Assembly: GCA_902825775.1 (NCBI GenBank)
Contig: CADECF010000009.1
Coordinates: forward strand, 62,001 to 126,000
Length of the DNA stretch: 64,000 bases
Source: an uncultured Lysobacteraceae bacterium
Lineage (GTDB): Bacteria; Pseudomonadota; Gammaproteobacteria; Xanthomonadales; Xanthomonadaceae
Direction: 5' to 3'
The number at the start of each line of letters is the position of its first letter. Position 1 is the first letter of the stretch. Below the pieces are notes generated by a model. It was not told where the DNA came from. It saw only the letters and a program-made list of their open reading frames with translations, and did no database searches. Made by a program: the position numbers and the translations under genes. This document shows, piece after piece, positions 1-64,000 of the stretch.

Positions 1-1
1 G

Positions 2-598
2 TTGGCGGCCGAAGTCGCGGCGTGGGAAGCGCGCCTGGCGCCGATGCTCGACGATGTCGCGCCGGTCTCCGCACCCGCGCATATCTGGCCGCGCATCCGC
101 GCGACGCTGGGCCACGATGCGCCTGCGCGCGCGGCGGCATCGCGCTCGCTGTGGGAGAGTTTGCCGTTCTGGCGCAGCGTGGGCGCAGCCGGCTTCGCGA
201 TGGCCGCTGCGGCCGTCGTCTTCATCGCCGTACAACGGCCGCCGCCGGCGCCGGCCGGCAAACCCATGGTGGTCGCGATACGCCACGACGACGGCAGCCC
301 CGCCTACACCGCCACGTTCGATATGCAACGGTCGATGCTGGTGCTCATGCCGTTGGACGGCGGTGGCACGGGCGACGATGGCCGCGTGCCGGAATTGTGG
401 CTGATCCCTAGCGGCGGCACGCCGCAATCGCTCGGTGTCATCGACCGCAAGAACGCGATGATGATGCGCCTGCCCGCGCGGCTGCGCGATGCCATCGCCG
501 GCGGCGTCATGGCCGTCACGATGGAACCGGCCGGCGGATCGCCCACCGGACAGCCTACGGGCCCGATGATCGCCAAGGGCGACATCGTCGGCATCTAG
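2..598 (+). CDS. anti-sigma factor, RskA-like, 5' partial
   Basis: This is the C-terminal part of an anti-sigma factor; the reading frame is already open at the window edge, so the start lies upstream. The N-terminal portion seen here is cytoplasmic. It is followed by one hydrophobic membrane segment at about residues 58-77 of the visible part and then a periplasmic domain. The blocks ELWLIP and PAGGSPTG are characteristic of the RskA C-terminal domain. Such proteins hold an ECF sigma factor at the membrane, and that sigma gene is normally just upstream, outside this window. The fasciclin gene directly downstream is a frequent partner of sigma/anti-sigma pairs of this kind in proteobacteria, so co-regulation is a reasonable inference. 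Confidence 0.8.
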   Translation: MAAEVAAWEARLAPMLDDVAPVSAPAHIWPRIRATLGHDAPARAAASRSLWESLPFWRSVGAAGFAMAAAAVVFIAVQRPPPAPAGKPMVVAIRHDDGSPAYTATFDMQRSMLVLMPLDGGGTGDDGRVPELWLIPSGGTPQSLGVIDRKNAMMMRLPARLRDAIAGGVMAVTMEPAGGSPTGQPTGPMIAKGDIVGI

Positions 599-689
599 TC
601 CGCGAAAAATAATGTGCATCCGGATGGCGCCGGCCGCCGTAACTCCATTGCCTCTGCCCGACAGGGGTTCCCACTCAATGGAGTCCGTC

Positions 690-1274
690 ATGAATCCGAT
701 CCGCAATCGTCTCTTCCTGGCCTGCACCGCGCTCTCGCTGGCTTTCGGCGCCGCCGCGATGCCGGCTTTCGCCGACGGCATGAACAAGGAGCGCACCGTC
801 ACCGTCGGCGGCGCGCCGATGTATCCGTCGAAGAACATCATCCAGAACGCGGTCAATTCGAAAGACCACACCACGCTCGTCGCGGCGGTGAAAGCCGCCG
901 GCTTGGTGGACACGTTGTCGGGCGCAGGCCCGTTCACCGTGTTCGCACCGACCAATGCCGCCTTCGCCGCGCTGCCGGCAGGCACCGTCGAAACCCTGCT
1001 GAAGCCCGAAAACAAGCCCGCTTTGACCAAGGTGCTGACGTATCACGTCGTCGCCGGCCGTATGACCGCGAGCGACCTGATGGCCGCGGTCAAGCGCGGC
1101 GGCGGCAAGGCTTCGCTCACCACCGTCGAAGGCGAACCTTTGACCGTGATGCAGTCCGGAAAATCGCTGTGGGTGACCGACGCCAAAGGCAATCGCGCGC
1201 AGGTCGCGATCGGCGATGTGCTGCAGTCCAATGGCGTGATCCATGTCGTCGACAAGGTGTTGCTGCCCAGTTAA
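690..1274 (+). CDS. fasciclin (FAS1) domain secreted protein
   Basis: A 194-residue exported protein with a signal peptide ending near APAFADG, followed by one FAS1 domain. The two conserved FAS1 blocks are visible: TVFAPTNAAF (H1) and the TYHVV segment, with the usual GVIHVVDKVLLP ending. FAS1 domains mediate adhesion or matrix interactions; the exact role here is unknown. The ATG at 690 was chosen because GGAG at 680-683 lies six bases ahead of it; an in-frame ATG at 678 lacks such a site. It follows the anti-sigma gene by about 90 bp and may belong to the regulon of the corresponding ECF sigma factor (inference). Confidence 0.88.
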   Translation: MNPIRNRLFLACTALSLAFGAAAMPAFADGMNKERTVTVGGAPMYPSKNIIQNAVNSKDHTTLVAAVKAAGLVDTLSGAGPFTVFAPTNAAFAALPAGTVETLLKPENKPALTKVLTYHVVAGRMTASDLMAAVKRGGGKASLTTVEGEPLTVMQSGKSLWVTDAKGNRAQVAIGDVLQSNGVIHVVDKVLLPS

Positions 1275-1318
1275 GAAATGCGCGGCGCCAGACATGCGCA
1301 TCCAGCGCCTTTGCTTTA

Positions 1319-1436
1319 GCCCTCTCCCGCTTTGCGGGAGAGGGTTGGGTGAGGGCGCGCGGGATTGCCGATGGCGGCGTTGCGATCTGGTATCGCGTTA
1401 AAGTCACTGGATTCCCGCCTTCGCGGGAATGACGGC
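1319..1436. repeat. two intergenic palindromic repeats
   Basis: This gap holds two dispersed palindromes. One is CCCTCTCCCG-CTTTG-CGGGAGAGGG around 1319-1345, followed by the usual TTGGGTGAGGG tail. The other is ATTCCCGCC-TTC-GCGGGAAT at 1411-1430. Both types recur elsewhere: the first inside icmF near 61133-61236, the second at 2450-2475 and 41140-41167. They are common intergenic hairpins in high-G+C proteobacteria and may act as terminators for the fasciclin gene. No gene is seen between 1275 and 1518. Confidence 0.75.
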
Positions 1437-1518
1437 TAAAATCAAATGCGGGATCTATCCGACGTATTGACGCGTCGCGAAGCTAGAATCCTCGGAAGCC
1501 TCACATCGGATCCGAAAA

Positions 1519-2403
1519 ATGCGAACGAGCGTTGCCATACGCATGGCGGTTTATCTGCTGGCGACAGCCCTGATCCCGCCGTGGGTCCAAGCAGACGCGA
1601 AAGAAACCGATCGGGCGAAAAAACCCGATACCGAAATATCGCTCGTCACCCTGAACCTGTACCACGACAAGGCGCAATGGCCCAAGCGCCTGCCGGCCAT
1701 TCTCGCCGAACTCAAGCGGCTGCGGCCGGATGCGATCGCACTGCAGGAAGTGATCGGCCACGAGACGCTTCCCAATCAGGCGAAGACCCTGGCAGATGCG
1801 CTCGGTTACGGCTACGTTTTCAGCTCGACCGATCCTGCCGGCAGCCCGAGGCGCTACGGCAACGCGATACTGACGCGCCATCCGATCCTGGCGCAGGATT
1901 GGGCGCGGCTTGAACCGCTCGACGATTCCCGCACCGCCCTGCATCTGCGCATCGCCATCGGCGGCCGCGCGATCAATGTCTACAACACCCATCTGCACTG
2001 GACCGACGGCGGCGGCGCGATCCGCCGGCAGCAGATCGAAGGACTGCTCGCGTTCATCGCCCGTACCAGCAAGGGTGCGCCATCGGTGCTGGCCGGCGAT
2101 TTCAACGCGGCCGCTTCCGCGCCGGAGTTGCAGGCATTGAACCCGGGATTCGACGACGCTTACGACATGCTGCATCCGGATGCCGGAGCCGACCCCAAGA
2201 CGCACAGCACGCTCAATCTCGCTTACTTCGCCCCTAAGCGCATCGATCACGTTTTCGTGCAGCACGGGGCGTTCCTGGCCAACGAGGCCACGATCATTCT
2301 CAATCGCGCCGATAGCGAAGGCATCTGGCCTTCGGATCACTACGGCTTGCACGTACGCATGCACCTGCTGACACCGCAGAGGCTCGGCGAAGGCCGCCGT
2401 TAG
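1519..2403 (+). CDS. secreted endonuclease/exonuclease/phosphatase family protein
   Basis: A 294-residue protein with an N-terminal signal peptide (cleavage likely after WVQADA) and a complete EEP (exonuclease III/DNase I/sphingomyelinase-like) fold. The signature blocks appear in order: TLNLY with the metal-binding Asn, ALQEVIG with the catalytic Glu, YNTHLHW, VLAGDFNA with Asp and Asn, and the terminal SDHYGL containing the catalytic His. The enzyme is therefore a metal-dependent phosphodiesterase acting in the periplasm or outside the cell. The substrate (nucleic acid, phospholipid or inositol phosphate) cannot be told from sequence. The gene stands alone between repeat-rich gaps. Confidence 0.85.
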   Translation: MRTSVAIRMAVYLLATALIPPWVQADAKETDRAKKPDTEISLVTLNLYHDKAQWPKRLPAILAELKRLRPDAIALQEVIGHETLPNQAKTLADALGYGYVFSSTDPAGSPRRYGNAILTRHPILAQDWARLEPLDDSRTALHLRIAIGGRAINVYNTHLHWTDGGGAIRRQQIEGLLAFIARTSKGAPSVLAGDFNAAASAPELQALNPGFDDAYDMLHPDAGADPKTHSTLNLAYFAPKRIDHVFVQHGAFLANEATIILNRADSEGIWPSDHYGLHVRMHLLTPQRLGEGRR

Positions 2404-2449
2404 TTTTTTCATGGGGCGAGTTTTATCGCTACTCGCCAGGACGTCGGCG

Positions 2450-2525
2450 TGGGTCCCGGCCTTCGCCGGGATGACGGCTCAAAAGCAAGAGCGAAAATGG
2501 GTCCGAGCTTTCGCTGGGATGACTA
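2450..2525. repeat. intergenic CCCGGCCTTCGCCGGGATGAC-type repeat
   Basis: A hairpin GTCCCGG-CCTT-CGCCGGGATGAC lies at about 2452-2474 and a decayed second copy, GGGTCCGAGCTTTCGCTGGGATGAC, at about 2500-2523. They match the dispersed ATTCCCGCC/GCGGGAATGACG element seen at 1411 and 41140. The remainder of 2404-2656 shows no gene. Confidence 0.65.
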
Positions 2526-2656
2526 TGAAGGTTGGTCGAACAGCGTAGTGCGTCATTGCTGGATCGCGGTTCGACGGTATACGCACCGCCGTCGCAGATC
2601 GCCGCGCGCTACGATTGGGGCCATACTGTAGTCCCCGCCTTTCCCCCGGAGCGGTC

Positions 2657-3367
2657 ATGAAAGCTTTGCCGATGCACTTGGCTTGGTTGCTCCCGCTCAC
2701 ACTGCTCGCGACGGCATGCGGACCGCGCGATGCGTCGCCCGCAACGCCTGCGGCCGAACCGGCGCCACCGACGCCCGCAGCACCGGCCACGCCCGCACCG
2801 CCCGCCGTCGCCACCCGCCGTTGGCGCTGCGGCGAACTGCTGGTTTCGGCCGCATTCCCGCAGGAACGCACCGAGCTCGCATTCTCGGGCCGCAAACTGA
2901 CGCTGCCGATCGCCAAGTCCGGCTCCGGCGCGCGCTACGCCGACGGCAAAGGCAACGAGTTCTGGAACAAGGGCGAACAAGCCATGTTCACCTTGGCCGG
3001 CGAAGAGAAGCGCGACTGCGAAATCACCGAGCATGCTTCGCCTTGGGAAGACGCCCGCGACCGCGGCGCCGTGTTCCGCGCCGTTGGCCAGGAGCCGGGC
3101 TGGTGGGTGGAAATCGGCGCCGGCGACGCGTATCCGCTGCACGCGGAACTGGATTACGGCGAGCGCAAAATCGATATCGCCCGCACCCAAGGCATCAGCA
3201 GCACCCCCGGCTACGGCGCGAAAATGGCGGACGGCACCGACGTGGTCCTGCGCACCAAGCAGGAAACCTGCAGCGATGCGATGAGCGGCGAGCGTTTCGA
3301 AACCAGTGCCCGGCTGACGGTCGGCGACAAGGTCTACGAGGGTTGCGGTGCCTATCTCGACCGCTGA
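2657..3367 (+). CDS. lipoprotein with MliC-like and COG3650-like domains
   Basis: A 236-residue envelope protein. The N-terminus has a hydrophobic segment ending in LLATAC, a slightly atypical lipobox, then a Pro/Ala-rich linker. Residues about 55-125 resemble MliC, the membrane-bound inhibitor of c-type lysozyme. They include a paired-Cys layout (WRCGE and RDCEI), ARYADG and the FWNKGEQAMF segment. The following part begins FRAVGQEPGWWVEI, which is typical of the COG3650 family often joined to MliC. A lysozyme-inhibitor role is therefore likely but not proven. ATG 2657 has GGAG at 2648-2651. The 3' end overlaps the methyltransferase gene by 20 bases, suggesting coupled translation. Confidence 0.72.
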   Translation: MKALPMHLAWLLPLTLLATACGPRDASPATPAAEPAPPTPAAPATPAPPAVATRRWRCGELLVSAAFPQERTELAFSGRKLTLPIAKSGSGARYADGKGNEFWNKGEQAMFTLAGEEKRDCEITEHASPWEDARDRGAVFRAVGQEPGWWVEIGAGDAYPLHAELDYGERKIDIARTQGISSTPGYGAKMADGTDVVLRTKQETCSDAMSGERFETSARLTVGDKVYEGCGAYLDR

Positions 3368-4127
3368 CGCGACCGCCACGGGCCAGGGACGGATAGCGGC
3401 TGTCGCCGCCCCGCCCGATCTGCTCGATGTGAATCGCAGCTTCTACGACGCGTTGTGGCGCGACGCGCGGCTGATCCCTCCGCAGCGTTTCAACAGCTGG
3501 CCGCTGGTCGCCGAACTGGCGGCGAACGCGCCGCGCCGCCTCGAGCTCGCACCGGGCCTGCGCCCGCGCCTGCCGATCGCCGGCACCGCTTTCGCCGACA
3601 TCAGCGCGCCGGCGCTGCGCCAGCTCGGCGCGCATGGCGGCCTGGCCACGCAGGCGCTGGCCGATGCCCTGCCTTATGCCGACGAGGCCTTCGACCTGGT
3701 CTGCGCTTTCGACATCATCGAACACATCGAAGGCGACGAAGCGGCGATGGCGGAACTGGCGCGCGTCGCCGCGCCCGGCGCAACGCTGCTGCTTTCGGTG
3801 CCGATCCACATGTCGGCATGGACGCCTTTCGACGATTTCGTCGGCCACCATCGCCGCTACGAACCGGACGCGTTGCTGGCGTTGCTGTCGCGGCACGGTT
3901 TCGCGCTGCAGCGCAGCGCCGCGCACGGCATGCAGCCCAAATCCACACGGCTGCTGAAACTGGGCATGTGGTACCTCACCCACCAGCGCGAACGCGCGAT
4001 GTGGTGGTACAACCGCGTGTTCATGCGTCTGGCATTGGGCGCGCAGCCGGCGCTGTCGCTATCGAGCGGCATGATCGATACCGACGGCGTCGACACCGTG
4101 CTGCTGGTCTGCCGCCGGGAACGCTGA
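3348..4127 (+). CDS. SAM-dependent class I methyltransferase
   Basis: A 259-residue class I methyltransferase. The SAM-binding region is visible as LELAPGLRPRLP (motif I position), DISAPALRQL (motif II), and LPYADEAFDLVCAFDIIEHIEGD, typical of Methyltransf_11 enzymes, followed by PGATLLLSVPIHM. HHRRYEP after the core is common in enzymes acting on cell-surface or lipid substrates, but the substrate is unknown. It starts with GTG inside the end of the lipoprotein gene, preceded by GAGGG, so the two are probably translated together. It converges on the diguanylate cyclase gene with only 9 bases between stops. Confidence 0.8.
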   Translation: MPISTADATATGQGRIAAVAAPPDLLDVNRSFYDALWRDARLIPPQRFNSWPLVAELAANAPRRLELAPGLRPRLPIAGTAFADISAPALRQLGAHGGLATQALADALPYADEAFDLVCAFDIIEHIEGDEAAMAELARVAAPGATLLLSVPIHMSAWTPFDDFVGHHRRYEPDALLALLSRHGFALQRSAAHGMQPKSTRLLKLGMWYLTHQRERAMWWYNRVFMRLALGAQPALSLSSGMIDTDGVDTVLLVCRRER

Positions 4128-4136
4128 GCGCGCGGC

Positions 4137-5216
4137 TCAAAGGGCTCGGATGATCTCGGCGCGGTTGCGGCCGCTGTTCTTGGCGCGATACATGGCGGTA
4201 TCGGCCAGGTCCACCCAGTCTTCCACGCTCACCAGCAGCCGGTTGGCCTCGGCGATGCCGATGCTGATCGTGCAGTGCGCGCCCGGCGCCTGCTCGAACG
4301 CCATCCCTTCCACCAGCGCACGCAAGCGCTCGGCGAGTTCGCGCGCGCCCTGGGCGTTGGTTTCGGCCAAGAGCACGCAGAATTCGTCGCCGCCGTAGCG
4401 CGCCGGCGTGTCGATCTCGCGCACCGATTCTTTCAGCACGTCGGCGACGCTGCGCAATACCGTATCGCCTGCGATGTGGCCATAGCGGTCGTTGATCTGC
4501 TTGAAGCCGTCCAGGTCGATCATCATCACCACCGCAGGCCGGCGGGTGCGCATGAAGCGCGCCAGCTCGCGCTCGGTCGCTTCTTCCCAATGCCTGCGGT
4601 TGTACAGGCCGGTGATGTCGTCGATGCGGTTGAGGTGCTCCAACTGCTGATTCTGGCGTATCACCTTGCGCCCGAGTTCGAAGGCCGCGGTGCTGATCGC
4701 CATCGGATAGGCGAACAGGAACGGCAGGCTGGCATAGATATTGAACATGGTGCTGTGCAATTCCACCGGGAATCCCAGCACGGCCGACACCGCCGCGCAG
4801 GCCAGCACTTGCGCCGTGGCGGTACGCGCCATGAAACGCCAGCCCGCCACGCCGATCTTGTCGACCGACAGCATCACCGCCAGCAAAGCGCTCGGCAGCA
4901 CGTTGAACTGCATCGCCGCGATCCACATGCCGCCCAATGCCGAATCGGCCATCAGGTTGCGGAATTCGGTGCGCGACGGCTGGCGGCTGCGGCGCGACAG
5001 CAGATAGGCGGCGTGCGGCCAGACATAACCGTTGAGGAATAGGACCGCCCACACCCATAACGGCGCATGCTGCTGGTACAGCACGGAGGCGATAGGCAAC
5101 ACGCCCAGGCCCAGGCCGAGCGTGCGCATGCGGTGGATGCGCCTGACGAAACGCAGATCCCGCGCCAGCGAATCGGGCGCGAGTTCCTCCACCAGCGCCG
5201 CCTTGGTACCGGACAA
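4137..5216 (-). CDS. diguanylate cyclase, MASE2-GGDEF
   Basis: A 359-residue membrane diguanylate cyclase making cyclic di-GMP. The N-terminal half carries hydrophobic segments and the MASE2 sensor pattern (LGLGLGVLPIA, LNGYVWPHAAYLL, DSALGGMW, MLSVDKIGVAGW), as in E. coli DgcC. The C-terminal half has DDITGLYNRRHW and the intact active site YGGDEF. REID lies five residues before GGDEF, matching the RxxD inhibitory site, so product feedback is expected. The start is unusual: the strong site AAGGAGGT (complement of 5228-5235) is 11 bases before the TTG at 5216 but 5 bases before an in-frame CTG at 5222. CTG initiation is therefore possible. Confidence 0.9.
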   Translation of the reverse strand: MSGTKAALVEELAPDSLARDLRFVRRIHRMRTLGLGLGVLPIASVLYQQHAPLWVWAVLFLNGYVWPHAAYLLSRRSRQPSRTEFRNLMADSALGGMWIAAMQFNVLPSALLAVMLSVDKIGVAGWRFMARTATAQVLACAAVSAVLGFPVELHSTMFNIYASLPFLFAYPMAISTAAFELGRKVIRQNQQLEHLNRIDDITGLYNRRHWEEATERELARFMRTRRPAVVMMIDLDGFKQINDRYGHIAGDTVLRSVADVLKESVREIDTPARYGGDEFCVLLAETNAQGARELAERLRALVEGMAFEQAPGAHCTISIGIAEANRLLVSVEDWVDLADTAMYRAKNSGRNRAEIIRAL

Positions 5217-5322
5217 TGCCAGGGCCTACCTCCTTATTGTGCCGGCCGATGACGAGCCTAGCGTCTCACGCGGGCGCAATACCTGAACTGCGTCGCGATT
5301 GCGCATCCTGGTGGGTCCGGCT

Positions 5323-5937
5323 TCAGCCGCCGTATTTCCAATTACGGGATTTGCCCTCGGCCATCCACTCGATGGCCTGCGCCAGGCGGCGGGCACGGGT
5401 CTCCTCGCGTTTGGCTTCCTCCAGCCATTCGATGTACTCGCGCTTGTTGCTCGGCGAGAAGGCCTCGAAGGCCGCGCGCGCCTTTGCGTTTTTCTTCAGC
5501 GCGGCGGCGAGGTCGGACGGCGCTTTCGGCGGCGGTTTCGGGGTCGGCGACTTGCGTACGCCGGGCGTCTTCACGCCTTGTTCGTTCAATGCCATCGCTT
5601 TCTTGATGTCGGCGATCAGCCGTTTCTTGGGCGGCAGGTCGGCGAAACCGGTCATCTTGCCGTAGCTGCCCATGCCGTCGCGCTCGGCACCGGCACCCAT
5701 CACCAGCGCATGCTTCCAGTAGCCGAACGAAGCGTGCTGCTTGAACGCCGCCATGCCGCACAGGATGCCGCCAGCGTAGACGAACGACGGCGAGCCCCAC
5801 TTCAAGGTTTCCTCGACCTGCGGACAAGCCTGGTGCACCGTTTCGCGCAGGCTCTGCAGGATCGGACGCGCGAACTCAGCCGACTTGGCGATATAGGCGT
5901 CGATGCGAGGATCGCGGCTTGCTGTGCGGCTTCCCAT
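5323..5937 (-). CDS. YdeI/DUF1801 family protein
   Basis: A 204-residue cytosolic protein with two recognisable parts. Residues about 8-115 are a DUF1801-like domain, with VEETLKWGSPSFVY and MAAFKQHASFGYWK. The C-terminal part is a YdeI/OmdA-like helical domain with FEAFSPSNKREYIEWLEEAK and a repeated Arg/Glu-rich helix (ETRARRLAQAIEWM), joined by a Lys/Pro-rich linker. Proteins of this type have been linked to resistance to cationic peptides or bacteriocins in enterobacteria, but the biochemical role is not established. It is a single gene, divergent from the ribonuclease gene that follows. Confidence 0.8.
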   Translation of the reverse strand: MGSRTASRDPRIDAYIAKSAEFARPILQSLRETVHQACPQVEETLKWGSPSFVYAGGILCGMAAFKQHASFGYWKHALVMGAGAERDGMGSYGKMTGFADLPPKKRLIADIKKAMALNEQGVKTPGVRKSPTPKPPPKAPSDLAAALKKNAKARAAFEAFSPSNKREYIEWLEEAKREETRARRLAQAIEWMAEGKSRNWKYGG

Positions 5938-6003
5938 AATGGTTCCTGATCGGCGGCTGTACGCACTTTACCGCCAGACGGGCCGGGCCGATAAACTCTG
6001 GCG

Positions 6004-6468
6004 ATGCGCAAACCCGGACTGCTCATCGCCGCCGTACTGCTGGTCGCCGTCGCGCTGCTCTGGCCGCGGCTGACGAGTACACCGGACCGGCCGGCCACGG
6101 CGATAGGCACCTCGGTACCGCAGGTCCACGGCGATGCATCGCATACGCCTGCGCAATCGTCGAGCGCCAGCGCCACGCTGCCCGAATTCCTGCCGCGCGA
6201 AGCGCACGCCACCCTGCGCCTGATCGCCCAGGGCGGCCCCTTCCCGCACCGTCAGGACGGGAGCGTGTTCGGCAACCGCGAAGGCCGCCTGCCCGGCAAG
6301 CCGCGCGGCTACTATCGCGAATTCACGGTCGATACGCCCGGCCTGGGCCATCGCGGCGCGCGCCGCATCGTCACCGGCGGCGATCCGCCCGAAGTCTGGT
6401 ACTACAGCGACGATCACTACGATAGCTTCCAGGCTTTCGATCCTGGTCCGTACGGAGCGCGGCGATGA
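6004..6468 (+). CDS. exported guanyl-specific ribonuclease (barnase/RNase Sa family)
   Basis: A 154-residue protein with an N-terminal hydrophobic signal or anchor (residues 5-20), a Ser/Thr/Pro-rich spacer and a microbial ribonuclease domain from about residue 60. The hallmarks of RNase Sa-type enzymes are present: LIAQGGPFP, VFGNREGRLP, YYREFTVDTPG with the catalytic Glu106, GARRIVTGG with the catalytic Arg (120/121), and DDHYDSF with the catalytic His138. It cleaves single-stranded RNA after guanine. The gene overlaps the barstar gene by four bases (ATGA), forming a classic toxin-immunity pair. The cysteines of RNase Sa are absent. Confidence 0.93.
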   Translation: MRKPGLLIAAVLLVAVALLWPRLTSTPDRPATAIGTSVPQVHGDASHTPAQSSSASATLPEFLPREAHATLRLIAQGGPFPHRQDGSVFGNREGRLPGKPRGYYREFTVDTPGLGHRGARRIVTGGDPPEVWYYSDDHYDSFQAFDPGPYGARR

Positions 6469-6899
6469 GCGAATCGGGTTTCGACCTGGGCTTGTCCGAT
6501 CCTGAGCGCGCCGGGATTTTCCTGGTCGCGGCCGACGATCTGGCCACGCTCGACGTGCTGGCGCGCGACGCCGGCCTGCGCGCCTGGCGCATCGATCTGA
6601 GCGAGTGCCGCAACAAGGCCATGCTGTTGCTGCGCGTCGCCACGATGCTGGAGTTTCCGGGCAGCTTCGGCCGCAACTGGGATGCGCTGTCGGACGGCTT
6701 GCGCGACCTGAGCTGGCTTCCCGCCGACGGCTACGCGCTATTGCTGGAAGGCGCGGGCGACCTGCGTGCCGCCGATCCGGTCGGTTTCGAAACCCTGCTC
6801 GATATCCTCGGCGAAGCCTCCCGCGAATGGGCCACCCGCGATGTGGCGTTCTGGGCTTTCATCGCCCTGCCCGAAGACGCCTTCGAAACCGCTTTGTAG
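6465..6899 (+). CDS. barstar family ribonuclease inhibitor
   Basis: A 144-residue cytosolic protein with the barstar fold. WRIDLSECRNKAMLL, FPGSFGRNWDALSDGLRDLSWL and the acidic inhibitory surface (NWDAL, RDL) are diagnostic. It would bind and block the ribonuclease encoded immediately upstream, protecting the producing cell before export. ATG 6465 overlaps the upstream TGA, and GGAG at 6454-6457 gives good spacing. Some barstar-domain proteins act alone, but the adjacency here makes the immunity role secure. A REP element follows directly and may end the transcript. Confidence 0.93.
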   Translation: MSESGFDLGLSDPERAGIFLVAADDLATLDVLARDAGLRAWRIDLSECRNKAMLLLRVATMLEFPGSFGRNWDALSDGLRDLSWLPADGYALLLEGAGDLRAADPVGFETLLDILGEASREWATRDVAFWAFIALPEDAFETAL

Positions 6900-6909
6900 G
6901 CTTTTCTTT

Positions 6910-6987
6910 TGTAGGAGCGGCTTCAGCCGCGAGCTTTGCCAGCCCTTGCAGAAAGATCAAGAGCTCGCGGCTGAAGCCGCTCCTACA
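6910..6987. repeat. REP-type palindromic element
   Basis: Two perfect 26-base inverted arms, TGTAGGAGCGGCTTCAGCCG... at 6910-6935 and its complement at 6962-6987, enclose a 26-base loop. Each arm is itself a small hairpin (GCGGCTTCAGCCGC). This is the main dispersed element of the window; other copies lie at 9760, 22210, 29410, 45979, 61491 (inside icmF) and 63449. Here it separates the barstar gene from the convergent GST gene. Confidence 0.9.
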
Positions 6988-7000
6988 GAAAGCGACGGCT

Positions 7001-7672
7001 TCAGCCGAGCAAACCGTACGGCCCGCCCTTCTGCAGCGCCCGCTGGTACGCCGGCCGCGCATGGATCCGTTGCAGATACGAAGCCAGGTTCGGATATTTT
7101 TCATAACCCAACCGCACCGCGCCCGCCTCGACCGGAAAACTCATCTGGATGTCGGCCGCAGTGAACTGCCCGCCGGCGAACCAGCCATGCTGCGCCAGTT
7201 CGTTTTCCATATAGTCGAAATGCACCTTGAGCTGCGGATTGACGAAGGTACTCAAGGCTTTGTCCGCGATCCCGCGCGCGACCGGCTTGACGAAGAACGG
7301 CATCGGCGCCGACTTCAGCCGCCGGAATACCAGGCTCATCAGCAAGGGCGGCATCGCCGAGCCCTCGGCGTAGTGCATCCACATGCGATAACGCAGGTGC
7401 TCCGGCGTACCCGGCGCGGGCGCCAGCCGGTGGCCGCTATCGTGGCGTTCCAGCAGCGTTTCCAGCACCGCGCCGGACTCGACCAGCACGTCGTCGCCGT
7501 CGATCACCACCGGCGACTTGCCGAGCGGATGCACGGTACGCAACTCGGGCGGCGCCAACATGGTTTTGGGGTCGCGTTGATAACGCACGATCTCGTAGTC
7601 GAGGCCGAGTTCTTCGAGCAGCCACAGCACGCGCTGCGAGCGCGAGTTATCGAGGTGGTGGACGACGATCAT
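7001..7672 (-). CDS. glutathione S-transferase family protein
   Basis: A 223-residue GST. The N-terminal thioredoxin-like domain begins IVVHHLDNSRSQRVLWLLEE and contains HPLGKSPVV with the cis-Pro and LVESGAVLETL with the glutathione-binding Glu-Ser pair. The C-terminal all-helical domain has GWFAGGQFTAADIQMSF, the conserved hydrophobic staple/N-capping region. It probably conjugates glutathione to electrophiles. ATG 7672 was chosen because the preceding uup gene ends at 7674, leaving one base between them; the two form an operon with uup first. The physiological substrate is unknown. Confidence 0.88.
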   Translation of the reverse strand: MIVVHHLDNSRSQRVLWLLEELGLDYEIVRYQRDPKTMLAPPELRTVHPLGKSPVVIDGDDVLVESGAVLETLLERHDSGHRLAPAPGTPEHLRYRMWMHYAEGSAMPPLLMSLVFRRLKSAPMPFFVKPVARGIADKALSTFVNPQLKVHFDYMENELAQHGWFAGGQFTAADIQMSFPVEAGAVRLGYEKYPNLASYLQRIHARPAYQRALQKGGPYGLLG

Positions 7673-7673
7673 G

Positions 7674-9548
7674 TCAGTGCTCCAATTCCGACCAGCGCGC
7701 GTAAGCCGCATCGAGTTCGGCCTGCGCGGCCGCGAGGCCGTCGCTGTGCGCGACGATGGCGGCGCCGTCGCGCTGGTAGAAGCCGGGTTCGTTCATTTGC
7801 GCGGTCAGCTCGGCGATGCGCGTTTCCAAAGCCTCGATCCGCGCCGGCAACGACTCCAGCTCGCGCGCGTCCTTATAACTGAGCTTGCGCTTCGATGGCG
7901 CTATCGGAGCCGGCGATGGCGACGGCGTCGGTGCGGCTTTCGCCGCGACGGCAGGAGCGGTCGCGGCGACCGGCCTTTGCCGCACCCAATCGCTGTAGCC
8001 GCCGATGTACTCGCCGACCCGTCCATCGCCTTCCATGACCAGGGTGGACGTCACCACATTGTCGAGGAAGTCGCGATCGTGGCTGACCAGCAGCAGCGTG
8101 CCCGGATAGTCGGCCAGCAATTCTTCCAGCAGCTCGAGCGTTTCGACGTCCAGATCGTTGGTCGGTTCGTCCATCACCAGCAGATTGGATGGCTGGGCGA
8201 ACAGCTTGGCCAGCAGCAAGCGGTTGCGCTCGCCGCCGGACAATCGCGTGATGGGCGCACGCGCGCGTTCGGGCGTGAACAGGAAATCCTGCAGATAGCC
8301 CAGCACATGCTTGCTGCCGCCGCCGACATCGATGAACTCTCGGCCCTCGGCGACGTTGTCCAGCGCATTCCAATCCTCGCGCAGCGCGGCGCGGTACTGG
8401 TCGAAATAGGCCACCTGGAGTTGCGTGCCGATCTTCACCTCGCCGGTAGCGGGCGGCAGTTGGCCGAGCAGCAATTTCAACAGCGTGGTCTTGCCGCTGC
8501 CGTTGGGCCCGATCAGGCCGATACGGTCGCCGCGCAGGACGGTGGTGGAAAAGTCGCGGACGATCGACCGGCCCGGATAGCCGAACGACACCGCCTGCGC
8601 TTCGATCACCTTGCGCCCGGAAGCGCCGGCCTGCGAGGCTCGCAGCCGCACGTTGCCGCTGGCTTCGCGCCGCGCCGCGCGCTCGCTGCGCATCGCCTGC
8701 AGACGGCGCACGCGGCCTTCGTCGCGGGTGCGGCGGGCCTTGATGCCTTGCCGGATCCAGGCTTCTTCCTGCGCCAGCAACTTGTCGAAACGCGCGTTCT
8801 CCTGGGCTTCGGCGTTCAGCCGTTCCTCGCGGCGGCGTTCGTAATTGGCCCAGTCGCCGGGCCAGCTGGTGACGCGGCCGCGGTCGATCTCGACGATGCG
8901 CGTGGCCAGCGCGCGCAGGAAACGCCGGTCGTGGGTAACGAACACCAGCGCGCCCGGCCAGCCTTTCAGGAAACCTTCCAGCCAGTCGATCGCTTCGATG
9001 TCGAGGTGATTGGTCGGTTCGTCCAGCAGCAGCAGGTCGGGCCCGGACACCAGCGCCCGCGCCAGCAGCACGCGCCGTTTCATGCCGCCGGAGAGGGCCG
9101 CGAAATCGGCATCGCCATCCAGACCCAGGCGCAGCAGCGTGTCTTCGACCTTGCGGTCCAGCGACCAGCCGTGCGCGGCCTCGATCCGGCCCTGCACCTG
9201 CGCCAAGGCGTCGGTATCGATATGCTCGGCATGGATCAGGTGGTGGTAATCGGCCAGCAGCGCGCCGAGCTCGCCCAATCCATCGGCGACCACGTCGAAC
9301 ACGCTGCCGGCGGCTTCCAGCGGCACTTCCTGCTCCAGCCGCGCGACCCGGCGCCCGCCCTCGCGGCGGATCTCGCCGTCGTCGGGGACCAGTTCGCCGG
9401 CCAGCAGCCGCAGCAGGGTCGATTTGCCGGCGCCGTTGCGGCCGATCAGGGCGATCCGTTCGCCGGATTCGATGGTCAGGTCGACGCGTTCCAGCAGCAG
9501 CGGGCCGCCGACGCCATAGTCGACGGCGTTCAAGGTGATCAGGGACAT
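7674..9548 (-). CDS. uup: ABC-F ATPase Uup
   Basis: A 624-residue ABC-F protein without membrane segments. Two nucleotide-binding domains are evident: first Walker A GRNGAGKS (residues 36-43) with LSGGMKRRVLLARAL and LLLDEPTNHLD, second GPNGSGKT with LSGGERNRLLLAKL and LLVMDEPTNDLD. A charged interdomain linker and a C-terminal coiled coil (ELESLPARIEALETRIAEL) identify Uup rather than EttA or YheS. Uup binds DNA and ribosomes and influences precise excision of transposons and ribosome function. The GST gene follows one base after the stop. The transcript is divergent from the small lysine-rich gene at 9621. Confidence 0.93.
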   Translation of the reverse strand: MSLITLNAVDYGVGGPLLLERVDLTIESGERIALIGRNGAGKSTLLRLLAGELVPDDGEIRREGGRRVARLEQEVPLEAAGSVFDVVADGLGELGALLADYHHLIHAEHIDTDALAQVQGRIEAAHGWSLDRKVEDTLLRLGLDGDADFAALSGGMKRRVLLARALVSGPDLLLLDEPTNHLDIEAIDWLEGFLKGWPGALVFVTHDRRFLRALATRIVEIDRGRVTSWPGDWANYERRREERLNAEAQENARFDKLLAQEEAWIRQGIKARRTRDEGRVRRLQAMRSERAARREASGNVRLRASQAGASGRKVIEAQAVSFGYPGRSIVRDFSTTVLRGDRIGLIGPNGSGKTTLLKLLLGQLPPATGEVKIGTQLQVAYFDQYRAALREDWNALDNVAEGREFIDVGGGSKHVLGYLQDFLFTPERARAPITRLSGGERNRLLLAKLFAQPSNLLVMDEPTNDLDVETLELLEELLADYPGTLLLVSHDRDFLDNVVTSTLVMEGDGRVGEYIGGYSDWVRQRPVAATAPAVAAKAAPTPSPSPAPIAPSKRKLSYKDARELESLPARIEALETRIAELTAQMNEPGFYQRDGAAIVAHSDGLAAAQAELDAAYARWSELEH

Positions 9549-9620
9549 GGGGATAGTCTAGCGGCGCACGGCCGCCCGCAGTACGCTTATCGCCGCCGAC
9601 CACCACTACCGGAGCGCGCC

Positions 9621-9722
9621 ATGGCCAAGGGCTTGGACAAGAAGAAAGAAGACAAGAAGAAACCCGAGAAAACGCTGAAAGAGAAACGCGCAGCGAAGAA
9701 AGAGAAAAAAGCCGGCAAATAA
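9621..9722 (+). CDS. lysine-rich 33-residue small protein
   Basis: A very small, strongly basic protein: 33 residues, almost half of them Lys, arranged as MAKGLDKKKEDKKK followed by PEKTLKEKRAAKKEKK. GGAG at 9611-9614 sits six bases before the ATG, and a perfect terminator hairpin incorporates its stop codon, so the unit looks real. The function is unknown. The composition suggests binding to nucleic acid or another polyanion (inference). The gene is divergent from uup, with 72 bp between the start codons. Confidence 0.7.
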   Translation: MAKGLDKKKEDKKKPEKTLKEKRAAKKEKKAGK

Positions 9723-9734
9723 GCCGGCTTTTTT
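9705..9734 (+). terminator. rho-independent terminator containing a stop codon
   Basis: A perfect 12-base stem, AAAAAAGCCGGC (9705-9716) and GCCGGCTTTTTT (9723-9734), closes the six-base loop AAATAA. The TAA stop codon of the lysine-rich small gene is in that loop (9720-9722). A T-run completes the signal. Confidence 0.88.
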
Positions 9735-9756
9735 CTTTGGGGGCCTTGTGAAGCGG

Positions 9757-9854
9757 CTTTGTGGGAGCGGCTTTAGCCGCGAGCTTCTCCAGGCAGATTG
9801 GAAGCAAGATCAAAAGATCGCGGCTAAAGCCGCTCCCACAAAGCCGCTCCTACG
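9757..9854. repeat. REP-type palindromic element with an extra right half-unit
   Basis: The arm TGTGGGAGCGGCTTTAGCCG at 9760 onwards pairs with its complement ending at 9840, and an additional half-unit AAGCCGCTCCTACG follows at 9840-9854. It lies between the small lysine-rich gene and the 3' end of selO. Confidence 0.88.
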
Positions 9855-9865
9855 AAAAGCAGCCG

Positions 9866-11422
9866 TCAGGAGCTGCAGGACAACATCGAGCAGCCGGCAC
9901 GGTCGCGCGCCCAGTCCGGCCTCTTGTGGGCGAAGGATTCGCGTCTGGGCTGTTCGTCGTACGGCCGCCGCATGACGTCCAACAGTTCGACGATGCCGCT
10001 TTCGTCGCCCTGCTCGGCCCGATCGATCGCCTGCTGCGTCAGATAGTTGCGCAGCACGTATTTCGGATTGGCGGCGCGCATGCGTTCGCGCCGTTGCTGC
10101 GGCGACAAGGGATCTTCGAGCAGACGGACGGCGTAACGCGGCAGCCAATCCAGCAATGCCGGCTCGACATGGCTGCGCTTGCCTTCGTCGTAGAAGGATT
10201 CGGCGAAAATCCCGATCTGCGGCGTTTCGGTATCGCTATCCGATAGCGCACGGAAGAACAGCGTCATGTCCACCTCGCCGTCGTGCAGGAGAGTATGCAA
10301 ATCGCGGGTCAGCACGATGTCCTCGTCGCGGCACTCGGCCAGGCCCAGCTTGCGCGCGACGTTGTCGCGATCGGCCTGCGTATAAGCCTTGGCGTAACGA
10401 TCCAAGCCCTCCTGCAGCGGTTCGACCGAGGCGAACAACGGCGCCAGCGCCTGCGCCAGCTTGCCCAGGTTCCAGTGCGCGATCTTCGGTTGCCAGCCGA
10501 AACGGTAGCGGCGACCGTGCGCATCGGTGGTGTTGGGCGTCCAATCCGGATCGTAGTCGTCGACCCAGCCGTACGGGCCGTAGTCGATGGTCAGCCCGAG
10601 GATCGACATGTTGTCGGTGTTCATCACGCCGTGCACGAAGCCAACCCGCATCCAATCCGCGACCATCCGCGCGGTGCGCTCGCAGACCTGCGCGAACCAG
10701 TCCGCGTAGAGGTTTTCGCCCTCGCCGGCGAGCCCGGGGAAATCGCGGCGCACCGTGAAATCGGCCAGTTGCTTGAGCAGGCCGACATCGCCGCGCGATG
10801 CGGGCAGCTCGAAATTGCCGAAACGGACGAACGACGGCGCCACGCGGCAAACGATCGCGCCCGGTTCCGGGCGCGGATGGCCGTCGTAGAACATGTCGCG
10901 CACCACGTCCTCGCCGGTGCCGATCAGGCAAAGCGCGCGCGTAGTCGGCACGCCGAGGTGATGCATGGCCTCGCTGCACAGGAATTCGCGGATCGACGAA
11001 CGCAGCACCGCACGGCCGTCCGCGCTGCGCGAATACGGCGTCGGGCCCGCGCCTTTCAACTGCAATTCCCAGCGTTCGCCGGCCGCATTCACGGTCTCGC
11101 CGAGCGAGATCGCGCGACCGTCGCCGAGCTGGCCGGCCCAATGGCCGAACTGGTGCCCGCCGTAGTTGGCGGCGTACGGTTGCATGCCTTCGGACAGAGC
11201 GTTGCCGCCGAATACCTGCGCGAATGCCGGCGTTGCGATTTCGGCTTCGGAAATGCCCAGCATCGCCGCCGTTTCGCGCGAATACGCGATCAACCGCGGC
11301 GCGGCGACCGGCTCAGGCTCGACGCTCGACCACAAAGCGCCGTGCACCTGGCGCAGGCGCGCGCCGATTTCCAGGTCGCCCGGCAGTTCGCGGATGAAGG
11401 CGTTATCGAAGCGCATGGGCAT
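9866..11422 (-). CDS. selO: protein adenylyltransferase SelO (YdiU)
   Basis: A 518-residue pseudokinase that transfers AMP from ATP to Ser, Thr or Tyr of target proteins, affecting the redox stress response. Diagnostic blocks are [46 protein letters not shown], and [23 protein letters not shown] with the metal-binding Asn and Asp. The protein ends in LSCSS, a Cys three residues from the end. That is where eukaryotic SelO carries selenocysteine, so this is the Cys form and needs no SECIS element. ATG codons at 11422 and 11416 are both possible. It stands alone, with its 3' end next to a REP element. Confidence 0.94.
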
Positions 11423-11448
11423 GAGATGGGGCCTTACCGGCCGCGATC

Positions 11449-11478
11449 AACGTAGGGTGGGCCTTGGCCCACCATCGC
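11449..11478. repeat. short palindromic repeat CGTAGGGTGGGCC-TTGGCCCACC
   Basis: A small hairpin of the widespread 'GTAGGGTGGGC' type (GGTGGGCC/GGCCCACC) in the gap upstream of selO. No gene is seen in 11423-11541. Confidence 0.6.
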
Positions 11479-11541
11479 GACATCAAACGTTCGCCGCGAA
11501 CGAAAGGCGGAGCGACGACGACGGCGGCCCGAGCCCCATCG

Positions 11542-11694
11542 TCAAAACGGCCGAGGCAACGCGAGATACGGCGCCACCAGCCAATAGGCCCCGAACAGAA
11601 GCAAGGCCCACAAGGCGAACTTCAATACGAATCCGACCACTTTCAACGCGAAATACAGGATCACCAGCAGCAACGCGATTCCGACCCAGGTCAT
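11542..11694 (-). CDS. 50-residue membrane protein coupled to trhO
   Basis: A short hydrophobic protein, MTWVGIALLLVILYF followed by a second hydrophobic run ALWALLLFGAYWLV, giving two probable membrane helices with a Lys between them. The ATG overlaps the trhO stop as ATGA (11691-11694), a translational-coupling arrangement that strongly supports it being a gene despite its length. I do not recognise the family, and the function is unknown. Confidence 0.7.
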   Translation of the reverse strand: MTWVGIALLLVILYFALKVVGFVLKFALWALLLFGAYWLVAPYLALPRPF

Positions 11695-12452
11695 GCCCGC
11701 TCCAATGCGATGGAAGTCTGCGCGGTCGCCAGCGGCTTCATCGCCGCATCCAGCGCCACGCGCTCGTCGAACACGAAGCAGCGCCCTTCGTAATGCGCAC
11801 CGCCGACCTGCTCGAAATAACCCAGGATGCCGCCGTCCAACTGCAGCACATTGTCCATACCCTCGGCGCGCATCCACAACGCGGCCTTCTCGCAACGGAT
11901 GCCGCCGGTGCAAAAACTGACCACCGTCGCCGCGGACAGCGCCTCGCGGTGCGGCGCCAGCGCTTGCGGGAGGTCGGTGAAATTGTCGATCGGCAAGGTC
12001 AGCGCGCCGGCGAAAGTGCCGTAACCGACTTCTTCGCGATTGCGGGTGTCGAGCAGCACGACCGGCTTGCCGGCATCGTCGTGCCCCTGCGTGAGCCAGC
12101 GCGCGAGCTCGGCGGGCGCGACCGCAGGCGCACGCGTCGCCAGCGGCGAGGCGGTTTCCCGGCGGAAGCTGATGATCTCCGGTTTCACCTTCACCTTCAG
12201 CCTGGCGAAAGGTTGCGCGTCGCTTTCGCTCAGCTTGACGCGGAGTTCGGCGAATCGCTCGTCGCCGCGCAACCGGTGCAGGAAATCATGGATCGCCTCG
12301 GACGCGCCAGCCAGGAACAGATTGATGCCCTCGCCCGCAACCAACACGGTGCCGCGCAATTCGCCGGCTTCGGCCCACACGCGCACCTGCGCAGCAAGCG
12401 CATCGGGATCGGCCACGGGCACGAAGTGGTAGGCGGCGACATTCAGGACCAT
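11691..12452 (-). CDS. trhO: tRNA uridine(34) hydroxylase TrhO (rhodanese family)
   Basis: A 253-residue protein of the YceA/TrhO family, which hydroxylates U34 of certain tRNAs using oxygen-dependent chemistry. An N-terminal acylphosphatase-like domain (RGTVLVAGEGINLFLAG, KVKVKPEIISF) precedes a rhodanese domain with LLDTRNREEVGYGTF. The active-site loop is CTGGIRCEKA, carrying the essential Cys residues. GILGYFEQVGG is also typical. It heads a two-gene operon with the small membrane protein at 11542. It lies just downstream of the dimethylargininase gene on the same strand, separated by 36 bp. Confidence 0.93.
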   Translation of the reverse strand: MVLNVAAYHFVPVADPDALAAQVRVWAEAGELRGTVLVAGEGINLFLAGASEAIHDFLHRLRGDERFAELRVKLSESDAQPFARLKVKVKPEIISFRRETASPLATRAPAVAPAELARWLTQGHDDAGKPVVLLDTRNREEVGYGTFAGALTLPIDNFTDLPQALAPHREALSAATVVSFCTGGIRCEKAALWMRAEGMDNVLQLDGGILGYFEQVGGAHYEGRCFVFDERVALDAAMKPLATAQTSIALERA

Positions 12453-12488
12453 GCGGCTAGTTTACCGGCCCGCCGCGGCCGGCGCTGG

Positions 12489-13268
12489 CTAGGCCGTGAA
12501 TATGAGGCTGCAGCAAGTGGCGGCGCCTTCGGCTTTTTGCAGTTCCGACACGTCCACCGCAGTCACGGCGATGCCCGCCGCGCGCAAGCGCTCGCGCGTG
12601 CGGGGGAAGTTGGCCGGATAGAGCAATCGCTCGCCGACCCGCAGGGCATTGGCGGCATGCTCCTCGCCCGGATCCACTTCGACGATCTTGAAATCGGCGA
12701 ACGCTTCGGCATCCACCCATTCCGGCTGCAGCAGCACGGTATCCCCGGCGACCTGGGTGACGGCGGATTTCAGGTGAAGGCAGCCGCTGATCGGCACGGC
12801 CTGCACCCGGTAGCCGTAGTCGGCGACGAGTTCGCCCAATTGCGCGATGCCCGCCGCATTGCTGCGCTCGGATTGACCGACGTACAGCGTGCGGCCGATA
12901 CGCAGCACATCGCCGCCGTCGAGCGTCGCCGGCGTGGACATCGACACGATCGGCCGGTACTGCGCCAGCGCTTCGGCCACGCTCGGCGACTCGGCGCGCC
13001 GGGATTTCGCGCCGGAGCGGGTCATGACCGCGATCTCATCCAGCACGATCGCCATGTCCTCCACGAACACCGCATCGGGCAACGCATCTTGCGCCGCCAA
13101 AGAGACGACCGCGCAGCCCATCGATTCGAGGGCTTGCGCGTAATCGCGATGCTGGGCGGCGGCGCGCTCGACATCGATACGCGTGCGGGGCACGTACGAC
13201 AATTCGCAATCGCCCAACTTCGCGCTGACTTCGCGAACGATGGCGATCCGCGCGCCGGCCGACGTCAT
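12489..13268 (-). CDS. dimethylarginine dimethylaminohydrolase-like protein
   Basis: A 259-residue member of the amidinotransferase superfamily, DDAH type, converting methylated arginines to citrulline. Visible features are the substrate-binding block AVFVEDMAIV (Glu70, Asp71), LDGGDVLRIG, the catalytic His in GCLHLKSAV, and the nucleophilic Cys near the C-terminus in AATCCSLIF. The ATG at 13268 overlaps the stop of the M1 aminopeptidase gene (ATGA), so translation is coupled. Coupling a peptidase to an enzyme for modified arginine suggests use of protein breakdown products (inference). Confidence 0.88.
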   Translation of the reverse strand: MTSAGARIAIVREVSAKLGDCELSYVPRTRIDVERAAAQHRDYAQALESMGCAVVSLAAQDALPDAVFVEDMAIVLDEIAVMTRSGAKSRRAESPSVAEALAQYRPIVSMSTPATLDGGDVLRIGRTLYVGQSERSNAAGIAQLGELVADYGYRVQAVPISGCLHLKSAVTQVAGDTVLLQPEWVDAEAFADFKIVEVDPGEEHAANALRVGERLLYPANFPRTRERLRAAGIAVTAVDVSELQKAEGAATCCSLIFTA

Positions 13269-15010
13269 TTCTTGCCTGCCTTCTTGGCTTTTTCGGCCGC
13301 GGCCTTGTCGCGCGCAGCCTTGTCGGCCTTGAATTCGTCCATATAAGGCAAGGCGCGCAATACTTTCGAATGCGGATCGAGAGTGTAGGTGGCGCCGGCC
13401 GGCAGATCGACCCATCCCTGCCCGTTCTTCATCGCCACGACCCGGTCGCGGCCGTCGACGCGCACTTCGACCGGCATCGGGAAGGGCTTGTCGGCGGGCG
13501 TTTTCCAGCGCAACGCAACGCCTTTCGGATCGCGCGTGGCGATCAGTTCCGGCAAGGCCGCCTGGTAGAGATAGACGTCGAAGAACCAGCGGTAGTCGCG
13601 GCCGGTGACCTTGTCGACGATGGCGATGTACTCGGGCGTGCTCAGATAAAGCGGCTTGAAGTTGCCCGGCGCCGGCTTGTCGGTGCCGTACACCGCCTGC
13701 CGCGTGACCGCGAAGAAATCCCGGTCGCCGATCAGGTTGCGCAGCGTGTGCAGGATAAGCGAACCCTTGTAGTACAGGTCGTGCCCCGGCCCCGTGGCCT
13801 CGTCGTAGACCTGGCTGCCGGTCTGGCTCTTGCCGGACACGACCGGGAACTTGTTGATCAGATCCACGCGGTGCTTCATCAGGTTGGCGTAGTACTCCAT
13901 GTCGCCGCGCAGCCACTGCAGATACAGCGGCTGCATATAGGTGCCGTAGCCTTCGTGCAGCCACATGTCGTCCCAGTCGACGTTGGTCAGCTGGTTGCCG
14001 AACCATTCGTGCGCGAACTCGTGCTGCAACAGCCAGTCGTAGCCGTATTCGCTCTTCTTGTATTCGTTGCCGTAGGCGTTGATGGTCTGGTGTTCCATGC
14101 CCAGGTGCGGCGTTTCGACCACGCCCATCTTCTCGTCGCCGAACGGATACGGGCCGATGGTGGCTTCGAAGAAGTCGAGCATGCTCGGGAACTCGGCGAA
14201 CAGGCCACGCGCCTTGGCCGCATTGCCCTTCAAATACCAGAAGCGCAACGGGATGCTGTTGCCGTAACGGCTCTTGTAATTGCCTTCGAGCAGCTCGTAA
14301 GGCCCGATATCGAGCGCGATGGCGTACGTGTTCGGATCGCGCGCGCGCCAGTGATAGGTGCGCCAGCCGTCCTTCTCCTCCATGCCCATCGCAATGCCAT
14401 TACCCGCGGCTACGAGCGGCGCGGGCACAGTGATGTGCTGATCGACCTGCATCGGCTCGCCCTGCGGATGGTCGATGCACGGCCAGAACAGGTCGCAACC
14501 TTCGCCCTGCACCGCGGAAGCGATCCACGGCTCGCCGGTCGGCGCCTTGGCCCAGACGAAACCGCCGTCCCAGGGCGCGCGGTCGGCCACGTGCGGCTTG
14601 CCGGCGTAGACGATGCGCAACACCGCACGTTCGCCGGCGGCGAGCGGTTTGGGCAGGTCGACCGTCATGCGGCCATCGGGATTGCGGTAGTCGCTCTTGG
14701 ACAGTTTCTTGCCGTCGACAGAAACCGATTCCACCGCGTAGTTGCGATCCAACTCCACCACGAGCCGCGGCACGGGCGCCGTGGCGCGGAACGTCAGCGC
14801 AGCGTCGCCGCGCAGACTCTGCTTGGCCGGATCCACTTTGAATTGCAGGTCGGCCTTCTCGAACACCACCGCCAACTGCTCCGGGGCGCGCGCCGCGCCG
14901 GTGCTGCGCGTGAAATCGGTCAGTTCCGGCTGCTTGGCGGGCTGTTTCGCATCGGCGGCGCCGATGGCCAGCAATAGGCAGAGGGCGAGCGTGGAACGGC
15001 CTTTTTTCAT
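13265..15010 (-). CDS. M1 family zinc aminopeptidase, exported
   Basis: A 581-residue metallopeptidase with a Lys-rich signal peptide (MKKGRSTLALCLLLAIGAADA). The zinc site is complete: HEFAH at 330-334 and Glu353 in LHEGYG, the HExxH-x18-E spacing of gluzincins. The exopeptidase motif that is usually GAMEN is GMEH (304-307), a noticeable deviation that could alter specificity. DLFWPCIDHPQG is the usual upstream block. The enzyme removes N-terminal residues from peptides in the periplasm or outside. A Lys/Ala-rich tail ends the protein. The downstream dimethylargininase overlaps it by four bases. Confidence 0.92.
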   Translation of the reverse strand: MKKGRSTLALCLLLAIGAADAKQPAKQPELTDFTRSTGAARAPEQLAVVFEKADLQFKVDPAKQSLRGDAALTFRATAPVPRLVVELDRNYAVESVSVDGKKLSKSDYRNPDGRMTVDLPKPLAAGERAVLRIVYAGKPHVADRAPWDGGFVWAKAPTGEPWIASAVQGEGCDLFWPCIDHPQGEPMQVDQHITVPAPLVAAGNGIAMGMEEKDGWRTYHWRARDPNTYAIALDIGPYELLEGNYKSRYGNSIPLRFWYLKGNAAKARGLFAEFPSMLDFFEATIGPYPFGDEKMGVVETPHLGMEHQTINAYGNEYKKSEYGYDWLLQHEFAHEWFGNQLTNVDWDDMWLHEGYGTYMQPLYLQWLRGDMEYYANLMKHRVDLINKFPVVSGKSQTGSQVYDEATGPGHDLYYKGSLILHTLRNLIGDRDFFAVTRQAVYGTDKPAPGNFKPLYLSTPEYIAIVDKVTGRDYRWFFDVYLYQAALPELIATRDPKGVALRWKTPADKPFPMPVEVRVDGRDRVVAMKNGQGWVDLPAGATYTLDPHSKVLRALPYMDEFKADKAARDKAAAEKAKKAGKK

Positions 15011-15181
15011 GGGTGCGGTGTCCTGGCGTGAAGGTCGGGCATCGCGCCGCGGTAGCCCCGGCCCGCATGCCTATCCGGCGAACGATGTCATATCGCATCG
15101 CAAGCCACCACCTGCCTGAAGTCACGCGCGGCGGGCGCTGCGCCTACACTATGCACCGCTTTCCTCCGCAGAATCCGGCCC

Positions 15182-15736
15182 ATGGCGCTCAAATCCACCG
15201 TATTCCGCGCCGAATTGCAGGTCAGCGACATGGACCGGCACTACTACGGCACCCATGCGTTGACGCTCGCGCGCCACCCGTCAGAGACCGACGAGCGCCT
15301 GATGGTGCGCCTGCTGGCATTCGCCCTGTACGCCGACGATCGGCTCGAATTCGGCCGCGGCCTGAGCAGCGACGACGAGCCCGATCTCTGGCGCAAATCG
15401 CTGACCGGCGATATCGAATTGTGGATCGATCTGGGCCAGCCCGACGAACAGGACATCCGCAAGGCCTGCGGGCGCGCGCGGCAGGTGGTGATCGTCAATT
15501 ACAGCGGCCGCAGCGCCGATATCTGGTGGGATAAGAACGGCGCGTCGCTGGCGCGTTCGGGCAATCTGACGGTGATCGACATCGCGCCCGATACGGTCGA
15601 TGCGCTGGCCGCGCTCGCCGACCGCGGCATGCGCCTGCAGTGCATGGTGCAGGACGGCCAGGCCGAGATCTACGGCGAAGGCAGCAGCCTCACCATCGGC
15701 AAGCGCGTGCGGATGGCGCCGGACGCGGTGCAGTGA
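15182..15736 (+). CDS. yaeQ: YaeQ family protein
   Basis: A 184-residue protein matching the YaeQ family over its whole length: it starts MALKSTVFRAELQVSDMDR and contains HYYGTHALTLARHPSETDERLM and DEPDLWRKSLTG. The structure of YaeQ is nuclease-like (PD-(D/E)XK fold), but its role remains uncertain. E. coli YaeQ was once reported to relieve a defect of a hemolysin regulator. It precedes the flavoprotein genes by four bases, suggesting an operon. Confidence 0.93.
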   Translation: MALKSTVFRAELQVSDMDRHYYGTHALTLARHPSETDERLMVRLLAFALYADDRLEFGRGLSSDDEPDLWRKSLTGDIELWIDLGQPDEQDIRKACGRARQVVIVNYSGRSADIWWDKNGASLARSGNLTVIDIAPDTVDALAALADRGMRLQCMVQDGQAEIYGEGSSLTIGKRVRMAPDAVQ

Positions 15737-15740
15737 CGGC

Positions 15741-16922
15741 GTGAGCGAGACCTACGACGTACTGGTCATCGGCGGCGGCGCGGCCGGGCTGATGTGCGCC
15801 CTGACCGCGGGCAAACGTGGCCGGCGCGTGCTGCTCATCGAACACGCCAACCGCGTCGGCAAGAAGATCCTGATGTCCGGCGGCGGGCGCTGCAACTTCA
15901 CCAATACCGGCGCCGGACCGGAGAATTTCCTGTCGGCCAACCCGCATTTTTGCAAGTCGGCGCTGGCGCGTTATACGCCGGCCGATTTCATCGGCCTGGT
16001 CGAAAAGCACGGCATCGCCTATCACGAGAAAGAGCTCGGCCAGTTGTTCTGCGACGACTCGTCCAAGCAGATCGTACGCATGCTGCTTGACGAATGCGCC
16101 GCGGCGGATGTGCGCGTGGAGACCGGTTGCAGCATCGAACGCGTGACTGCCATAGAAGGCGGATTCGCGGCAGGCACCACGCGCGGCGCGTTCGCCGCGC
16201 AAAGCCTGGTGGTGGCCAGCGGCGGGCTGTCGATTCCCAGCATGGGCGCGAGCGGTTTCGGATACGAATTGGCGCGGCAGTTCGGCCATACCGTGCTGCC
16301 GACCCGCGCGGGATTGGTGCCGCTGACGCTCAGCGGCACGCATTCGGAACGGCTGCAGGATCTCAGCGGCGTGTCGTTGCCGATCGAAGCCGCCTGCAAC
16401 GGCCGGAGTTTCCGTAACTTCATGCTGATCACGCATCGCGGCGTCAGCGGCCCTTCGATCCTGCAGATCTCGTCGTACTGGCGGCCCGGAGACGACCTGC
16501 GGCTGGATCTGCTGCCCGGGCAGGATGCGTTCGCCTTTCTGCAGGAACAGCGCCAGGCGCGCCCGGCCGTCGAGCTCAAGACCGCGCTCGCCGAAGCGTT
16601 GCCCAAGCGCTTCGCGCAGCGTTTGTGCGAAATGTGGTTCGACAACAAACCGCTGCGCCAGTACGGCGAACGCGAGTTGCGCGATATCGCGAGCCAGTTG
16701 CGGAGCTGGCCGCTGGTCGCCAGCGGCACCGAAGGTTATCGCACTGCGGAAGTCACGCTGGGCGGCGTCGATACGCACGAACTGTCGTCCGCGACGATGG
16801 CGTCCAAGCGCGTACCGGGGTTGTACTTCATCGGCGAAGTGGTCGATGTCACCGGCTGGCTTGGCGGCTACAACTTCCAATGGGCCTGGGCTTCCGGGCA
16901 CGCGGCCGGAGAAGCGGTCTGA
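15741..16922 (+). CDS. NAD(P)/FAD-dependent oxidoreductase, HI0933/YhiN family
   Basis: A 393-residue flavoprotein. The N-terminal dinucleotide-binding motif is VIGGGAAGLMCAL, followed by IGKK-type block RVGKKILMSGGGRCNFTN, characteristic of the HI0933 (BaiN-like) family. The C-terminal block GLYFIGEVVDVTGWLGGYNFQWAWASG, seen in parts, closes the FAD site. The GTG at 15741 was chosen because it follows the yaeQ stop closely and begins just before the Rossmann strand. Its TGA overlaps the ATG of a second family member (TGATG). The substrate is unknown. Confidence 0.9.
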   Translation: MSETYDVLVIGGGAAGLMCALTAGKRGRRVLLIEHANRVGKKILMSGGGRCNFTNTGAGPENFLSANPHFCKSALARYTPADFIGLVEKHGIAYHEKELGQLFCDDSSKQIVRMLLDECAAADVRVETGCSIERVTAIEGGFAAGTTRGAFAAQSLVVASGGLSIPSMGASGFGYELARQFGHTVLPTRAGLVPLTLSGTHSERLQDLSGVSLPIEAACNGRSFRNFMLITHRGVSGPSILQISSYWRPGDDLRLDLLPGQDAFAFLQEQRQARPAVELKTALAEALPKRFAQRLCEMWFDNKPLRQYGERELRDIASQLRSWPLVASGTEGYRTAEVTLGGVDTHELSSATMASKRVPGLYFIGEVVDVTGWLGGYNFQWAWASGHAAGEAV

Positions 16923-18160
16923 TGGCCGCCGCGCGCGCACTGGCCGTTATTGGCGGCGGACCTGCGGGCTTGATGGCTGCCGAAGTAGCCATTGCCGCGG
17001 GCATCGAAGTCGATCTGTACGACGCCAAAGGTTCGGTCGGGCGCAAATTCCTGATCGCCGGCAAAGGCGGGCTCAATCTCACCCACTCCGAACCGATGCC
17101 CGGTTTCGCGCGGCGCTATCGCGAACGCGAAACCGAGATCGCACGCTGGCTGCGCGACTTCGACGCGCAAGCCTTGCGCGATTGGGCGCTCGGATTGGGC
17201 GTCGACACCTTCGTCGGCAGCTCAGGCCGCGTATTTCCGCTGGATTTAAAAGCCGCACCGCTGCTGCGCGGCTGGGTGCGGCGGCTGCGCGATCAGGGCG
17301 TGCGATTCCACATGCACCATCGCTGGAGGGGCTGGAACGACGATGCGGCGTTGCGGTTCGCGACGCCGGAAGGCGAACGCAATGTCTCCGCGGATGCCGT
17401 GCTGCTGGCGCTGGGCGGCGGCAGTTGGCCGCAACTGGGATCCGATGGCGCATGGCAAGACTTTCTGCGCGCGCGCGACATCGACATCGCGCCGTTACAG
17501 CCTGCCAACTGCGGTTTCGATATCGATTGGACCGCGCATTTCGCCGAGCGCCATGCGGGTGCGCCGTTGAAACCGATCGTCGCGCATTGGCGCGACCTGA
17601 GCGGCGAAGCGCAGTCGTTGCAAGGCGAATGCGTGGCCACCGCGACGGGCATCGAAGGCAGTCTGATTTACGCGATTTCGGCGGACCTGCGCGACACGAT
17701 CTCGCGCGACGGCGCCGCCCTTCTGCATCTGGATCTCACGCCCGGCCGCGACCTGCAGCGCTTGCGCGATGCGCTCGCCAAGCCGCGCGGCAGCCGCAGT
17801 TTCAGCGAACACCTGCGCCGGCAGGCCGGGCTCGATGGCGTCAAGGCGGCATTGATCCACGAAGCGGTCGCCAAATCGCAGCTCGGCGATGCCGCCGTCG
17901 TGGCGCAAACGATCAAGCGGCTACCGTTGACCTTGCGGCGCCCTCGCCCGCTGGCGGAGACGATCAGCAGCGCCGGCGGCGTGCGCTTGGAAGCGATGGA
18001 CGATGCGTTGATGCTGATAGCCGCGCCTGGCACGTTCTGCGCCGGCGAAATGCTCGATTGGGAAGCGCCGACCGGCGGTTACTTGCTCACCGCCTGTTTC
18101 GCCAGCGGCTATCGCGCCGGCAAAGGCGCCGCGGCGTGGCTGCTAACCCGGCCTTTGTAG
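16922..18160 (+). CDS. second HI0933-family flavoprotein (TIGR03862-like)
   Basis: A 412-residue flavoprotein with AVIGGGPAGLMAAE at its start and GSVGRKFLIAGKGGLNLTHSE, the signature of the subgroup with Lys-Gly-Gly in place of Ser-Gly-Gly. The C-terminal part has FCAGEMLDWEAPTGGYLL and CFASGYRAG. It is a distant paralogue of the gene just upstream, with which it shares one base (TGATG), so the two are translated together. Whether they form a heteromer or act separately is unknown. Confidence 0.88.
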   Translation: MAAARALAVIGGGPAGLMAAEVAIAAGIEVDLYDAKGSVGRKFLIAGKGGLNLTHSEPMPGFARRYRERETEIARWLRDFDAQALRDWALGLGVDTFVGSSGRVFPLDLKAAPLLRGWVRRLRDQGVRFHMHHRWRGWNDDAALRFATPEGERNVSADAVLLALGGGSWPQLGSDGAWQDFLRARDIDIAPLQPANCGFDIDWTAHFAERHAGAPLKPIVAHWRDLSGEAQSLQGECVATATGIEGSLIYAISADLRDTISRDGAALLHLDLTPGRDLQRLRDALAKPRGSRSFSEHLRRQAGLDGVKAALIHEAVAKSQLGDAAVVAQTIKRLPLTLRRPRPLAETISSAGGVRLEAMDDALMLIAAPGTFCAGEMLDWEAPTGGYLLTACFASGYRAGKGAAAWLLTRPL

Positions 18161-18225
18161 AGTCGAGCTTGCTCGACTGCTCTTGCTTGTGAAAAAAAGC
18201 AGTCGAGCAAGCTCGACTCTACAAA
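18154..18225. terminator. inverted repeat, bidirectional terminator candidate
   Basis: A perfect 28-base inverted repeat has arms at 18154-18181 (TTTGTAGAGTCGAGCTTGCT...) and 18198-18225, with a 16-base loop. The arms are internally palindromic (GTCGAGCTTGCTCGAC). It sits exactly between converging genes, and its sequence differs from the main REP family, so it is a separate repeat class. Confidence 0.8.
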
Positions 18226-18229
18226 GCCG

Positions 18230-18835
18230 TCAGCGCTTTTCGTTTATCGCGCGGCGCAGGTTGATGCGCGCCTGCGCATCGTAGCGATCGTGGAAGAAAT
18301 CGCTGAGGAAAATGCGCTCGCGCGCCAGCAGCGCCTTGAGGAACCGGCGGCGGTTGAGTTTGAACAGCCAGCCCGGCACGTGGCGGTATTCGGCGGCGAT
18401 GCCGCGGTCGTAGGCATCGAAAGCCGCCGGTTGCGCGCCGAGGATGGCCATGTCGCAATCCAGGAACAGGGCCGCATCGCGATCCACGTCGGCGGCACCC
18501 AATTTTCCGTGGCGTGCGGTGTAGTCGATCAGCTGCGCGACGCGGGCGCCGTCCACGCCGGCATCGGGCAGCCACTGCGCGATCGCTTCGATCGCGAGTT
18601 GCGCCGAGCGCGATTCGTTGTCGCTGCGGGCTGCTTCGTAGATCGCATCGTGGTACAGCACGGCCAGATAGGGTTCCGACGGCCGCGTCCAACCGGGTCC
18701 CTGCGCCACATCGGCGTAGTGGCGCAGCACTTCCTGCACATGGCCGAAATTGTGATAAGCGCGCGGCGGGGTGGCGTACCGCGCTTCCAGTTCGGCCATG
18801 GCTTGCGGCGGCATCGCGATGGGAGCGATCGTCAT
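18230..18835 (-). CDS. HD-superfamily metal-dependent phosphohydrolase-like protein
   Basis: A 201-residue protein of the 'predicted metal-dependent HD superfamily phosphohydrolase' group. Conserved blocks are YHNFGHVQEVL with the first His, VLYHDAIYE providing the His-Asp pair, and LDCDMAILGA with the final Asp. RRRFLKALLARERIFLSDFFHD at the C-terminus is typical. The substrate is unknown, probably a nucleotide or phosphate ester. Its ATG overlaps the stop of the upstream permease gene (ATGA), indicating coupled expression. Confidence 0.85.
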   Translation of the reverse strand: MTIAPIAMPPQAMAELEARYATPPRAYHNFGHVQEVLRHYADVAQGPGWTRPSEPYLAVLYHDAIYEAARSDNESRSAQLAIEAIAQWLPDAGVDGARVAQLIDYTARHGKLGAADVDRDAALFLDCDMAILGAQPAAFDAYDRGIAAEYRHVPGWLFKLNRRRFLKALLARERIFLSDFFHDRYDAQARINLRRAINEKR

Positions 18836-20178
18836 GGCCGCGCCCCTTCCGCCGCGGCGCGGGTGCGGCGTACGGCGAACAGCAGCACGAAGCCCAACGT
18901 CATGGCGATAGCGACATCGCGCACTTCCTGCGCACTGCCCTGCGTCAACAGCCAGGCGATGACCGCCAGAGCGACGATGGCCGTCAGCAGGCCGCCGGGC
19001 GCGCGGAACAGCGCCGGCGCGACATCGCCGCGACGGCGCAACGCCGGCAATGCGGCGCAGGTCGCGGCATAAGCGAGCAGGCGGGTCAGCGTGCTTATCG
19101 CGACCGCGGACAGGAACGAACCCGACAACGTCAACGCCAGCATGCACGCCGACGACACCGCGATCGCCACATGCGGCGTGTGGAAACGCGCATGCGTCGA
19201 TGCCAGCGCGCGCGGCAATTGCCCCTGCTCGGCCATGGCGAACAGGATACGCGGCGCCGCCAGCACCAATCCGTTCAACGTGCCGGCGATCGACACCAGC
19301 GCGCCCACCGCGATCGCGGCCGCGCCGGTAGCGCCGGCGAAGCGTCCGGCCGCGTCCGCCAGCGGACGCGAGGAGTCGGCCAGTCCCGGCAGCGTACCGA
19401 TGCAGACCGCTTGCACGCCGATATAGAGCGGCACGATCACCGCCATCGCAGCCAGCACCGCGAACGGCAGATTGCGGCGCGGGTCGCGGACTTCGCCCAC
19501 CGGCACCGTCGCGGTTTCGAAACCGGTGAAGGCGAATACGAGCAGCAGCATCGCCGCGGAGAAATCGACGCCGGCGGGCCTGGCTTCCGGCACGTAACTG
19601 GCCGGATCGACGAAGAACAATCCCACCGCCACGAACAACGCCAGCGGCACCAGCTTGCCGATGGTGAAAGCATTGGCCACCAACGCCGCAGGCCGCACGC
19701 CGCGGATATTGACGGCGGCGATCAGCGCGACGATGCCGACGACGAGGAGCGTGCGCCACAGCGGCGAAGTGGCGGCAGGCCAGAAATGCGCCAGATATTC
19801 GATCAGCAGATTGCACAATGCCGCGAACGCTGTGACGCGGGTCAGCCATACCAGCCATCCGACCTGGAAGCCCACGACCGGCCCGAAAGTCACCCTCGCA
19901 TACAGATAAGGCCCGCCGGTGCGCTCGAAACGGCTGCCCACTTCGGCGAAGCACAGCACGATCAGCACTACCAGCGCGGCGCAGGCCAGATAGGCGAGCA
20001 AGGCATAAGGCCCGAGCAATTCGTGCACTCGCGAAGGCAGGCCGAAGATACCGGCCCCGATCACCGAATTGATGAACAACGCCACGAGACTGCCGCGGCC
20101 GATGCCGCGGATCAGGCCTTCGTCGGTGCGATCGATGGCGGGCAAGCGGTTCCTCGCGGCAGCGCCGGGACGCGGCAC
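18832..20178 (-). CDS. APC family amino acid permease
   Basis: A 448-residue integral membrane transporter with about 12 hydrophobic segments. The first helix carries SVIGAGIFGLPSRV, the unwound substrate-binding Gly-rich motif of the amino acid-polyamine-organocation family. RTGGPYLYARVTFGPVVGFQVGWLVWLTRV matches the second and third helices. FTGFETATVPVGEVRDPRRNLP is the conserved loop seen in many APC members. A GTG start is used. The substrate is not predictable. It is the first gene of a two-gene unit with the HD hydrolase. Confidence 0.88.
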   Translation of the reverse strand: MPRPGAAARNRLPAIDRTDEGLIRGIGRGSLVALFINSVIGAGIFGLPSRVHELLGPYALLAYLACAALVVLIVLCFAEVGSRFERTGGPYLYARVTFGPVVGFQVGWLVWLTRVTAFAALCNLLIEYLAHFWPAATSPLWRTLLVVGIVALIAAVNIRGVRPAALVANAFTIGKLVPLALFVAVGLFFVDPASYVPEARPAGVDFSAAMLLLVFAFTGFETATVPVGEVRDPRRNLPFAVLAAMAVIVPLYIGVQAVCIGTLPGLADSSRPLADAAGRFAGATGAAAIAVGALVSIAGTLNGLVLAAPRILFAMAEQGQLPRALASTHARFHTPHVAIAVSSACMLALTLSGSFLSAVAISTLTRLLAYAATCAALPALRRRGDVAPALFRAPGGLLTAIVALAVIAWLLTQGSAQEVRDVAIAMTLGFVLLFAVRRTRAAAEGARP

Positions 20179-20223
20179 GTTAGCACGCGCATCGCACGGT
20201 ACCCGGCGAAAGCGCGGCCCGCG

Positions 20224-20862
20224 CTACTTCTTCGCGGTTGCGGAGTAGCTCATGACCTTGCACAGCGCGACCCCGGCCGCCGAAGCCGCAGGCAATGCCT
20301 CGCCTTGCAGCGCCATCAGCTTGATCACGTCCGTATCGCCCTCGGTGACCTTGGCCAAAGCGATGTAAGTGGTCTTGCCGGTGTCGCAAAAAGCGTCGCT
20401 GGCGCCTTTATCGGGCGGCGTCTGTTCCACTACGCGGCGCAGTTCCACCGCCTGTTCCGGCACGATCAACATCGTGTCGGCGTAACGCGACGCGGCGTTG
20501 TACTGGTCGTTGCCCCTGACGATGGCCGCACGTTCGGTGACGAAGCCGGCGCCGTTCTCGCCCTTGATCGCCATGTCCTCGATCGTCAGCTTGCCGGTGG
20601 CCGCTTCGGCTACGGGGTCGGCCGGCTCGAACGCGCCCAAGGCAACGGCCGGCGGCATCGGCGGCGCAGCGCGTTGCACGGGCTGCGCACTGGGGTCGGA
20701 AGTGGGCACTTCGGGCGGCGGCGGCGCGGTCGCCGTAGTCGTTACCGGCGGAGCGCTGGTTTCCTGGGTCGGCGTCTGCGCGCGGTCGCAGCCAGCGGCG
20801 AGAGCCATGAAAACGGTGATGGAAACGGCGGCGGCAAAACGGCAATGACGAACTGAATACAA
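20224..20862 (-). CDS. hypothetical lipoprotein
   Basis: A 212-residue protein with a signal sequence ending in the lipobox ALAAGC (Cys25), then a Thr/Pro-rich low-complexity stretch of about 50 residues and a folded C-terminal domain containing two Cys (DAFCDTG and ALCKVM). I do not recognise a family. The start codon appears to be TTG at 20862, because no in-frame ATG precedes the signal peptide. The upstream region is more AT-rich than usual here and may hold the promoter. Confidence 0.65.
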   Translation of the reverse strand: MYSVRHCRFAAAVSITVFMALAAGCDRAQTPTQETSAPPVTTTATAPPPPEVPTSDPSAQPVQRAAPPMPPAVALGAFEPADPVAEAATGKLTIEDMAIKGENGAGFVTERAAIVRGNDQYNAASRYADTMLIVPEQAVELRRVVEQTPPDKGASDAFCDTGKTTYIALAKVTEGDTDVIKLMALQGEALPAASAAGVALCKVMSYSATAKK

Positions 20863-20952
20863 AACGATATTCCCTATACGGCAGGCAGTCGACGCACGAT
20901 CATAAGGATCGATTGTTCAACAAACGTTAGCCGGACCCGCCCCGACCGGGGA

Positions 20953-21609
20953 TTATGGCGGCGGCGGCGCCAAAAAAGTACCCCGGCCGGCCGTTCGGGA
21001 CCGCAACCAGGCCGCAGCCAGCGCCAGCCACCCTACGATCAGCGCGATCACCGCCTTCTGCGCCAATCCGCGCGGTGCCTCGCGCCACAACGCCAGTACC
21101 CATACCGCCGCGAAAGCCGCGATCGCGAGCAGAAACGCGCGTGCGAACCGACTGCGCCAGCGCGGATCCGCACGCAGCCGCCACGACTGCAGCAGCATCG
21201 CCGTGGTCACGCACAGGAATGCGGTTTGCGCCGCAACGCCGTGCAGCCAGCCTTGCAGGGTCGGTTCGCGCTGCGGCAGATTGCTGTCGGCAATGGCGGT
21301 CACGCACAAGCCGGCCGCGGCCATTGCGAACAGCAGTCCAGGCGCGGCACTGCGCGCCTGCGGCTGCAATGCCCGGTAGTACCCGGCCGCCAACAGCAGC
21401 AATGCCCCGCCCAAGACGCAATAGGCCGCTTGCAGCCAGAGTCCGTATGCGCCGAGCAGATAGAAGCTCATCGGCGCGTGGCGCCAATCCAGATCCGGAC
21501 GCAGGAACTGCACCGCCACGCCTACCAGCGCAAAGACGGACACGCCGGCCAACGCCGCCGTCGCCAGGCGGCGGGGGCCCGCCGACCCTACGGCGTCCAT
21601 TCCTTCCAA
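20953..21609 (-). CDS. DUF998-like membrane protein
   Basis: A protein of about 215 residues with six hydrophobic segments, resembling the DUF998 family (MSFYLLGAYGLW near the start, ADSNLPQREPTLQGWLHGVAAQ in the middle). The conserved His and Trp-Leu-His motif is typical of that family, whose function is unknown. A TTG at 21609 or an ATG at 21600 could be the start. The GGAAGGA next to the ATG is too close to serve as its ribosome site, which slightly favours TTG. It follows the DUF1993 gene on the same strand. Confidence 0.7.
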   Translation of the reverse strand: MEGMDAVGSAGPRRLATAALAGVSVFALVGVAVQFLRPDLDWRHAPMSFYLLGAYGLWLQAAYCVLGGALLLLAAGYYRALQPQARSAAPGLLFAMAAAGLCVTAIADSNLPQREPTLQGWLHGVAAQTAFLCVTTAMLLQSWRLRADPRWRSRFARAFLLAIAAFAAVWVLALWREAPRGLAQKAVIALIVGWLALAAAWLRSRTAGRGTFLAPPPP

Positions 21610-21631
21610 GGCGTCTTGCCTGCGCAGCGTT

Positions 21632-22141
21632 TCAGTACGCGCCCATATAGTCTTTCTTGCCCACTTCGACGCCGCTGTGCCGCAGCAGGTCGTAGGCGGT
21701 CGTCACGTGGAAGAAGAACTGCGGCAGCCCGTAATGCAGCAGATAGGTGCGGCCGTCGAGCTTGCGTTCCTTCGGCGTGCCCGGGCGCAGCACGATCTCG
21801 CGCTGCTCGGCGCCATCGAACTGCTCGGCGCGCAAACCGTCCGCGAAAGCCAGGGTCTTGGCGATGCGTGCGCGCAACTGTTCGAAATTCTCCTCGGTGT
21901 CGTCGTAGACCGGCACTTCCACGCTAGCCAGGCGTGCCGGCACGCTCTTGGCGAAATCGCAGGCGATCTGCACCTGGCGCAGCAACGGGAACATGTCGGG
22001 GAATAGCCGCGCCTGCAGCAGCGCGTTCGGGTCTATCTTCCTGTCGGCGGCGTGTTGTTCGGCCTTGGCCAGCAGCGCGTCGAGGCTGGACAGGAACTGC
22101 TTGAACACGGGAACGGAAGCGGCGTGCATCGAGAGGGACAT
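21632..22141 (-). CDS. DUF1993 family protein
   Basis: A 169-residue protein matching DUF1993 across its length: SVPVFKQFLSSLDALLAKAE at the start, ARLFPDMFPLLRQVQIACDFAK, and PQFFFHVTTAYDLLRHSGVEVGKKDYMG at the C-terminus. The fold is a four-helix DinB-like bundle. The motif retains His residues that could bind metal or thiol cofactors, but the activity is unknown. It is likely co-transcribed with the downstream membrane protein gene. Confidence 0.9.
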   Translation of the reverse strand: MSLSMHAASVPVFKQFLSSLDALLAKAEQHAADRKIDPNALLQARLFPDMFPLLRQVQIACDFAKSVPARLASVEVPVYDDTEENFEQLRARIAKTLAFADGLRAEQFDGAEQREIVLRPGTPKERKLDGRTYLLHYGLPQFFFHVTTAYDLLRHSGVEVGKKDYMGAY

Positions 22142-22191
22142 TGTCTACACCGATGAAAAGATGCAGCCATGGTACTGCTTTTGCGGAGCGG

Positions 22192-22290
22192 CTTTCGTGG
22201 GAGCGGTTTTGTGGGAGCGGCTTCAGCCGCGAGCTTTGGATCATCGCAGCATTAAAAAGAGCTCGCGGCTGAAGCCGCTCCCACAAAAGA
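22192..22290. repeat. REP-type element overlapping a gene end
   Basis: The full arm TGTGGGAGCGGCTTCAGCCG... begins at 22210 and its complement ends at 22285, with extra partial half-units before it (GCGGAGCGGCTTTCG near 22194). The loop and right arm encode the last residues and the stop codon of the glycosyltransferase gene on the minus strand. Confidence 0.88.
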
Positions 22291-23454
22291 GCCCGCCGCC
22301 AACCCGCCATACAACGCGACCGCTTTGCGCATCAGCCCTTCCGCGCTCCACGCCTGCGCATCGATCGGCCCCGCCGCGGACAACGCCGCGCGTCGCGCCG
22401 GATCGCGCAGCAGACCTGCGACGTGGCCGGCGAACTCGTCCACGTCCTCGCCGCTGACCACCGCGCTGCGCGCGTCGCGGAGCACCGTCGCCGTACCCAT
22501 CACCGCGGTCGATACGATCGGCACGCCCAGCGCCATCGCTTCGATCAGCACCAAGCCCTGGGTTTCGGTCGGCGATGCGAAGACGAAAACATCGCCGGCG
22601 CGATAGCAATCCAGCAAGGTGCTGCGGCGGTCCAGGTTGCCGAAGAAACGAACGTTGTTCTGCAGCCCCAGCGACGCAGAAAGTTTCTTGAGGCGTTCGG
22701 CGTCGGGGCCTTCGCCGGCCACGACGAACAGCAGATCGGGGAATTCGACGACCAGCTTGCGCGCCGCCTGCAGCAGGAAACCGATGTTCTTCTCCAACGC
22801 CAGGCGGCTTACCGTCACCAGCGTCGGCTGCGCCGGGCCGATGCCGTGATCGGCGCGGAAACGCACGCCGTCGCCGCGCGCGAATTCATCCAACGCAAGG
22901 CCCGTCGGCAGCACCGTCGTCGGCGTATCCACGCCGTAGCGCTGCAGCACATCGACCATCTGCTGGCTCGGCACGATCAGATGATCGACCTCCGCGCACA
23001 GCTTGCGCGACACGCGGCGCGCGACCATCCGGGTCAGCGACGGCGGCAGCCACGGCAGATAATGCGCCACGTACTCTTCGAAATAGGTGTGGTAGGTCTC
23101 CACCGTCGGCCGGCCGCTGCGGCGGGCGAGCTGTACGCCTAATTTGTGGGCGCGGAACGGCGTATGGATGTGGATCGCATCCCAGCGGCGCGCCGCAAGC
23201 CGGGGCAGCGCCTCGCGCAAAGCGGAAGGTTTGATCAGCCGATCTTCGGGATCGAAGAAGATCACCCTCGCAGGCAGGCGGATCACTTCGAAATCGGCGT
23301 CGTGCTGCGCCTGGCCGCTATCGGGCCCGTAGTCCGGAGCGACCAAGGTCACGTTGTGGCCCATCGCGACCAGCGCGCGGGCATAGGTGCGAATCGACGA
23401 CGACACGCCGTTGACCCGTGGGAAGTACACGTCCGACAGCATGAGGATGTCCAT
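22252..23454 (-). CDS. GT4-family glycosyltransferase
   Basis: A 400-residue retaining glycosyltransferase of the group 1/GT4 type. The N-terminal domain starts MDILMLSDVYFPRVNGVSSS, with the glycine loop for sugar-nucleotide binding. The C-terminal domain has VSRLALEKNIGFLLQA, VVAGEGPD and FVFASPTETQGLVLIEAMALGVPIV, which carries the E-x7-E motif. Such enzymes build glycolipids or cell-surface polysaccharide. The final eleven or so residues ([12 protein letters not shown]) are encoded by the REP element and are unlikely to be ancestral. It stands on the minus strand downstream of the M56/BlaI cluster. Confidence 0.88.
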   Translation of the reverse strand: MDILMLSDVYFPRVNGVSSSIRTYARALVAMGHNVTLVAPDYGPDSGQAQHDADFEVIRLPARVIFFDPEDRLIKPSALREALPRLAARRWDAIHIHTPFRAHKLGVQLARRSGRPTVETYHTYFEEYVAHYLPWLPPSLTRMVARRVSRKLCAEVDHLIVPSQQMVDVLQRYGVDTPTTVLPTGLALDEFARGDGVRFRADHGIGPAQPTLVTVSRLALEKNIGFLLQAARKLVVEFPDLLFVVAGEGPDAERLKKLSASLGLQNNVRFFGNLDRRSTLLDCYRAGDVFVFASPTETQGLVLIEAMALGVPIVSTAVMGTATVLRDARSAVVSGEDVDEFAGHVAGLLRDPARRAALSAAGPIDAQAWSAEGLMRKAVALYGGLAAGSFVGAASAASSF

Positions 23455-23519
23455 GGCCGCCGAGGCTATGTCAATGCGATGACGGTTTTGTGGCAAGGCT
23501 CGGGAAAGCCGGCGTCTGG

Positions 23520-24647
23520 CTACAGCTCCAGTTCCCAATACTGGCCCATCGAGCCGTCGCCGAAGGCATCGTGCGGCTCCTCGCGCACCATCTTGAACCC
23601 GTGCGACAGGTAGATGTGGCGCGCCGCATCCAGCCGGCTGTTGGTCCACAGCACCATCTTCTTGTAGCCGCATTGCCGCGCGAAGCGCACGCACTCGTCC
23701 GCCAGCGTCCTGCCCAGTCCGATGCCGCGCAGGCGTTGGATGCGCGACATAAGATTGTCTCCGTTCGCCGCGGGGGCGAGTTGGGTGGCGGATAACGGTT
23801 CGGAAGATCGCGGGTGGGACGACATCAGCAGATCGAGCTGTTGCAGGGCGAGCGCCATGCGCCGCGGTTCGCCGATCGCCTGCGCGGCCAAGTCGTCGGC
23901 GATGCGCTCGCGTTCGACGCGTATCTGCTTGGACAGCCACCACACGACCGGGTGGTAGAACAGCAGCGCTTCGACGGCGCTCTGGATCAAGTTGATCAGG
24001 TAATCGTGGCGTTTGATGTGCGCCAGTTCGTGCGCGAGCAGCGCTTCGAGCAGTTCCGGCGGCATCCGTGCGATCAGCGCCGCGGGCACCAGCACGACCG
24101 GCCGCCACCAGCCGGCCGCGATCGGGCTTTCCAGACCGTCGACCATGCGCAGCGCGACGCTCTTGCGCAGCCCGAACTTCGCCGCCAGGCCATCCAGCCG
24201 CGCCTGCCAGGAAGGCTCGACGGCACCCGCACTGGCGCGTCTGATGCGATCCACCCAGGCCAAGCCCAAAGCCATGCGCAGCGCGAGCAATGCCGCACCC
24301 AAAGACCAGAGCGCGACGACCCACGGCAGACGGATCTGCAACGTCGATCGCCACGACGACAGGCTCGCGACCGCGGGATGCACGGCCGGCGCGGCGCTGG
24401 AAATCGCCAGTTGCGGCTGCGCAGCGACGGCTTGTTCCGCACCGAGCCCACGCACGATGCTCAGCACCGGCAGCAGTACGCATAGCGCGAGCGCGGCGCA
24501 AGCCACCGCGTAGCGCGTCTGCGGGCGCGCATTGCGCAACAGCATCAGCGCCGCCGCCGCGGCCATCCCCAACGCCAGCCCCTGCCAGAGGAAATGGATC
24601 AGGGCCCAGCCCAACGTCGACACGAACGATGGCGCCAACACGCTCAT
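23520..24647 (-). CDS. M56 (BlaR1-like) peptidase fused to a C-terminal half GNAT domain
   Basis: A 375-residue chimera. Residues 1-300 form a BlaR1/MecR1-type membrane metallopeptidase: hydrophobic helices at about 8-38, 47-65 and 108-128, then LLAHELAHIKRHDYL (HELAH at 206-210) and YHPVVWWLSKQIRVERE with the distal metal ligand. From about residue 307 the sequence switches to RGIGLGRTLADECVRFARQCGY, then LWTNSRLDAARHIYLSHGF and GQYWELEL. That is the second half of a MarR-associated GNAT acetyltransferase, including motif A but lacking the first strands. The gene overlaps blaI-like by four bases. The acetyltransferase half is probably non-functional; the peptidase may still work. Confidence 0.85.
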   Translation of the reverse strand: MSVLAPSFVSTLGWALIHFLWQGLALGMAAAAALMLLRNARPQTRYAVACAALALCVLLPVLSIVRGLGAEQAVAAQPQLAISSAAPAVHPAVASLSSWRSTLQIRLPWVVALWSLGAALLALRMALGLAWVDRIRRASAGAVEPSWQARLDGLAAKFGLRKSVALRMVDGLESPIAAGWWRPVVLVPAALIARMPPELLEALLAHELAHIKRHDYLINLIQSAVEALLFYHPVVWWLSKQIRVERERIADDLAAQAIGEPRRMALALQQLDLLMSSHPRSSEPLSATQLAPAANGDNLMSRIQRLRGIGLGRTLADECVRFARQCGYKKMVLWTNSRLDAARHIYLSHGFKMVREEPHDAFGDGSMGQYWELEL

Positions 24648-25027
24648 TTGCCTTCTCCGTGCAGAAAGCGTTCGATTTCCTTGCGTTCTTTCTCGGTCAC
24701 ATGGCCGCGCAACGCCGCCATCACCAATTCCTTGCCCGATCCGGAGAAGGCTTTATGGATCAGGTCCTTCAACAGGTTGGTACGCAGCGAATCCTGCGCA
24801 TGCGCCGGCGCGTAGACGTGCGAGCGCTGGCTTTCGTCGCGTACCAGCAGGCCCTTGCCGTGCATGATCTGCATCAGCCGCAGGACCGTAGCCTGGGCCA
24901 TGTCGGGCCGCTCCTTCTGCAGCGCTTCGTGCGCTTGTTTCACCGTGGCCTGGCCCAGCGGCCAGATCACGCGCAGCAGGTCAAGCTCGGCGGCGGTGGG
25001 TTTGGGCGGGGCTTTGTGCTTGGCCAT
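24644..25027 (-). CDS. BlaI/MecI/CopY family transcriptional repressor
   Basis: A 127-residue winged-helix repressor. KPTAAELDLLRVIWPLGQATVKQAHEAL forms the start of the DNA-binding domain, and ATVLRLMQIMHGKGLL the recognition helix and wing. The C-terminal part (FSGSGKELVMAALRG, KERKEIERFL) is the dimerisation region where BlaR1-type peptidases trigger cleavage. It is translationally coupled to the M56 gene (ATGA), as in bla/mec regulatory pairs. No beta-lactamase gene lies nearby, so the regulon is unknown. The inverted repeat at 25065-25100 is a candidate autoregulatory operator. Confidence 0.92.
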   Translation of the reverse strand: MAKHKAPPKPTAAELDLLRVIWPLGQATVKQAHEALQKERPDMAQATVLRLMQIMHGKGLLVRDESQRSHVYAPAHAQDSLRTNLLKDLIHKAFSGSGKELVMAALRGHVTEKERKEIERFLHGEGK

Positions 25028-25064
25028 GATCCGTGCGTAAAGCGGGTTTTCAGCAAGCTAATCC

Positions 25065-25100
25065 AAGTAGAACAGTTTGTCTAGAACTTTTTTTCTACTT
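25065..25100 (-). promoter_or_regulatory. candidate BlaI operator/promoter region
   Basis: Inverted octamers AAGTAGAA (25065-25072) and TTCTACTT (25093-25100) enclose an AT-rich spacer with TCTAGA, about 40-70 bases upstream of the repressor start. BlaI-family repressors bind AT-rich dyads containing TAC/GTA cores, so autoregulation is plausible. This is inference from symmetry only. Confidence 0.45.
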
Positions 25101-25860
25101 ACGGCCGAGCGGCACGAAACTGCGAACCGCACCTGTGCGATACGCAAACGCCATGCCATGTCGAAAACCGCGACGCAGCGCCGCCGGCTTCGGCGCGGAG
25201 GCTGAAGAGAAGCGCGGCGGACGTCCGCCGGACGCACGAAACCCGAAGCCGCCCTAGCCCGCCGACTGCAGCGGCCAGCGGCCAGCGGCCGAGAATGCGG
25301 TGTTCGGTCCTGCCGAGCAGGCTGTGCACCAGCACGAACTCGCGCGCCGGCCAAGCGATGCGCTCGACCGGTTGCGGCGCGACCGCGCGGTCGTCGTAGA
25401 GCAACGTCACATGCGCGGTGAACTTGCGCTCGACCAGGCGGTTCAAACCGACGGCCGCCATCGCCGTGCCGAGCGCGGATTGGAAATCGTCCAACTCGGC
25501 GACGCCCGTATCGCCGCGCAGCACGAACGGACGGTTGCGCGGCTGCCGCGAAAAACTGGACGCGCTATCGAACGCGACTTCGAACGCGGCCTTATCGACG
25601 CGCCGCGCAGCCTCGCCCGCTTTCGCGACCAGATCGTCCGGCACGCCTGCGTAATCGCCCAAATGGTGCAGCGTGACGTGGAAACGGTCCGCTTGCAGCG
25701 GCTTTCCGCGCAAGCCATGCAGTTCGCGCAACTCCCGCGCAAGATCGGCGATGCGCGCGGCTGCGGCGGCGTCCGGAAACACGGCGAAGAACAGGCGGTC
25801 GGTCGGTTTTGGCGGCTCGAAGCCGCCCAAACCCATCTGTCCGGATTCTGGATCGGTCAT
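25099..25860 (-). CDS. thpR: RNA 2',3'-cyclic phosphodiesterase (2'-5' RNA ligase), frameshifted C-terminus
   Basis: A 253-residue reading frame of the 2H phosphoesterase family. The two catalytic HxT motifs are present as FHVTLHHLG and AHVTLLYDD, and TDRLFFAVFPD is the usual first strand. Family members end shortly after a block like HRILGRWPL, near residue 197 here. The remaining 55 residues are Arg/Ser-rich and unrelated. At that point three copies of AGCGGCC (25270-25290) occur. With two copies, the frame would end in RWPLQSAG and a TAG at 25254-25256. The extra copy therefore very likely shifted the frame. The catalytic core is intact. Confidence 0.88.
   Translation of the reverse strand: MTDPESGQMGLGGFEPPKPTDRLFFAVFPDAAAAARIADLARELRELHGLRGKPLQADRFHVTLHHLGDYAGVPDDLVAKAGEAARRVDKAAFEVAFDSASSFSRQPRNRPFVLRGDTGVAELDDFQSALGTAMAAVGLNRLVERKFTAHVTLLYDDRAVAPQPVERIAWPAREFVLVHSLLGRTEHRILGRWPLAAAVGGLGRLRVSCVRRTSAALLFSLRAEAGGAASRFSTWHGVCVSHRCGSQFRAARP
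25270..25290. repeat. triplicated 7-bp direct repeat AGCGGCC in thpR
   Basis: Three exact tandem copies of AGCGGCC at the end of the thpR core. The unit length is not a multiple of three, so gain or loss of a copy moves the reading frame. Two copies would restore a family-typical C-terminus. Confidence 0.9.
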
Positions 25861-25905
25861 GGACGAAGGCGATCGGATGAATGCCGCAAGTGTAGCCGCC
25901 GCGGC

Positions 25906-26475
25906 TCAAGCCGTCGGCTTGGCATGGCTTCGTACGTACGCGACGAAACCTTCGAGCAGCTTGCGCAACTGCGCATCGGTTCGTTCATCGACGATATTGC
26001 CGTCGGCATCGAACACGCCGCCGGCGCCCGACACCATCAAGCGGCCGCCATTCCACAATTGCGCGCCGAGGGTGCGCATGACCGGCAGCCATGCGTTCTG
26101 CGACAGGAGCGTGCCGAACCGGCCCGGCGATGCGCCGACGATGGCCACCGGCTTGCCGCCGAACACTCTCGGAATATCGACGGAAGGGCGCGACAACCAA
26201 TCGATGGCGTTCTTGGCCACGCCCGGGATGCTGTTGTTGTACTCCGGCGTGACCAGCAACAAACCGTCGGCCGCAGCGATCGCGTCTTTCAGCGCCGCGA
26301 CTTCGGCGGGGATGCCGTGCGCCGTCTCGTCGTCGCCGTTGTACAGCGGAAAAGCCCGGATGGACGCCGCCTCGAGACGGCTATCGGCCGGCATCGACGC
26401 GCCCGCCGCCCGCAACAGGGCCGTGTTGTACGAACCTTGCCGCAAACTGCCCGAGATGCCGACGATCCTGATCAT
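25906..26475 (-). CDS. NADPH-dependent FMN reductase
   Basis: A 189-residue flavodoxin-fold reductase. IVGISGSLRQGSYNTALLRAA carries the phosphate-binding loop for FMN, and VTPEYNNSIPGVAKNAIDWLSRP is the second FMN-contacting block. These are diagnostic of the SsuE/ChrR/azoreductase-like family, which reduces FMN, quinones or chromate using NAD(P)H. ATG 26475 starts right before the first strand. A longer reading frame to 26496 adds only seven unlikely residues. The gene is monocistronic. Confidence 0.92.
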   Translation of the reverse strand: MIRIVGISGSLRQGSYNTALLRAAGASMPADSRLEAASIRAFPLYNGDDETAHGIPAEVAALKDAIAAADGLLLVTPEYNNSIPGVAKNAIDWLSRPSVDIPRVFGGKPVAIVGASPGRFGTLLSQNAWLPVMRTLGAQLWNGGRLMVSGAGGVFDADGNIVDERTDAQLRKLLEGFVAYVRSHAKPTA

Positions 26476-26663
26476 GGTGCCGATATTCTCACGCAAACGG
26501 ACGCGAGGCTCGGGCGACGCTCCAGTGCGGTTCGGCAGCTCGGGCTAGGGCCAATCCCTCTCGAAAGACATGCCGCAAGGGATACCATTTTCCCCTCCAT
26601 TTTTCTGGGAAAGGACTAAACTCACCCCAGGCGACATCCCCGCAAAATGCGGAGGGTTCCCGC

Positions 26664-27752
26664 ATGTTGAACTGGACTACGGCAGCACTCCTGGCGGCTT
26701 CCACCCTGAGCTCGCCCGGCGCGCCTTTGCCGACCCCCGAACAGGTCACGGCCGTGCCTCCCGAACTGGAGGCGCAATTCCAAGAGCAGGTGATGCGCAA
26801 AGGCGGCTCGAAAGAGGAGCGGCTGCGCTTGCTGATCGATTTCGTGCTCGAAGAACCCGGTTTGAACCTGCAGTACGACGTCGGCACCACGCGCACGGTG
26901 GCCGAAACCTATCGAAGCCGCAAAGCCAACTGCTTGTCGTTCACGCTGCTGTTCATCGCTCTCGCGCGCGAAGCCGGGCTCAAGGCTTATGTCCAGGAAT
27001 ACGAACAGGTATTGGTCTGGTATCTGCAGGACGGGCTTGTATTCAATTCCAGCCACGTCAACGCGCGCATCGAAGCCGGTGCGGAACGGCAGACGGTCGA
27101 CGTGGGGCGCAACGTCCTGGTCTCGCGCTACCGCCCCAGGAACATCAGCGACCAGCGCGCGATGTCGTTCTACTACAACAACCGCGGCGTCGAACTGATG
27201 GCGGACGGCGATCTGCCCGGAGCCGGCAGGCATCTGAATGCGGCGGTCGCGATGCAACCGGAAGACCCGGCCGTGTGGAGCAACCTGGGCGTGCTGCAAC
27301 TGCGCCTGGGCGATACGAGAACCGCCGAGCGCAACTACCAAAAGGCCCTGGAGCTCGACTCCAGCCATGGCGCGGCGTTGGCCAATATCGTCACGCTGTA
27401 CCAGCGCAACGGTCGCAGCAAACAAGCCGCGGAATACACGAGGCGGCTGCGGAAAGTGCAGTTCGCGGATCCGTTCCATCAATTCATGTTGGGCATGGAT
27501 TACGAGAGACGCGGCGAGTACGCGATGGCAGCGAGCTATTATCGCCGCGCGACGCGCCTGCACAGCGACGAGCCCGCTTTCTATCTCGGCCTGGCGCGCG
27601 TCTATACGGAAATGGGCCAACCGGGCCGAGCGCAACGCTCGCTGGCCCGCGCTTATGCGCTCAGGGACGAGAACGCGCGCAAAGCGCTGCAGGCCAAGCA
27701 CGAAGAACGCAGGCAGCGGGCGGGCTCGGTGGCGCGGCAGGTCAATTACTGA
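26664..27752 (+). CDS. transglutaminase-like and TPR repeat protein
   Basis: A 362-residue protein with a weak N-terminal signal sequence. The first half (about 30-170) is transglutaminase-like: TVAETYRSRKANCLSFTLLFIALAREAG contains the Cys, and FNSSHVNARI the His region. The second half holds about four tetratricopeptide repeats (SFYYNNRGVELMADGDLPGA, AVWSNLGVLQLRLGDTRTAE, FYLGLARVYTEMGQPGRA). This architecture is common in xanthomonads; it probably acts as an envelope protein-binding scaffold. GGAGGG at 26651-26656 precedes the ATG. The gap upstream (26476-26663) shows no gene. Confidence 0.82.
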   Translation: MLNWTTAALLAASTLSSPGAPLPTPEQVTAVPPELEAQFQEQVMRKGGSKEERLRLLIDFVLEEPGLNLQYDVGTTRTVAETYRSRKANCLSFTLLFIALAREAGLKAYVQEYEQVLVWYLQDGLVFNSSHVNARIEAGAERQTVDVGRNVLVSRYRPRNISDQRAMSFYYNNRGVELMADGDLPGAGRHLNAAVAMQPEDPAVWSNLGVLQLRLGDTRTAERNYQKALELDSSHGAALANIVTLYQRNGRSKQAAEYTRRLRKVQFADPFHQFMLGMDYERRGEYAMAASYYRRATRLHSDEPAFYLGLARVYTEMGQPGRAQRSLARAYALRDENARKALQAKHEERRQRAGSVARQVNY

Positions 27753-27814
27753 AGCGCGAAAGCGGCGTCAGCGCGGGCTGGTTAGAATCGTCGCAACCGC
27801 CATCGGAGCACGCC

Positions 27815-28321
27815 ATGCCCCTCCCCGCCCGCATCGCGCTGTCGGCCGCGCTCGCCGCTTTGTGCGCGCCGTTCGCAACCCCGGCGCAGTCTTCGTCCGC
27901 TGCAAACGAGAACGCAGGGCTCCGGTTCGTGAATCCTCCCGCTCTGCCCGCGCCGAACGGCTATTCGCATGCGGTCGAAGCGAACCCTGGGCGCACCGTT
28001 TACGTTTCCGGACAGCTGCCGTTGGACGGGAACGGAAAATTGATCGGGAACGGCGATTTCGGCGCGCAGGCCGAACAGGTGTTCGCCAATTTGAAGGCGG
28101 CGCTGTCGGCGGCGGGCGCATCTTTCGGCGATGTCGTCAAACTCAACATGTACGTCACCGACATGACCCAGCTCAAAGCGCTGCGCGCGGCGCGGGATCG
28201 CTACATCGACCCCAAACGGGCGCCGGCCAGCACGCTGGTGGAAGTCGAACGTTTCGTGGCGGAAGGCGCCATGGTGGAGATCGATGCGACGGCCGTCGTC
28301 GCAGACAACGGACGCGATTGA
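27815..28321 (+). CDS. exported RidA family protein
   Basis: A 168-residue protein with a signal peptide (MPLPARIALSAALAALCAPF, ending near ATPAQS) and a RidA/YjgF domain. Typical blocks are YSHAVEANPGRTVYVSGQLP, ADFGAQAEQVFANLKAAL-like, VVKLNMYVTDM and KRAPASTLVEVERF, the last containing the Arg that binds the imine intermediate's carboxylate in RidA. Cytosolic RidA deaminates reactive enamines; a periplasmic version is less common, and its substrate is unknown. GGAG lies six bases before the ATG. Confidence 0.87.
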   Translation: MPLPARIALSAALAALCAPFATPAQSSSAANENAGLRFVNPPALPAPNGYSHAVEANPGRTVYVSGQLPLDGNGKLIGNGDFGAQAEQVFANLKAALSAAGASFGDVVKLNMYVTDMTQLKALRAARDRYIDPKRAPASTLVEVERFVAEGAMVEIDATAVVADNGRD

Positions 28322-28433
28322 ACCGTCGCAGCGCGCGCGGATTGGCGCGATTCGTGCTGGGCCGGCGCCCTATTGTGCGAGCCCGGGCTTGCGATCAGTA
28401 TTCGCCACTGGCCATGCCGACCGGGGAACGAAA

Positions 28434-28946
28434 ATGATCCAGGGGATGCCGCCTTTCGTGTTGTTTCATGTTGCGATCAGCCTGGTCGCGATCTTCTCGG
28501 GTTTGGTCGTATTGTTCTTCGGATGGCTCGCGTCCAGACGCCTACCGGGCTGGACCGCCGTCTACCTGATCACGACCATCGCCACCAGCGCGACCGGCTT
28601 CATGCTGCCGTTCGTGAAATTCCTGCCGTCGCATGCGTTCGGCATCCTCTCGCTGATCCTGGCGGCATTCGTGGTGCCCGCGCTGTACAAATTCCGCCTG
28701 GCCGGCAAATGGCGCTGGATCTACGTATCCGGCGCCATGCTGCTGCTGTATCTCAACGTGTTCGTATTGGTCGTGCAGTTGTTCCTGAAAGTACCGGCGC
28801 TGGCGGCCTTGGCGCCCACGCAGAAGGAGCCGCCGTTCGCCATCGCACAGGGCGCGGTGCTGCTGTTGTTCGTGGTGTTCGGAATCTTGGCCGTGAAGCG
28901 CTTCCATCCGGAGCGTGGCGCGATCGGGACTATGCAGCCGACCTAG
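28434..28946 (+). CDS. four-helix membrane protein, hypothetical
   Basis: A 170-residue integral membrane protein with four or five hydrophobic segments (LFHVAISLVAIFSGLVVLFF, YLITTIATSATGFMLPF, FGILSLILAAFVVPALY, AMLLLYLNVFVLVVQLFL, AVLLLFVVFGIL). The loop LPSHAFG with a His and the pattern of helices resemble small heme- or DUF2306-type membrane proteins, but I cannot name a family with confidence. Its TAG is directly followed by the ATG of the thioesterase gene, so the two are an operon. Confidence 0.72.
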   Translation: MIQGMPPFVLFHVAISLVAIFSGLVVLFFGWLASRRLPGWTAVYLITTIATSATGFMLPFVKFLPSHAFGILSLILAAFVVPALYKFRLAGKWRWIYVSGAMLLLYLNVFVLVVQLFLKVPALAALAPTQKEPPFAIAQGAVLLLFVVFGILAVKRFHPERGAIGTMQPT

Positions 28947-29402
28947 ATGAAAGCCAACCCCGCCTATCTCCAAGCCTTGCAGGACAGCGTCCGCACGGCG
29001 TCATACCCGCATCTCATCGGCATGACCCTAGCCGCCATCGATTTCGACGCCTGCCGCATCGAATTGGAGCTCGGCGAACGCCATATGCAGCCGTTCGGCA
29101 TCGTGCATGGCGGCGTGCTGGCCACGCTGATCGACACCGCCACGTTCTGGGCCGGCTTCATGCGCCTGTCAGACGATGCCGGTCTGGTGAACGTCGACCT
29201 GAAACTCAATTATTTGAAAGCTGTGACGCGCGGGCATCTGCGCGCGGAAGGCCGCTGCCTGCGCGCCGGCCGGCAGATCAGCTATGCGGAAGCCAGCGTG
29301 TTCGACGAAGCCGGCGAACGGGTCGCGCACGGCACATCGACGCTGATGGCGTTGCCAGGCAAAGGCTTGCGCTTGAACGTGGCGAAATTCCTGCCCGATT
29401 GA
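28947..29402 (+). CDS. PaaI-type hotdog-fold thioesterase
   Basis: A 151-residue hotdog protein. The active-site segment QPFGIVHGGVLATLIDTATFWA is the PaaI/YdiI signature, with HGG and the catalytic Asp/Glu position nearby. VDLKLNYLKAVTRGHLRAEGR follows as the second conserved strand pair. It hydrolyses acyl-CoA thioesters, with the acyl group unknown. It starts immediately after the stop of the membrane protein gene with no gap, indicating translational coupling. Confidence 0.9.
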   Translation: MKANPAYLQALQDSVRTASYPHLIGMTLAAIDFDACRIELELGERHMQPFGIVHGGVLATLIDTATFWAGFMRLSDDAGLVNVDLKLNYLKAVTRGHLRAEGRCLRAGRQISYAEASVFDEAGERVAHGTSTLMALPGKGLRLNVAKFLPD

Positions 29403-29409
29403 AACGATC

Positions 29410-29502
29410 TGTAGGAGCGGGACTTTGTGGGAGCGGCTTCAGCCGCGAGCTTTTCGGCAGTGGCGATCTTGCAAAAGCTCGCGGCTGAAGCCGCTCCCAC
29501 AA
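29410..29502. repeat. REP-type palindromic element
   Basis: A partial half-unit TGTAGGAGCGGGACTT (29410-29425) precedes a full element. The left arm TGTGGGAGCGGCTTCAGCCG... starts at 29426 and the complementary arm ends at 29501. It separates convergent genes. Confidence 0.9.
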
Positions 29503-29539
29503 AGAGAAGCCGTCATGTCTCGGCGGCGGACAACGGCCC

Positions 29540-29806
29540 TTAGCGCAACTGGCTGTCCTTGCTGCCGCGCCGGTTGTAGCCGCTGGCGGCGCCTTGCTCG
29601 TGGTCGTGCGCTTCCTGGCAGCTCACGCACAGGCGAACGCCCGGCACGGCCTTGCGCCGCGCTTCCGGAATGGGCGCGTCGCATTCCTCACAATGGCTCA
29701 GGCCCGGCCCTTGGCCCAGCTGGCTGCGGGCGCGTTCGATCGCGTCCTTCACGGTCGCGTCGATCTGGTCTTGTACGGCGCCGTCTCCGGCCCAGCCGGT
29801 GGCCAT
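29540..29806 (-). CDS. ybiI: DksA/TraR C4-type zinc-finger protein YbiI
   Basis: An 88-residue protein of the YbiI family. MATGWAGDGAVQDQI at the start, the four-Cys zinc finger CEEC...CVSC in the middle, and the invariant tail GYNRRGSKDSQLR identify it. DksA/TraR relatives bind the RNA polymerase secondary channel; YbiI itself is poorly characterised. The ATG at 29806 is preceded by AGGAG seven bases upstream, better than the in-frame TTG at 29812. Confidence 0.92.
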   Translation of the reverse strand: MATGWAGDGAVQDQIDATVKDAIERARSQLGQGPGLSHCEECDAPIPEARRKAVPGVRLCVSCQEAHDHEQGAASGYNRRGSKDSQLR

Positions 29807-29924
29807 GGCCAACTCCTGGAACGTGGGGAATATGGCGTGCAGTTTATCGGCTGCAGCATGAATTTATCGGAAAGGACGCCGGGCGACGCGTTACGCTGGC
29901 TTCCCCCACTCCGCCCATCCGCCC

Positions 29925-30419
29925 ATGTCCTACGATCTGATCCGCCTGCTGACTTTGATCGCAGCGCTCGGCTGCGGCGCAGTCGGCGGCATCTTCCTCG
30001 CGTTCTCCAACTTCGTGATGCGCGCGCTCGGCCGGCTACCGCCTGCGCACGGCGTCGCCGCGATGCAGGCGATCAACGTCACCGTGCTCAATCCCTTGTT
30101 CCTCGGATTGTTCGTCGGTACTGCGCTGCTTGGCGCGATCCTCGCCGGCTATGGCCTGATGCACCTGTCGCATCCCGGCTCGACGTGGTTGATCGCCGGC
30201 GGCGCGTCGTATGTGCTCGGCAACCTGGCGGTGACTCGCGCATGCAACATCCCGCGCAACGACGCCTTGGCGAGGCTCGATCCCGAAGCCTCCACTGCGG
30301 CAGATGCATGGCGCGAATACCAGCGCGGTTGGAATGCGTGGAATCATGTGCGCACGGCCACCGCACTGGCGGCGTGCGCCGCATTCATCATCGCATCGTG
30401 GCGATTCATCGCCGGCTGA
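29925..30419 (+). CDS. DUF1772 (anthrone oxygenase-like) membrane protein
   Basis: A 164-residue membrane protein with four hydrophobic helices. GIFLAFSNFVMRALGRLPPAHGVAAMQAINVTVLNP is a recognisable DUF1772 block, and TRACNIPRNDALA and WNAWNHVRTATALAA complete the pattern. Fungal relatives act as anthrone oxygenases, but bacterial DUF1772 proteins have no established role. It begins shortly after the ybiI region on the opposite strand. Confidence 0.88.
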   Translation: MSYDLIRLLTLIAALGCGAVGGIFLAFSNFVMRALGRLPPAHGVAAMQAINVTVLNPLFLGLFVGTALLGAILAGYGLMHLSHPGSTWLIAGGASYVLGNLAVTRACNIPRNDALARLDPEASTAADAWREYQRGWNAWNHVRTATALAACAAFIIASWRFIAG

Positions 30420-30652
30420 GCGTCTTGCCGGTGGCCGGTTATCCAGACCGGGCTCATTGGATCAAGCACCAGACGCATTTTGTATTCGATCACTGCAAAC
30501 CCCGCTGGATCATCATTCTTGGCTGTGCCGTGCCCGCGCCCACCGGTCCGGGCGGCCCTGGCGGCCCGGGGAATACGGGCGGCGCATCGAGCGGTGGCGT
30601 GATCGCCTCGAAGCGCGCACGCAAGCGGCGCAGCGGCTGAATTAACGAACAT

Positions 30653-30668
30653 GCAACCAATGGGTTGC
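30653..30668. promoter_or_regulatory. operator-like palindrome O1 (GCAACC-N4-GGTTGC)
   Basis: A perfect inverted repeat GCAACC-AATG-GGTTGC, 65 bases ahead of the SRPBCC start codon. It shares its core with a second palindrome exactly 45 bases downstream and overlaps the proposed -35 element (TTGCGT at 30665-30670). It is probably the binding site of the ArsR-type regulator of the same operon (inference). The rest of 30420-30652 shows no convincing gene. Confidence 0.6.
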
Positions 30669-30693
30669 GTTTAGGCCGCATTGGCGCTACGGT
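30665..30693 (+). promoter_or_regulatory. candidate promoter of the SRPBCC-ArsR operon
   Basis: TTGCGT (30665-30670) and TACGGT (30688-30693) are separated by 17 bases and lie between the two palindromes. Each hexamer matches the sigma-70 consensus only partly, so the call rests mainly on spacing and position. Confidence 0.4.
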
Positions 30694-30718
30694 ATGCGCA
30701 ACCTGGAGGTTGCGCATA
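30693..30718. promoter_or_regulatory. operator-like palindrome O2 overlapping the ribosome binding site
   Basis: An 11-base perfect inverted repeat, TATGCGCAACC (30693-30703) and GGTTGCGCATA (30708-30718), with spacer TGGA. It contains the Shine-Dalgarno GGAGG (30705-30709) and reaches the A of the start codon. It could bind the regulator as DNA and also hide the ribosome site as an RNA hairpin. Confidence 0.65.
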
Positions 30719-31215
30719 TGACCGACATTACCGACCGCATCGTGAAGCAAGCCGTGCTGAATGCGCCGCTGGAGCGCGTATGGCGTGCGATCAGCGACCC
30801 CAAGCAATTCGGCACCTGGTTCGGCGCCGAATTCGACGGCGCTTTCGCCCCCGGGGCACGCCTGACCGGCAGGATCGTGCCGACCCGAATGGATGCCGAA
30901 ATCGCCAAGATGCAGGCGCCCTACGCCGGCACGCCTTTCGAAGTGAGCATCGAAAAGGTCGAGCCGATGCGCCTGTTCTCGCTGCGCTGGCATCCGAACG
31001 CGGTCGAACCCGGCGCCGATTATTCGAAGGAACCCACGACCCTGGTCGTGTTCGAACTCGAAGAAGTCGAAGGCGGCACCCGGCTGACGTTGACCGAATC
31101 GGGCTACGACCAGATCCCGCTCGACCGCCGCGCCGAAGCTTTCGAATCCAACGAACAAGGTTGGGAGATGCAGATGAAGCTGATCGCCAACTATCTCGCG
31201 CGAGCGTCGCAGTAA
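30718..31215 (+). CDS. SRPBCC (AHSA1-type) domain protein
   Basis: A 165-residue START-like ligand-binding protein of the AHSA1 group. ITDRIVKQAVLNAPLERVWRAISDPKQFGTWFG is the standard opening, with EPTTLVVFELEEVEGGTRLTLTESGY and NEQGWEMQMKLIANYL at the end. Members of this group are routinely encoded beside ArsR-type regulators, as here, and their ligands are mostly unknown. The ATG lies at the edge of a perfect palindrome that also includes its ribosome site. The ArsR gene begins 13 bases after its stop. Confidence 0.92.
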   Translation: MTDITDRIVKQAVLNAPLERVWRAISDPKQFGTWFGAEFDGAFAPGARLTGRIVPTRMDAEIAKMQAPYAGTPFEVSIEKVEPMRLFSLRWHPNAVEPGADYSKEPTTLVVFELEEVEGGTRLTLTESGYDQIPLDRRAEAFESNEQGWEMQMKLIANYLARASQ

Positions 31216-31228
31216 AGGCACGCCGCGC

Positions 31229-31573
31229 ATGTCGCGTGCTTCCGCCGCCCGATTGGCCGACGCCGCACCGGTATTCGCCGCGCTCGGCGATCCGGCGCGC
31301 CTGCAGATCGTCTCGCGCCTGTGCGAAGACGGCCCTTTGTCCATCGTGCGCCTGACCGACGGGTCGCGGATCTCGCGGCAGGCGATCACCAAGCATCTCA
31401 ATGCGTTGTCCGACGCCGGCCTGGTCAAGAGCGAACGCAGCGGCCGCGAACGCGTCTGGCAGCTGCGGCCCAAACGGCTAGCGGAGGCGCGCCGTTACCT
31501 CGACCGGATCTCGGTCCAATGGGACCAGGCGCTGGACCGGCTGCGTGCATTCGTCGAGCAGGACGACCCGTAG
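31229..31573 (+). CDS. ArsR-family winged-helix regulator
   Basis: A 114-residue transcriptional regulator. PVFAALGDPARLQIVSRLCEDGPLSI, RLTDGSRISRQAITKHLNALSDAGLV and SERSGRERVWQL make up the winged helix-turn-helix. It lacks the CxC metal motif of ArsR/SmtB metal sensors, fitting the SRPBCC-associated subgroup. It is the second gene of a two-gene operon and probably binds the two GCAACC-N4-GGTTGC palindromes upstream (inference). Confidence 0.93.
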   Translation: MSRASAARLADAAPVFAALGDPARLQIVSRLCEDGPLSIVRLTDGSRISRQAITKHLNALSDAGLVKSERSGRERVWQLRPKRLAEARRYLDRISVQWDQALDRLRAFVEQDDP

Positions 31574-31667
31574 CGGCGTAACGGTAGCGCGAGCCTGTCG
31601 ATTTCAGGATCCGTGCTTCGTCGGAAGGGTATCGCTACCCTATCCACGAACCGCCGGAGACCTGCAG

Positions 31668-32321
31668 ATGGCCTTGAAACTTTACGCACACCCCTTCTCC
31701 TCGTACTGCCAGAAAGTGCTGACCGCGCTCTACGAGAACGGCACGCCGTTCGAGTACCGCTTGCTGGAGGGCGACGAAGCGCTCCAGGAACTGAAAGCGC
31801 TGTGGCCGATCAAACGCTTCCCGGTACTGGCGGATGAAGGCCGTACCGTAATCGAGGCCAGCACCATCGTCGAATATCTGGGCCTGCACCATCCGGGCCC
31901 GGTGCGGCTGATCCCCGAAAACGCCGAGGCCGCGCTCGACGTGCGCATGATGGATCGCTTCTTCGACAACTACATCTCCACGCCGCAACAAAAGATCGTG
32001 TTCGACAGCATCCGCCAGGAAAGCGACCGCGACCCTTACGGCGTGGCCGAAGCGCGCGCGATGCTCGACACCGCTTATGCGTGGCTGGACAAGAGAATGG
32101 CCGGCCGCGAATGGGCGGCGGGCGACGACTTCTCGTTGGCCGATTGCGGCGCGGCGCCGTTCCTGTTCTATGCCGATTGGACGCATGCCATCGGCGAAGC
32201 GTTCGCCAACGTCAAAGCCTATCGGCGCCGTTTGTTGGCCCGCCCTTCGTTCGCGCGCGCGGTGGACGAAGCGCGACCCTACCGCTCTTATTTTCCGCTC
32301 GGTGCGCCGGACCGCGACTGA
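31668..32321 (+). CDS. glutathione S-transferase family protein
   Basis: A 217-residue GST. The thioredoxin-like N-terminal domain begins LKLYAHPFSSYCQKVLTAL with Ser and Cys at the active-site position, then IKRFPVLADEG with cis-Pro and TVIEASTIVEYL with the Glu-Ala/Ser glutathione contact. The C-terminal helical domain has WAAGDDFSLADCGAAPFLFY. It belongs to a different subgroup from the GST at 7001. The ATG at 31668 follows GGAG by about nine bases. It is a single gene. Confidence 0.9.
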   Translation: MALKLYAHPFSSYCQKVLTALYENGTPFEYRLLEGDEALQELKALWPIKRFPVLADEGRTVIEASTIVEYLGLHHPGPVRLIPENAEAALDVRMMDRFFDNYISTPQQKIVFDSIRQESDRDPYGVAEARAMLDTAYAWLDKRMAGREWAAGDDFSLADCGAAPFLFYADWTHAIGEAFANVKAYRRRLLARPSFARAVDEARPYRSYFPLGAPDRD

Positions 32322-32446
32322 CGTCACAGCGTTCTCGCCGACAACAGGTCCGCTCACCCGCCATTCGGCAGTGCCGTCGCGCGCGCTTGCATCGCAGGCT
32401 AAGCCGTCGATGCGATGCCGCATCTTTTCGCGATCAGGACCTACGC

Positions 32447-33001
32447 ATGAAATCCCCGATACCCGCGCGGCTGTTGTCGGCTGCGCTGCTTCTTTTGATG
32501 GCGCCTGCAACTTGGGCGGCCGGCCGGCCGGCCGATCCGGTTTCGCGTTGCCCGGGCACGATAGGCGTCGATTATCCTTGGCCGGCCTATTCGGACTCGT
32601 ACGCCGTCAACAAATTCCGCGACCAGCTGCTGTACGCGTTCAATTCGCTGTACGGCTTCGAATACACCGGTCCGGAAGAAGGCCTGGTGCTCGACGGAGG
32701 CAAACGCATCTCCGTGCCCAAAGGCTGGCTGATCACGATGGACGCGATGCCCAACGGTTACTCGGTGGCCGTCGCGATTCCGCCGCAGAACGGCCCCTTC
32801 TCCGATGCGGCCGGCCTGCTGGTGCTGCTGGAGCAGAAGGACAAGATTTTCGGCAACGGCGGCGCGGTGAGCTATCCGGGCAATCCCAACGAAAACCCGG
32901 GCGGCGTGCGGTTGCCGTGCAGCCCGGACGACCCGGGCGCGCGCGCGCCGGCGATCATCATCGGCGTGCCCTGGAAAGGCGAGGAGGGCGAACCGATGTA
33001 A
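32447..33001 (+). CDS. hypothetical secreted protein
   Basis: A 184-residue protein with a signal peptide ending in APATWA-A. The mature part has no membrane segment and carries two Cys (SRCPGTIGVDYPWP and RLPCSPDDPG), probably a disulfide. The stretch KFRDQLLYAFNSLYGFEYTGPEEG is distinctive, but I do not recognise a family. It lies alone between the GST gene and the Calx-beta protein gene. Confidence 0.65.
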   Translation: MKSPIPARLLSAALLLLMAPATWAAGRPADPVSRCPGTIGVDYPWPAYSDSYAVNKFRDQLLYAFNSLYGFEYTGPEEGLVLDGGKRISVPKGWLITMDAMPNGYSVAVAIPPQNGPFSDAAGLLVLLEQKDKIFGNGGAVSYPGNPNENPGGVRLPCSPDDPGARAPAIIIGVPWKGEEGEPM

Positions 33002-33161
33002 TTATTCGAATCCCCCGCAGACAAGGGCGCCTGCGCGGCGCTCTTGCTCTTTGTGCGTCCGCGGATTTGTGATCGCGGTTTCAGTGCCATCCGCCTGCGA
33101 TTGACCGCCCCCGGCCGGAAGCCCACTATCGCCGCAGCATCGAGGCGAAACGGGGGTTCGC

Positions 33162-35174
33162 ATGCGCTGCCCAACGGCGAGCCTGCTGCTCGCATTTTGC
33201 ATGTGCCTGTCCGCGGCGCCTGTCGCGCTCGCGCAGCAATGCCCGGCCTCCGTACCCGCGCAGGGCGCGCCGCCGCCGGCCCCGTCGCCGGTGTTCCCCG
33301 CCGACAACTGGTGGAATACCGATATCCGCTCGGCGCCCGTCGACTCCGCTTCGGCCAACTTCATCGCCTTCATCAACAACGGCGGCACCCGCAGGCTGCA
33401 TCCGGATTTCGGCGGCGAAGAATCGCCCGGCAGCACGGCGATCTACGGATTCCCCTACGCGGTGGTCGGCGGCACGCAAGCCAAGCAGGCAGTGACGTTC
33501 GATTATTGGGACGAGAGCGACGGCGTGGATCCGGCCACCGGACAAGGCCTGCCGTTCTATCCCATACCGGCGCAAGCGATCGCCCAAGCGCACTGGGTGG
33601 AAGGCGGCGCGTCGGGCAATGTCGATCAGCGCGACGATTCCGATCGCCATTTGCTGATGATCGACTGCAACAACCGGCATCTGTACGAGTTATACAACGT
33701 CTACTACTCGTCCGCGCAACAACGCTGGTACGCCGGTTCCGGCGCGTTTTTCGATATGAACCGCAACGACCGCAGGCCGGATACCTGGACCTCGGCCGAC
33801 GCCGCGGGCCTTGCGATCTTCCCCGGCTTGGTGCGCTACGACGAAGCGGCCAATGCCGCCGTCGCCGAAATCAAGCATGCGTTCCGCGTCACCATGCGCG
33901 CCAGCAACGGCTACGTCTACCCTGCTTCGCACGCAGCCGGCAGCACCTCGGGGGCGTTGCCGATGGGCGCGCGGCTGCGCCTGAAAACCAGCGTCGACGG
34001 CGCCGATCCGGCCTTGCGCACCAGCGATCCCGTCGCCCGCAAGATTTTCCGGGCGATGCAGAAGTACGGTTTGATCGTGGCAGACAACGGTTCGGACATG
34101 TACATCTCAGGCACATTCGACGTGCGCTGGGACAACGGCACGTTGAACCCCGCGTTTTCCACCCTGAGCGCGAGCGATTTCGAAGTGATCCAGCGCGGCT
34201 GGAAACCCGCGCCCGCGGCGCCTGCGCTCAATGCGGTCAGCGCATCGCCCAATCCGGTTTACGGCGGCCAGTCTTCTACCGGCACTGTCACGCTGTCCGC
34301 GCCCGCTCCCGCCGGCGGCGCGCAGGTCGCGCTCAGCAGCGCCAGTTCCGCGTTCAGCGTACCGTCGAACGCGACCGTGGCGCAGGGCGCGAGCAATGCG
34401 ACGTTCGCCATCGCCACCGCGACGTCCACCGTCGCTGCGACCGGCACCTTGTCGGCCAGCTACGCGGGCGTCACCCGCACCACCGCATTCACCGTCAACC
34501 CGACGCCGCCGACGCTGTCGATCGCCGACGCCAGCATCGCCGAGGGCAACAGCGGTACGCGCGCGCTCACCTTCACCGTTACGCTGTCGCGCGCTTCCAC
34601 CGGCGCAGTCGGCTATACGCTCTCTACCGTTAACGGCACCGCGACGGCCGGCAGCGATTACGCGAGCCGCAGCTCGAGCGAAACCATCGCCGCCGGGCAA
34701 ACCAGCAAGACCTTCGCGGTCGCGATCGACGGCGATACGGTTCGCGAGAGCGACGAATTTTTCCTGGTCAATCTGAGTGCGCCCACAGGCGCGACGGTCA
34801 CCGATGGCCAAGCCAGGGGAACCGTCTTCACCGACGACGGCCCCTTCATGTCTGCGCCGCTGCCTTCCAATCCGCAGGGTTCAACCGCGGCGCCGAATGC
34901 GGCGCCCGTCGCCGCGGGCCAGTCGAATCAGCAGGTGCCCCGGCCACAATCGGCGACATTGGCTTTGGTCCGCCGTCATTGGGCGCTGGCGATGACGCGC
35001 TGGCAGCGCCTATTCGGTCGCGTACTCATGTCGATGGCACCGCCTTCCGCGCGCACGACACCGTCTGCGCCGGAGGCGGCCGGCGAATGCCGGCCGCGCG
35101 AGGTCACGCGAAGTCCGGTTCTTCGATCTGACGCACTTCGCACACGATGTCCCACTCGTCGCCGTGCACCTTGA
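33162..35174 (+). CDS. secreted Calx-beta domain protein with overlapping tail
   Basis: A 670-residue exported protein with a signal peptide ending in APVALAQ. Residues about 45-345 form a conserved secreted domain of unknown function (FPADNWWNTDIRSAPVDSAS, INNGGTRRLHPDFGG, FDVRWDNGTLNPAF). An Ig-like region follows, then a Calx-beta domain at about 445-560 (LSIADASIAEGNSGTRALTF, NGTATAGSDY, DEFFLVNLSAPTGATV). The last 110 residues are Pro/Arg-rich. The final 71 bases overlap the convergent YciI-family gene, so the C-terminus may have lost its original stop. Calx-beta domains bind calcium and are common in adhesins. Confidence 0.78.
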   Translation: MRCPTASLLLAFCMCLSAAPVALAQQCPASVPAQGAPPPAPSPVFPADNWWNTDIRSAPVDSASANFIAFINNGGTRRLHPDFGGEESPGSTAIYGFPYAVVGGTQAKQAVTFDYWDESDGVDPATGQGLPFYPIPAQAIAQAHWVEGGASGNVDQRDDSDRHLLMIDCNNRHLYELYNVYYSSAQQRWYAGSGAFFDMNRNDRRPDTWTSADAAGLAIFPGLVRYDEAANAAVAEIKHAFRVTMRASNGYVYPASHAAGSTSGALPMGARLRLKTSVDGADPALRTSDPVARKIFRAMQKYGLIVADNGSDMYISGTFDVRWDNGTLNPAFSTLSASDFEVIQRGWKPAPAAPALNAVSASPNPVYGGQSSTGTVTLSAPAPAGGAQVALSSASSAFSVPSNATVAQGASNATFAIATATSTVAATGTLSASYAGVTRTTAFTVNPTPPTLSIADASIAEGNSGTRALTFTVTLSRASTGAVGYTLSTVNGTATAGSDYASRSSSETIAAGQTSKTFAVAIDGDTVRESDEFFLVNLSAPTGATVTDGQARGTVFTDDGPFMSAPLPSNPQGSTAAPNAAPVAAGQSNQQVPRPQSATLALVRRHWALAMTRWQRLFGRVLMSMAPPSARTTPSAPEAAGECRPREVTRSPVLRSDALRTRCPTRRRAP

Positions 35175-35460
35175 GGAACCGCTCGGTCAAAGCAATCGCT
35201 TCTTCCTTGGAATTCGCCTTGAGGATCGCGTAGCCGCCGATCACTTCCTTGGTCTCGGTGAAGGGGCCGTCGATCAAGCTGGTCTTGCCGCCGGCCAGCT
35301 TGATGCGAAAACTCTCCGACGTCGGTTTCAACCCACCGGTATCGACCAGCACGCCGGCCTTGAACATTTCGTCGATCAGTTGGCCCATGTCGTTCATCAG
35401 CTTTTCGCTGGGCACCTTGCCGGAATTCTCGTCGATCCGGACCATCGAAAGGAATCGCAT
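35104..35460 (-). CDS. YciI-family (YCII-related) protein
   Basis: A 118-residue protein of the YCII-related/DGPF family. MRFLSMVRIDENSG, LAGGKTSLIDGPFTETKEVIGGYAIL and ANSKEEAIALTERFLKVHGDEW are diagnostic; DGPF gives the domain its alternative name. These dimeric ferredoxin-fold proteins are usually encoded next to an ECF sigma factor of the sigma-24 group, but none follows here, and the 3' end collides with the Calx-beta gene instead. The function is unknown. Confidence 0.92.
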   Translation of the reverse strand: MRFLSMVRIDENSGKVPSEKLMNDMGQLIDEMFKAGVLVDTGGLKPTSESFRIKLAGGKTSLIDGPFTETKEVIGGYAILKANSKEEAIALTERFLKVHGDEWDIVCEVRQIEEPDFA

Positions 35461-35609
35461 TGTCTAGTCTCCTGTCAGGGTTCAGAGCCGGCGCATCGGA
35501 CGATTCCGGTATCGACCGCTCCTGTCTTGGCGACGAACGGGCGACGACGGTATCGACACGGCCGGCGAAGAATTTTTTCGCCCGATGCGCGACCGGAGAT
35601 TCGAAGAGG

Positions 35610-36035
35610 TCAGTTTTCCCGCTTGAACCAGAACGCGTCGGGCATGCGCGGCATGCCGATCCGTTCGTAGAACGCGACCGCATCGGGCATCGAGGCCAGC
35701 ACCAGGCTGACGCTCGGCCCGAGCTGCTGCCGCGTCTCGTCCATCAAACCGCTGCCGATGCCCAGCTTTTGCGCCGACGCGGAAACGGCAAGTTCGGACA
35801 GGTAGCAGACCCAGGAAAAATCGGTGACGCAGCGGGCCACGCCCACCAACGGATGGCCGGGCTCGTTCAGCCGTGCCGTCACGATCAGATCCGCGCAGGC
35901 AAGCATCCTGCTGAGCCGCGGCGCATCGTCCACCGGCCGGGTGGCGCCGAGGCCGGAGTCCAGCAGCACCTGTCTGAATTCGGCGGCATCCAGGCTTTGC
36001 TCCCGGCCATAGAGGACGCGGGGTTGTTCGGTCAT
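35610..36035 (-). CDS. GNAT family N-acetyltransferase
   Basis: A 141-residue acetyltransferase. The core has VGVARCVTDFSWVCYLSELAVSASAQKLGIGSGLMDETRQ, in which QKLGIGSGL is the acetyl-CoA-binding motif A; VSLVLASMPDAVAFYERIGM is motif B. The short N-terminus and C-terminal DAFWFKRE are typical of the YhbS/yafP-like small GNATs. The substrate is unknown. It is separated from the divergent VOC gene by about 125 bases. Confidence 0.9.
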   Translation of the reverse strand: MTEQPRVLYGREQSLDAAEFRQVLLDSGLGATRPVDDAPRLSRMLACADLIVTARLNEPGHPLVGVARCVTDFSWVCYLSELAVSASAQKLGIGSGLMDETRQQLGPSVSLVLASMPDAVAFYERIGMPRMPDAFWFKREN

Positions 36036-36160
36036 ATCTGCGGATCCGCGATGTCGGTCGCCGCAAGAATATAGCGCTCGCTAGCGGTTCGGAAACGCGC
36101 TTCTCATCGCCGCATAACGACGCCGGCGCCATGCTCTCGCTTCCCGCCAGGAGCAAAAGA

Positions 36161-36631
36161 ATGGCCGCCAATCCTATTCCCAGCGGTTATCACAGCATTA
36201 CCCCGTCGGTCGTAGTCGACAATGCCGCCAAGGCGCTGGAGTTCTACCGCGAAGCGCTCGGCGCCAAGGAAACCTACCGCCTGCCGATGGGCGACAAGAT
36301 CGGCCATGCCGAAATCCAGATCGGCGATTCACGCCTGATGCTTTCGGACGAATACCCTGAATGGGATGCGCTTGGCCCCAAGACCCGCGGCGGCGCCACC
36401 AGCAGCTTCATGATTTACGTCGAAGATGCCGATGCGGCGGTGGATCGCGCGGTCAAAGCCGGCGCCAAGATCGTCCAGCCGGTCGAAGACCAGTTCTGGG
36501 GCGATCGCATGGGCACCGTGGTCGATCCTTTCGGCCACAAGTGGATGCTGGGCACGCATGTCGAAGATGTCAGCCCGGAAGAGATGAAACGGCGCGGCGA
36601 AGAATGGGTGAAATCGCAGCAGAAGCAGTGA
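36161..36631 (+). CDS. VOC family protein, PhnB/glyoxalase-like
   Basis: A 156-residue vicinal-oxygen-chelate protein. HSITPSVVVDNAAKALEFYREALGAKE opens the first beta-alpha-beta-beta-beta unit, and FMIYVEDADAAVDRAVKAGAKIVQPVEDQFWGDRMGTVVDPFGHKW the second, with the metal-ligand Glu/His positions of the PhnB-like group. The C-terminal tail EDVSPEEMKRRGEEW is seen in a well-spread subgroup of unknown substrate. ATG 36161 has AGGAG seven bases ahead. A terminator-like hairpin follows. Confidence 0.92.
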   Translation: MAANPIPSGYHSITPSVVVDNAAKALEFYREALGAKETYRLPMGDKIGHAEIQIGDSRLMLSDEYPEWDALGPKTRGGATSSFMIYVEDADAAVDRAVKAGAKIVQPVEDQFWGDRMGTVVDPFGHKWMLGTHVEDVSPEEMKRRGEEWVKSQQKQ

Positions 36632-36672
36632 ACCCGATGCCGGCCAAGGACGGCCGGTACAGCCGGTAGATG

Positions 36673-36699
36673 AAGGGCCGGAGCGCGTTCCGGCCCTTT
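36673..36699 (+). terminator. terminator hairpin AAGGGCCGGA-N6-TCCGGCCCTT
   Basis: A perfect 10-base stem (36673-36682 with 36689-36698) and a short T-run about 40 bases after the VOC gene stop. The rest of the gap to 36898 shows no gene and no riboswitch that I could recognise. Confidence 0.75.
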
Positions 36700-36898
36700 G
36701 CCGCTCCGATTCTCAGGTGCGCAGGACCCCCGTCCGGCCGGCATAGAGGGGGCATTTGGCCCGTCGTACGCAGGGGCCGATATCTGCCGTTTGCGAGTGG
36801 CTCCACCCGCTTTAGAATGGTCCGACACCGGGGGGACAGGCTACGATTGGCCCGTTTCGTGCATTGCTTAGGTGTGCGCTTCTCAGGACGCAGGACCG

Positions 36899-38269
36899 AT
36901 GCAACCCGACCACCCGCCTCTCGCCGTCGTCATGGACCTGCTGCTGGACGCGGTGTGCGTGGTCGACGAAAAAGGCTGCTACATGTTCGTCAGCGCCGGC
37001 TTCGAGCGGATCCTGGGTTATCGCTCGGACGAAGTGCTCGGCAGGCCGATGATCGAGCTTGTGCATCCGGACGATTACGAACGCACGCTGCAGGCCGCCA
37101 ACGAGATCATGGCCGGACAGCCCAAGCTCCATTTCCAAAACCGTTACGTGCGCAAAGACGGTCGCGTGGTGCATATCCAATGGTCGGCGCGCTGGTCCGA
37201 AACCGACCGCGTGCGCATCGCGGTAGGCCACGACATCACAGAACTCAAGCATGCCGAGGCGATGCAAGCCGCGTTGCTGGCGATTTCCGAAGCCGCGCAC
37301 GCGGACGGCGACCTGCACGCGCTATTTCCGCGCATCCACCAGATCATCGGGCAATTGCTGCCGGCCAATAATTTCTTCGTGGCGCTGATCGATCCGCAAC
37401 GCGGCATGGTCGAGTTCCCCTATTTCGTCGACGAACACGATGCGGCGCCGGCGCCGTTGCCGCTGGAGACGGAAACCCTCTCCAACGCGGTGATCCGCAG
37501 CGGCCAGGCGCTGCTGCTGACGCCCGACACCCTGGCGGAGCTGCACGCGCACCAGGAACCGGTGATCGGCCATGCGGCGCTGGACTGGCTCGGCGTGCCG
37601 TTATGCACGGCCAACGGCGTGATCGGCGCGCTGGTGGTGCAGAGCTATCACAGCGACACGCGCTACACCGCGCAGGACAAGCAGTTGCTGCAGTTCGTCT
37701 CCACCCAGATCGCTTCGGCGATCGAGCGCAAGCGCAACCTAGCCTGGCTGGAGCATCTGGTCGGCCACGATGCGCTGACCGGCCTGCCCAACCGCAGCCG
37801 CTTCCACGAACGTCTTGAACAGGCGCTGGAGAGCGCGAACCGCGAACATCTGCGGCTTGCCCTGTTGTATCTGGACCTGGACGGTTTCAAGCGCATCAAC
37901 GACCGCCACGGCCACGATCTCGGCGACCAGCTGCTGCGCGAAGCCGGCGCACGCATCCGCCAATGCGTGCGCCAATCCGACATGGTCGCGCGGCTGGGCG
38001 GCGACGAGTTCGTCGTGCTGCTGTACGGCATCGCCCACCCCGGGCACGCCACCGCCGTGGCCGACGCGATCCGCAAAGAGCTGCAACGGCCCTTCATGCT
38101 CGAAGGCCACGCCGTGCACATCAGCGCGAGCATCGGCGTCGCTCTGCATCCCGAAGACGGCGAAGAGAAGAAACCTTTGCTGCGGCATGCGGACAACGCG
38201 ATGTACGCGGCCAAGCGCAAAGGCGGCAACCGTTTGGGCGCGCTCGAAACCGGCGGTCCGGTGCCGTAA
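36899..38269 (+). CDS. diguanylate cyclase, PAS-GAF-GGDEF
   Basis: A 456-residue soluble sensor enzyme. A PAS domain at about 8-125 (DAVCVVDEKGCYMFVSAGFERILGY, YVRKDGRVVHIQWSARW, VGHDITELKHAE) is followed by a GAF domain at about 130-285 and a GGDEF domain at about 295-456. The catalytic loop is RLGGDEFVVLL, intact, and RQSD five residues earlier is an RxxD product-inhibition site. DALTGLPNRSRFHERLEQAL opens the cyclase. It makes cyclic di-GMP in response to signals sensed in the cytosol, possibly heme-, flavin- or ligand-bound (unknown). No EAL domain is present. Confidence 0.92.
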   Translation: MQPDHPPLAVVMDLLLDAVCVVDEKGCYMFVSAGFERILGYRSDEVLGRPMIELVHPDDYERTLQAANEIMAGQPKLHFQNRYVRKDGRVVHIQWSARWSETDRVRIAVGHDITELKHAEAMQAALLAISEAAHADGDLHALFPRIHQIIGQLLPANNFFVALIDPQRGMVEFPYFVDEHDAAPAPLPLETETLSNAVIRSGQALLLTPDTLAELHAHQEPVIGHAALDWLGVPLCTANGVIGALVVQSYHSDTRYTAQDKQLLQFVSTQIASAIERKRNLAWLEHLVGHDALTGLPNRSRFHERLEQALESANREHLRLALLYLDLDGFKRINDRHGHDLGDQLLREAGARIRQCVRQSDMVARLGGDEFVVLLYGIAHPGHATAVADAIRKELQRPFMLEGHAVHISASIGVALHPEDGEEKKPLLRHADNAMYAAKRKGGNRLGALETGGPVP

Positions 38270-38493
38270 GACGGGCGCAGCGGACGCTACGGCTTGTCCG
38301 CTGCAGCAAGAGCCCGTACTGGCGCACTCCTGCGAACGATGAACGCTTCAGCGTATCGTTATCGCCGCGCGAAAGCAGGTATCGAATGCCGCAACGGCGA
38401 GTGCGACCGCTCCGATCGTCACAAGCCATCCATCCCGACGAGCGGATAGTGCTGTCGCCTACGCACACGACGCGCAACGCGATGGAGCTATCG

Positions 38494-38994
38494 ATGGGCA
38501 CGCATACGCCGCAGCAACTCGAGCAAAAATTATGGAAGGCGCTGAAGTCCGACAGGACGCTCATGCTGGGGTTGGACCGCACCGATAACGGGCATACGCG
38601 CCCGATGACGGCGTTGATCGAAGGCGAATCCGGCCCGCTCTGGTTGTTCGCCGGCAAACCCAACCTCCTCGCCGACGCGGCGGAACAAGGTCCGCGCCGC
38701 GCTTTCGCCGCATTCGCCGCAAAAGGCCACGACCTGTTCGCGAGCATCGAGGGCGACTTGAGCGTCTCCAACGATCGCACGGTGATCGATCGCTTGTGGA
38801 ACCCCTTCATCGCAGCCTGGTTCGAAGGCAAGGACGATCCGAAGCTGGTGCTGCTGAGATTCGATCCCGGGCACGCCGAGATCTGGCTCAACGAATCCAA
38901 TCTGCTCGCCGGCGTGAAGATGCTGCTGGGCGTCGACCCGAAGAAGGACTACAAGGACAAGGTGGCGGACGTCGATCTCGGACGGCACGCCTAG
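38494..38994 (+). CDS. pyridoxamine 5'-phosphate oxidase-like (general stress protein 26 type)
   Basis: A 166-residue split-barrel flavin-binding protein. QLEQKLWKALKSDRTLMLGLD, TRPMTALIEGESGPLWLFAGKPN and RRAFAAFAAKGHDLFASIEGDLSVSNDRTVIDRLWNPFIAAWFEGKDDPKLVLLRFDP match the 'pyridoxamine 5'-phosphate oxidase family, general stress protein 26' group. The acidic WFEGGKDDP loop is a hallmark. Xanthomonas members bind FMN and FAD. The ATG at 38494 is preferred over 38482 because GGAG lies six bases ahead of it. The gap 38270-38493 holds no evident gene. Confidence 0.92.
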   Translation: MGTHTPQQLEQKLWKALKSDRTLMLGLDRTDNGHTRPMTALIEGESGPLWLFAGKPNLLADAAEQGPRRAFAAFAAKGHDLFASIEGDLSVSNDRTVIDRLWNPFIAAWFEGKDDPKLVLLRFDPGHAEIWLNESNLLAGVKMLLGVDPKKDYKDKVADVDLGRHA

Positions 38995-39026
38995 CCCGAA
39001 GGCCGGCCTTTCGCAAGCGAGCGGCG

Positions 39027-40172
39027 TTATGCCGGCTTGCGCGCGTGCCACTTCTTCAGCAGATCCGTTTCCTGCTCGCGCGTGAGGCCCGCGCGCAACT
39101 TCGCCTGGCGTTCGGCCGGCTGGCTGCGGAACCACGCCAGCAGATCGGTCACGGTGGTATCGAACGGCCGGTAGGTGAGCCCGGCGGCGATCGCCTTCGC
39201 ATTGCTGACGGCGCCGTAACCCGCATACAGCCCGCTCTTGGACGATACCCAGATCGGCAGTTCGCCGACTTTCTGTTCTTCCAGGAATTCGGGCGTGACG
39301 TGCGTGTACGTCGGCTTGCCGCCGGTGACTTTCTTGCAGCCGTCCAACATGGCTTGCATGGTCAGCGGATCCTTCGGGCCGACCGCATTGAACGTGCCGT
39401 ACGTGCCCGCCTCCGCCAAACGGATCATCCATTCGCCCAGGTCGCGGCCATCGATGATCTGCACCGGATCGGAGCCGTCGCCAGGCACCAGCATTTCGCC
39501 GCCTTGGGCGACCCGGTGCGGCCAGTAAGTGAAGCGGTCGGTCTCGTCGCGCGGTCCGACGATGTAACCCGGACGCACGATGGTCACGCGCTCGCCGAAC
39601 TGCTTGTGCGCTTCGGCTTCGCTCAGCGCCTTGAGCGGGCCGTATAGATTTTCGATATCGGCGCGCAACGCCTCCTGCGTTTCGGCCATCGCGTCCTTGC
39701 CTTTATAGGCCGCGAGCGCATCGCCCTCGGCGATGCCGGGCTTGCTGCCATCGGCATAGACCGAGATCGTGGAGATGAAGAGGTAATGGCCGACATTGCC
39801 CTTCAAAACCTTGCCGGCATCGCGCACCCAGAACGGCAGGCTGGTGGGGTTGTCGATGCAGACATCCCATTTGCGCCCTTCCAGCGATTTCAGGTCGCCG
39901 GTATTGCGGTCGCCGTGCAATTGCTCCACTTCGTCGGGCCACTCCGGCGACGGTCGCTTGCCGCGATTGAACAGCGTGATCTTGTGCCCGCGCGCCAGTG
40001 CGTAGTTCACCTGGAACGGACCGGTGAAGCCGGTGCCGCCGAGGATGAGGATGTTCAACGGCTTGGCCGCCTTGCCGATGGGCCTGGCGCTCTGCGCGAA
40101 GGCGAAAGACGGCAATGCGGACGCGGCGGCGGCGAGCGCGCTGAATTTGAGCAGATCACGGCGGGTGGTCAT
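39027..40172 (-). CDS. Tat-exported NAD-dependent epimerase/dehydratase-like protein
   Basis: A 381-residue protein with a twin-arginine signal (MTTRRDLLKFSALAAAASAL). The mature part has ILILGGTGFTGPFQVNYAL, the NAD(P)-binding glycine motif of extended short-chain dehydrogenases. ISTISVYADG is the catalytic Ser region, but the usual YxxxK is altered (LYGPLK). DGRDLGEWMIRLAE and FNAVGPKDPLTMQAMLDGC are typical of this family. Export in folded form suggests a cofactor is loaded in the cytosol. The substrate is unknown. Confidence 0.85.
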   Translation of the reverse strand: MTTRRDLLKFSALAAAASALPSFAFAQSARPIGKAAKPLNILILGGTGFTGPFQVNYALARGHKITLFNRGKRPSPEWPDEVEQLHGDRNTGDLKSLEGRKWDVCIDNPTSLPFWVRDAGKVLKGNVGHYLFISTISVYADGSKPGIAEGDALAAYKGKDAMAETQEALRADIENLYGPLKALSEAEAHKQFGERVTIVRPGYIVGPRDETDRFTYWPHRVAQGGEMLVPGDGSDPVQIIDGRDLGEWMIRLAEAGTYGTFNAVGPKDPLTMQAMLDGCKKVTGGKPTYTHVTPEFLEEQKVGELPIWVSSKSGLYAGYGAVSNAKAIAAGLTYRPFDTTVTDLLAWFRSQPAERQAKLRAGLTREQETDLLKKWHARKPA

Positions 40173-40277
40173 GCGATGGCTCCCAACGGCTGGAGCCGCA
40201 CTCTTACACCTTCGGACCGGCGGGCGCGTATGGCGAAAGTCGGGGGTCGGCTCCCGGCGGCGCTCCTGCACCTCGCC

Positions 40278-40718
40278 TCAGTTCGTATCCAGGCCTTCGC
40301 GCACCTTGACGATGAAGGTCATCGCTCCACCCGTACGCAGCGCACTCTTGGCCACGCGCACGTAGAACGGGATGGTGCCGTTGCCGACCGTCGACCAATT
40401 CGCCTGCACCAGTTGGTACATGCCCTCGAGCCCGGCGATGCCTTCGATCTCGACGACGAAGAAGCTGCTGAATTCGCCGAAGAAATGGCCCAACTGCCAC
40501 CATTTGAAGTGCTGTTTCTTCAACCCGGTGACGGCCTTGCCTGCGTCGTCCAGCACGCGTACGGAGACGATCAACCTATCGTCGCCCTTGAAGATCGCGC
40601 CCTGCGCACTGACCTGCAGCGGGCCGGATGCGACCGTCGGCTTGTCGGCCTTGCCCACGTCCGGCGTGCGTTTCTTGGTAGGGGTGGACTTGCGGCCGGG
40701 AACCTTTTTCTTGGCCAT
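40278..40718 (-). CDS. hypothetical protein
   Basis: A 146-residue protein with a Lys/Pro/Thr-rich N-terminal tail (MAKKKVPGRKSTPTKKR) and a compact domain rich in aromatic residues (KKQHFKWWQLGHFFGEFSSFFVVEIEGIAG). No signal peptide and no Cys. GGAG lies ahead of the ATG at 40718. I do not recognise a family. The basic tail may bind nucleic acid (inference). It is divergent from the DUF4287 gene. Confidence 0.65.
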   Translation of the reverse strand: MAKKKVPGRKSTPTKKRTPDVGKADKPTVASGPLQVSAQGAIFKGDDRLIVSVRVLDDAGKAVTGLKKQHFKWWQLGHFFGEFSSFFVVEIEGIAGLEGMYQLVQANWSTVGNGTIPFYVRVAKSALRTGGAMTFIVKVREGLDTN

Positions 40719-40888
40719 GTCGCGCTCCGCGTGGTCGATAGCGATACCAACGGGGTATGCGACTTGGGCAGGACAGCCCGCCGGAGCGGCGCCGATGCAT
40801 GTGGGCCCTTGTCGATTCGCGGCTCGCCCGTTCGTCGTGTCTACAAACGCGGCCGATCGCGTCGACTCGACCACATCAGGAACCACTC

Positions 40889-41119
40889 ATGTCTTTCCAA
40901 GCCTATCTCGACAACATCCAGGCCAAAACCGGCAAAAGCCCGGCCGATTTCCGCAAGCTCGCCGCCAAGAAGAGCTTCGCCGACAAAGACGGCCTAAAGG
41001 CCGGGATCAAGGCGGGCGACATCATCGCCTGGCTGAAACGGGATTTCGAACTGGGCCACGGGCACGCGATGGCGATCGTGGCGTTGTTGAAAGGCAGCAA
41101 AGCCGAGGGCGATCGTTAG
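40889..41119 (+). CDS. DUF4287 domain protein
   Basis: A 76-residue protein: MSFQAYLDNIQAKTGKSPADF at the start and AWLKRDFELGHGHAMAIVALLKG at the end are the DUF4287 pattern. The HGHAMA segment is invariant in the family. Larger relatives fuse it to DUF5655; none has a proven function. A repeat hairpin follows and probably terminates the message. Confidence 0.92.
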   Translation: MSFQAYLDNIQAKTGKSPADFRKLAAKKSFADKDGLKAGIKAGDIIAWLKRDFELGHGHAMAIVALLKGSKAEGDR

Positions 41120-41139
41120 AGGCGCGGACGCCTTTCAGC

Positions 41140-41167
41140 CGTCATTCCCGCCTTCGCGGGAATGACG
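41140..41167. repeat. intergenic hairpin GTCATTCCCGCC-TTC-GCGGGAATGAC
   Basis: A perfect dyad of about 12 bases per arm, the third clear copy of the repeat seen at 1411 and 2452. It lies between convergent genes and can serve as a two-way terminator. Confidence 0.85.
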
Positions 41168-41180
41168 GCTAAAAAAGCCT

Positions 41181-42104
41181 TCAATCGGACGATGGATCGG
41201 CGGCGCGCTTGAACTTGCTCCGCAACCCCCGCTTCTCGAACCAGTGATGGGCGTAAGGATTGTCGTTGTAGCGCGGAATCTCGATGTAGCCGTTGCGCGC
41301 ATACATCGCACGCGCTTCCTTGAGCGCGCGGTTGGTGTCCAGTTGCAGCGTACCCAAACCCATCTGCGCGGCATGATGCTCCAGCGCATCGAGCAGGCGC
41401 TGGGCGATGCCGAGCCCGCGCGCGCCGGGCGTCACCCACATGCGCTTGATCTCGCCGATACCGCGCTTGCGCACCTTGAGCGCGCCGCAGCCGACCGCAT
41501 GTCCTTCCAGACGCGCGATCAGGAACAATCCCGCCGGCGGCACGAACTCTTCTGGATTCGGCGACGCGCCCCGCGCCGGGTCGAATCCAGCCTCGAAGCG
41601 TTCCTGCAGTTCGCGAAAGTAAGCCTCGATGCAGGTGCGCGCGTCTTCGCTATCGGGATCGGCCGCTTCGATCGTCACTGCGGAGGCGCGCATCAGCCGT
41701 TCCACCTCCGCCATCGCCGCGATCATGCGCCCGCGCTGCGCCGCGCTGAGCGAAGCCAGCAGCGAGTTCGCGAAATCTTCCGAATGGCGGTCGAGGGCTT
41801 CGAACTCGCGCAGGCCTTTGCGCGTCAGCGCCGCGCGCCGCACTCGGCCATCGTCCGCGGCGCGTTGCGACGTGACCAGCCCCTGCGACTCCAGCGAACG
41901 CAGCAAGCGGCTGAGATAGCCCGAATCCAGCGACAGGCGCGCGCGCAGGTCGCGCAGGTCCGCGCCCGCCCTGCCGATCTCGAACAACAGCCGCGATTCG
42001 CTCAATGGCCGGCCGCGGCCCAGGTAGTCGTCGGTCAGCACGCCGATCCGTTGCGTGACGGTACGGTTGAAGCGCCGGACCTGTTGGATATGGCCTTCGT
42101 CCAT
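41181..42104 (-). CDS. MarR-type regulator fused to a GNAT acetyltransferase
   Basis: A 307-residue two-domain protein. Residues 1-145 are a MarR winged helix (LSESRLLFEIGRAGADLRDLRARL, SGYLSRLLRSLESQGLV, DGRVRRAALTRKG). Residues about 155-305 are a GNAT domain, with LFLIARLEGHAVGCGALKV, the acetyl-CoA loop GARGLGIAQRLLDALE and the final YNDNPYAHHWFEKR. The fused architecture is frequent in bacteria; neither target DNA nor acetyl acceptor is known. It provides an intact comparison for the GNAT half found on the M56 peptidase at 23520. Confidence 0.92.
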   Translation of the reverse strand: MDEGHIQQVRRFNRTVTQRIGVLTDDYLGRGRPLSESRLLFEIGRAGADLRDLRARLSLDSGYLSRLLRSLESQGLVTSQRAADDGRVRRAALTRKGLREFEALDRHSEDFANSLLASLSAAQRGRMIAAMAEVERLMRASAVTIEAADPDSEDARTCIEAYFRELQERFEAGFDPARGASPNPEEFVPPAGLFLIARLEGHAVGCGALKVRKRGIGEIKRMWVTPGARGLGIAQRLLDALEHHAAQMGLGTLQLDTNRALKEARAMYARNGYIEIPRYNDNPYAHHWFEKRGLRSKFKRAADPSSD

Positions 42105-42217
42105 TCTCTGACTTTAGTCAGATAAACGCTCGATGTCAAATTCGTCGCCGAGCGGGTGACCGCCGCCCTGTCCGTTCCGCGTTGATCCCGAGAACGCGAC
42201 GAGGCCCAGGTGCACCC

Positions 42218-43270
42218 ATGCGCAATCCCGCCCGCTGGCGGAACATCGGACTGGCGGGCTGCGCGATCGGCGCGGCCATGACCGCGATGCCTTTCGTGCT
42301 GCCGCCGCATATGGGCGGCGACGCGCTGCGCGCGATACTGTTTTCGACCGGCATCACCGGCGTTCTGTTCGGCGGCGCCACCGCGCTCTGGGGCCGGCAA
42401 GCGGCGCGCGCGAAGGCGGCCCTGCAAAGCGGCGAAGAGGTGATCGCGCGATGGCGCATCGACGCGGCGACATGGCGTTCGTTCCTGGAAGCGGACCGCC
42501 GTGCGCGCGACGGCCAGGGATGGCTGGCCAACGAACTATCCGCCGGCGACGAGATCCCTGCGGACGGCGTCGAGGTCGTCGTCGGCCGGAATGCGATCGA
42601 TGTCGGCGGCAGCGTGCATGCGCTGCCGCGGCATGGAACGCCCGAAGTGCTCAGCGCGGAACTCAGCGAGGGACGCGGCTGTCCCGACAGCATAGAACTG
42701 CGTTTGCGTTATCCCGGTGGCCCGCAACGGGGACCGACCGACACGCGCCTAACTTTCCCGGTCGCACCGGGCGCATGGCGCGATGCGCGCAAGACCGTGG
42801 CCTATTACGCGAAAGGCCGGCCTGGCGAAGCCGATTTCTTCCACGGCCGCGGCGACGGCAGCGACCCGGAGGACCTCAGCACCTGTTGGTCCTGCGGCTA
42901 CCAAACCCACGAATTCCGTTCCACATGCCCGAAATGCGGCGCCGGCTTGCTGTCGCGCCGTTGGTCGCGGCGTTTCGGCAGCATCCTCGCCGTACTGGGA
43001 TTCGCGATCGCGGTCACGATGGCGGCGCTGCTGGTGAAACTGTCGCCGATGTTGAGCCATCCCGGCGCGCAGTACGGTACTTGGCGATTCAGCGGTACGC
43101 CCGCGCAGGCCTTGATGGTGTGGGGCGTGCTTAGCGCCGTGTTCGTGTTCGGCGCGACCGCTGCGGCGTACGGCGCGTGGGCCGTATTTACCGGCAAAAG
43201 GAATCGTGCGGTGGTGTACGCGATGGTGGCGATATTCAGCGCGCTATGCGCGCTAGCGCGATGGATGTGA
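42218..43270 (+). CDS. membrane protein with a C4 zinc-ribbon motif
   Basis: A 350-residue protein. Two hydrophobic helices lie at about 8-30 and 40-58. A soluble region follows, then a zinc-ribbon-like Cys set CWSCGYQTHEFRSTCPKCGAG (shown in part: CWSC and CPKC) at about 226-246, and two more helices at the C-terminus. I do not recognise a named family. The Cys arrangement suggests a small rubredoxin-like ribbon facing the cytosol. The 3' end overlaps the convergent GFA-like gene by 18 bases. Confidence 0.68.
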   Translation: MRNPARWRNIGLAGCAIGAAMTAMPFVLPPHMGGDALRAILFSTGITGVLFGGATALWGRQAARAKAALQSGEEVIARWRIDAATWRSFLEADRRARDGQGWLANELSAGDEIPADGVEVVVGRNAIDVGGSVHALPRHGTPEVLSAELSEGRGCPDSIELRLRYPGGPQRGPTDTRLTFPVAPGAWRDARKTVAYYAKGRPGEADFFHGRGDGSDPEDLSTCWSCGYQTHEFRSTCPKCGAGLLSRRWSRRFGSILAVLGFAIAVTMAALLVKLSPMLSHPGAQYGTWRFSGTPAQALMVWGVLSAVFVFGATAAAYGAWAVFTGKRNRAVVYAMVAIFSALCALARWM

Positions 43271-43864
43271 CGGCTGGTTCGCGCCCAGCGACTCGCGCTG
43301 CGCCGCGGTCAGCACTTCGGGCGCACGGATCGGCTGCCCGGTCGACGCATCGAAGTACGGCCCCGCACCCTCGCCGCGCAGACGCCGGACGACCATGTTC
43401 GTCAAGATGCGCAGCCCGCCGGTCGCGAATCCCAACGGCGTCTTGCGCACTCGCTCTTCCGCCGACCCCGGATTCAAGGTAATGCGATCGCGCGGACCGA
43501 CCGCCGCATCGATCTCTTCCGGCGCGCCCGCAAAACATGCAGTAAGCACGCCCACATACGGCAAGTTGGCGCTGCGCCCCGTGTTGCCGAGAGGCGTCCT
43601 GCAGCATGCCGCGTACCAACGCAGGATGCCCTTCCCGCTTAGCGACATGCAGGCCAGCCGGTCCTGGCCAGATGCGAACCGAACGCCCGCCGGGGCCATC
43701 GCCACGATGTCGCTTCCGCCCTGCGCGTCCAGGAGGCCGGGCGTGCCCAGCCAGCGCGCATTCGCGCGGCAGTCCTTGCAATAGCAGGTGGCGCGCGTGT
43801 AGGCGTTGTCGAGATCCGCTTCGCCTTGGACTTGGCCGCAACGGCAACGTATCGAAGTAGGCAT
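43253..43864 (-). CDS. GFA-like (DUF6151) zinc-binding protein
   Basis: A 203-residue protein with the Cys spacing of the glutathione-dependent formaldehyde-activating (Mss4-like) fold: IRCRCGQVQGE, TRATCYCKDCRANARWL and WYAACCRTPLGNT. These supply the two zinc sites of GFA proteins. The C-terminal half is longer than in classic GFA enzymes and resembles DUF6151. Catalytic function in formaldehyde handling is not established for this group. The C-terminus overlaps the neighbouring gene end by 18 bases. Nothing is seen between 43865 and 43974. Confidence 0.82.
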   Translation of the reverse strand: MPTSIRCRCGQVQGEADLDNAYTRATCYCKDCRANARWLGTPGLLDAQGGSDIVAMAPAGVRFASGQDRLACMSLSGKGILRWYAACCRTPLGNTGRSANLPYVGVLTACFAGAPEEIDAAVGPRDRITLNPGSAEERVRKTPLGFATGGLRILTNMVVRRLRGEGAGPYFDASTGQPIRAPEVLTAAQRESLGANQPSHPSR

Positions 43865-43974
43865 CGGAATCGTATTTCAGGATGTGGTCATGCGAATGAT
43901 CCGCGGGCGGCGGCACGGCCGCGTGAAGCATCCGCTGCCGCGCTTGAGGAGAGGTTCGAAGCGGACGCAGCCGG

Positions 43975-45372
43975 CTATCTTCGTTCGGCGAGCGGTGCGA
44001 TCGCCGCCTGCCAACGCGGATCGCGGCGCAAGGCCGCCCAGACCCGGTTCGATTGCATATCCTCGATATCGACATAACCCGAACGGCGAGCGGCTCGGAG
44101 TTCTTCGAAAGCCTTATCGGACTCGCCCAGCCGCGCGAGCGCCCGGGCGAGGCGCCAGCGCACTGCGGGCAGATCCGGATCGATCGCCAGCGCGATCTGC
44201 AGCAAGGCGCGCGCGACTTCGGGCTCTCCGGCTTCGTAACGCGCGGGAATATAGGAACCGGTAGCGGCCTTGATATAGGCCAGACGGCGCTGCGCGGAGT
44301 CGGCCACCGCCGGATTCTTGCCCCGCGACAACGCTTGCAGCGATGCGATCCGCAGCTCCCGTAACGCCGTCGGTACGTCCGGCGGCGCATTGCGGCGGCC
44401 GCCGAGGTCGCGGCTGCCGACCCGCTGTATCCATTCTTCCAATCGTGCGGAATTCCTGCGCTCATCCGCACGCAGGCGCGATTCCTCGTCCAGCGACTCG
44501 CGAACGGACGGCTGCGACCCCAGCGCATCGGCTGCGGCCTGCCATGCGCGGGTATCGCGAAGGCCGTCGAAATCGCGCGCGAGCTGTTGCAACTGCCGCC
44601 AGTGTTGCAGGCCTTGCAGGCGGTCCGATGCGGCCTGCCGCGAAGCGAACTGTCCGTCGATCCAGGCCTCGTCGCGCGGCATTCGGCCCTGGCGCATCGC
44701 CATCAAGTCGAACCAGGCGATCGCATCCGAAAACACAAGCGCATCGGGCCAACTGTGCGGGCCTTCGAAAATGTCGAGGCGATGGGCGGCGCCGATGCGT
44801 TCGAGATCCAGATCGAGATCTCGCATTTCCTGGTAATTGAAATCCTGGGTGCCCGCGATCCCGAAGAAGGCAGGCGGCGCTTGCCGCAGTTCGCCCATTT
44901 CCGGCGGTCGTCCGCCTCCGCAACCGATGATGCCGGCGATCACGTGGCGCAGCGGGTCGACCTGCGTCCACAGCGTCTTCGCCGTACCGGAAAAACCGGC
45001 GAGATAGATGCGCTTGGGATCGTAGGCATAGCGCTGCCCTGTTTCCCGCAGCAGCGCCTGCAGTGCGCGCAGGGTGATGTTTTCGTCGGTGTCGCTGCGG
45101 CTCTGATACGAGCTGATCACGATCCAGCCGCGGGCTCGGGCGCCATCCAATGCCAAGCGCAGAATCTTCTCGCCGCGTCCGCGCGCGTCCAGGATGATCA
45201 ACACAGGCCAGCGCTTGGCCGCGTTGTAGCCGTCCGGCAGAAACAGGCTGTATTGCTGGTCGGGTTCGGCCAGCGTGGTGCGCTTGGCTACGATCTCGCC
45301 CGCGGGGGCCTGCGCGTAAGCCGTGCCAAGCCCCGCGAGCAAACACGACAGCAGGACGACCCAGCGCGACAT
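43975..45372 (-). CDS. exported alpha/beta hydrolase-like protein
   Basis: A 465-residue protein with a signal peptide ending in GTAYAQA. Residues about 25-225 look like an alpha/beta hydrolase: WPVLIILDARGRG, the nucleophile elbow LAGFSGTAKT with Ser, and the late His in FEGPHSWPDAL. The second half is helical and TPR-like (ALLQIALAIDPDLPAVRWRLARALARLGES). It may be a peptidase- or esterase-type enzyme with a docking domain. It follows the gene at 45383 by ten bases on the same strand, so they are an operon. Confidence 0.75.
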   Translation of the reverse strand: MSRWVVLLSCLLAGLGTAYAQAPAGEIVAKRTTLAEPDQQYSLFLPDGYNAAKRWPVLIILDARGRGEKILRLALDGARARGWIVISSYQSRSDTDENITLRALQALLRETGQRYAYDPKRIYLAGFSGTAKTLWTQVDPLRHVIAGIIGCGGGRPPEMGELRQAPPAFFGIAGTQDFNYQEMRDLDLDLERIGAAHRLDIFEGPHSWPDALVFSDAIAWFDLMAMRQGRMPRDEAWIDGQFASRQAASDRLQGLQHWRQLQQLARDFDGLRDTRAWQAAADALGSQPSVRESLDEESRLRADERRNSARLEEWIQRVGSRDLGGRRNAPPDVPTALRELRIASLQALSRGKNPAVADSAQRRLAYIKAATGSYIPARYEAGEPEVARALLQIALAIDPDLPAVRWRLARALARLGESDKAFEELRAARRSGYVDIEDMQSNRVWAALRRDPRWQAAIAPLAERR

Positions 45373-45382
45373 CGGCCTGCGC

Positions 45383-45895
45383 CTATTTCCTGCGGTATGT
45401 GAAATCGAAAGTCGGCGCCCAGTGCTTGCCGCCGTCCGAGGAAGCTTCGCCGCGCTGTCGTACGTTACCGTCCGGAAGCGCTTCGACGATCATGCGCGTT
45501 TGCCTGCCGCGGGCCTGCCCGTTCAGTACGAGCCGTTTGTCCTGGAGTGCGCCATCGAGCATCGCGGTGCGTCCGGTGGTGTCGACGTAGAACTGCTTCC
45601 ACTGCCCGCTCGCCGCATCGTAGGCTGTGTGGCTGGTGCCGCTGTAGCGCACGGGCTTGCCGTTCGGACCGACCTTCTGTTCGTAAGTCTCGCGGATGGC
45701 GCAACCGTCCACCGCCCATTCGATGCGGCTGCTGGCGACGGGCGTGGAGGAAGCGGTGTCTACAACGTTCCAATCGCCTACCCAATAGCCGATGGCACGA
45801 TGCGCCTCGTCCTGGCAGTCGACCGCGGGCGGTGGCGCGGCCTGACTGGCCTGCAACGCGAATCCTAGAAAAAGGCCTATTCCGATCGCGGCCAT
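45383..45895 (-). CDS. secreted DUF1579-like protein
   Basis: A 170-residue protein with a signal peptide (GIGLFLGFALQASQAAP). The mature part starts with a Cys and contains GYWVGDWNVVD, VDGCAIRETYEQ and SSDGGKHWAPTFDFTYRRK, a beta-barrel-like pattern resembling DUF1579/lipocalin-like proteins. Two Cys may form a disulfide. It is the first gene of a two-gene operon with the hydrolase-like protein. The role is unknown. Confidence 0.7.
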   Translation of the reverse strand: MAAIGIGLFLGFALQASQAAPPPAVDCQDEAHRAIGYWVGDWNVVDTASSTPVASSRIEWAVDGCAIRETYEQKVGPNGKPVRYSGTSHTAYDAASGQWKQFYVDTTGRTAMLDGALQDKRLVLNGQARGRQTRMIVEALPDGNVRQRGEASSDGGKHWAPTFDFTYRRK

Positions 45896-45978
45896 CGTCG
45901 TTCACTCCCGCTGCGGCTTGGCCGGAGCGTCGCGCCGGCCGGGGTGTCGGCACAGTGCCGAAAGGCATGGCCGGCGCT

Positions 45979-46100
45979 TGTAAGAGCGGCTTTTGTGGGA
46001 GCGGCTTTAGTCGCGAGCTCTTGGGTTTTCGCTATCTTGCAAAAGCTCGCGGCTAAAGCCGCTCCCACAAAAGCCGCTCCTACAAGAGCCGCTCCCACAA
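45979..46100. repeat. REP-type element with 15-bp tandem right half-units
   Basis: The left arm TTGTGGGAGCGGCTTTAGTCG begins near 45993 and its complement continues to about 46070. The right side then carries three half-units GCCGCTCC(C/T)ACAA.. starting at 46058, 46073 and 46088, an exact 15-base period. A left half-unit TAAGAGCGGCTTT lies at 45980. Confidence 0.9.
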
Positions 46101-46107
46101 GTTCGCT

Positions 46108-47043
46108 TCAACCCGACGCCAACGCGAAATCGATCGCCGCACGCACCGCCGCCACCTGCGCCGCATTGCATTGCTCAGGCGTGGCGCGCGGGCTGTCGGG
46201 ATAAACTTCGGTAGTCGTCTTGTACCTGGCATGGGTGATGCTGGCGCAGAGGCCGAGCGGCTTCAACGGGTAATTGATGACCCCCGGCGCAACTACCGGC
46301 GAGCCGATGATCTCGCCCTGCGCATCGGCCGGCGCAATGTGGGTGACCTCGGCCACTGCAGCGATCACCGCTTGCTGGAATTCGGGCTGCGGATCTTCGG
46401 TGTCGCCGACCAGGTAGAAGCCGTCGGGAATCTCGCCCGGCTCGAACGCCTTGCCATCGCGCGCAGCGAGTGCGGGGCGAAACTCTGACTCATCGGTATC
46501 GGTGGTCTCGTGCAAATCGATATGCAGCAGCGCGCGATCGCGCAGCGGCGCGACCAGACGCATCAGCGCGGCCGATTCCTGCGCCGGGCTATCGTCGCGG
46601 AACGAGCGGTTCGGATCGATCGCATCCGCGTTCCAGCGGTTGATCCGCTCGTAGGCCCACGGGCTTACGCAGGGCGCGACGATCAGATTCGCCCTGCCCT
46701 GGTAGTCGGCCATGTGCTTGTCGACGAACTGCAGCGCGCCATGCACACCGCTGGTTTCGTAGCCGTGCACGCCGCCGGTGACCAGCGCGATCGGAAGATC
46801 TTCGCGCCAGGCGCGGCTTTTCACGGCGAATAGCCGATAGCGATCGGGTGGATAGTCCAGCTGGCCGTATTCCACCAGATCGAAACGCTCGTCCAGGCGC
46901 GCGATCGCTGTGAGCACATCCGTCTCATAACTGCGCTTGCGCGTCTGGCGCGAACGCCATTGGGCTTTTTCGGCATCGCCCCAAGGATTTCCTGGCGTGC
47001 CTATGGGGTAAGCGCTTATCGGGTGAGAACGGGGTGTCGCCAT
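46108..47043 (-). CDS. M14 family metallocarboxypeptidase
   Basis: A 311-residue cytosolic zinc carboxypeptidase. The zinc ligands are seen in GGVHGYETSGVHG (HxxE) and LLHIDLHETTDTDE (His), with the catalytic Glu in TTTEVYPDSP. DPNRSF supplies the substrate-carboxylate Arg. This is the branch of M14 that includes proteins close to succinylglutamate desuccinylases and peptidoglycan amidases, so the substrate may not be a protein. No signal peptide. The N-terminus overlaps no neighbour; a REP element lies downstream. Confidence 0.85.
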   Translation of the reverse strand: MATPRSHPISAYPIGTPGNPWGDAEKAQWRSRQTRKRSYETDVLTAIARLDERFDLVEYGQLDYPPDRYRLFAVKSRAWREDLPIALVTGGVHGYETSGVHGALQFVDKHMADYQGRANLIVAPCVSPWAYERINRWNADAIDPNRSFRDDSPAQESAALMRLVAPLRDRALLHIDLHETTDTDESEFRPALAARDGKAFEPGEIPDGFYLVGDTEDPQPEFQQAVIAAVAEVTHIAPADAQGEIIGSPVVAPGVINYPLKPLGLCASITHARYKTTTEVYPDSPRATPEQCNAAQVAAVRAAIDFALASG

Positions 47044-47208
47044 CGTTTCGCATGCCTATCTTGTCGATAGGCGGCACTGTAGCACTCGCTGCGCATTGCC
47101 CAAGTGGGCGCCACGAGCGCGCCGAAGCGGGTTGATCCTGCCAACCCGGCTTCGACGCGATATGGAACGCTGGGTCGATGAAGCCAACCCAGCCTAGGCC
47201 CTGGCCGC

Positions 47209-47457
47209 TTAGGGCACTTCGCAGGTCCAAATAGAAGATGCGGACCAGTAATTATTCCGGCTCACGTGGTTGTACACCTCTTCGATCGGCGTCCCCGCTT
47301 GCGCCTCGCACTTGGACACCGCATCGGCGCGGGCGATCTCCAGCGCTATGCCGGGGTCGTAGCTCGTGCCGCTGCCGCTGACGTACACCGTGGCCGCCAA
47401 TGCGGAGCCGATCGGCAACGCAAGCGCCATGGCAATGGCGATGTAACGCTTTTTCAT
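47209..47457 (-). CDS. small secreted protein
   Basis: An 82-residue protein with a clear signal peptide (MKKRYIAIAMALALPIGSALAA) and a mature part of about 60 residues with two Cys (SKCEAQ and WTCEVP), probably one disulfide. GGAGAG precedes the ATG at 47457. No family recognised. The downstream gap 47044-47208 shows no gene. Confidence 0.65.
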   Translation of the reverse strand: MKKRYIAIAMALALPIGSALAATVYVSGSGTSYDPGIALEIARADAVSKCEAQAGTPIEEVYNHVSRNNYWSASSIWTCEVP

Positions 47458-47726
47458 CCCAGCTCTCCGTACGTGTGATGGAACGCATGCATTCGACCAT
47501 GGCGCGTGGAGCCGGGTCTGTGAAGATCGAGTAAGAAGTCCGTAAAGCAATTCCCGACTTCCGGACTAAAGTCTCAGTTCCGATTCTCGGTCTGCGCAAC
47601 GCATTACAGAAACCGATTGCGTAATGCTCATCGCAAGCAGCATTCGACGCACGCCGAGCCCCTTCTTCCACCGGTAAACGCCGCGTGCTCTACTTGCGGC
47701 GAACCACCGCCTCGAGAGGAGGCCGT

Positions 47727-48173
47727 ATGGCAGACAGCAACAACCATCGGGCGCCGGAGCTTCCGTTGACGCCCCACCCTTCGATGAACCGGCTCGCGCA
47801 TCTGCTCGGCACCTGGGAAAACGAAGGCGGCGCGCCCGGCACATCCACCTACCGAATGGGCCTGGGCGGGCACTACTTGATCCAGGAGTTCGAAACCACC
47901 ACGCCCCGGGGCCGAAAGCTCAGCGGCATCGAATACATCACCTGGGACGAAGACACGAAAACCTTGCGCTCCCACCTCATGGCCGACGACGGCAGCAACT
48001 TCACCTATACGCATCAAGTCGACGACGACGGTACGCACTGGACGTGGTTCGGCGAAAAAGATTCGAAGAATTTCTTCAAGGGAAAGTCGAGCGAAGACGG
48101 CAAGACGATCACGGGCCGCTGGCAATGGCCCGGCGGCGGTTTCGACGTCGTTTCGAGGAAGGTCCGCGGCTGA
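47727..48173 (+). CDS. DUF1579/FABP-like protein
   Basis: A 148-residue soluble protein. HPSMNRLAHLLGTWENEGGAPGTSTYRMGLGGHYLIQEFE and TWDEDTKTLRSHLMADDGSNFTYTHQVDD form a beta-barrel pattern of the DUF1579 type, ending in GRWQWPGGGFDVVSRKV. No signal peptide. The ATG at 47727 follows GAGGAGG. Function unknown, possibly binding a small hydrophobic ligand. Confidence 0.75.
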   Translation: MADSNNHRAPELPLTPHPSMNRLAHLLGTWENEGGAPGTSTYRMGLGGHYLIQEFETTTPRGRKLSGIEYITWDEDTKTLRSHLMADDGSNFTYTHQVDDDGTHWTWFGEKDSKNFFKGKSSEDGKTITGRWQWPGGGFDVVSRKVRG

Positions 48174-48251
48174 TCCGATCGACCAGGATCGGCTTCGGTC
48201 TGCGGCGCTACCGGGGTCGATTCCGACCCCGGCCGTGTTTCCGACCGTGGC

Positions 48252-48638
48252 TTATACGCCAGCCGCCTGATCCCGCGCCCAATCTTTCACTACCCGGCCG
48301 AAGCGGGCGATCATCACCATATTGAAAAAGTGCATCAGGCCGAGCACGAGCAGGCTGATGCCCACGCGCGAGCCGACTTCCGGGATCAGGCTGACGGTAT
48401 CGACCTTCCAGTCGTGCAAGCGGTAACTGATGAAGCCCAGGTTGACCAGGTAGAAGCCGATCACCAACAGGCGGTTGGTCGATGTGGCCAACTCCTGGTC
48501 CTGGCCGAAACAGCGGATCAGGAAGATCTCGCCATTGCTGGACAACGCGCGCGCCACCCAGATGGTCATACCGACCGAAATCGCGAGATACAGGCCGTAG
48601 GCGAAATGTGTCATGACAAAGTCTCCCAGCTCGAGCAT
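48252..48638 (-). CDS. small four-helix membrane protein
   Basis: A 128-residue integral membrane protein with hydrophobic segments at about 10-30, 50-72, 82-105 and near the C-terminus. FAYGLYLAISVGMTIWVARAL and LVIGFYLVNLGFISYRL are typical. GAGGTGA lies six bases before the ATG at 48638. Likely a family of unknown function; no catalytic motif is visible. Confidence 0.68.
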   Translation of the reverse strand: MLELGDFVMTHFAYGLYLAISVGMTIWVARALSSNGEIFLIRCFGQDQELATSTNRLLVIGFYLVNLGFISYRLHDWKVDTVSLIPEVGSRVGISLLVLGLMHFFNMVMIARFGRVVKDWARDQAAGV

Positions 48639-48780
48639 TGGTGTCACCTCAGGATTGAAGGCGACGCCAGCGTGGCCTGGGCGGGCGTTTCCGGCTTCCG
48701 GAAAGATCAATACGGAACAAGTCGTCCGCGATCCGGGCGGGGTCAACGCAAGATCAATGACTTATCGACCTCCAGAATGA

Positions 48781-49815
48781 TCATCCGGAAGCACGTGCCG
48801 CCTTCAATCGGCGCTGGCGATACTCACCCGGCACCTCGCCGGCTTCTTCTTTGAAAGCGACATAGAAGCTGGACTGGGAATTGAACCCGGCCGCCATGCC
48901 CACCGACAGCACGGATGCGCGCGGCTCGTCGACCAGCATCCGCTTGGCGGTCTCCACCCGGTACTGGCGCACGAAGCGCGAGAAGCCGACGCCGAACGCG
49001 GTGTTGACCAGTTCAGACAGCTGGTGCGTGCTGAGCCCGAGCATCTCGGCCACCGCGGCCAGGCTCAGCGACTCGGAGCGATGGATGTGTTCCTGCTCGA
49101 ACAGCTGCCGCAACCGTGCGGCCATCGCGTCGCGGTCGACGCGGGTCAACGTCGACTGCGCATAAGCCGCATCGACCGCCTCGCGCGTCTTCGGCACCAG
49201 GTCCGGCACGCTGAGCAGCAGCCAGCCGACGATCAGGAAACCCAGGGCGATCGCCGCCGAATACGTCCAGACATAGCCGTACCAGCCGAGCACGCCCGAC
49301 GCGAGAAAGCCGCTGATCGCCACCGCGATCGCCATCACTGCGAATAGGATCAACACCCGCAATTCCAGCGCGAACCAGCGCCGCATCGCGCGCAAGCGAT
49401 ACACCAGCGTGCACAAATGCAACGCCACCAGCGTCCCCATCACCAGCGCCACCGGAATCGCCCACGCCAGCGGCACCGACAACCCCAGCGCCAGCGCCGC
49501 GAACGGCAGCGCCCATTCGACCCGGCGCCAATCGCCCTCCGGCCGCAGCATGCCGAGCAGCAGCCAGTACAAACCGACCGACTGGAGGAACACGATCACC
49601 ACGTATATTCTCGTCGGTAGGGATTCCGCCGCACCTGCAGCGAACCGCAGATGCGCGATCTGGGTCAGCGCCAGCCCCGCCAACATCACGAAACCGCCCA
49701 GCCGCGACTGCCACGGCAACGCCAACTGCCGGTAGCTGGCGAACACCGCGGCAAGCAGCATGGCCATGCCGACCGAGAAGCCCACCATCAGTTGCAGCGC
49801 CAGATCCATCGTCAT
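48781..49815 (-). CDS. membrane-bound AraC-family regulator
   Basis: A 344-residue protein with seven or so hydrophobic segments in the first 215 residues and an AraC/XylS helix-turn-helix at about 240-335 (LSLAAVAEMLGLSTHQLSELVNTAFGVGFSRFVRQYRVETAKRMLVD, SVLSVGMAAGFNSQSSFYVAFKEEAGEVPGEYRQ). This layout places the DNA-binding domain in the cytosol under direct control of a membrane sensor. The gene begins three bases after the stop of the secreted protein gene at 49819, so both are in one operon, and the secreted protein may be its signal partner (inference). Confidence 0.9.
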   Translation of the reverse strand: MTMDLALQLMVGFSVGMAMLLAAVFASYRQLALPWQSRLGGFVMLAGLALTQIAHLRFAAGAAESLPTRIYVVIVFLQSVGLYWLLLGMLRPEGDWRRVEWALPFAALALGLSVPLAWAIPVALVMGTLVALHLCTLVYRLRAMRRWFALELRVLILFAVMAIAVAISGFLASGVLGWYGYVWTYSAAIALGFLIVGWLLLSVPDLVPKTREAVDAAYAQSTLTRVDRDAMAARLRQLFEQEHIHRSESLSLAAVAEMLGLSTHQLSELVNTAFGVGFSRFVRQYRVETAKRMLVDEPRASVLSVGMAAGFNSQSSFYVAFKEEAGEVPGEYRQRRLKAARASG

Positions 49816-49818
49816 CGG

Positions 49819-50301
49819 TTACCGGATGCGGGTGAAATAGTTCGTCCGCAGCACCGGACGACCCTCTTTTTCGAAATAGGCCGCGGTTTCGATCATCGTC
49901 TTGCCGTCCGCAGCGACGGTGTAGATGCGCGTCGATGCCGGCATCCCGCCTTTGCCGAGCTGCATGACCAGCACATCGGGCGCGGGCTTCTTCACCGCGG
50001 TGATGTCGGCTTCGATGCTGTCTTTGACGGGCGTGGGCGTGCCATCGAGAGGCGCTGTGCCTTCGGAGTGGAGCTTCGTCCCGTCGGCGTTGATGATTTC
50101 GACCTGCGTCGTCCACTTCCCGCACCCCGCGTCGCCGAACTCGATCGTGACACTTTTCGGCCGCGCCTCCGGTGCCATTGGCAGACGGGAAACGTCGACG
50201 GCCCAGCTGCCGATTAAAGGAGAGACACCGGGAGAACAGGCGAAAGCCGGTGCGTTGTGAAATAGAACAACGGCCAGAAAAAATGACAAGAACGCTTTCA
50301 T
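49819..50301 (-). CDS. secreted hypothetical protein, upstream partner of the AraC regulator
   Basis: A 160-residue protein with a signal peptide (MKAFLSFFLAVVLFHNAPAF) and a mature part starting ACSPGVSPLIGSWAVD. Two Cys (ACSPG and AGCGKW) probably form a disulfide. The pattern (LIGSWAVDVSRLPMAPEARPKSVTIEF) resembles lipocalin-like secreted domains of unknown role. A strong GGAGGTGTC site lies ahead of the ATG. It is followed after three bases by the membrane AraC regulator. Confidence 0.75.
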   Translation of the reverse strand: MKAFLSFFLAVVLFHNAPAFACSPGVSPLIGSWAVDVSRLPMAPEARPKSVTIEFGDAGCGKWTTQVEIINADGTKLHSEGTAPLDGTPTPVKDSIEADITAVKKPAPDVLVMQLGKGGMPASTRIYTVAADGKTMIETAAYFEKEGRPVLRTNYFTRIR

Positions 50302-50372
50302 GACACCTCCGACCTGGAGACTCGCGCTATCGATTACGCAATGTTGGGTTCCGCTCCATCGGCCGCCGACCG

Positions 50373-50741
50373 TTAATCCGCCGGCACGAGACGGTGCGCC
50401 TCTTCCTGGCATACGACCATTTGGCTTTCGGCAGCGGCATTGCCGACGACATGGACCCGCATCCCCACGGCCAACGCTTCCACATTCACGGGCGCGGCCT
50501 TGCACAGGTTCCAGCGCGCCGGCAGTTGCACCGCTACGCGGCCGCGGTCAGACGTGTCGACTTGGATCACGGCATTGCCGTCGTAGGCCCAGGGTGCGGT
50601 GTCGATGGAGGCGATGGTGCCTTCGATGGAAGTCTGGCCTTCCGATTGGGGCGACGCTGCGGGCTTTGTGGCGCAACCGGCAACGGCCAATACGAGGCAA
50701 AGCGCAACGGCGACGAAGACGAGACGTGAACTGTGGGACAT
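50373..50741 (-). CDS. small lipoprotein
   Basis: A 122-residue lipoprotein: LVFVAVALCLVLAVAGC gives a good signal with lipobox VAGC. The mature domain of about 95 residues (IEGTIASIDTAPWAYDGNAVIQVDTSDRG, NVEALAVGMRVHVVGNAAAESQMVVC) looks like an OB-fold-type beta-barrel. ATG at 50741. No family named with confidence. Confidence 0.7.
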   Translation of the reverse strand: MSHSSRLVFVAVALCLVLAVAGCATKPAASPQSEGQTSIEGTIASIDTAPWAYDGNAVIQVDTSDRGRVAVQLPARWNLCKAAPVNVEALAVGMRVHVVGNAAAESQMVVCQEEAHRLVPAD

Positions 50742-50833
50742 GGAAACTCCGATTCGATCCAAGCGAGATGAGTGCGAGTCCATTGTGTGGGTTGAATGCC
50801 CACGATGGAATCCGGGTGCGACGCTAGCTTGCC

Positions 50834-51874
50834 CTACGTGGTCTGGAACACCGGCTCCAGCATGCGGAAGCTGCCGGCGTCGGCATCCAATTCCACCTTG
50901 CCGCCGACGGGAACGATGAACTGCTCGCTGATGTGCCCGATCATCGCGCCGCGATAGGCTGGAATCCCCAACGGCTTGATGTGATCGTCGAATATCTGGT
51001 CCAGCGTCAGCGAGCCGTACCCTTCCCCGGGATCGCAATCGGTGCACTCGCCGAAGATGAAGCCGGCGATCTTGTCCAGCGCCCCCATCAGCTTCAACGT
51101 GGTGAGCATGCGGTCGATGCGGTATGGCGCCTCTTCCACATCCTCCAGGAACAATATCTTGCCGGTGAAATCGGGCATATACGGCGATCCGGCCAGACCC
51201 ACCAGCACCGACAGATTGCCGCCGATCAGTTCGCCGCGCGCCTTGCCGCCGGCGATGGTGAGCGTACGGTGTTTGCGCGGCACCAGTTCGTTGCCGGCGT
51301 CGACGACGTTCTTGTACTGCATCAGTTCGCGTTCGAAAAACATGCGCCGGAACTGGTCGACGTTGAATCGGTTCCAGCTGCCTGCGCCGATGGGTCCGTG
51401 GAAAGTGACCAGACCCGTCTGCGCGTGGATGGCACTGTGCAGCGCCGTGATGTCGGAATAGCCGAGCAGCGCCTTGGGATGGGCGCGGATGGCCTTGTAA
51501 TCGAGCAGCGGCAGCAGCCGCGCGGCACCGGATCCGCCGCGCACGCAGACGATGGCTTTGACTTCCCGGTCGGCGAACATCGCATTGAGATCGCCGGCGC
51601 GCCCCGCATCGGTGCCCGCCAGGTGGCCGTACCGCGACGCATAGTGTTCTCCGGTTTTCACCTTGAAGCCCAATGCCTGCATCGCTTCCTGCGCGAGTTG
51701 CAGGCTGAGCCGCTCGTCCGTGGCCGAGGATGGGCTGACCAGCGCGATGGTGTCGCCCGGATTCAAAGCCGCCGGCAGCAGACGCCGGCGTTGCGCTGCA
51801 GCCGCACTGCCGCTGCCCGCGAGCGGCAATAGCGCCGCGAGCGCGGCGCTTCCGATGAAATCTCGTCTGTCCAT
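50834..51874 (-). CDS. LD-carboxypeptidase (S66 family), exported
   Basis: A 346-residue serine peptidase of the S66/LdcA family, with a signal region that includes a twin-arginine-like start (MDRRDFIGSAALAALLPLA). The nucleophile lies in LLGYSDITALHSAIH, and the family blocks NPGDTIALVSPSS, CVRGGSGAARLLPLLDY, ILFLEDVEEAPYRIDRML and GHISEQFIVPVG supply the Glu and His of the Ser-Glu-His triad. It trims the terminal D-Ala from peptidoglycan tetrapeptides or cleaves microcin-like adducts. Periplasmic location is unusual compared with cytosolic LdcA, but known for some members. Confidence 0.9.
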   Translation of the reverse strand: MDRRDFIGSAALAALLPLAGSGSAAAAQRRRLLPAALNPGDTIALVSPSSATDERLSLQLAQEAMQALGFKVKTGEHYASRYGHLAGTDAGRAGDLNAMFADREVKAIVCVRGGSGAARLLPLLDYKAIRAHPKALLGYSDITALHSAIHAQTGLVTFHGPIGAGSWNRFNVDQFRRMFFERELMQYKNVVDAGNELVPRKHRTLTIAGGKARGELIGGNLSVLVGLAGSPYMPDFTGKILFLEDVEEAPYRIDRMLTTLKLMGALDKIAGFIFGECTDCDPGEGYGSLTLDQIFDDHIKPLGIPAYRGAMIGHISEQFIVPVGGKVELDADAGSFRMLEPVFQTT

Positions 51875-51928
51875 ACCGTCGCCTGCAGACCGGAGGCTGG
51901 CCAGGGTAACTGAATTGCGATGCAGGAA

Positions 51929-52010
51929 CGTAGCCCGGGTGGAGCGAAGCGATACCCGGGAACACGCCGCGACTCGACCCCGAGTATCGCTTCGCTCCAC
52001 CCGGGCTACG
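51929..52010. repeat. dispersed inverted repeat CGTAGCCCGGGTGGAGCGAAGCG
   Basis: Two perfect 27-base arms, CGTAGCCCGGGTGGAGCGAA... (51929-51955) and its complement (51984-52010), around a 28-base loop. Relatives with a different inner sequence lie at 54112-54200 and 56328-56417. It separates the divergently oriented S66 and M14 genes. Confidence 0.88.
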
Positions 52011-52083
52011 GGACGCCGTTGATTTGACAATATGCGGCACGCCTCGGAGCATGCGGCTTCGCTTGTCATGGAGCATCGCCGCC

Positions 52084-53442
52084 ATGCGTCGCACTCTCGC
52101 ACTTTGCCTGCTGTCGGCCGCATCGCTGGTCCCGTGGCTATCGATCGCTGGTCCGCCAGCCGACGAAGCCGGTGCGGCAGCCGCGATGCCGCCGCCTGCA
52201 TGGCTGAGCGAATTGGACGCGCTATACGACGCACGCATCCGCGTTCCCGATCTGGAGGACCGGGCGTTCTCGCCGGAGCACTGGTGGGACGTCGCCGGTC
52301 CGCTGGCGAGCGAAGCGCGCGGCTTCCGCACGGAACAAATAGGCCGCAGCGCGGAAGGCCGCCCGTTGCGCCACGTGGCGTGGGGCCAGGGCCGCAAACG
52401 CGTGTTGCTTTGGTCGCAAATGCACGGCGACGAGAGCACGGCGTCGATGGCGCTGGCCGATCTGTTCCGCTTCCTCGGCGAACATCCCGATCTTCCGATC
52501 GTGCAGCGCCTGCGCCAGGACACGACGCTGGATTTCCTGCCGGTAATGAACCCCGACGGCGCGGCGCGCTTCCAACGCCGCAACGCGCAGGGCATCGACA
52601 TCAATCGCGACGCGCGTACGCTCGTCTCGCCCGAGGCGCGCGCGTTGCACGATCTTCGCGAGCGGTTGAAGCCTGCCTTCGGCTTCAATCTGCACGACCA
52701 GCAACCGGGCTACCGTGCCGGCGATTCCGACCGCGGCACCGCCATCGCATTGCTCGCGCCGGCCTACAACGAAGCCCGCGAAGTGAACGCCGCACGCGCG
52801 AGCGCGATCGAAGTGGCCGTGGCGATCCGTGCCGTGCTCGAGCCCTACATCGCCGGCCACATCGCCAAATGGGACGACACTTTCAACCCGCGCGCGTTCG
52901 GCGATCTCACATCCAAAGCCGGCGTGTCCACTGTGCTGATCGAATCGGGCGCCATCGACGGCGATCCGCAAAAGCAGCGCCTGCGCAAATTGAACTTCCT
53001 CGCTCTGGTCGGCGCGCTCGACGCGATCGCCACCGGTTCGCACGCGGGCCTGCCGCGAGCGCTTTACGAAGACCTGCCGGAGAACGGCAAGGTCTGGCCG
53101 GATCTGCTCATCAAGGGCGGCACGCTCGCGCTGCCCGGACAACCGCAGGCGAAGGTGGACGTGCTGGTGGACTTCGAACAACCGCTGCTCGAGCGCGGCG
53201 GCGCCATCGCCGACATCGGCGACCTGAGCGACCGGCGCGCGCGTCGGACGATCGACGCCTCCGGCCTCTACATCGTGCCGTTCGATCCGCCCGGTGCATC
53301 GGCGGATCGGAAACGCAAGACCTTCGCGCCCGACAGGCCGGCGTACTTCCGCCTCAGCCGCGATCCGCAGGGCCGCGATGTGGTCTGGACGTTGGCGGGA
53401 GATGTGGATCCGGCGAAGCCGGAGCCCGCAACGACGCGCTGA
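52084..53442 (+). CDS. exported M14 family zinc peptidase
   Basis: A 452-residue protein with a signal peptide (MRRTLALCLLSAASLVPWLS). The peptidase domain shows WSQMHGDESTASMAL (zinc HxxE), DFLPVMNPDGAARFQRRNAQGIDINRDAR (substrate-binding Asn-Arg), FGFNLHDQQPGY (third zinc ligand) and VLIESGAIDGD (catalytic Glu). The C-terminal 150 residues form an accessory beta-domain. It is probably a periplasmic enzyme acting on peptides or peptidoglycan. It is unrelated in detail to the M14 protein at 46108. Confidence 0.9.
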   Translation: MRRTLALCLLSAASLVPWLSIAGPPADEAGAAAAMPPPAWLSELDALYDARIRVPDLEDRAFSPEHWWDVAGPLASEARGFRTEQIGRSAEGRPLRHVAWGQGRKRVLLWSQMHGDESTASMALADLFRFLGEHPDLPIVQRLRQDTTLDFLPVMNPDGAARFQRRNAQGIDINRDARTLVSPEARALHDLRERLKPAFGFNLHDQQPGYRAGDSDRGTAIALLAPAYNEAREVNAARASAIEVAVAIRAVLEPYIAGHIAKWDDTFNPRAFGDLTSKAGVSTVLIESGAIDGDPQKQRLRKLNFLALVGALDAIATGSHAGLPRALYEDLPENGKVWPDLLIKGGTLALPGQPQAKVDVLVDFEQPLLERGGAIADIGDLSDRRARRTIDASGLYIVPFDPPGASADRKRKTFAPDRPAYFRLSRDPQGRDVVWTLAGDVDPAKPEPATTR

Positions 53443-53609
53443 CCCGCCCGGTTTCAACCCGCGAAGACGGTGCGCGAGTCTGCGAGAAGATTTTTCGAAC
53501 CTTCACCCCACCGCTACCTCGCGTACACGCCCGCAATGGTAAGAAAGCACGCGCATGAACGCCGGCCTGGCCGGCAGCGTATTCCTCCACCTCTATCCTG
53601 GAGTCGAAC

Positions 53610-54104
53610 GTGGCCAACAAGAAGATCGCCAAGAACACGATTTGCCTGTGGTACGACCGCAACGCGCAGGAAGCTGCGGAGTTCTATGCGAAGACCTTTC
53701 CCGACAGCTCGGTCGACGCGATCCACCACGCCCCGGGCGATTATCCCGACGGTAAGAAGGGCGACGTGTTGACGGTCGATTTCACCGTGCTGGGCATCCC
53801 CTGCGTGGGCCTCAACGGCGGACCGAGCTTCCCGCACACCGAGGCGTTCTCGTTCCAAGTGGCCACCGACGACCAGGCCGAAACCGACCGCTTGTGGAAT
53901 GCGATCGTCGGCAACGGCGGCAAGGAAAGCGAATGCGGCTGGTGCAAGGACAAGTGGGGCCTGAACTGGCAAATCACGCCGCGCATGCTGATCGAAGCGG
54001 TCACCGATCCGGACCCCGCGGCCGCCAAGCGTGCGTTCGACGCGATGATGACGATGAAGAAGATCGATATCGCCAAGATCGAAGCAGCGTGGAAGGGAAA
54101 ATAG
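53610..54104 (+). CDS. VOC family protein (PhnB-like)
   Basis: A 164-residue vicinal-oxygen-chelate protein. NTICLWYDRNAQEAAEFYAKTFPDSSVDAIHHAPGDYPDGKKGDVLTVDFTVLG and LNGGPSFPHTEAFSFQVATDDQAETDRLWNAIVGNGGKESECGWCKDKWGLNWQITPR, seen in parts, are the standard PhnB-like blocks. The latter retains GWCKDKWGLNWQ. Starts with GTG preceded by GGAG at 53600-53603. Function unknown. Confidence 0.9.
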   Translation: MANKKIAKNTICLWYDRNAQEAAEFYAKTFPDSSVDAIHHAPGDYPDGKKGDVLTVDFTVLGIPCVGLNGGPSFPHTEAFSFQVATDDQAETDRLWNAIVGNGGKESECGWCKDKWGLNWQITPRMLIEAVTDPDPAAAKRAFDAMMTMKKIDIAKIEAAWKGK

Positions 54105-54111
54105 CGCAGCG

Positions 54112-54200
54112 CGTAGCCCGGGTAAGGCCGAAAGCCGCACCCGGGTTCGCGGCGGCGGATAGGTCGAACCCGGGTGCGCTTCGCTTACCCGGGCTACGCT
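54112..54200. repeat. dispersed inverted repeat CGTAGCCCGGGTAAG type
   Basis: GCGTAGCCCGGGTAAG near 54113-54128 pairs with CTTACCCGGGCTACGC at 54184-54199, with an inner GCACCCGGGTTCG / CGAACCCGGGTGC hairpin pair between. It is the same class as the copy at 56328-56417 that abuts the RAYT remnant. It lies between convergent VOC and flotillin genes. Confidence 0.85.
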
Positions 54201-54202
54201 TG

Positions 54203-55597
54203 CTACTTCGCGTCCTCTTCCGATTTGCTGACGAACTTCTGCAACATCTTCTTGCCTTCCGGCGACTGCGCCAAGCCTTCGAGCATGCTGGCTATGGCGG
54301 TGCCGCCATCGGCGGAGAACAGGTCCATCACGCTGGACAGCCCTTTGCCCGGTGTGCCGGCATTGGAAATCACTTTGACGTCGGCGGATTTGAGCGCCTC
54401 GGCTTGGGCCGTGCCGACGGCCTGGGCCGCTTCGATGTTGCGGATGCCGAGCAGGTAGTTCTGGTAGCCCTGATCGCTGCCGATCTTCTCGGCCAGCTTG
54501 ATCTGCGCATCCACCGGCGCCATCAGGATCGCGGTTTCGGCCGTGCCTTTGGCGTTGCCTTCCACCGCGATGCCCTCGGCATTGCGCTTAGCGGCTTCGA
54601 GCTTGCCTTCGGCGGTGAGCACGGTCTGCTGCTTGTTGCCCTCGGCCGAGACGATGGCGACCTGCTTGGCGGCGTCGGCCTGCACGATCGCTACTTCTTT
54701 GGCCTGCGCGGCAGTGATCACCGCCACCTCGCGGTCGATCTCGGCGCCGCGCACGTTCTTCACCTGCACCACGTCCATTTCCTTGGCCGCGGTTTCGCGC
54801 TGCTGCACCTTCACTTGCTGCGAAGCCTGTTCGTTGGCCACGCCGACGTTCTTGTCCTTCTCGGCCGTGCGCAGGCCTACCTGCTCGGCGGCCAGCTGGC
54901 GCGACATTTCGATTTCGCGTTTGGCGGCGATCTCGGCCATTTCGGCCTGGCGGCTGTTGTCGGCCACCACCAGCCGCGATTCGCGCTCGATGCCCGAGGT
55001 GCGCTTGGCCATGATGTTCTGGATGACGTCGCTTTCCTTCGCGTCGCGGATATCCATCAGTTCGATGTTCTTGATCGCCTCCACGCCCCACCCGCCCAGC
55101 TGCGGCTGCACTTCCTTGGTGAAGGCCTCGCCGAAGCGGCTGCGATCGAGCATGATCTGATCGATCTCGTGCGCGGCCAGCACGGTACGCACGGAGCCCT
55201 GCACGATCGCGGTCAGCTGTTCCTTGAGTTCCTCGAACGAGGCCACGCGCTGCGCGCAGGTATTGGAGTCGCTGATGCGGAAGAAGGCCATCACATGCAC
55301 CAGGAACGGCACGCGTTCCTTGTCGTACGCGGCATAGTCCGGCAGGTCGATGGCGAAGTTGGACACGGGCAACGTCACCCGCTGCAGACCGATCAACGGA
55401 ATCCGCGACGGCCACTCGTAATAGGTATTGCTGGCGAAGCCCTTGCCGTAGGAAACGGTGTTCTTGCGGGTCTGGACGATATGTACCTCGTTGACCGGGA
55501 CGACGCGGCGGAGGGCGATGACCCAGAAAAACAGGACGACGCCGACAAGGGCGGCGGCAATGACGATGGCGGCCAGAATCAGGGACGTGCCGAGCAT
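54203..55597 (-). CDS. flotillin/SPFH-domain membrane protein
   Basis: A 464-residue flotillin. One N-terminal membrane helix (residues about 5-28) precedes an SPFH/prohibitin-homology domain (NEVHIVQTRKNTVSYGKGF, DKERVPFLVHVMAFFRISD, GVEAIKNIELMDIRD). Long Ala/Glu-rich coiled coil follows, with repeated EA-rich segments (AAKREIEMSRQLAAEQ, AEGKLEAAKRNAEG). The C-terminus is oligomeric and Gly/Ser-rich. Flotillins organise membrane microdomains and affect signalling and secretion. The gene has no NfeD partner next to it. It is a monocistronic gene on the minus strand. Confidence 0.92.
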   Translation of the reverse strand: MLGTSLILAAIVIAAALVGVVLFFWVIALRRVVPVNEVHIVQTRKNTVSYGKGFASNTYYEWPSRIPLIGLQRVTLPVSNFAIDLPDYAAYDKERVPFLVHVMAFFRISDSNTCAQRVASFEELKEQLTAIVQGSVRTVLAAHEIDQIMLDRSRFGEAFTKEVQPQLGGWGVEAIKNIELMDIRDAKESDVIQNIMAKRTSGIERESRLVVADNSRQAEMAEIAAKREIEMSRQLAAEQVGLRTAEKDKNVGVANEQASQQVKVQQRETAAKEMDVVQVKNVRGAEIDREVAVITAAQAKEVAIVQADAAKQVAIVSAEGNKQQTVLTAEGKLEAAKRNAEGIAVEGNAKGTAETAILMAPVDAQIKLAEKIGSDQGYQNYLLGIRNIEAAQAVGTAQAEALKSADVKVISNAGTPGKGLSSVMDLFSADGGTAIASMLEGLAQSPEGKKMLQKFVSKSEEDAK

Positions 55598-55675
55598 GGG
55601 TGGTCCGGAGGTTTGGGCTGGGACGGCCAGTATAGATTGGGGCTGGCGCTCCGAAGCGACCCCTCCAAGGATCCT

Positions 55676-55763
55676 TAGGGCGGAACCGCCGCAGGCGATT
55701 CCGCCGATCGATCACCGGATCTTCGAGACATGCGGCGGAATTCGCTTCGCAGGTTCCGCCCTA
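55676..55763. repeat. dispersed inverted repeat TAGGGCGGAACC
   Basis: TAGGGCGGAACC (55676-55687) and its complement GGTTCCGCCCTA (55752-55763) bracket GCAGGCGATTCCGCC / GGCGGAATTCGCTTCGC, a second internal dyad. It lies between the flotillin and SnoaL-like genes and may be a promoter-proximal or terminating hairpin. Confidence 0.8.
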
Positions 55764-55769
55764 CGCTTG

Positions 55770-56231
55770 CTACTTGGCGGCCGGCGCAGAATCGTCCGAT
55801 GGATGGTCCACGGTATAAAGCCAGCGCCCATCGATCATTTTCTGCACATCGGTGAAACGCCCACGCTGGACGCTTTCGACCTTCGTCGCCTTGTCTACGG
55901 TACGAATCGAATAGGTTCCCCAAGCCGCCCTGGCATCGCCGACGGTCTCGTGTCCCATGTCCGTCAACTCGACATCCTCGATCGTCACGGTGCCTAGATA
56001 ATGCGCAAACCCATCGCGGATCGCCGCGCGTCCTTTTGCCATCGGCCCACCCGGAAACCAGATAATCGCGTCTTCCGCGTAACAGGCAGCCACAGCATCC
56101 GCATTTTCGGATTCGAGCGCGGTTACGAAGCATTCGCTGGCGGAAGGCGTCGTTTCGGTCGCCGTCGCATCATCAGCCGCCAACAGACCTGCGCACAACA
56201 ATACGGCGCCACATCGTATGGATACCGGCAT
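55770..56231 (-). CDS. exported SnoaL-like (NTF2-fold) protein
   Basis: A 153-residue protein with a signal peptide (GAVLLCAGLLAADDATA). The mature domain is NTF2/SnoaL-like: ALESENADAVAACYAEDAIIWFPGGPMAKGRAAIRDGFAHYL, then the DVELTDMGHETVGDARAAWGTYSI and GRWLYTVDHPSDD blocks. The fold holds small hydrophobic ligands or acts as an enzyme; no catalytic residues can be named. The role is unknown. Confidence 0.85.
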   Translation of the reverse strand: MPVSIRCGAVLLCAGLLAADDATATETTPSASECFVTALESENADAVAACYAEDAIIWFPGGPMAKGRAAIRDGFAHYLGTVTIEDVELTDMGHETVGDARAAWGTYSIRTVDKATKVESVQRGRFTDVQKMIDGRWLYTVDHPSDDSAPAAK

Positions 56232-56327
56232 GGTTCTGTCCCCTAGGTTGTGGTGGTTTATCGGAAGACGTTTTCATTCGGGAAAACGCCGGGCCGGACC
56301 TACAACGGCCAAGCGCCGAGCAATGCC

Positions 56328-56417
56328 GTAGCCCGGGTAAGGCCGAAGGCCGCACCCGGGTCCGCCGCAGCGGAGAGTTCGCACCCGGGTGCGCTTCGCT
56401 TACCCGGGCTACGCTTG
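56328..56417. repeat. inverted repeat CGTAGCCCGGGTAAG abutting a RAYT remnant
   Basis: GTAGCCCGGGTAAGGCCGAAGGCCGCACCCGGG (shown in parts: GTAGCCCGGGTAAG and GCACCCGGG) and CCCGGGTGCGCTTCGCTTACCCGGGCTACG form the same element as at 54112. Its right arm ends at 56415, and the reading frame of the RAYT fragment runs straight out of it. Confidence 0.85.
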
Positions 56418-56418
56418 C

Positions 56419-56619
56419 TATTGGGAGCACACCATTGCCGATGAGGTAGACCTCCAGCGGCATGTCGATTACATCCACTTCAATCCGGTCAAGCATGGTT
56501 ATGCGCGGCTTGCCTCTGAGTGGCCTTACAGCTCAATCCATCGATACATCAAAGCCGGTGATATGCCGGCTGATTGGGGTGACTCTTCTGATGAGGCTGC
56601 GGGAGGTGAAAGGTCGTGA
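56419..56619 (+). pseudogene. C-terminal remnant of a REP-associated tyrosine transposase (RAYT)
   Basis: A short fragment, about 66 residues, that reads WEHTIADEVDLQRHVDYIHFNP, then KHGYARLASEWPYSSIHRYIK and DMPADWGD. This is the C-terminal part of RAYT (Y1 transposase) proteins; the catalytic HUH motif and Tyr are missing, because everything before WEHTI is replaced by the REP-like palindrome. It is therefore a dead gene. RAYTs mobilise REP elements, so this remnant marks past REP activity. It forms the left boundary of the AT-richer three-gene island. Confidence 0.88.
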
Positions 56620-56669
56620 TGTTGGGGTTTCACCCCAACCTACCGCGCTCTTCCACTCTAATTTACGAC

Positions 56670-57536
56670 CTAATCATATTCAGTCTTATGTTGATAAGCG
56701 CAAAAAAACTCTGATTCACTCAACGCAGCGTAAGCAGCAATCTGCCAACTGTTCTTCACGGGCAGAAGTCCTGCGGGATTTCGGCGGGTATGTGCCTCTT
56801 CAGTCAAGTGATTGGCAACAGACACAGCTCCGCCTGATGCGAAAAGCCTGTTCATACGAAATCCAATATCCGCGATCAGCCTGCCCGTATGAGCAATAAA
56901 TAGCTTATTCAGTCCAAGAACCCTGAAATGCTCTTTAACCCTTCCCTGCTTTATTTCTGACCAATGTGCGGGTGGGTCGGCTGCGAAGTTCACGCTAGGA
57001 GGATTGCTTTCAATCACCGTGGCCTTTAGCCACACGCCATCTTCGACATTGTCGAAATAGGGATGAAGAAGCTGAAGGTCTGCGCTAGCGGCCTGTATAG
57101 TCGATTTGATCTTGTTACAGTCGCTACAGCAGGGAACTAGATTTACGGGAGTGACAGCGAAGGCAGGGTGAGAATCTTTAGGAAGATAGTGATCAAGCGT
57201 AGACACGGTGCGCTGATAACACGATGGACATATGCCAAATGGCGCGCTTACCAGCAGCGCATCGTAGAATGTGGCTCTTAAATACGAGCCTTTGCGAACA
57301 AAACTCCCGTTGTAGAGCTTTTTCATCTCTGCTAGAGACATAAAACCAATCTCAGCCGCAGCAGGAATCAAGTAGAGCTGCTCCGCGACCGCTCTTTGCA
57401 GGTAAGCTATTTCGGCCGCCTCAATCTCTGGTACTGAATTCCAAAGACGCTGAACGGTGTCAGCATCTTTCAAAATTTGCACCGCTGCATCCAGAACTGG
57501 ACGCACCGCGAACCCAGGAAGTCCCACTGGGCGCAT
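56670..57536 (-). CDS. HNH endonuclease, PtuB-like
   Basis: A 288-residue protein with an HNH nuclease core: CPSCYQRTVSTLDHYLPK supplies Cys103, Cys106, Asp115 and His116, and NLVPCCSDCNKIK supplies Asn132, Cys136/137, Cys140 and Asn141. That is a zinc-supported HNH (ICHNC-like) site. The arrangement behind an AAA ATPase resembles PtuB of Septu. The N-terminal 90 residues are helical and could contact the ATPase. ATG 57536 follows the ATPase TAA by one base (TAATATG); a longer TTG start at 57569 is less likely. The base composition is about 50% G+C, well below that of the rest of the window. Confidence 0.82.
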   Translation of the reverse strand: MRPVGLPGFAVRPVLDAAVQILKDADTVQRLWNSVPEIEAAEIAYLQRAVAEQLYLIPAAAEIGFMSLAEMKKLYNGSFVRKGSYLRATFYDALLVSAPFGICPSCYQRTVSTLDHYLPKDSHPAFAVTPVNLVPCCSDCNKIKSTIQAASADLQLLHPYFDNVEDGVWLKATVIESNPPSVNFAADPPAHWSEIKQGRVKEHFRVLGLNKLFIAHTGRLIADIGFRMNRLFASGGAVSVANHLTEEAHTRRNPAGLLPVKNSWQIAAYAALSESEFFCAYQHKTEYD

Positions 57537-57537
57537 A

Positions 57538-58677
57538 TTATTCTGTGGCTTCGTTCTGCTGTAACTCAAAACCCAAACCTCGAGCTATCGCGCGAGCTTC
57601 GGCTCCCAACTGACCGTTGAACTGTCGCAATACAGCTGCATAATCGCCATCTGAGGCTGTCACTGCATCTGCAATCAATTTGTGAAATCCAGACGCTGTA
57701 ACCTCAAGCCCAAAAACCTCACGCGTTAGAGAACCTACATTTTCACCAAAAGTCTCTAACTGAGGTCGCTCGGCAACTGCAACCGAGCCAGATCGCCGCA
57801 ATACCCATACACACGAACGTGGAACTTCTTGCAGCACAACGGGCGAATGCGTGGCGATGACAGCCACTCCGTTACGCGCGGTCAGTAGGTTAGAGAGCGA
57901 GCGCACCAACGCGGACAGCAATGGGGGGTGGAGATGACCCTCTGGCTCATCTATTAGGACGATAGTCCTTTCATCCACAAGTTCTACCAAACGGGTAATA
58001 GTTAGAAGCACCACTGCGTGCCCAGAACTAAGTTTTCCAAAGAACTCTTCACTCTTCTCGCGCCATTCTCCCTCACCCAGGTCTGCCAGTGACGTAACTT
58101 GCGTTTCCTCAAACAATGGGTCGCTTTCAAGTGCCGTAATAGCATCAATCCAACGTCGTCTGCGAAGGCCCACCCTGCAGGCCTCAAAACTCTTTCTGAA
58201 AATTCGGGCACCGCTCTTAGTGGTCTGGCCACTTCGGTCTGTGACCGCCCCCTCACCGATTAAACTAACCTGGGCAGACCGAAATGAGGATTGCGAGGGG
58301 CGCGGAAGCTCGAAATCATCGAAAGCGCTGAATGAGACATACACGAGCCCAGCAAATGAACCTCCAACATCTTCATTAGTAATTAGCGTTCCAACTGGAT
58401 TCGTAGTGTTCCCGGAATTCAGAATTGACCCAGCGAACGCTTGCAAGAATCTTGTTTTACCCGCCCCGTTCCTTCCAATCAGAACATGCACATTTGTCGG
58501 AGGGGCCGATTCCGGGATCACATGAAAATCAATAGTTGCCCCGTATGCATCTTGTCGATCGCCATTAAACGTAAACGAGAATTCAAACTCAGTTAACTGC
58601 GAATCTCCGTGTGCGAGCCTATTGAACTTGCTCAACACAGTAGAACGATTGATGAACCTGAGCAGAGATTCTCGCAT
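57538..58677 (-). CDS. AAA family ATPase, PtuA-like (OLD/ABC-type)
   Basis: A 379-residue SMC/ABC-class ATPase. Walker A is GRNGAGKT (residues 68-75), the signature-like LSSGH lies at about 216-220, Walker B is TIVLIDEPEGHLHPP with the Asp-Glu pair at 243-244, and the switch His is in ATHSPVV (275-281). These are the features of AAA_15/AAA_21 ATPases that work with HNH nucleases in Septu-type anti-phage systems. It is smaller than most characterised PtuA proteins. The ATG is overlapped by the upstream gene's TGA (TGATG). Low G+C indicates transfer. Confidence 0.82.
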   Translation of the reverse strand: MRESLLRFINRSTVLSKFNRLAHGDSQLTEFEFSFTFNGDRQDAYGATIDFHVIPESAPPTNVHVLIGRNGAGKTRFLQAFAGSILNSGNTTNPVGTLITNEDVGGSFAGLVYVSFSAFDDFELPRPSQSSFRSAQVSLIGEGAVTDRSGQTTKSGARIFRKSFEACRVGLRRRRWIDAITALESDPLFEETQVTSLADLGEGEWREKSEEFFGKLSSGHAVVLLTITRLVELVDERTIVLIDEPEGHLHPPLLSALVRSLSNLLTARNGVAVIATHSPVVLQEVPRSCVWVLRRSGSVAVAERPQLETFGENVGSLTREVFGLEVTASGFHKLIADAVTASDGDYAAVLRQFNGQLGAEARAIARGLGFELQQNEATE

Positions 58678-59075
58678 CACCTCCTCTTCCTGGTTCTGAA
58701 AAAAATATTCAGATCGTAGGCGCAGTCTCTTATAGCAACAAGAATCTTTACGCCGATCTCTCCAGGAAGAGATCGAAGAGTTTCATAATATGTTTCATCC
58801 TGTCCCAGCGAGAAGAAATCGCTATTGAGATCCGAGAAAGATTGTGGGAGTTCTGGAGCGCGGTGACCGGGAGAGATTCTTTCAGCCGGCAGCAATCCTG
58901 CTTGACCAAGCTTTACATTCCCAATATCAAACTTCTGCCCTTCTTCATCAAACACAACAAGATAGAACTGAGTTCTAAATTTAGCCCAGTCGTCCCAGCG
59001 ATCCTCGATCAGATACGCAACCCAAGCGCCCAGAATTGGCGCGGTCCTTGAAGCGTTGACTATCTTGAACTCCAT
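58677..59075 (-). CDS. 132-residue protein of unknown function, first gene of the AAA-HNH island
   Basis: A 132-residue soluble protein with an N-terminal IVNASRTAPILGAWVAYLIED region and the blocks KFDIGNVKLGQAGLLPAERI and FSLGQDETYYETLRSLPGEIG. I recognise no named family. The compact, mostly beta structure with a conserved-looking SLGQDxxYYE segment suggests a sensor or adaptor rather than an enzyme (inference). Its TGA overlaps the ATPase start, and it is encoded 27 bases after icmF in the same direction, so it could be reached by read-through from icmF. Confidence 0.75.
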   Translation of the reverse strand: MEFKIVNASRTAPILGAWVAYLIEDRWDDWAKFRTQFYLVVFDEEGQKFDIGNVKLGQAGLLPAERISPGHRAPELPQSFSDLNSDFFSLGQDETYYETLRSLPGEIGVKILVAIRDCAYDLNIFFRTRKRR

Positions 59076-59102
59076 GTGGGGGCTACCCCTTCCTTTCGTT
59101 GA

Positions 59103-62100
59103 TCACATGTTCCTTCGATATTCTCCGCCCACATCATATAAAGCATGACTGATCTGCCCCAACGAATGCGTCTTAACCGCCTCCATCAACGCCGAAAACA
59201 CGTTCTGGCGGTTGCGGGCGGTGTTCTGCAGGTAAGCCAGGCCGTGGCCGTCGTGGATGAAGGTGGTTTCTTCGTCGGCGTCGGCCAGGTGGGCGTGGGA
59301 GGTTTCGCCTTTCGGGGCTAGCGCGTTGCGCGAGGCCTGCCAGTTGGCGACGTTTTCGATCTGCTGGCCCTTCTCGCCTTCCGTGCTGCGGATCAGTTCG
59401 ATCTCGGTGGCGATCTCGCCGCCGTGTTCCTTGGGCAGGAAGGTGTTGACGCCGACCAGGGGCAGCGAGCCGTCGTGCTTCTTGTGCTCGTAGTACATCG
59501 ACTCTTCCTGGATCTTGCCGCGCTGGTACATGGTGTCCATGGCGCCGAGCACGCCGCCGCGCTCGCTGATGGCTTCGAATTCCTTGTACACGGCTTCTTC
59601 GACGATGTCGGTGAGGTACTCGACCGCGAAACTGCCCTGCCACGGGTTCTCGTTGAAATTCAGGCCCAGCTCTTTGTTGATGATCATCTGGATCGCCACC
59701 GCGCGGCGCACGCTTTCCTCGGTGGGCGTGGTGATGGCTTCGTCGTAGGCGTTGGTGTGCAGGCTGTTGCAGTTGTCGAACAACGCATACAACGCCTGCA
59801 GCGTGGTGCGGATGTCGTTGAACTGGATTTCCTGCGCGTGCAGCGACCGGCCGCTGGTCTGGATGTGGTACTTCATCATCTGGCTGCGCGCATCCGCGCC
59901 GTAGCGCTCGCGCATGGCGCGGGCCCAGATACGGCGGGCGACGCGGCCGATGACGGTGTATTCCGGGTCCATGCCGTTGCTGAAGAAGAACGACAGGTTG
60001 GGCGCGAAGTCGTCGATCTTCATGCCGCGCGCCAGGTAGTACTCGACGATGGTGAAGCCGTTGCTGAGCGTGAACGCCAGCTGCGAGATCGGGTTCGCGC
60101 CGGCTTCGGCGATGTGGTAGCCGGAGATGCTGACCGAATAGAAGTTGCGCACCTTCTGGTCGACGAAGTACTGCTGGATGTCGCCCATCATGCGCAGCGC
60201 GAATTCGGTGCTGAAGATGCAGGTGTTCTGCGCCTGATCTTCCTTCAGGATGTCGGCCTGCACCGTGCCGCGCACGCTGGCCAGCGTTTCGGCCTTGATG
60301 CGGGCGTAAGTGTCCGCATCGACGAGCTGATCGCCGGACAAACCGAGCAGGCCCAATCCCAAACCATCGTTGGTCGGCGGCAATTCGCCGTGGTACTGCG
60401 GGCGCTGGCGGCCTTCGAAGAGTTTCGCGATCTTCTTCTCGGCATCGGCCCAGCGCTTCGGATCGGCCTTCAGGTATTTCTCCACCTGCTGGTCGACGGC
60501 GGTGTTCATGAACATCGCCAGGATGATCGGCGCCGGGCCGTTGATGGTCATCGACACCGACGTGGTCGGCGCGCACAGGTCGAAGCCGGAGTACAGCTTC
60601 TTCATGTCGTCCAGCGTGGGGATGTTGACGCCGGAGTTGCCGATCTTGCCGTAGATGTCCGGGCGCGGCGCCGGGTCTTCGCCGTACAGCGTGACGCTGT
60701 CGAAGGCGGTGGACAGGCGCGCGGCCGGCTGGCCGACGCTGAGGTAGTGGAAGCGACGGTTGGTGCGCTCGGGTGTGCCTTCGCCGGCGAACATGCGGAT
60801 GGGGTCTTCGCCGGCGCGGCGGTACGGGTAGACGCCGCCGGTGTAGGGATAGCTGCCGGGCAGGTTTTCTTTCTGCAGGAACACCAGCAGTTCGCCCCAG
60901 CTTTTGTAGGTGGGCGCGGCGATCTTCGGGATCTTCTGGTGGCTGAGCGATTCGCGGTAGTTTTCGACGCGGATTTTTTTGCCGCGGACTTCGTATTCGG
61001 TCACTTCGTCGGTGATCGACTTCAGGCGTTGCGGCCATTCGCGCAGGAGCTTGAGCGATTCGGAAGTCAGCGATTGGATGGCGTCGTTGTAGCGTTGGCG
61101 CAGGGTCAGCAACGAGCGGTCGGGCGCTTGAGCCCCTCTCCCCTCGGGAGAGGGGTTGGGGTGAGGGTTCGGAGCACCAGCGGCTCCGCTGGCCGCCGAA
61201 CCCTCACCCTCGGTCCCTCTCACGGAGGGAGAGGGATGCAAAGCATCGACGCTGTAGAGATCGAGCTGCTTGGGCAGCTTGTCGTCGCCGATGTCCTGCA
61301 GCGATTGCCAATAACTCTGAGCCCGATCGGCCGCCTCAGCCTGCTTGTCGATGCCGGCATTGATCGCCCTGCCCTGTTCGGCGATTTCGGCCAGGTAGCG
61401 GACGCGGGCGCCGGGGATGAGCACGGTGGCGCGCGGTTCCTTGAGGGTGGTGTCGATGTGTGGGTGCCAATCGACGCGCGCTTGGCTCTTTGTGGGAGCG
61501 GCTTCAACCGCGAGCTTTTGATCTTGGAGTCCGCCATGGGCCGAAGAGCTCGCGGCTGAAGCCGCTCCCACAACAGCAGTACCTGCGGCAGCGAAGCCCA
61601 GATGCAGCTTCTCGCGCAGCAGACGGCACAGGTTGGCGAACATCCAGCTGATGCCGGGGTCGTTGAACTGGCTGGCGATGGTGGGATAGACCGGGACGTC
61701 TTCGTCCTTGGTCTTGAAGGCGACGCGGTTGCGCTTCCACTGTTTGCGGATGTCGCGCAGCGCGTCTTCGGCGCCGCGCTTGTCGTACTTGTTCAGCACG
61801 ATGAGTTCGGCGTAATCGATCATGTCGATCTTTTCGAGCTGGCTGGCCGCGCCGTAGTCGCTGGTCATCACGTACATCGGGAAATCGACCAGATCGACGA
61901 TTTCCGAATCGGATTGGCCGATGCCGGCGGTCTCGACGATCACCAGGTCGTAGCCCAGGCCTTTCAGGAACGCGATGCAATCCTTCAGCACCGCGTTCGT
62001 CGCCACGTTCTGCCGGCGCGTGGCCATCGAACGCATGTAGACGCGGTGGCTGCGCAGCGAGTTCATGCGGATGCGGTCGCCCAGCAGCGCGCCGCCGGTA

Positions 62101-62885
62101 CGGCGGCGGGTGGGGTCGACCGAGATCACGGCGATGCGCATCTGCGGGAAATTGGCGAGGAAGCGGTTCAACAATTCGTCGGTGACCGACGATTTGCCGG
62201 CGCCGCCGGTGCCGGTGATGCCGACGACAGGGGTCTTGCCCGCGGCCAACTGCCATTGCTTGCGCAGCTTGGAGAGTTCGCTTTCGGAATAAATGCCGTC
62301 TTCGAGTGCCGACAGCACTTTACCGATCGCGATTTCGTCCTGCAGGGCGGACCCCGATCCGCCTTCTGCACGCGAGAGGGGATTTTCGATGTCTGGCGGA
62401 AGGCGGGTCAGGACCCGCCCTACGCTATCGCGGGATTTCGACGCGCGCGCGACCACATCCTCGATCATTTCCACCAAACCCATCTTCATGCCGTCGTTGG
62501 GGTGGTAGATGCGTTCGACGCCGTAGTCTTCGAGTTCGCGGATCTCTTCGGGGGTGATCGTGCCGCCGCCGCCGCCGAATACGCGGATGTGCGGGGCGCC
62601 GCGCTCTTTGAGCATGTCGACCATGTACTTGAAGTACTCGACGTGGCCGCCCTGATAGCTGGACAGCGCGATGGCATCGGCGTCTTCCTGCAGCGCGGCG
62701 CGGACCACGTCTTCCACCGAGCGGTTGTGGCCCAGGTGGATGACTTCGGCGCCCTGGCCCTGGATCAGGCGGCGCATGATGTTGATCGCGGCGTCGTGGC
62801 CGTCGAACAGGCTGGCGGCGGTGACGAAGCGCAGCGGCGCGGTGTCGGCCTGGGTCTCGGGGATGCTCTGGGCAGGCGTGCTCAT
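59103..62885 (-). CDS. icmF: fused isobutyryl-CoA mutase IcmF with repeat-derived insertions
   Basis: A 1260-residue fusion. The N-terminal B12-binding domain has [10 protein letters not shown] (Asp28, His30), and a MeaI/ArgK-type GTPase domain follows with GTGGAGKS at 225-232. The large (beta/alpha)8 mutase domain carries [23 protein letters not shown] and [15 protein letters not shown]. It rearranges isobutyryl-CoA and n-butyryl-CoA, with its own GTPase acting as chaperone. Characterised IcmF proteins have about 1090 residues. The excess is explained by intergenic repeats read in frame: residues about 154-182, 438-466 (a full REP) and 550-585, all near domain linkers. No frameshift occurs. 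Confidence 0.93.
61133..61236. repeat. CCCTCTCCC-type repeat inside icmF
   Basis: CCCCTCTCCCCTCGGGAGAGGGG with GTGAGGGTTCGG and the complementary CCGAACCCTCAC form a nested dyad, translated in frame as about 35 residues (550-585) rich in Gly, Ser and Pro. The same element type is intergenic at 1319. Confidence 0.88.
61491..61572. repeat. REP element inside icmF
   Basis: The arms TGTGGGAGCGGCTTCAACCG... (61491-61516) and AGCTCGCGGCTGAAGCCGCT... (61547-61572) match the main REP family; the left arm has one change. The element is read in frame as residues about 438-466, between the GTPase and mutase domains. Confidence 0.92.
62342..62425. repeat. repeat-derived palindromes inside icmF
   Basis: GGCGGGTC-AG-GACCCGCC at 62402-62419 with a TACGC tail, and GGCGGA-N6-TCCGCC at about 62346-62363, code for residues about 154-182 between the B12 and GTPase domains. 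The first is a common intergenic dyad in this family of bacteria. Confidence 0.75.
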
Positions 62886-62956
62886 GGCGCGGCTCTATAC
62901 GGAATTTGCGATGGACGTATTGTAGCGCCTTTGGTTTTTGGGCCCTTTGGAAGAGC

Positions 62957-62994
62957 AAATCCCCCTCGGCCCCCTTTTTCAAAGGGGGAAGAAC
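62957..62994. repeat. C/G-tract hairpin upstream of icmF
   Basis: CCCCCTTTTTC and AAAGGGGG form a short perfect hairpin preceded by CCCCCTCGG. This dispersed element lies in the divergent gap 62886-63108, which otherwise shows no gene. Confidence 0.6.
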
Positions 62995-63108
62995 AGCCCG
63001 GGCTTGCCGGGGGCTGAACCGCAGTCGGGACAGCCGTCAACAGACTGCCAAGGCCCGCGTTGTGAGCGATGACGGTGGTGATCCGTCGAACCACAACGGA
63101 GTCCTGTT

Positions 63109-63432
63109 ATGAACCTGCGTCCCCTCCTCCTTGCCGCGGCGATCGCTGCGGTCCCGTTGACGGCCCTGCATTCCGCGCCTGCGCAGGCGCGCGGCTACGT
63201 CAGCATCAATGTGGGCATCGCGCCTCCGCCGCCGCGCTACGAGCGCGTGGCGGTGCGGCCCGGTTACGTCTGGGCGCCGGGTTACTGGCGCTGGAATGGC
63301 CGTCGCCATGTTTGGATCGGCGGTTATTACGTGCCTGCGCGGCGCGGTTATGCGTATGTGCCGGCGCGCTGGCAGCCGTATCGGCATCACTGGCGCTTCC
63401 GCGATGGGTATTGGGTAGTGCGGCGCCGCTGA
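63109..63432 (+). CDS. small secreted YXWGXW-type repeat protein
   Basis: A 107-residue protein with a signal peptide (MNLRPLLLAAAIAAVPLTAL, ending APAQA). The mature part is rich in Tyr, Trp, Arg and Pro. It contains PGYVWAPGYWRWNGRRHVWIGGYYVPARR, a WxxGxW/YxWxxG repeat pattern known in small envelope proteins of proteobacteria, followed by HHWRFRDGYWVVRRR (shown in parts). Very basic. Function unknown, possibly an envelope or matrix-binding protein. GGAG lies before the ATG. Confidence 0.82.
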   Translation: MNLRPLLLAAAIAAVPLTALHSAPAQARGYVSINVGIAPPPPRYERVAVRPGYVWAPGYWRWNGRRHVWIGGYYVPARRGYAYVPARWQPYRHHWRFRDGYWVVRRR

Positions 63433-63448
63433 CGGATGCGGGCTGTCT

Positions 63449-63621
63449 GTGGGAGCGGCTTTTTTGTGGGAGCGGCCTTTGTGGGAGCGGCTTTAGCCGC
63501 GAGCTTTTTTGGTAACAGCGAAGAAAGGTCAAGAGCTCGCGGCTAAAGCCGCTCCCACAAAGGCCGCTCCCACAAGAGCCGCTTTCACAAGAGCCGCTTC
63601 CACACAGTCGCTCCCACAAAA
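63449..63621. repeat. expanded REP cluster with 15-bp tandem half-units
   Basis: Three left half-units TGTGGGAGCGGC start at 63449, 63465 and 63480. A full REP arm pair follows, and five right half-units GCCGCT(C/T)(C/T)CACA.. start at 63548, 63563, 63578, 63593 and 63607. The period is 15 bases (the fourth is 14). It is the most expanded copy in the window. Confidence 0.92.
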
Positions 63622-63627
63622 GCCACG

Positions 63628-64000
63628 CTAGAGATCCAAAGCGTTGCAGAGCAGCCGACGGCGTTCTTCCAATCCCGCTTCCGAACGGTTGATATCGAAA
63701 CTCACCGGCGCGCTGCGCTTGCCCAGGATGCGGGCGATGGTGGCTTCCAGCGTGGCGCGGTCGTCGTCGAAACCGCCGTGCGCGGTCGCGTTGGCGCTAT
63801 CGGGCGACGGCGTGGGCGTAGGCGATTGCACCCAGCCCAGACGGCCGTCGCGGATCAGTTTCTGCACGCGTTCGTAGCCGTAGGCCTGGTCGGCCGGCGT
63901 CTTGGCTTCGATGAAGCGCGCCATCCCCGCCAACGGCGTGCCCTGGCTCAGCCGGCGATCGATCCAGCTGCGCGCCTGCGCTTCGAACGCATGCGCGATC
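63628..64000 (-). CDS. hypothetical protein, 5' partial
   Basis: The reading frame is open to the window edge, so the start is beyond 64000. The visible 123 residues include AQARSWIDRRLSQGTPLAG, EAKTPADQAYGYERVQKLI and, after a Pro/Thr/Ser-rich linker, TLEATIARILGKRSAPVSFDINR. I do not recognise a family. The linker (SPTPTPSPDS) could be repeat-derived or a natural hinge. Confidence 0.55.
   Translation of the reverse strand, partial: IAHAFEAQARSWIDRRLSQGTPLAGMARFIEAKTPADQAYGYERVQKLIRDGRLGWVQSPTPTPSPDSANATAHGGFDDDRATLEATIARILGKRSAPVSFDINRSEAGLEERRRLLCNALDL

Follow-up and report, generated by a model that had tools for sequence, protein, structure and literature searches.

A Septu-like ATPase-HNH pair of the PDC-M01 type behind icmF in an uncultured Lysobacteraceae bacterium, with an ATPase gene probably split by a one-base change of frame

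Introduction

An ATPase, PtuA, together with an HNH nuclease, PtuB, characterises the Septu defence system, and PtuA also occurs in type I-A retrons (Ec78/Eco7, Ec83); passages of two reports describe PtuAB as acting on tRNA-Tyr (PMC11555353, PMC13096335). The PDC-M01A and PDC-M01B models of PADLOC describe an ATPase-HNH pair of this kind as the candidate system PDC-M01, and PDC-M01-type relatives with an intact ATPase gene are widespread. A further adjacent pair carries the names Ea59 and Ea31 in records of lambda-type phages. Both genes are given as non-essential in a table of one CRISPRi study (PMC10695390), and no defence test of ea59-ea31 was found in the literature searched.

The locus described here lies in the window, the whole stretch of 64,000 nucleotides that was analysed. 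With a probability of about 0.8, it is a PDC-M01 locus, a Septu-like ATPase-HNH pair whose ATPase gene has been split by a one-base change of frame. Both of its proteins match PDC-M01A or PDC-M01B, full-length or in consecutive parts, and its gene order and spacing are those of 77 of the best 80 of 473 relatives, whereas its A gene runs in two frames and that of the relatives in one. The pair was accordingly filed as an interrupted member of PDC-M01, the single A frame being the usual state of the relatives and not taken as a PADLOC rule.

Results and Discussion

Composition of the locus

Three frames are closely packed on the minus strand, namely a 132-residue frame (58677..59075), the ABC-type, PtuA-like ATPase part of PDC-M01A (57538..58677 from its ATG, or from 58680 if read from a GTG) and the gene of the PtuB-like HNH nuclease PDC-M01B (56670..57536 from its ATG; 288 aa). 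The first two meet in a TGATG stop-start overlap (58675..58679) formed by the TGA of the 132-residue frame and the ATG of the ATPase, and a single base separates the ATPase from the HNH gene. This arrangement had been described in a first-pass annotation and was confirmed, as were all of the motifs reported there: GRNGAGKT (Walker A), the signature LSSGH and IDEPEGHLHP (Walker B) are all kept in the ATPase, and the HNH protein contains the core CPSC...DH...N..CCSDCN. Packing and motifs exceed what chance would give, with two proteins scoring about 1e-143 and 8e-84 against defence models.

The G+C content was 0.466 for the 132-residue frame, 0.505 for the ATPase and 0.495 for the HNH gene (GC3 0.46-0.47 in all three), compared with 0.63 in the two flanking genes measured (GC3 0.85-0.87). 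The low G+C noted in the first-pass annotation is thus borne out, and the DNA looks foreign. Plasmid DNA matches to the locus were found in six records, were partial (67-73%) and were left aside. A promoter scan returned two sites against 2.3 expected, none of them directly upstream of 59075. Upstream lies an icmF-type fused mutase (59103..62885, minus strand; MM_CoA_mutase 1e-114, MeaB 6e-40, B12-binding 7.5e-19). Downstream, a 76-aa ORF (56389-56619) is followed by a SnoaL-like gene; this ORF has no Pfam match, looks by eye like the end of a REP-associated transposase and adjoins a repeat (about 56323-56419) found again in congeners.

The proposal that an ATPase plus an HNH nuclease follows the logic of Septu was upheld, in that PADLOC names PDC-M01A and PDC-M01B and the best solved matches of a modelled intact relative are PtuA chains. 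The HNH protein matched the PDC-M01B model PDLC04264 at 8.4e-84, and the best 25 of its 45 PADLOC model matches were all PDC-M01B. The ATPase is a PtuA-type ABC ATPase, and with the model of an intact relative the solved PtuA chains, from Septu and type I-A retrons, took the top 19 places among the best 50 matches listed. These chains, however, align only from model residue 147-161 on, so that an N domain of about 125 residues lies outside the match. The NCBIfam equivalog for the retron Ec78 PtuA gave 56 bits, far below its cut-off of 500. The HNH profile reached solved PtuB only at E 0.24-0.58, and the protein scored 13.4 bits with Pfam HNH, below the cut-off; the case for a shared action is therefore built on the HNH core, the ATPase and the order of the genes. 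A retron of type I-A was considered and rejected, there being no reverse transcriptase among the neighbouring ORFs of the pair.

The 132-residue frame as the N-terminal domain of the ATPase

The 132-residue protein, which had been regarded as unknown, gave no Pfam or NCBIfam match at E <= 1. PADLOC, however, placed it on positions 1-123 of the 510-position PDC-M01A model PDLC04235 (2.3e-34), with the ATPase on positions 127-503 of the same model (about 1e-143). In the PtuA1 model PDLC00282 the small protein again matched the N-terminus (1.2e-29), and the ATPase scored 1.8e-126. As the two frames match consecutive parts of one 510-position model, they are successive portions of a single protein. 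The PADLOC check of the three proteins, which had been suggested in the first-pass annotation, named PDC-M01A and PDC-M01B and placed the smallest of them at the N-terminus of PDC-M01A.

The relatives agree with this assignment. In the genome collection 473 were found and the best 80 kept; the N domain and the ATPase share one open frame in 78 of these 80, and likewise in 44 of 48 relatives on viral contigs. Amongst the genome relatives, one exception (L066, a Cupriavidus plasmid) has another ORF at 2735-3820 between the N domain and the ATPase, which by eye we take to be an IS630-like transposase inside the PDC-M01A gene, and in the other (L075) the contig starts within the gene. Four viral contigs (L171, L172, L181 and L182) gave no N domain with BLAST; L172 begins at the end of the stretch compared, L171 and L182 contain part of the ATPase only, and L181 has a diverged frame of 557 aa. 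An intact two-gene version was not seen among these six exceptions. The HNH gene comes next after the ATPase in 77 of the 80, and the three relatives without an HNH match all stop no more than 430 nt short of where their contig ends. There is overlap between some of the relative sets; L007 and L026, for instance, share an identical stretch of 200 bases.

Genome samples at three taxonomic levels gave the same picture. Within the bacterial family, 15 of 297 genomes had a PDC-M01A match at E <= 1e-20, and the 14 other than the window's genome carry it in open frames of 509-572 aa; 11 of these 14 match from profile position 1-3, and G250, G083 and G183 from positions 20, 348 and 349, respectively. 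The class sample (369 genomes) contained one strong relative (G423) and the phylum sample (398 genomes) three (G915, G943 and G1001), all of them in one frame.

A profile built from 70 N domains was also searched on its own against the family genomes and the phylum sample. It matched in 12 of 294 family genomes, 11 times in frames of 509-557 aa and once in the window, and in 6 of 396 genomes of the phylum sample, where four matches lie in frames of 515-564 aa and the others are the window and one further genome (G813). Outside the window the domain thus occurs in frames of at least 509 aa, except for one decayed copy in G813, and a stand-alone N-domain gene was seen in none of the 294 family and 396 phylum-sample genomes. 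N-domain matches were also present in 20 plasmid records, where the annotation, if given, mostly reads AAA family ATPase and otherwise hypothetical protein.

Judged by sequence comparison, what the 132-residue frame encodes is the N-terminal domain of PDC-M01A and no new component, and the apparent third gene results from the frame change. A genuine three-gene system with a small protein dedicated to sensing, to which the three tightly packed frames had pointed, was therefore rejected and retains a negligible probability, because PADLOC, the relatives and the N-domain profile alike show the small protein elsewhere as one domain of the ATPase. The idea that it precedes the AAA-HNH pair as a gene of its own fails for the same reason, its homologues being read in the frame of the ATPase; the suggested role as sensor or regulator falls for a separate protein and survives only for an extra domain. 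The decayed copy in G813 (L112) comes from a 71%-complete genome and is a broken PDC-M01A, in which the N frame (104 aa) and a fragment of the ATPase (154 aa) are out of frame with each other.

The frame change

The N frame and the ATPase frame differ by one base, and within their overlap there is a run of seven T (58699..58705, minus strand; U UUU UUC in frame), the most probable place of the frame change. The N frame ends in ...LNIFFRTRKRR before its stop, whereas the -1 frame over the junction DNA continues as ...FFQNQEEEVMRESLLRF and aligns with intact relatives; it reads EEEVMRESLLRF where L009 has EEVVYESLLRF. Modelled alone, the N domain had a mean pLDDT of 92.5. The intact relative L026 was modelled from 65 sequences (mean pLDDT 91.1); there the N domain's last helix stops at residue 125 and the following one starts at 130, so that the stop in the window falls at the linker between the two domains.

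A real and fairly recent lesion is our first choice for this break, ahead of a working split, recoding or an assembly error. Of the columns conserved at 95% or more, the window copy keeps 18 of 19 in the N domain, 84 of 87 in the ATPase and 33 of 36 in the HNH protein, as is expected of a recent change. Intact motifs elsewhere and a stop placed neatly between domains, overlapped by an ATG, would, however, fit a tolerated split equally well. Such a working gene fission, in which coupled stop-start translation yields both halves and these join again as an active ATPase, is suggested by the TGATG overlap, the break at the domain linker and the catalytic motifs kept in all three frames. We nevertheless consider it unlikely, as the layout was seen once, with no second copy among the 80 (best of 473) and 48 relatives, and the AGGAGG lies only two bases before the ATG, a short spacing for a ribosome site.

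Slippage of the ribosome or the polymerase at the seven-T run could also yield some full-length ATPase, since the run has the X XXY YYZ pattern in the right frame and the -1 frame stays open through it. Relatives do not share the run, however: over the 72 nt compared, none of 78 has an unbroken stretch of at least seven A or T, and three have one of six. The RNA downstream folds no better than shuffled sequences either (z -0.19 and -0.08, or -0.94 for a wider stretch), and such recoding appears distinctly improbable.

The remaining alternative is an assembly or sequencing error at the homopolymer, with the gene intact in the cell. The split is unique to the window's genome, and the 64-kb window contains only five A/T runs of seven, this one included, and none longer, both of which would suit an error. 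On the other side, the genome is 98.7% complete, and a comparison with 182 congener ORF queries speaks against widespread error: 51 of them align with the window in a single frame along more than 80% of the query. Two queries alone were flagged, both with their best-placed match at 66% identity in a region of many overlapping ORFs, and these two may be antisense ORFs. An error of this kind appears rather unlikely.

If the lesion is real, the frame would have shifted at or near the seven-T run, the N frame then stopping at the domain linker and the ATPase frame restarting at the overlapping ATG; the system would probably be off or weakened in the window's genome, with some leftover coupled translation of both ATPase halves possible. 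By analogy with PtuAB of Septu and type I-A retrons, we infer that an intact ATPase would assemble with the HNH protein and hold it until infection, whereupon the HNH protein would cut nucleic acid, which is tRNA or DNA in those relatives that have been studied, and phage growth would stop. The lineage-specific N domain could plausibly serve in sensing or in assembly.

The ea59-ea31 pair of phage lambda

Phage records were matched by the window's ATPase (25 records, mostly lambda and its kin) and by its HNH protein (19 records). In phage HK630 (L114, 3620-6084) the annotated ATPase and HNH genes are adjacent with a 4-base overlap and stand beside int and attP, and it is this pair that other lambda-type records call Ea59 and Ea31. 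The Ea59-like protein matched PDC-M01A at 8e-202 over positions 2-507 of 510 and the Ea31-like protein PDC-M01B at 5.8e-113; identity with the window was 37.8% for the N domain, 42.6% for the ATPase and 24.7% for the HNH protein. The two pairs thus correspond gene for gene, although ea59 is in one frame, unlike its counterpart in the window, and the phage pair belongs to a temperate phage, next to int and attP. As far as sequence can tell, lambda-type ea59-ea31 is a Septu-like ATPase-HNH pair. No publication that treats ea59 and septu together was found in the literature searched, which was covered without preprints.

A false three-gene system is hereby removed, and two testable points take its place. 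The N domain, conserved in a widespread ATPase-HNH family and lying outside the alignment with solved PtuA, is a candidate sensing element of this branch; and as ea59 and ea31 of lambda are of the same kind, the question can be tested in a classical laboratory phage. More tentatively, and with slightly less than an even chance of being right, PDC-M01 including ea59-ea31 may be a defence of the PtuAB type to which an N-terminal sensor domain of unrecognised fold has been added, the lambda pair, among the oldest of that phage still unexplained, being a prophage-borne Septu-like system and such modules being exchanged at the icmF 3' end in the bacterial family.

Three records of about 48.5 kb (NZ_CP104294.1, NZ_CP068597.1 and NZ_CP082339.1), filed as plasmids of three genera, share the same ea59-like match and may be misfiled lambda DNA.

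The site behind icmF

The icmF-type gene is conserved, and the DNA similarity to three congeners stops at its stop codon (59105), which forms the island's upstream border. An empty-site comparison with the three congeners gave a clean end on this side only, as their cargo differs. Behind icmF, G032 carries PADLOC matches to Helicase (3.3e-200) and DUF2290 (1.9e-21), G099 a HamB-like helicase (7.8e-52), and G072 a NACHT-domain protein (2.4e-11) followed by a 217-bp copy of the icmF tail (79%) and then PDC-S71 (2.2e-125). PDC-M01 was also found directly behind icmF in L026 (Luteimonas) and L009.

Twenty further genera were surveyed, 16 picked only for contig room (unselected) and four selected, three of the latter for extra icmF tail fragments (G012, G067 and G096) and one for its PDC-M01A match (G083). 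Thirty chosen genes from 14 of the 20 loci were scanned with PADLOC, and matches occurred in eight of the 20 loci (4/16 unselected, 4/4 selected). They comprise NsnA/NsnB (L210), PD-Lambda-5_A in part (L214), an Old/GajA-like protein (L226), DzbA/DzbB (L228 and L222), PDC-M34A with a distant PDC-M01 pair (L223) and, behind icmF tail copies, NsnA (L216) and a type II methyltransferase (L221); the genes scanned in L209, L211, L219, L220, L225 and L227 gave no match. Different AT-rich defence-type genes after icmF were seen in the window and in L105, L106, L107, L210, L214, L216, L221, L222, L223, L226 and L228.

A codirectional gene of at least 180 aa, with less than 56% G+C and within 400 nt of the icmF stop, was present in 11 of 23 loci (6/16 unselected). 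For comparison, such a neighbour was counted in one of 40 neighbour tests beyond 8 kb in the same loci and in 0 of 223 in 400 kb of one congener (Fisher p against 1/40: 2e-5 for all loci, 0.0014 for the unselected). The 56% limit was set after the list had been seen, so the enrichment is only a lead; as a lead, it points to the site behind icmF as a recurrent landing place for defence genes in the bacterial family and as a place to look for further ones. In the literature searched, again without preprints, the papers that name isobutyryl-CoA mutase, hotspot and phage together appeared unrelated to the subject.

Extra copies of the icmF tail lie downstream in L106 (13986-14201), L216 (6518-6988), L221 (1254-1841), L227 (1424-1522) and, with positions counted in icmF orientation, L222 (3614-4174). 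Four of these five loci have the copies directly before further cargo, as if the cargo brings or displaces an icmF 3' end.
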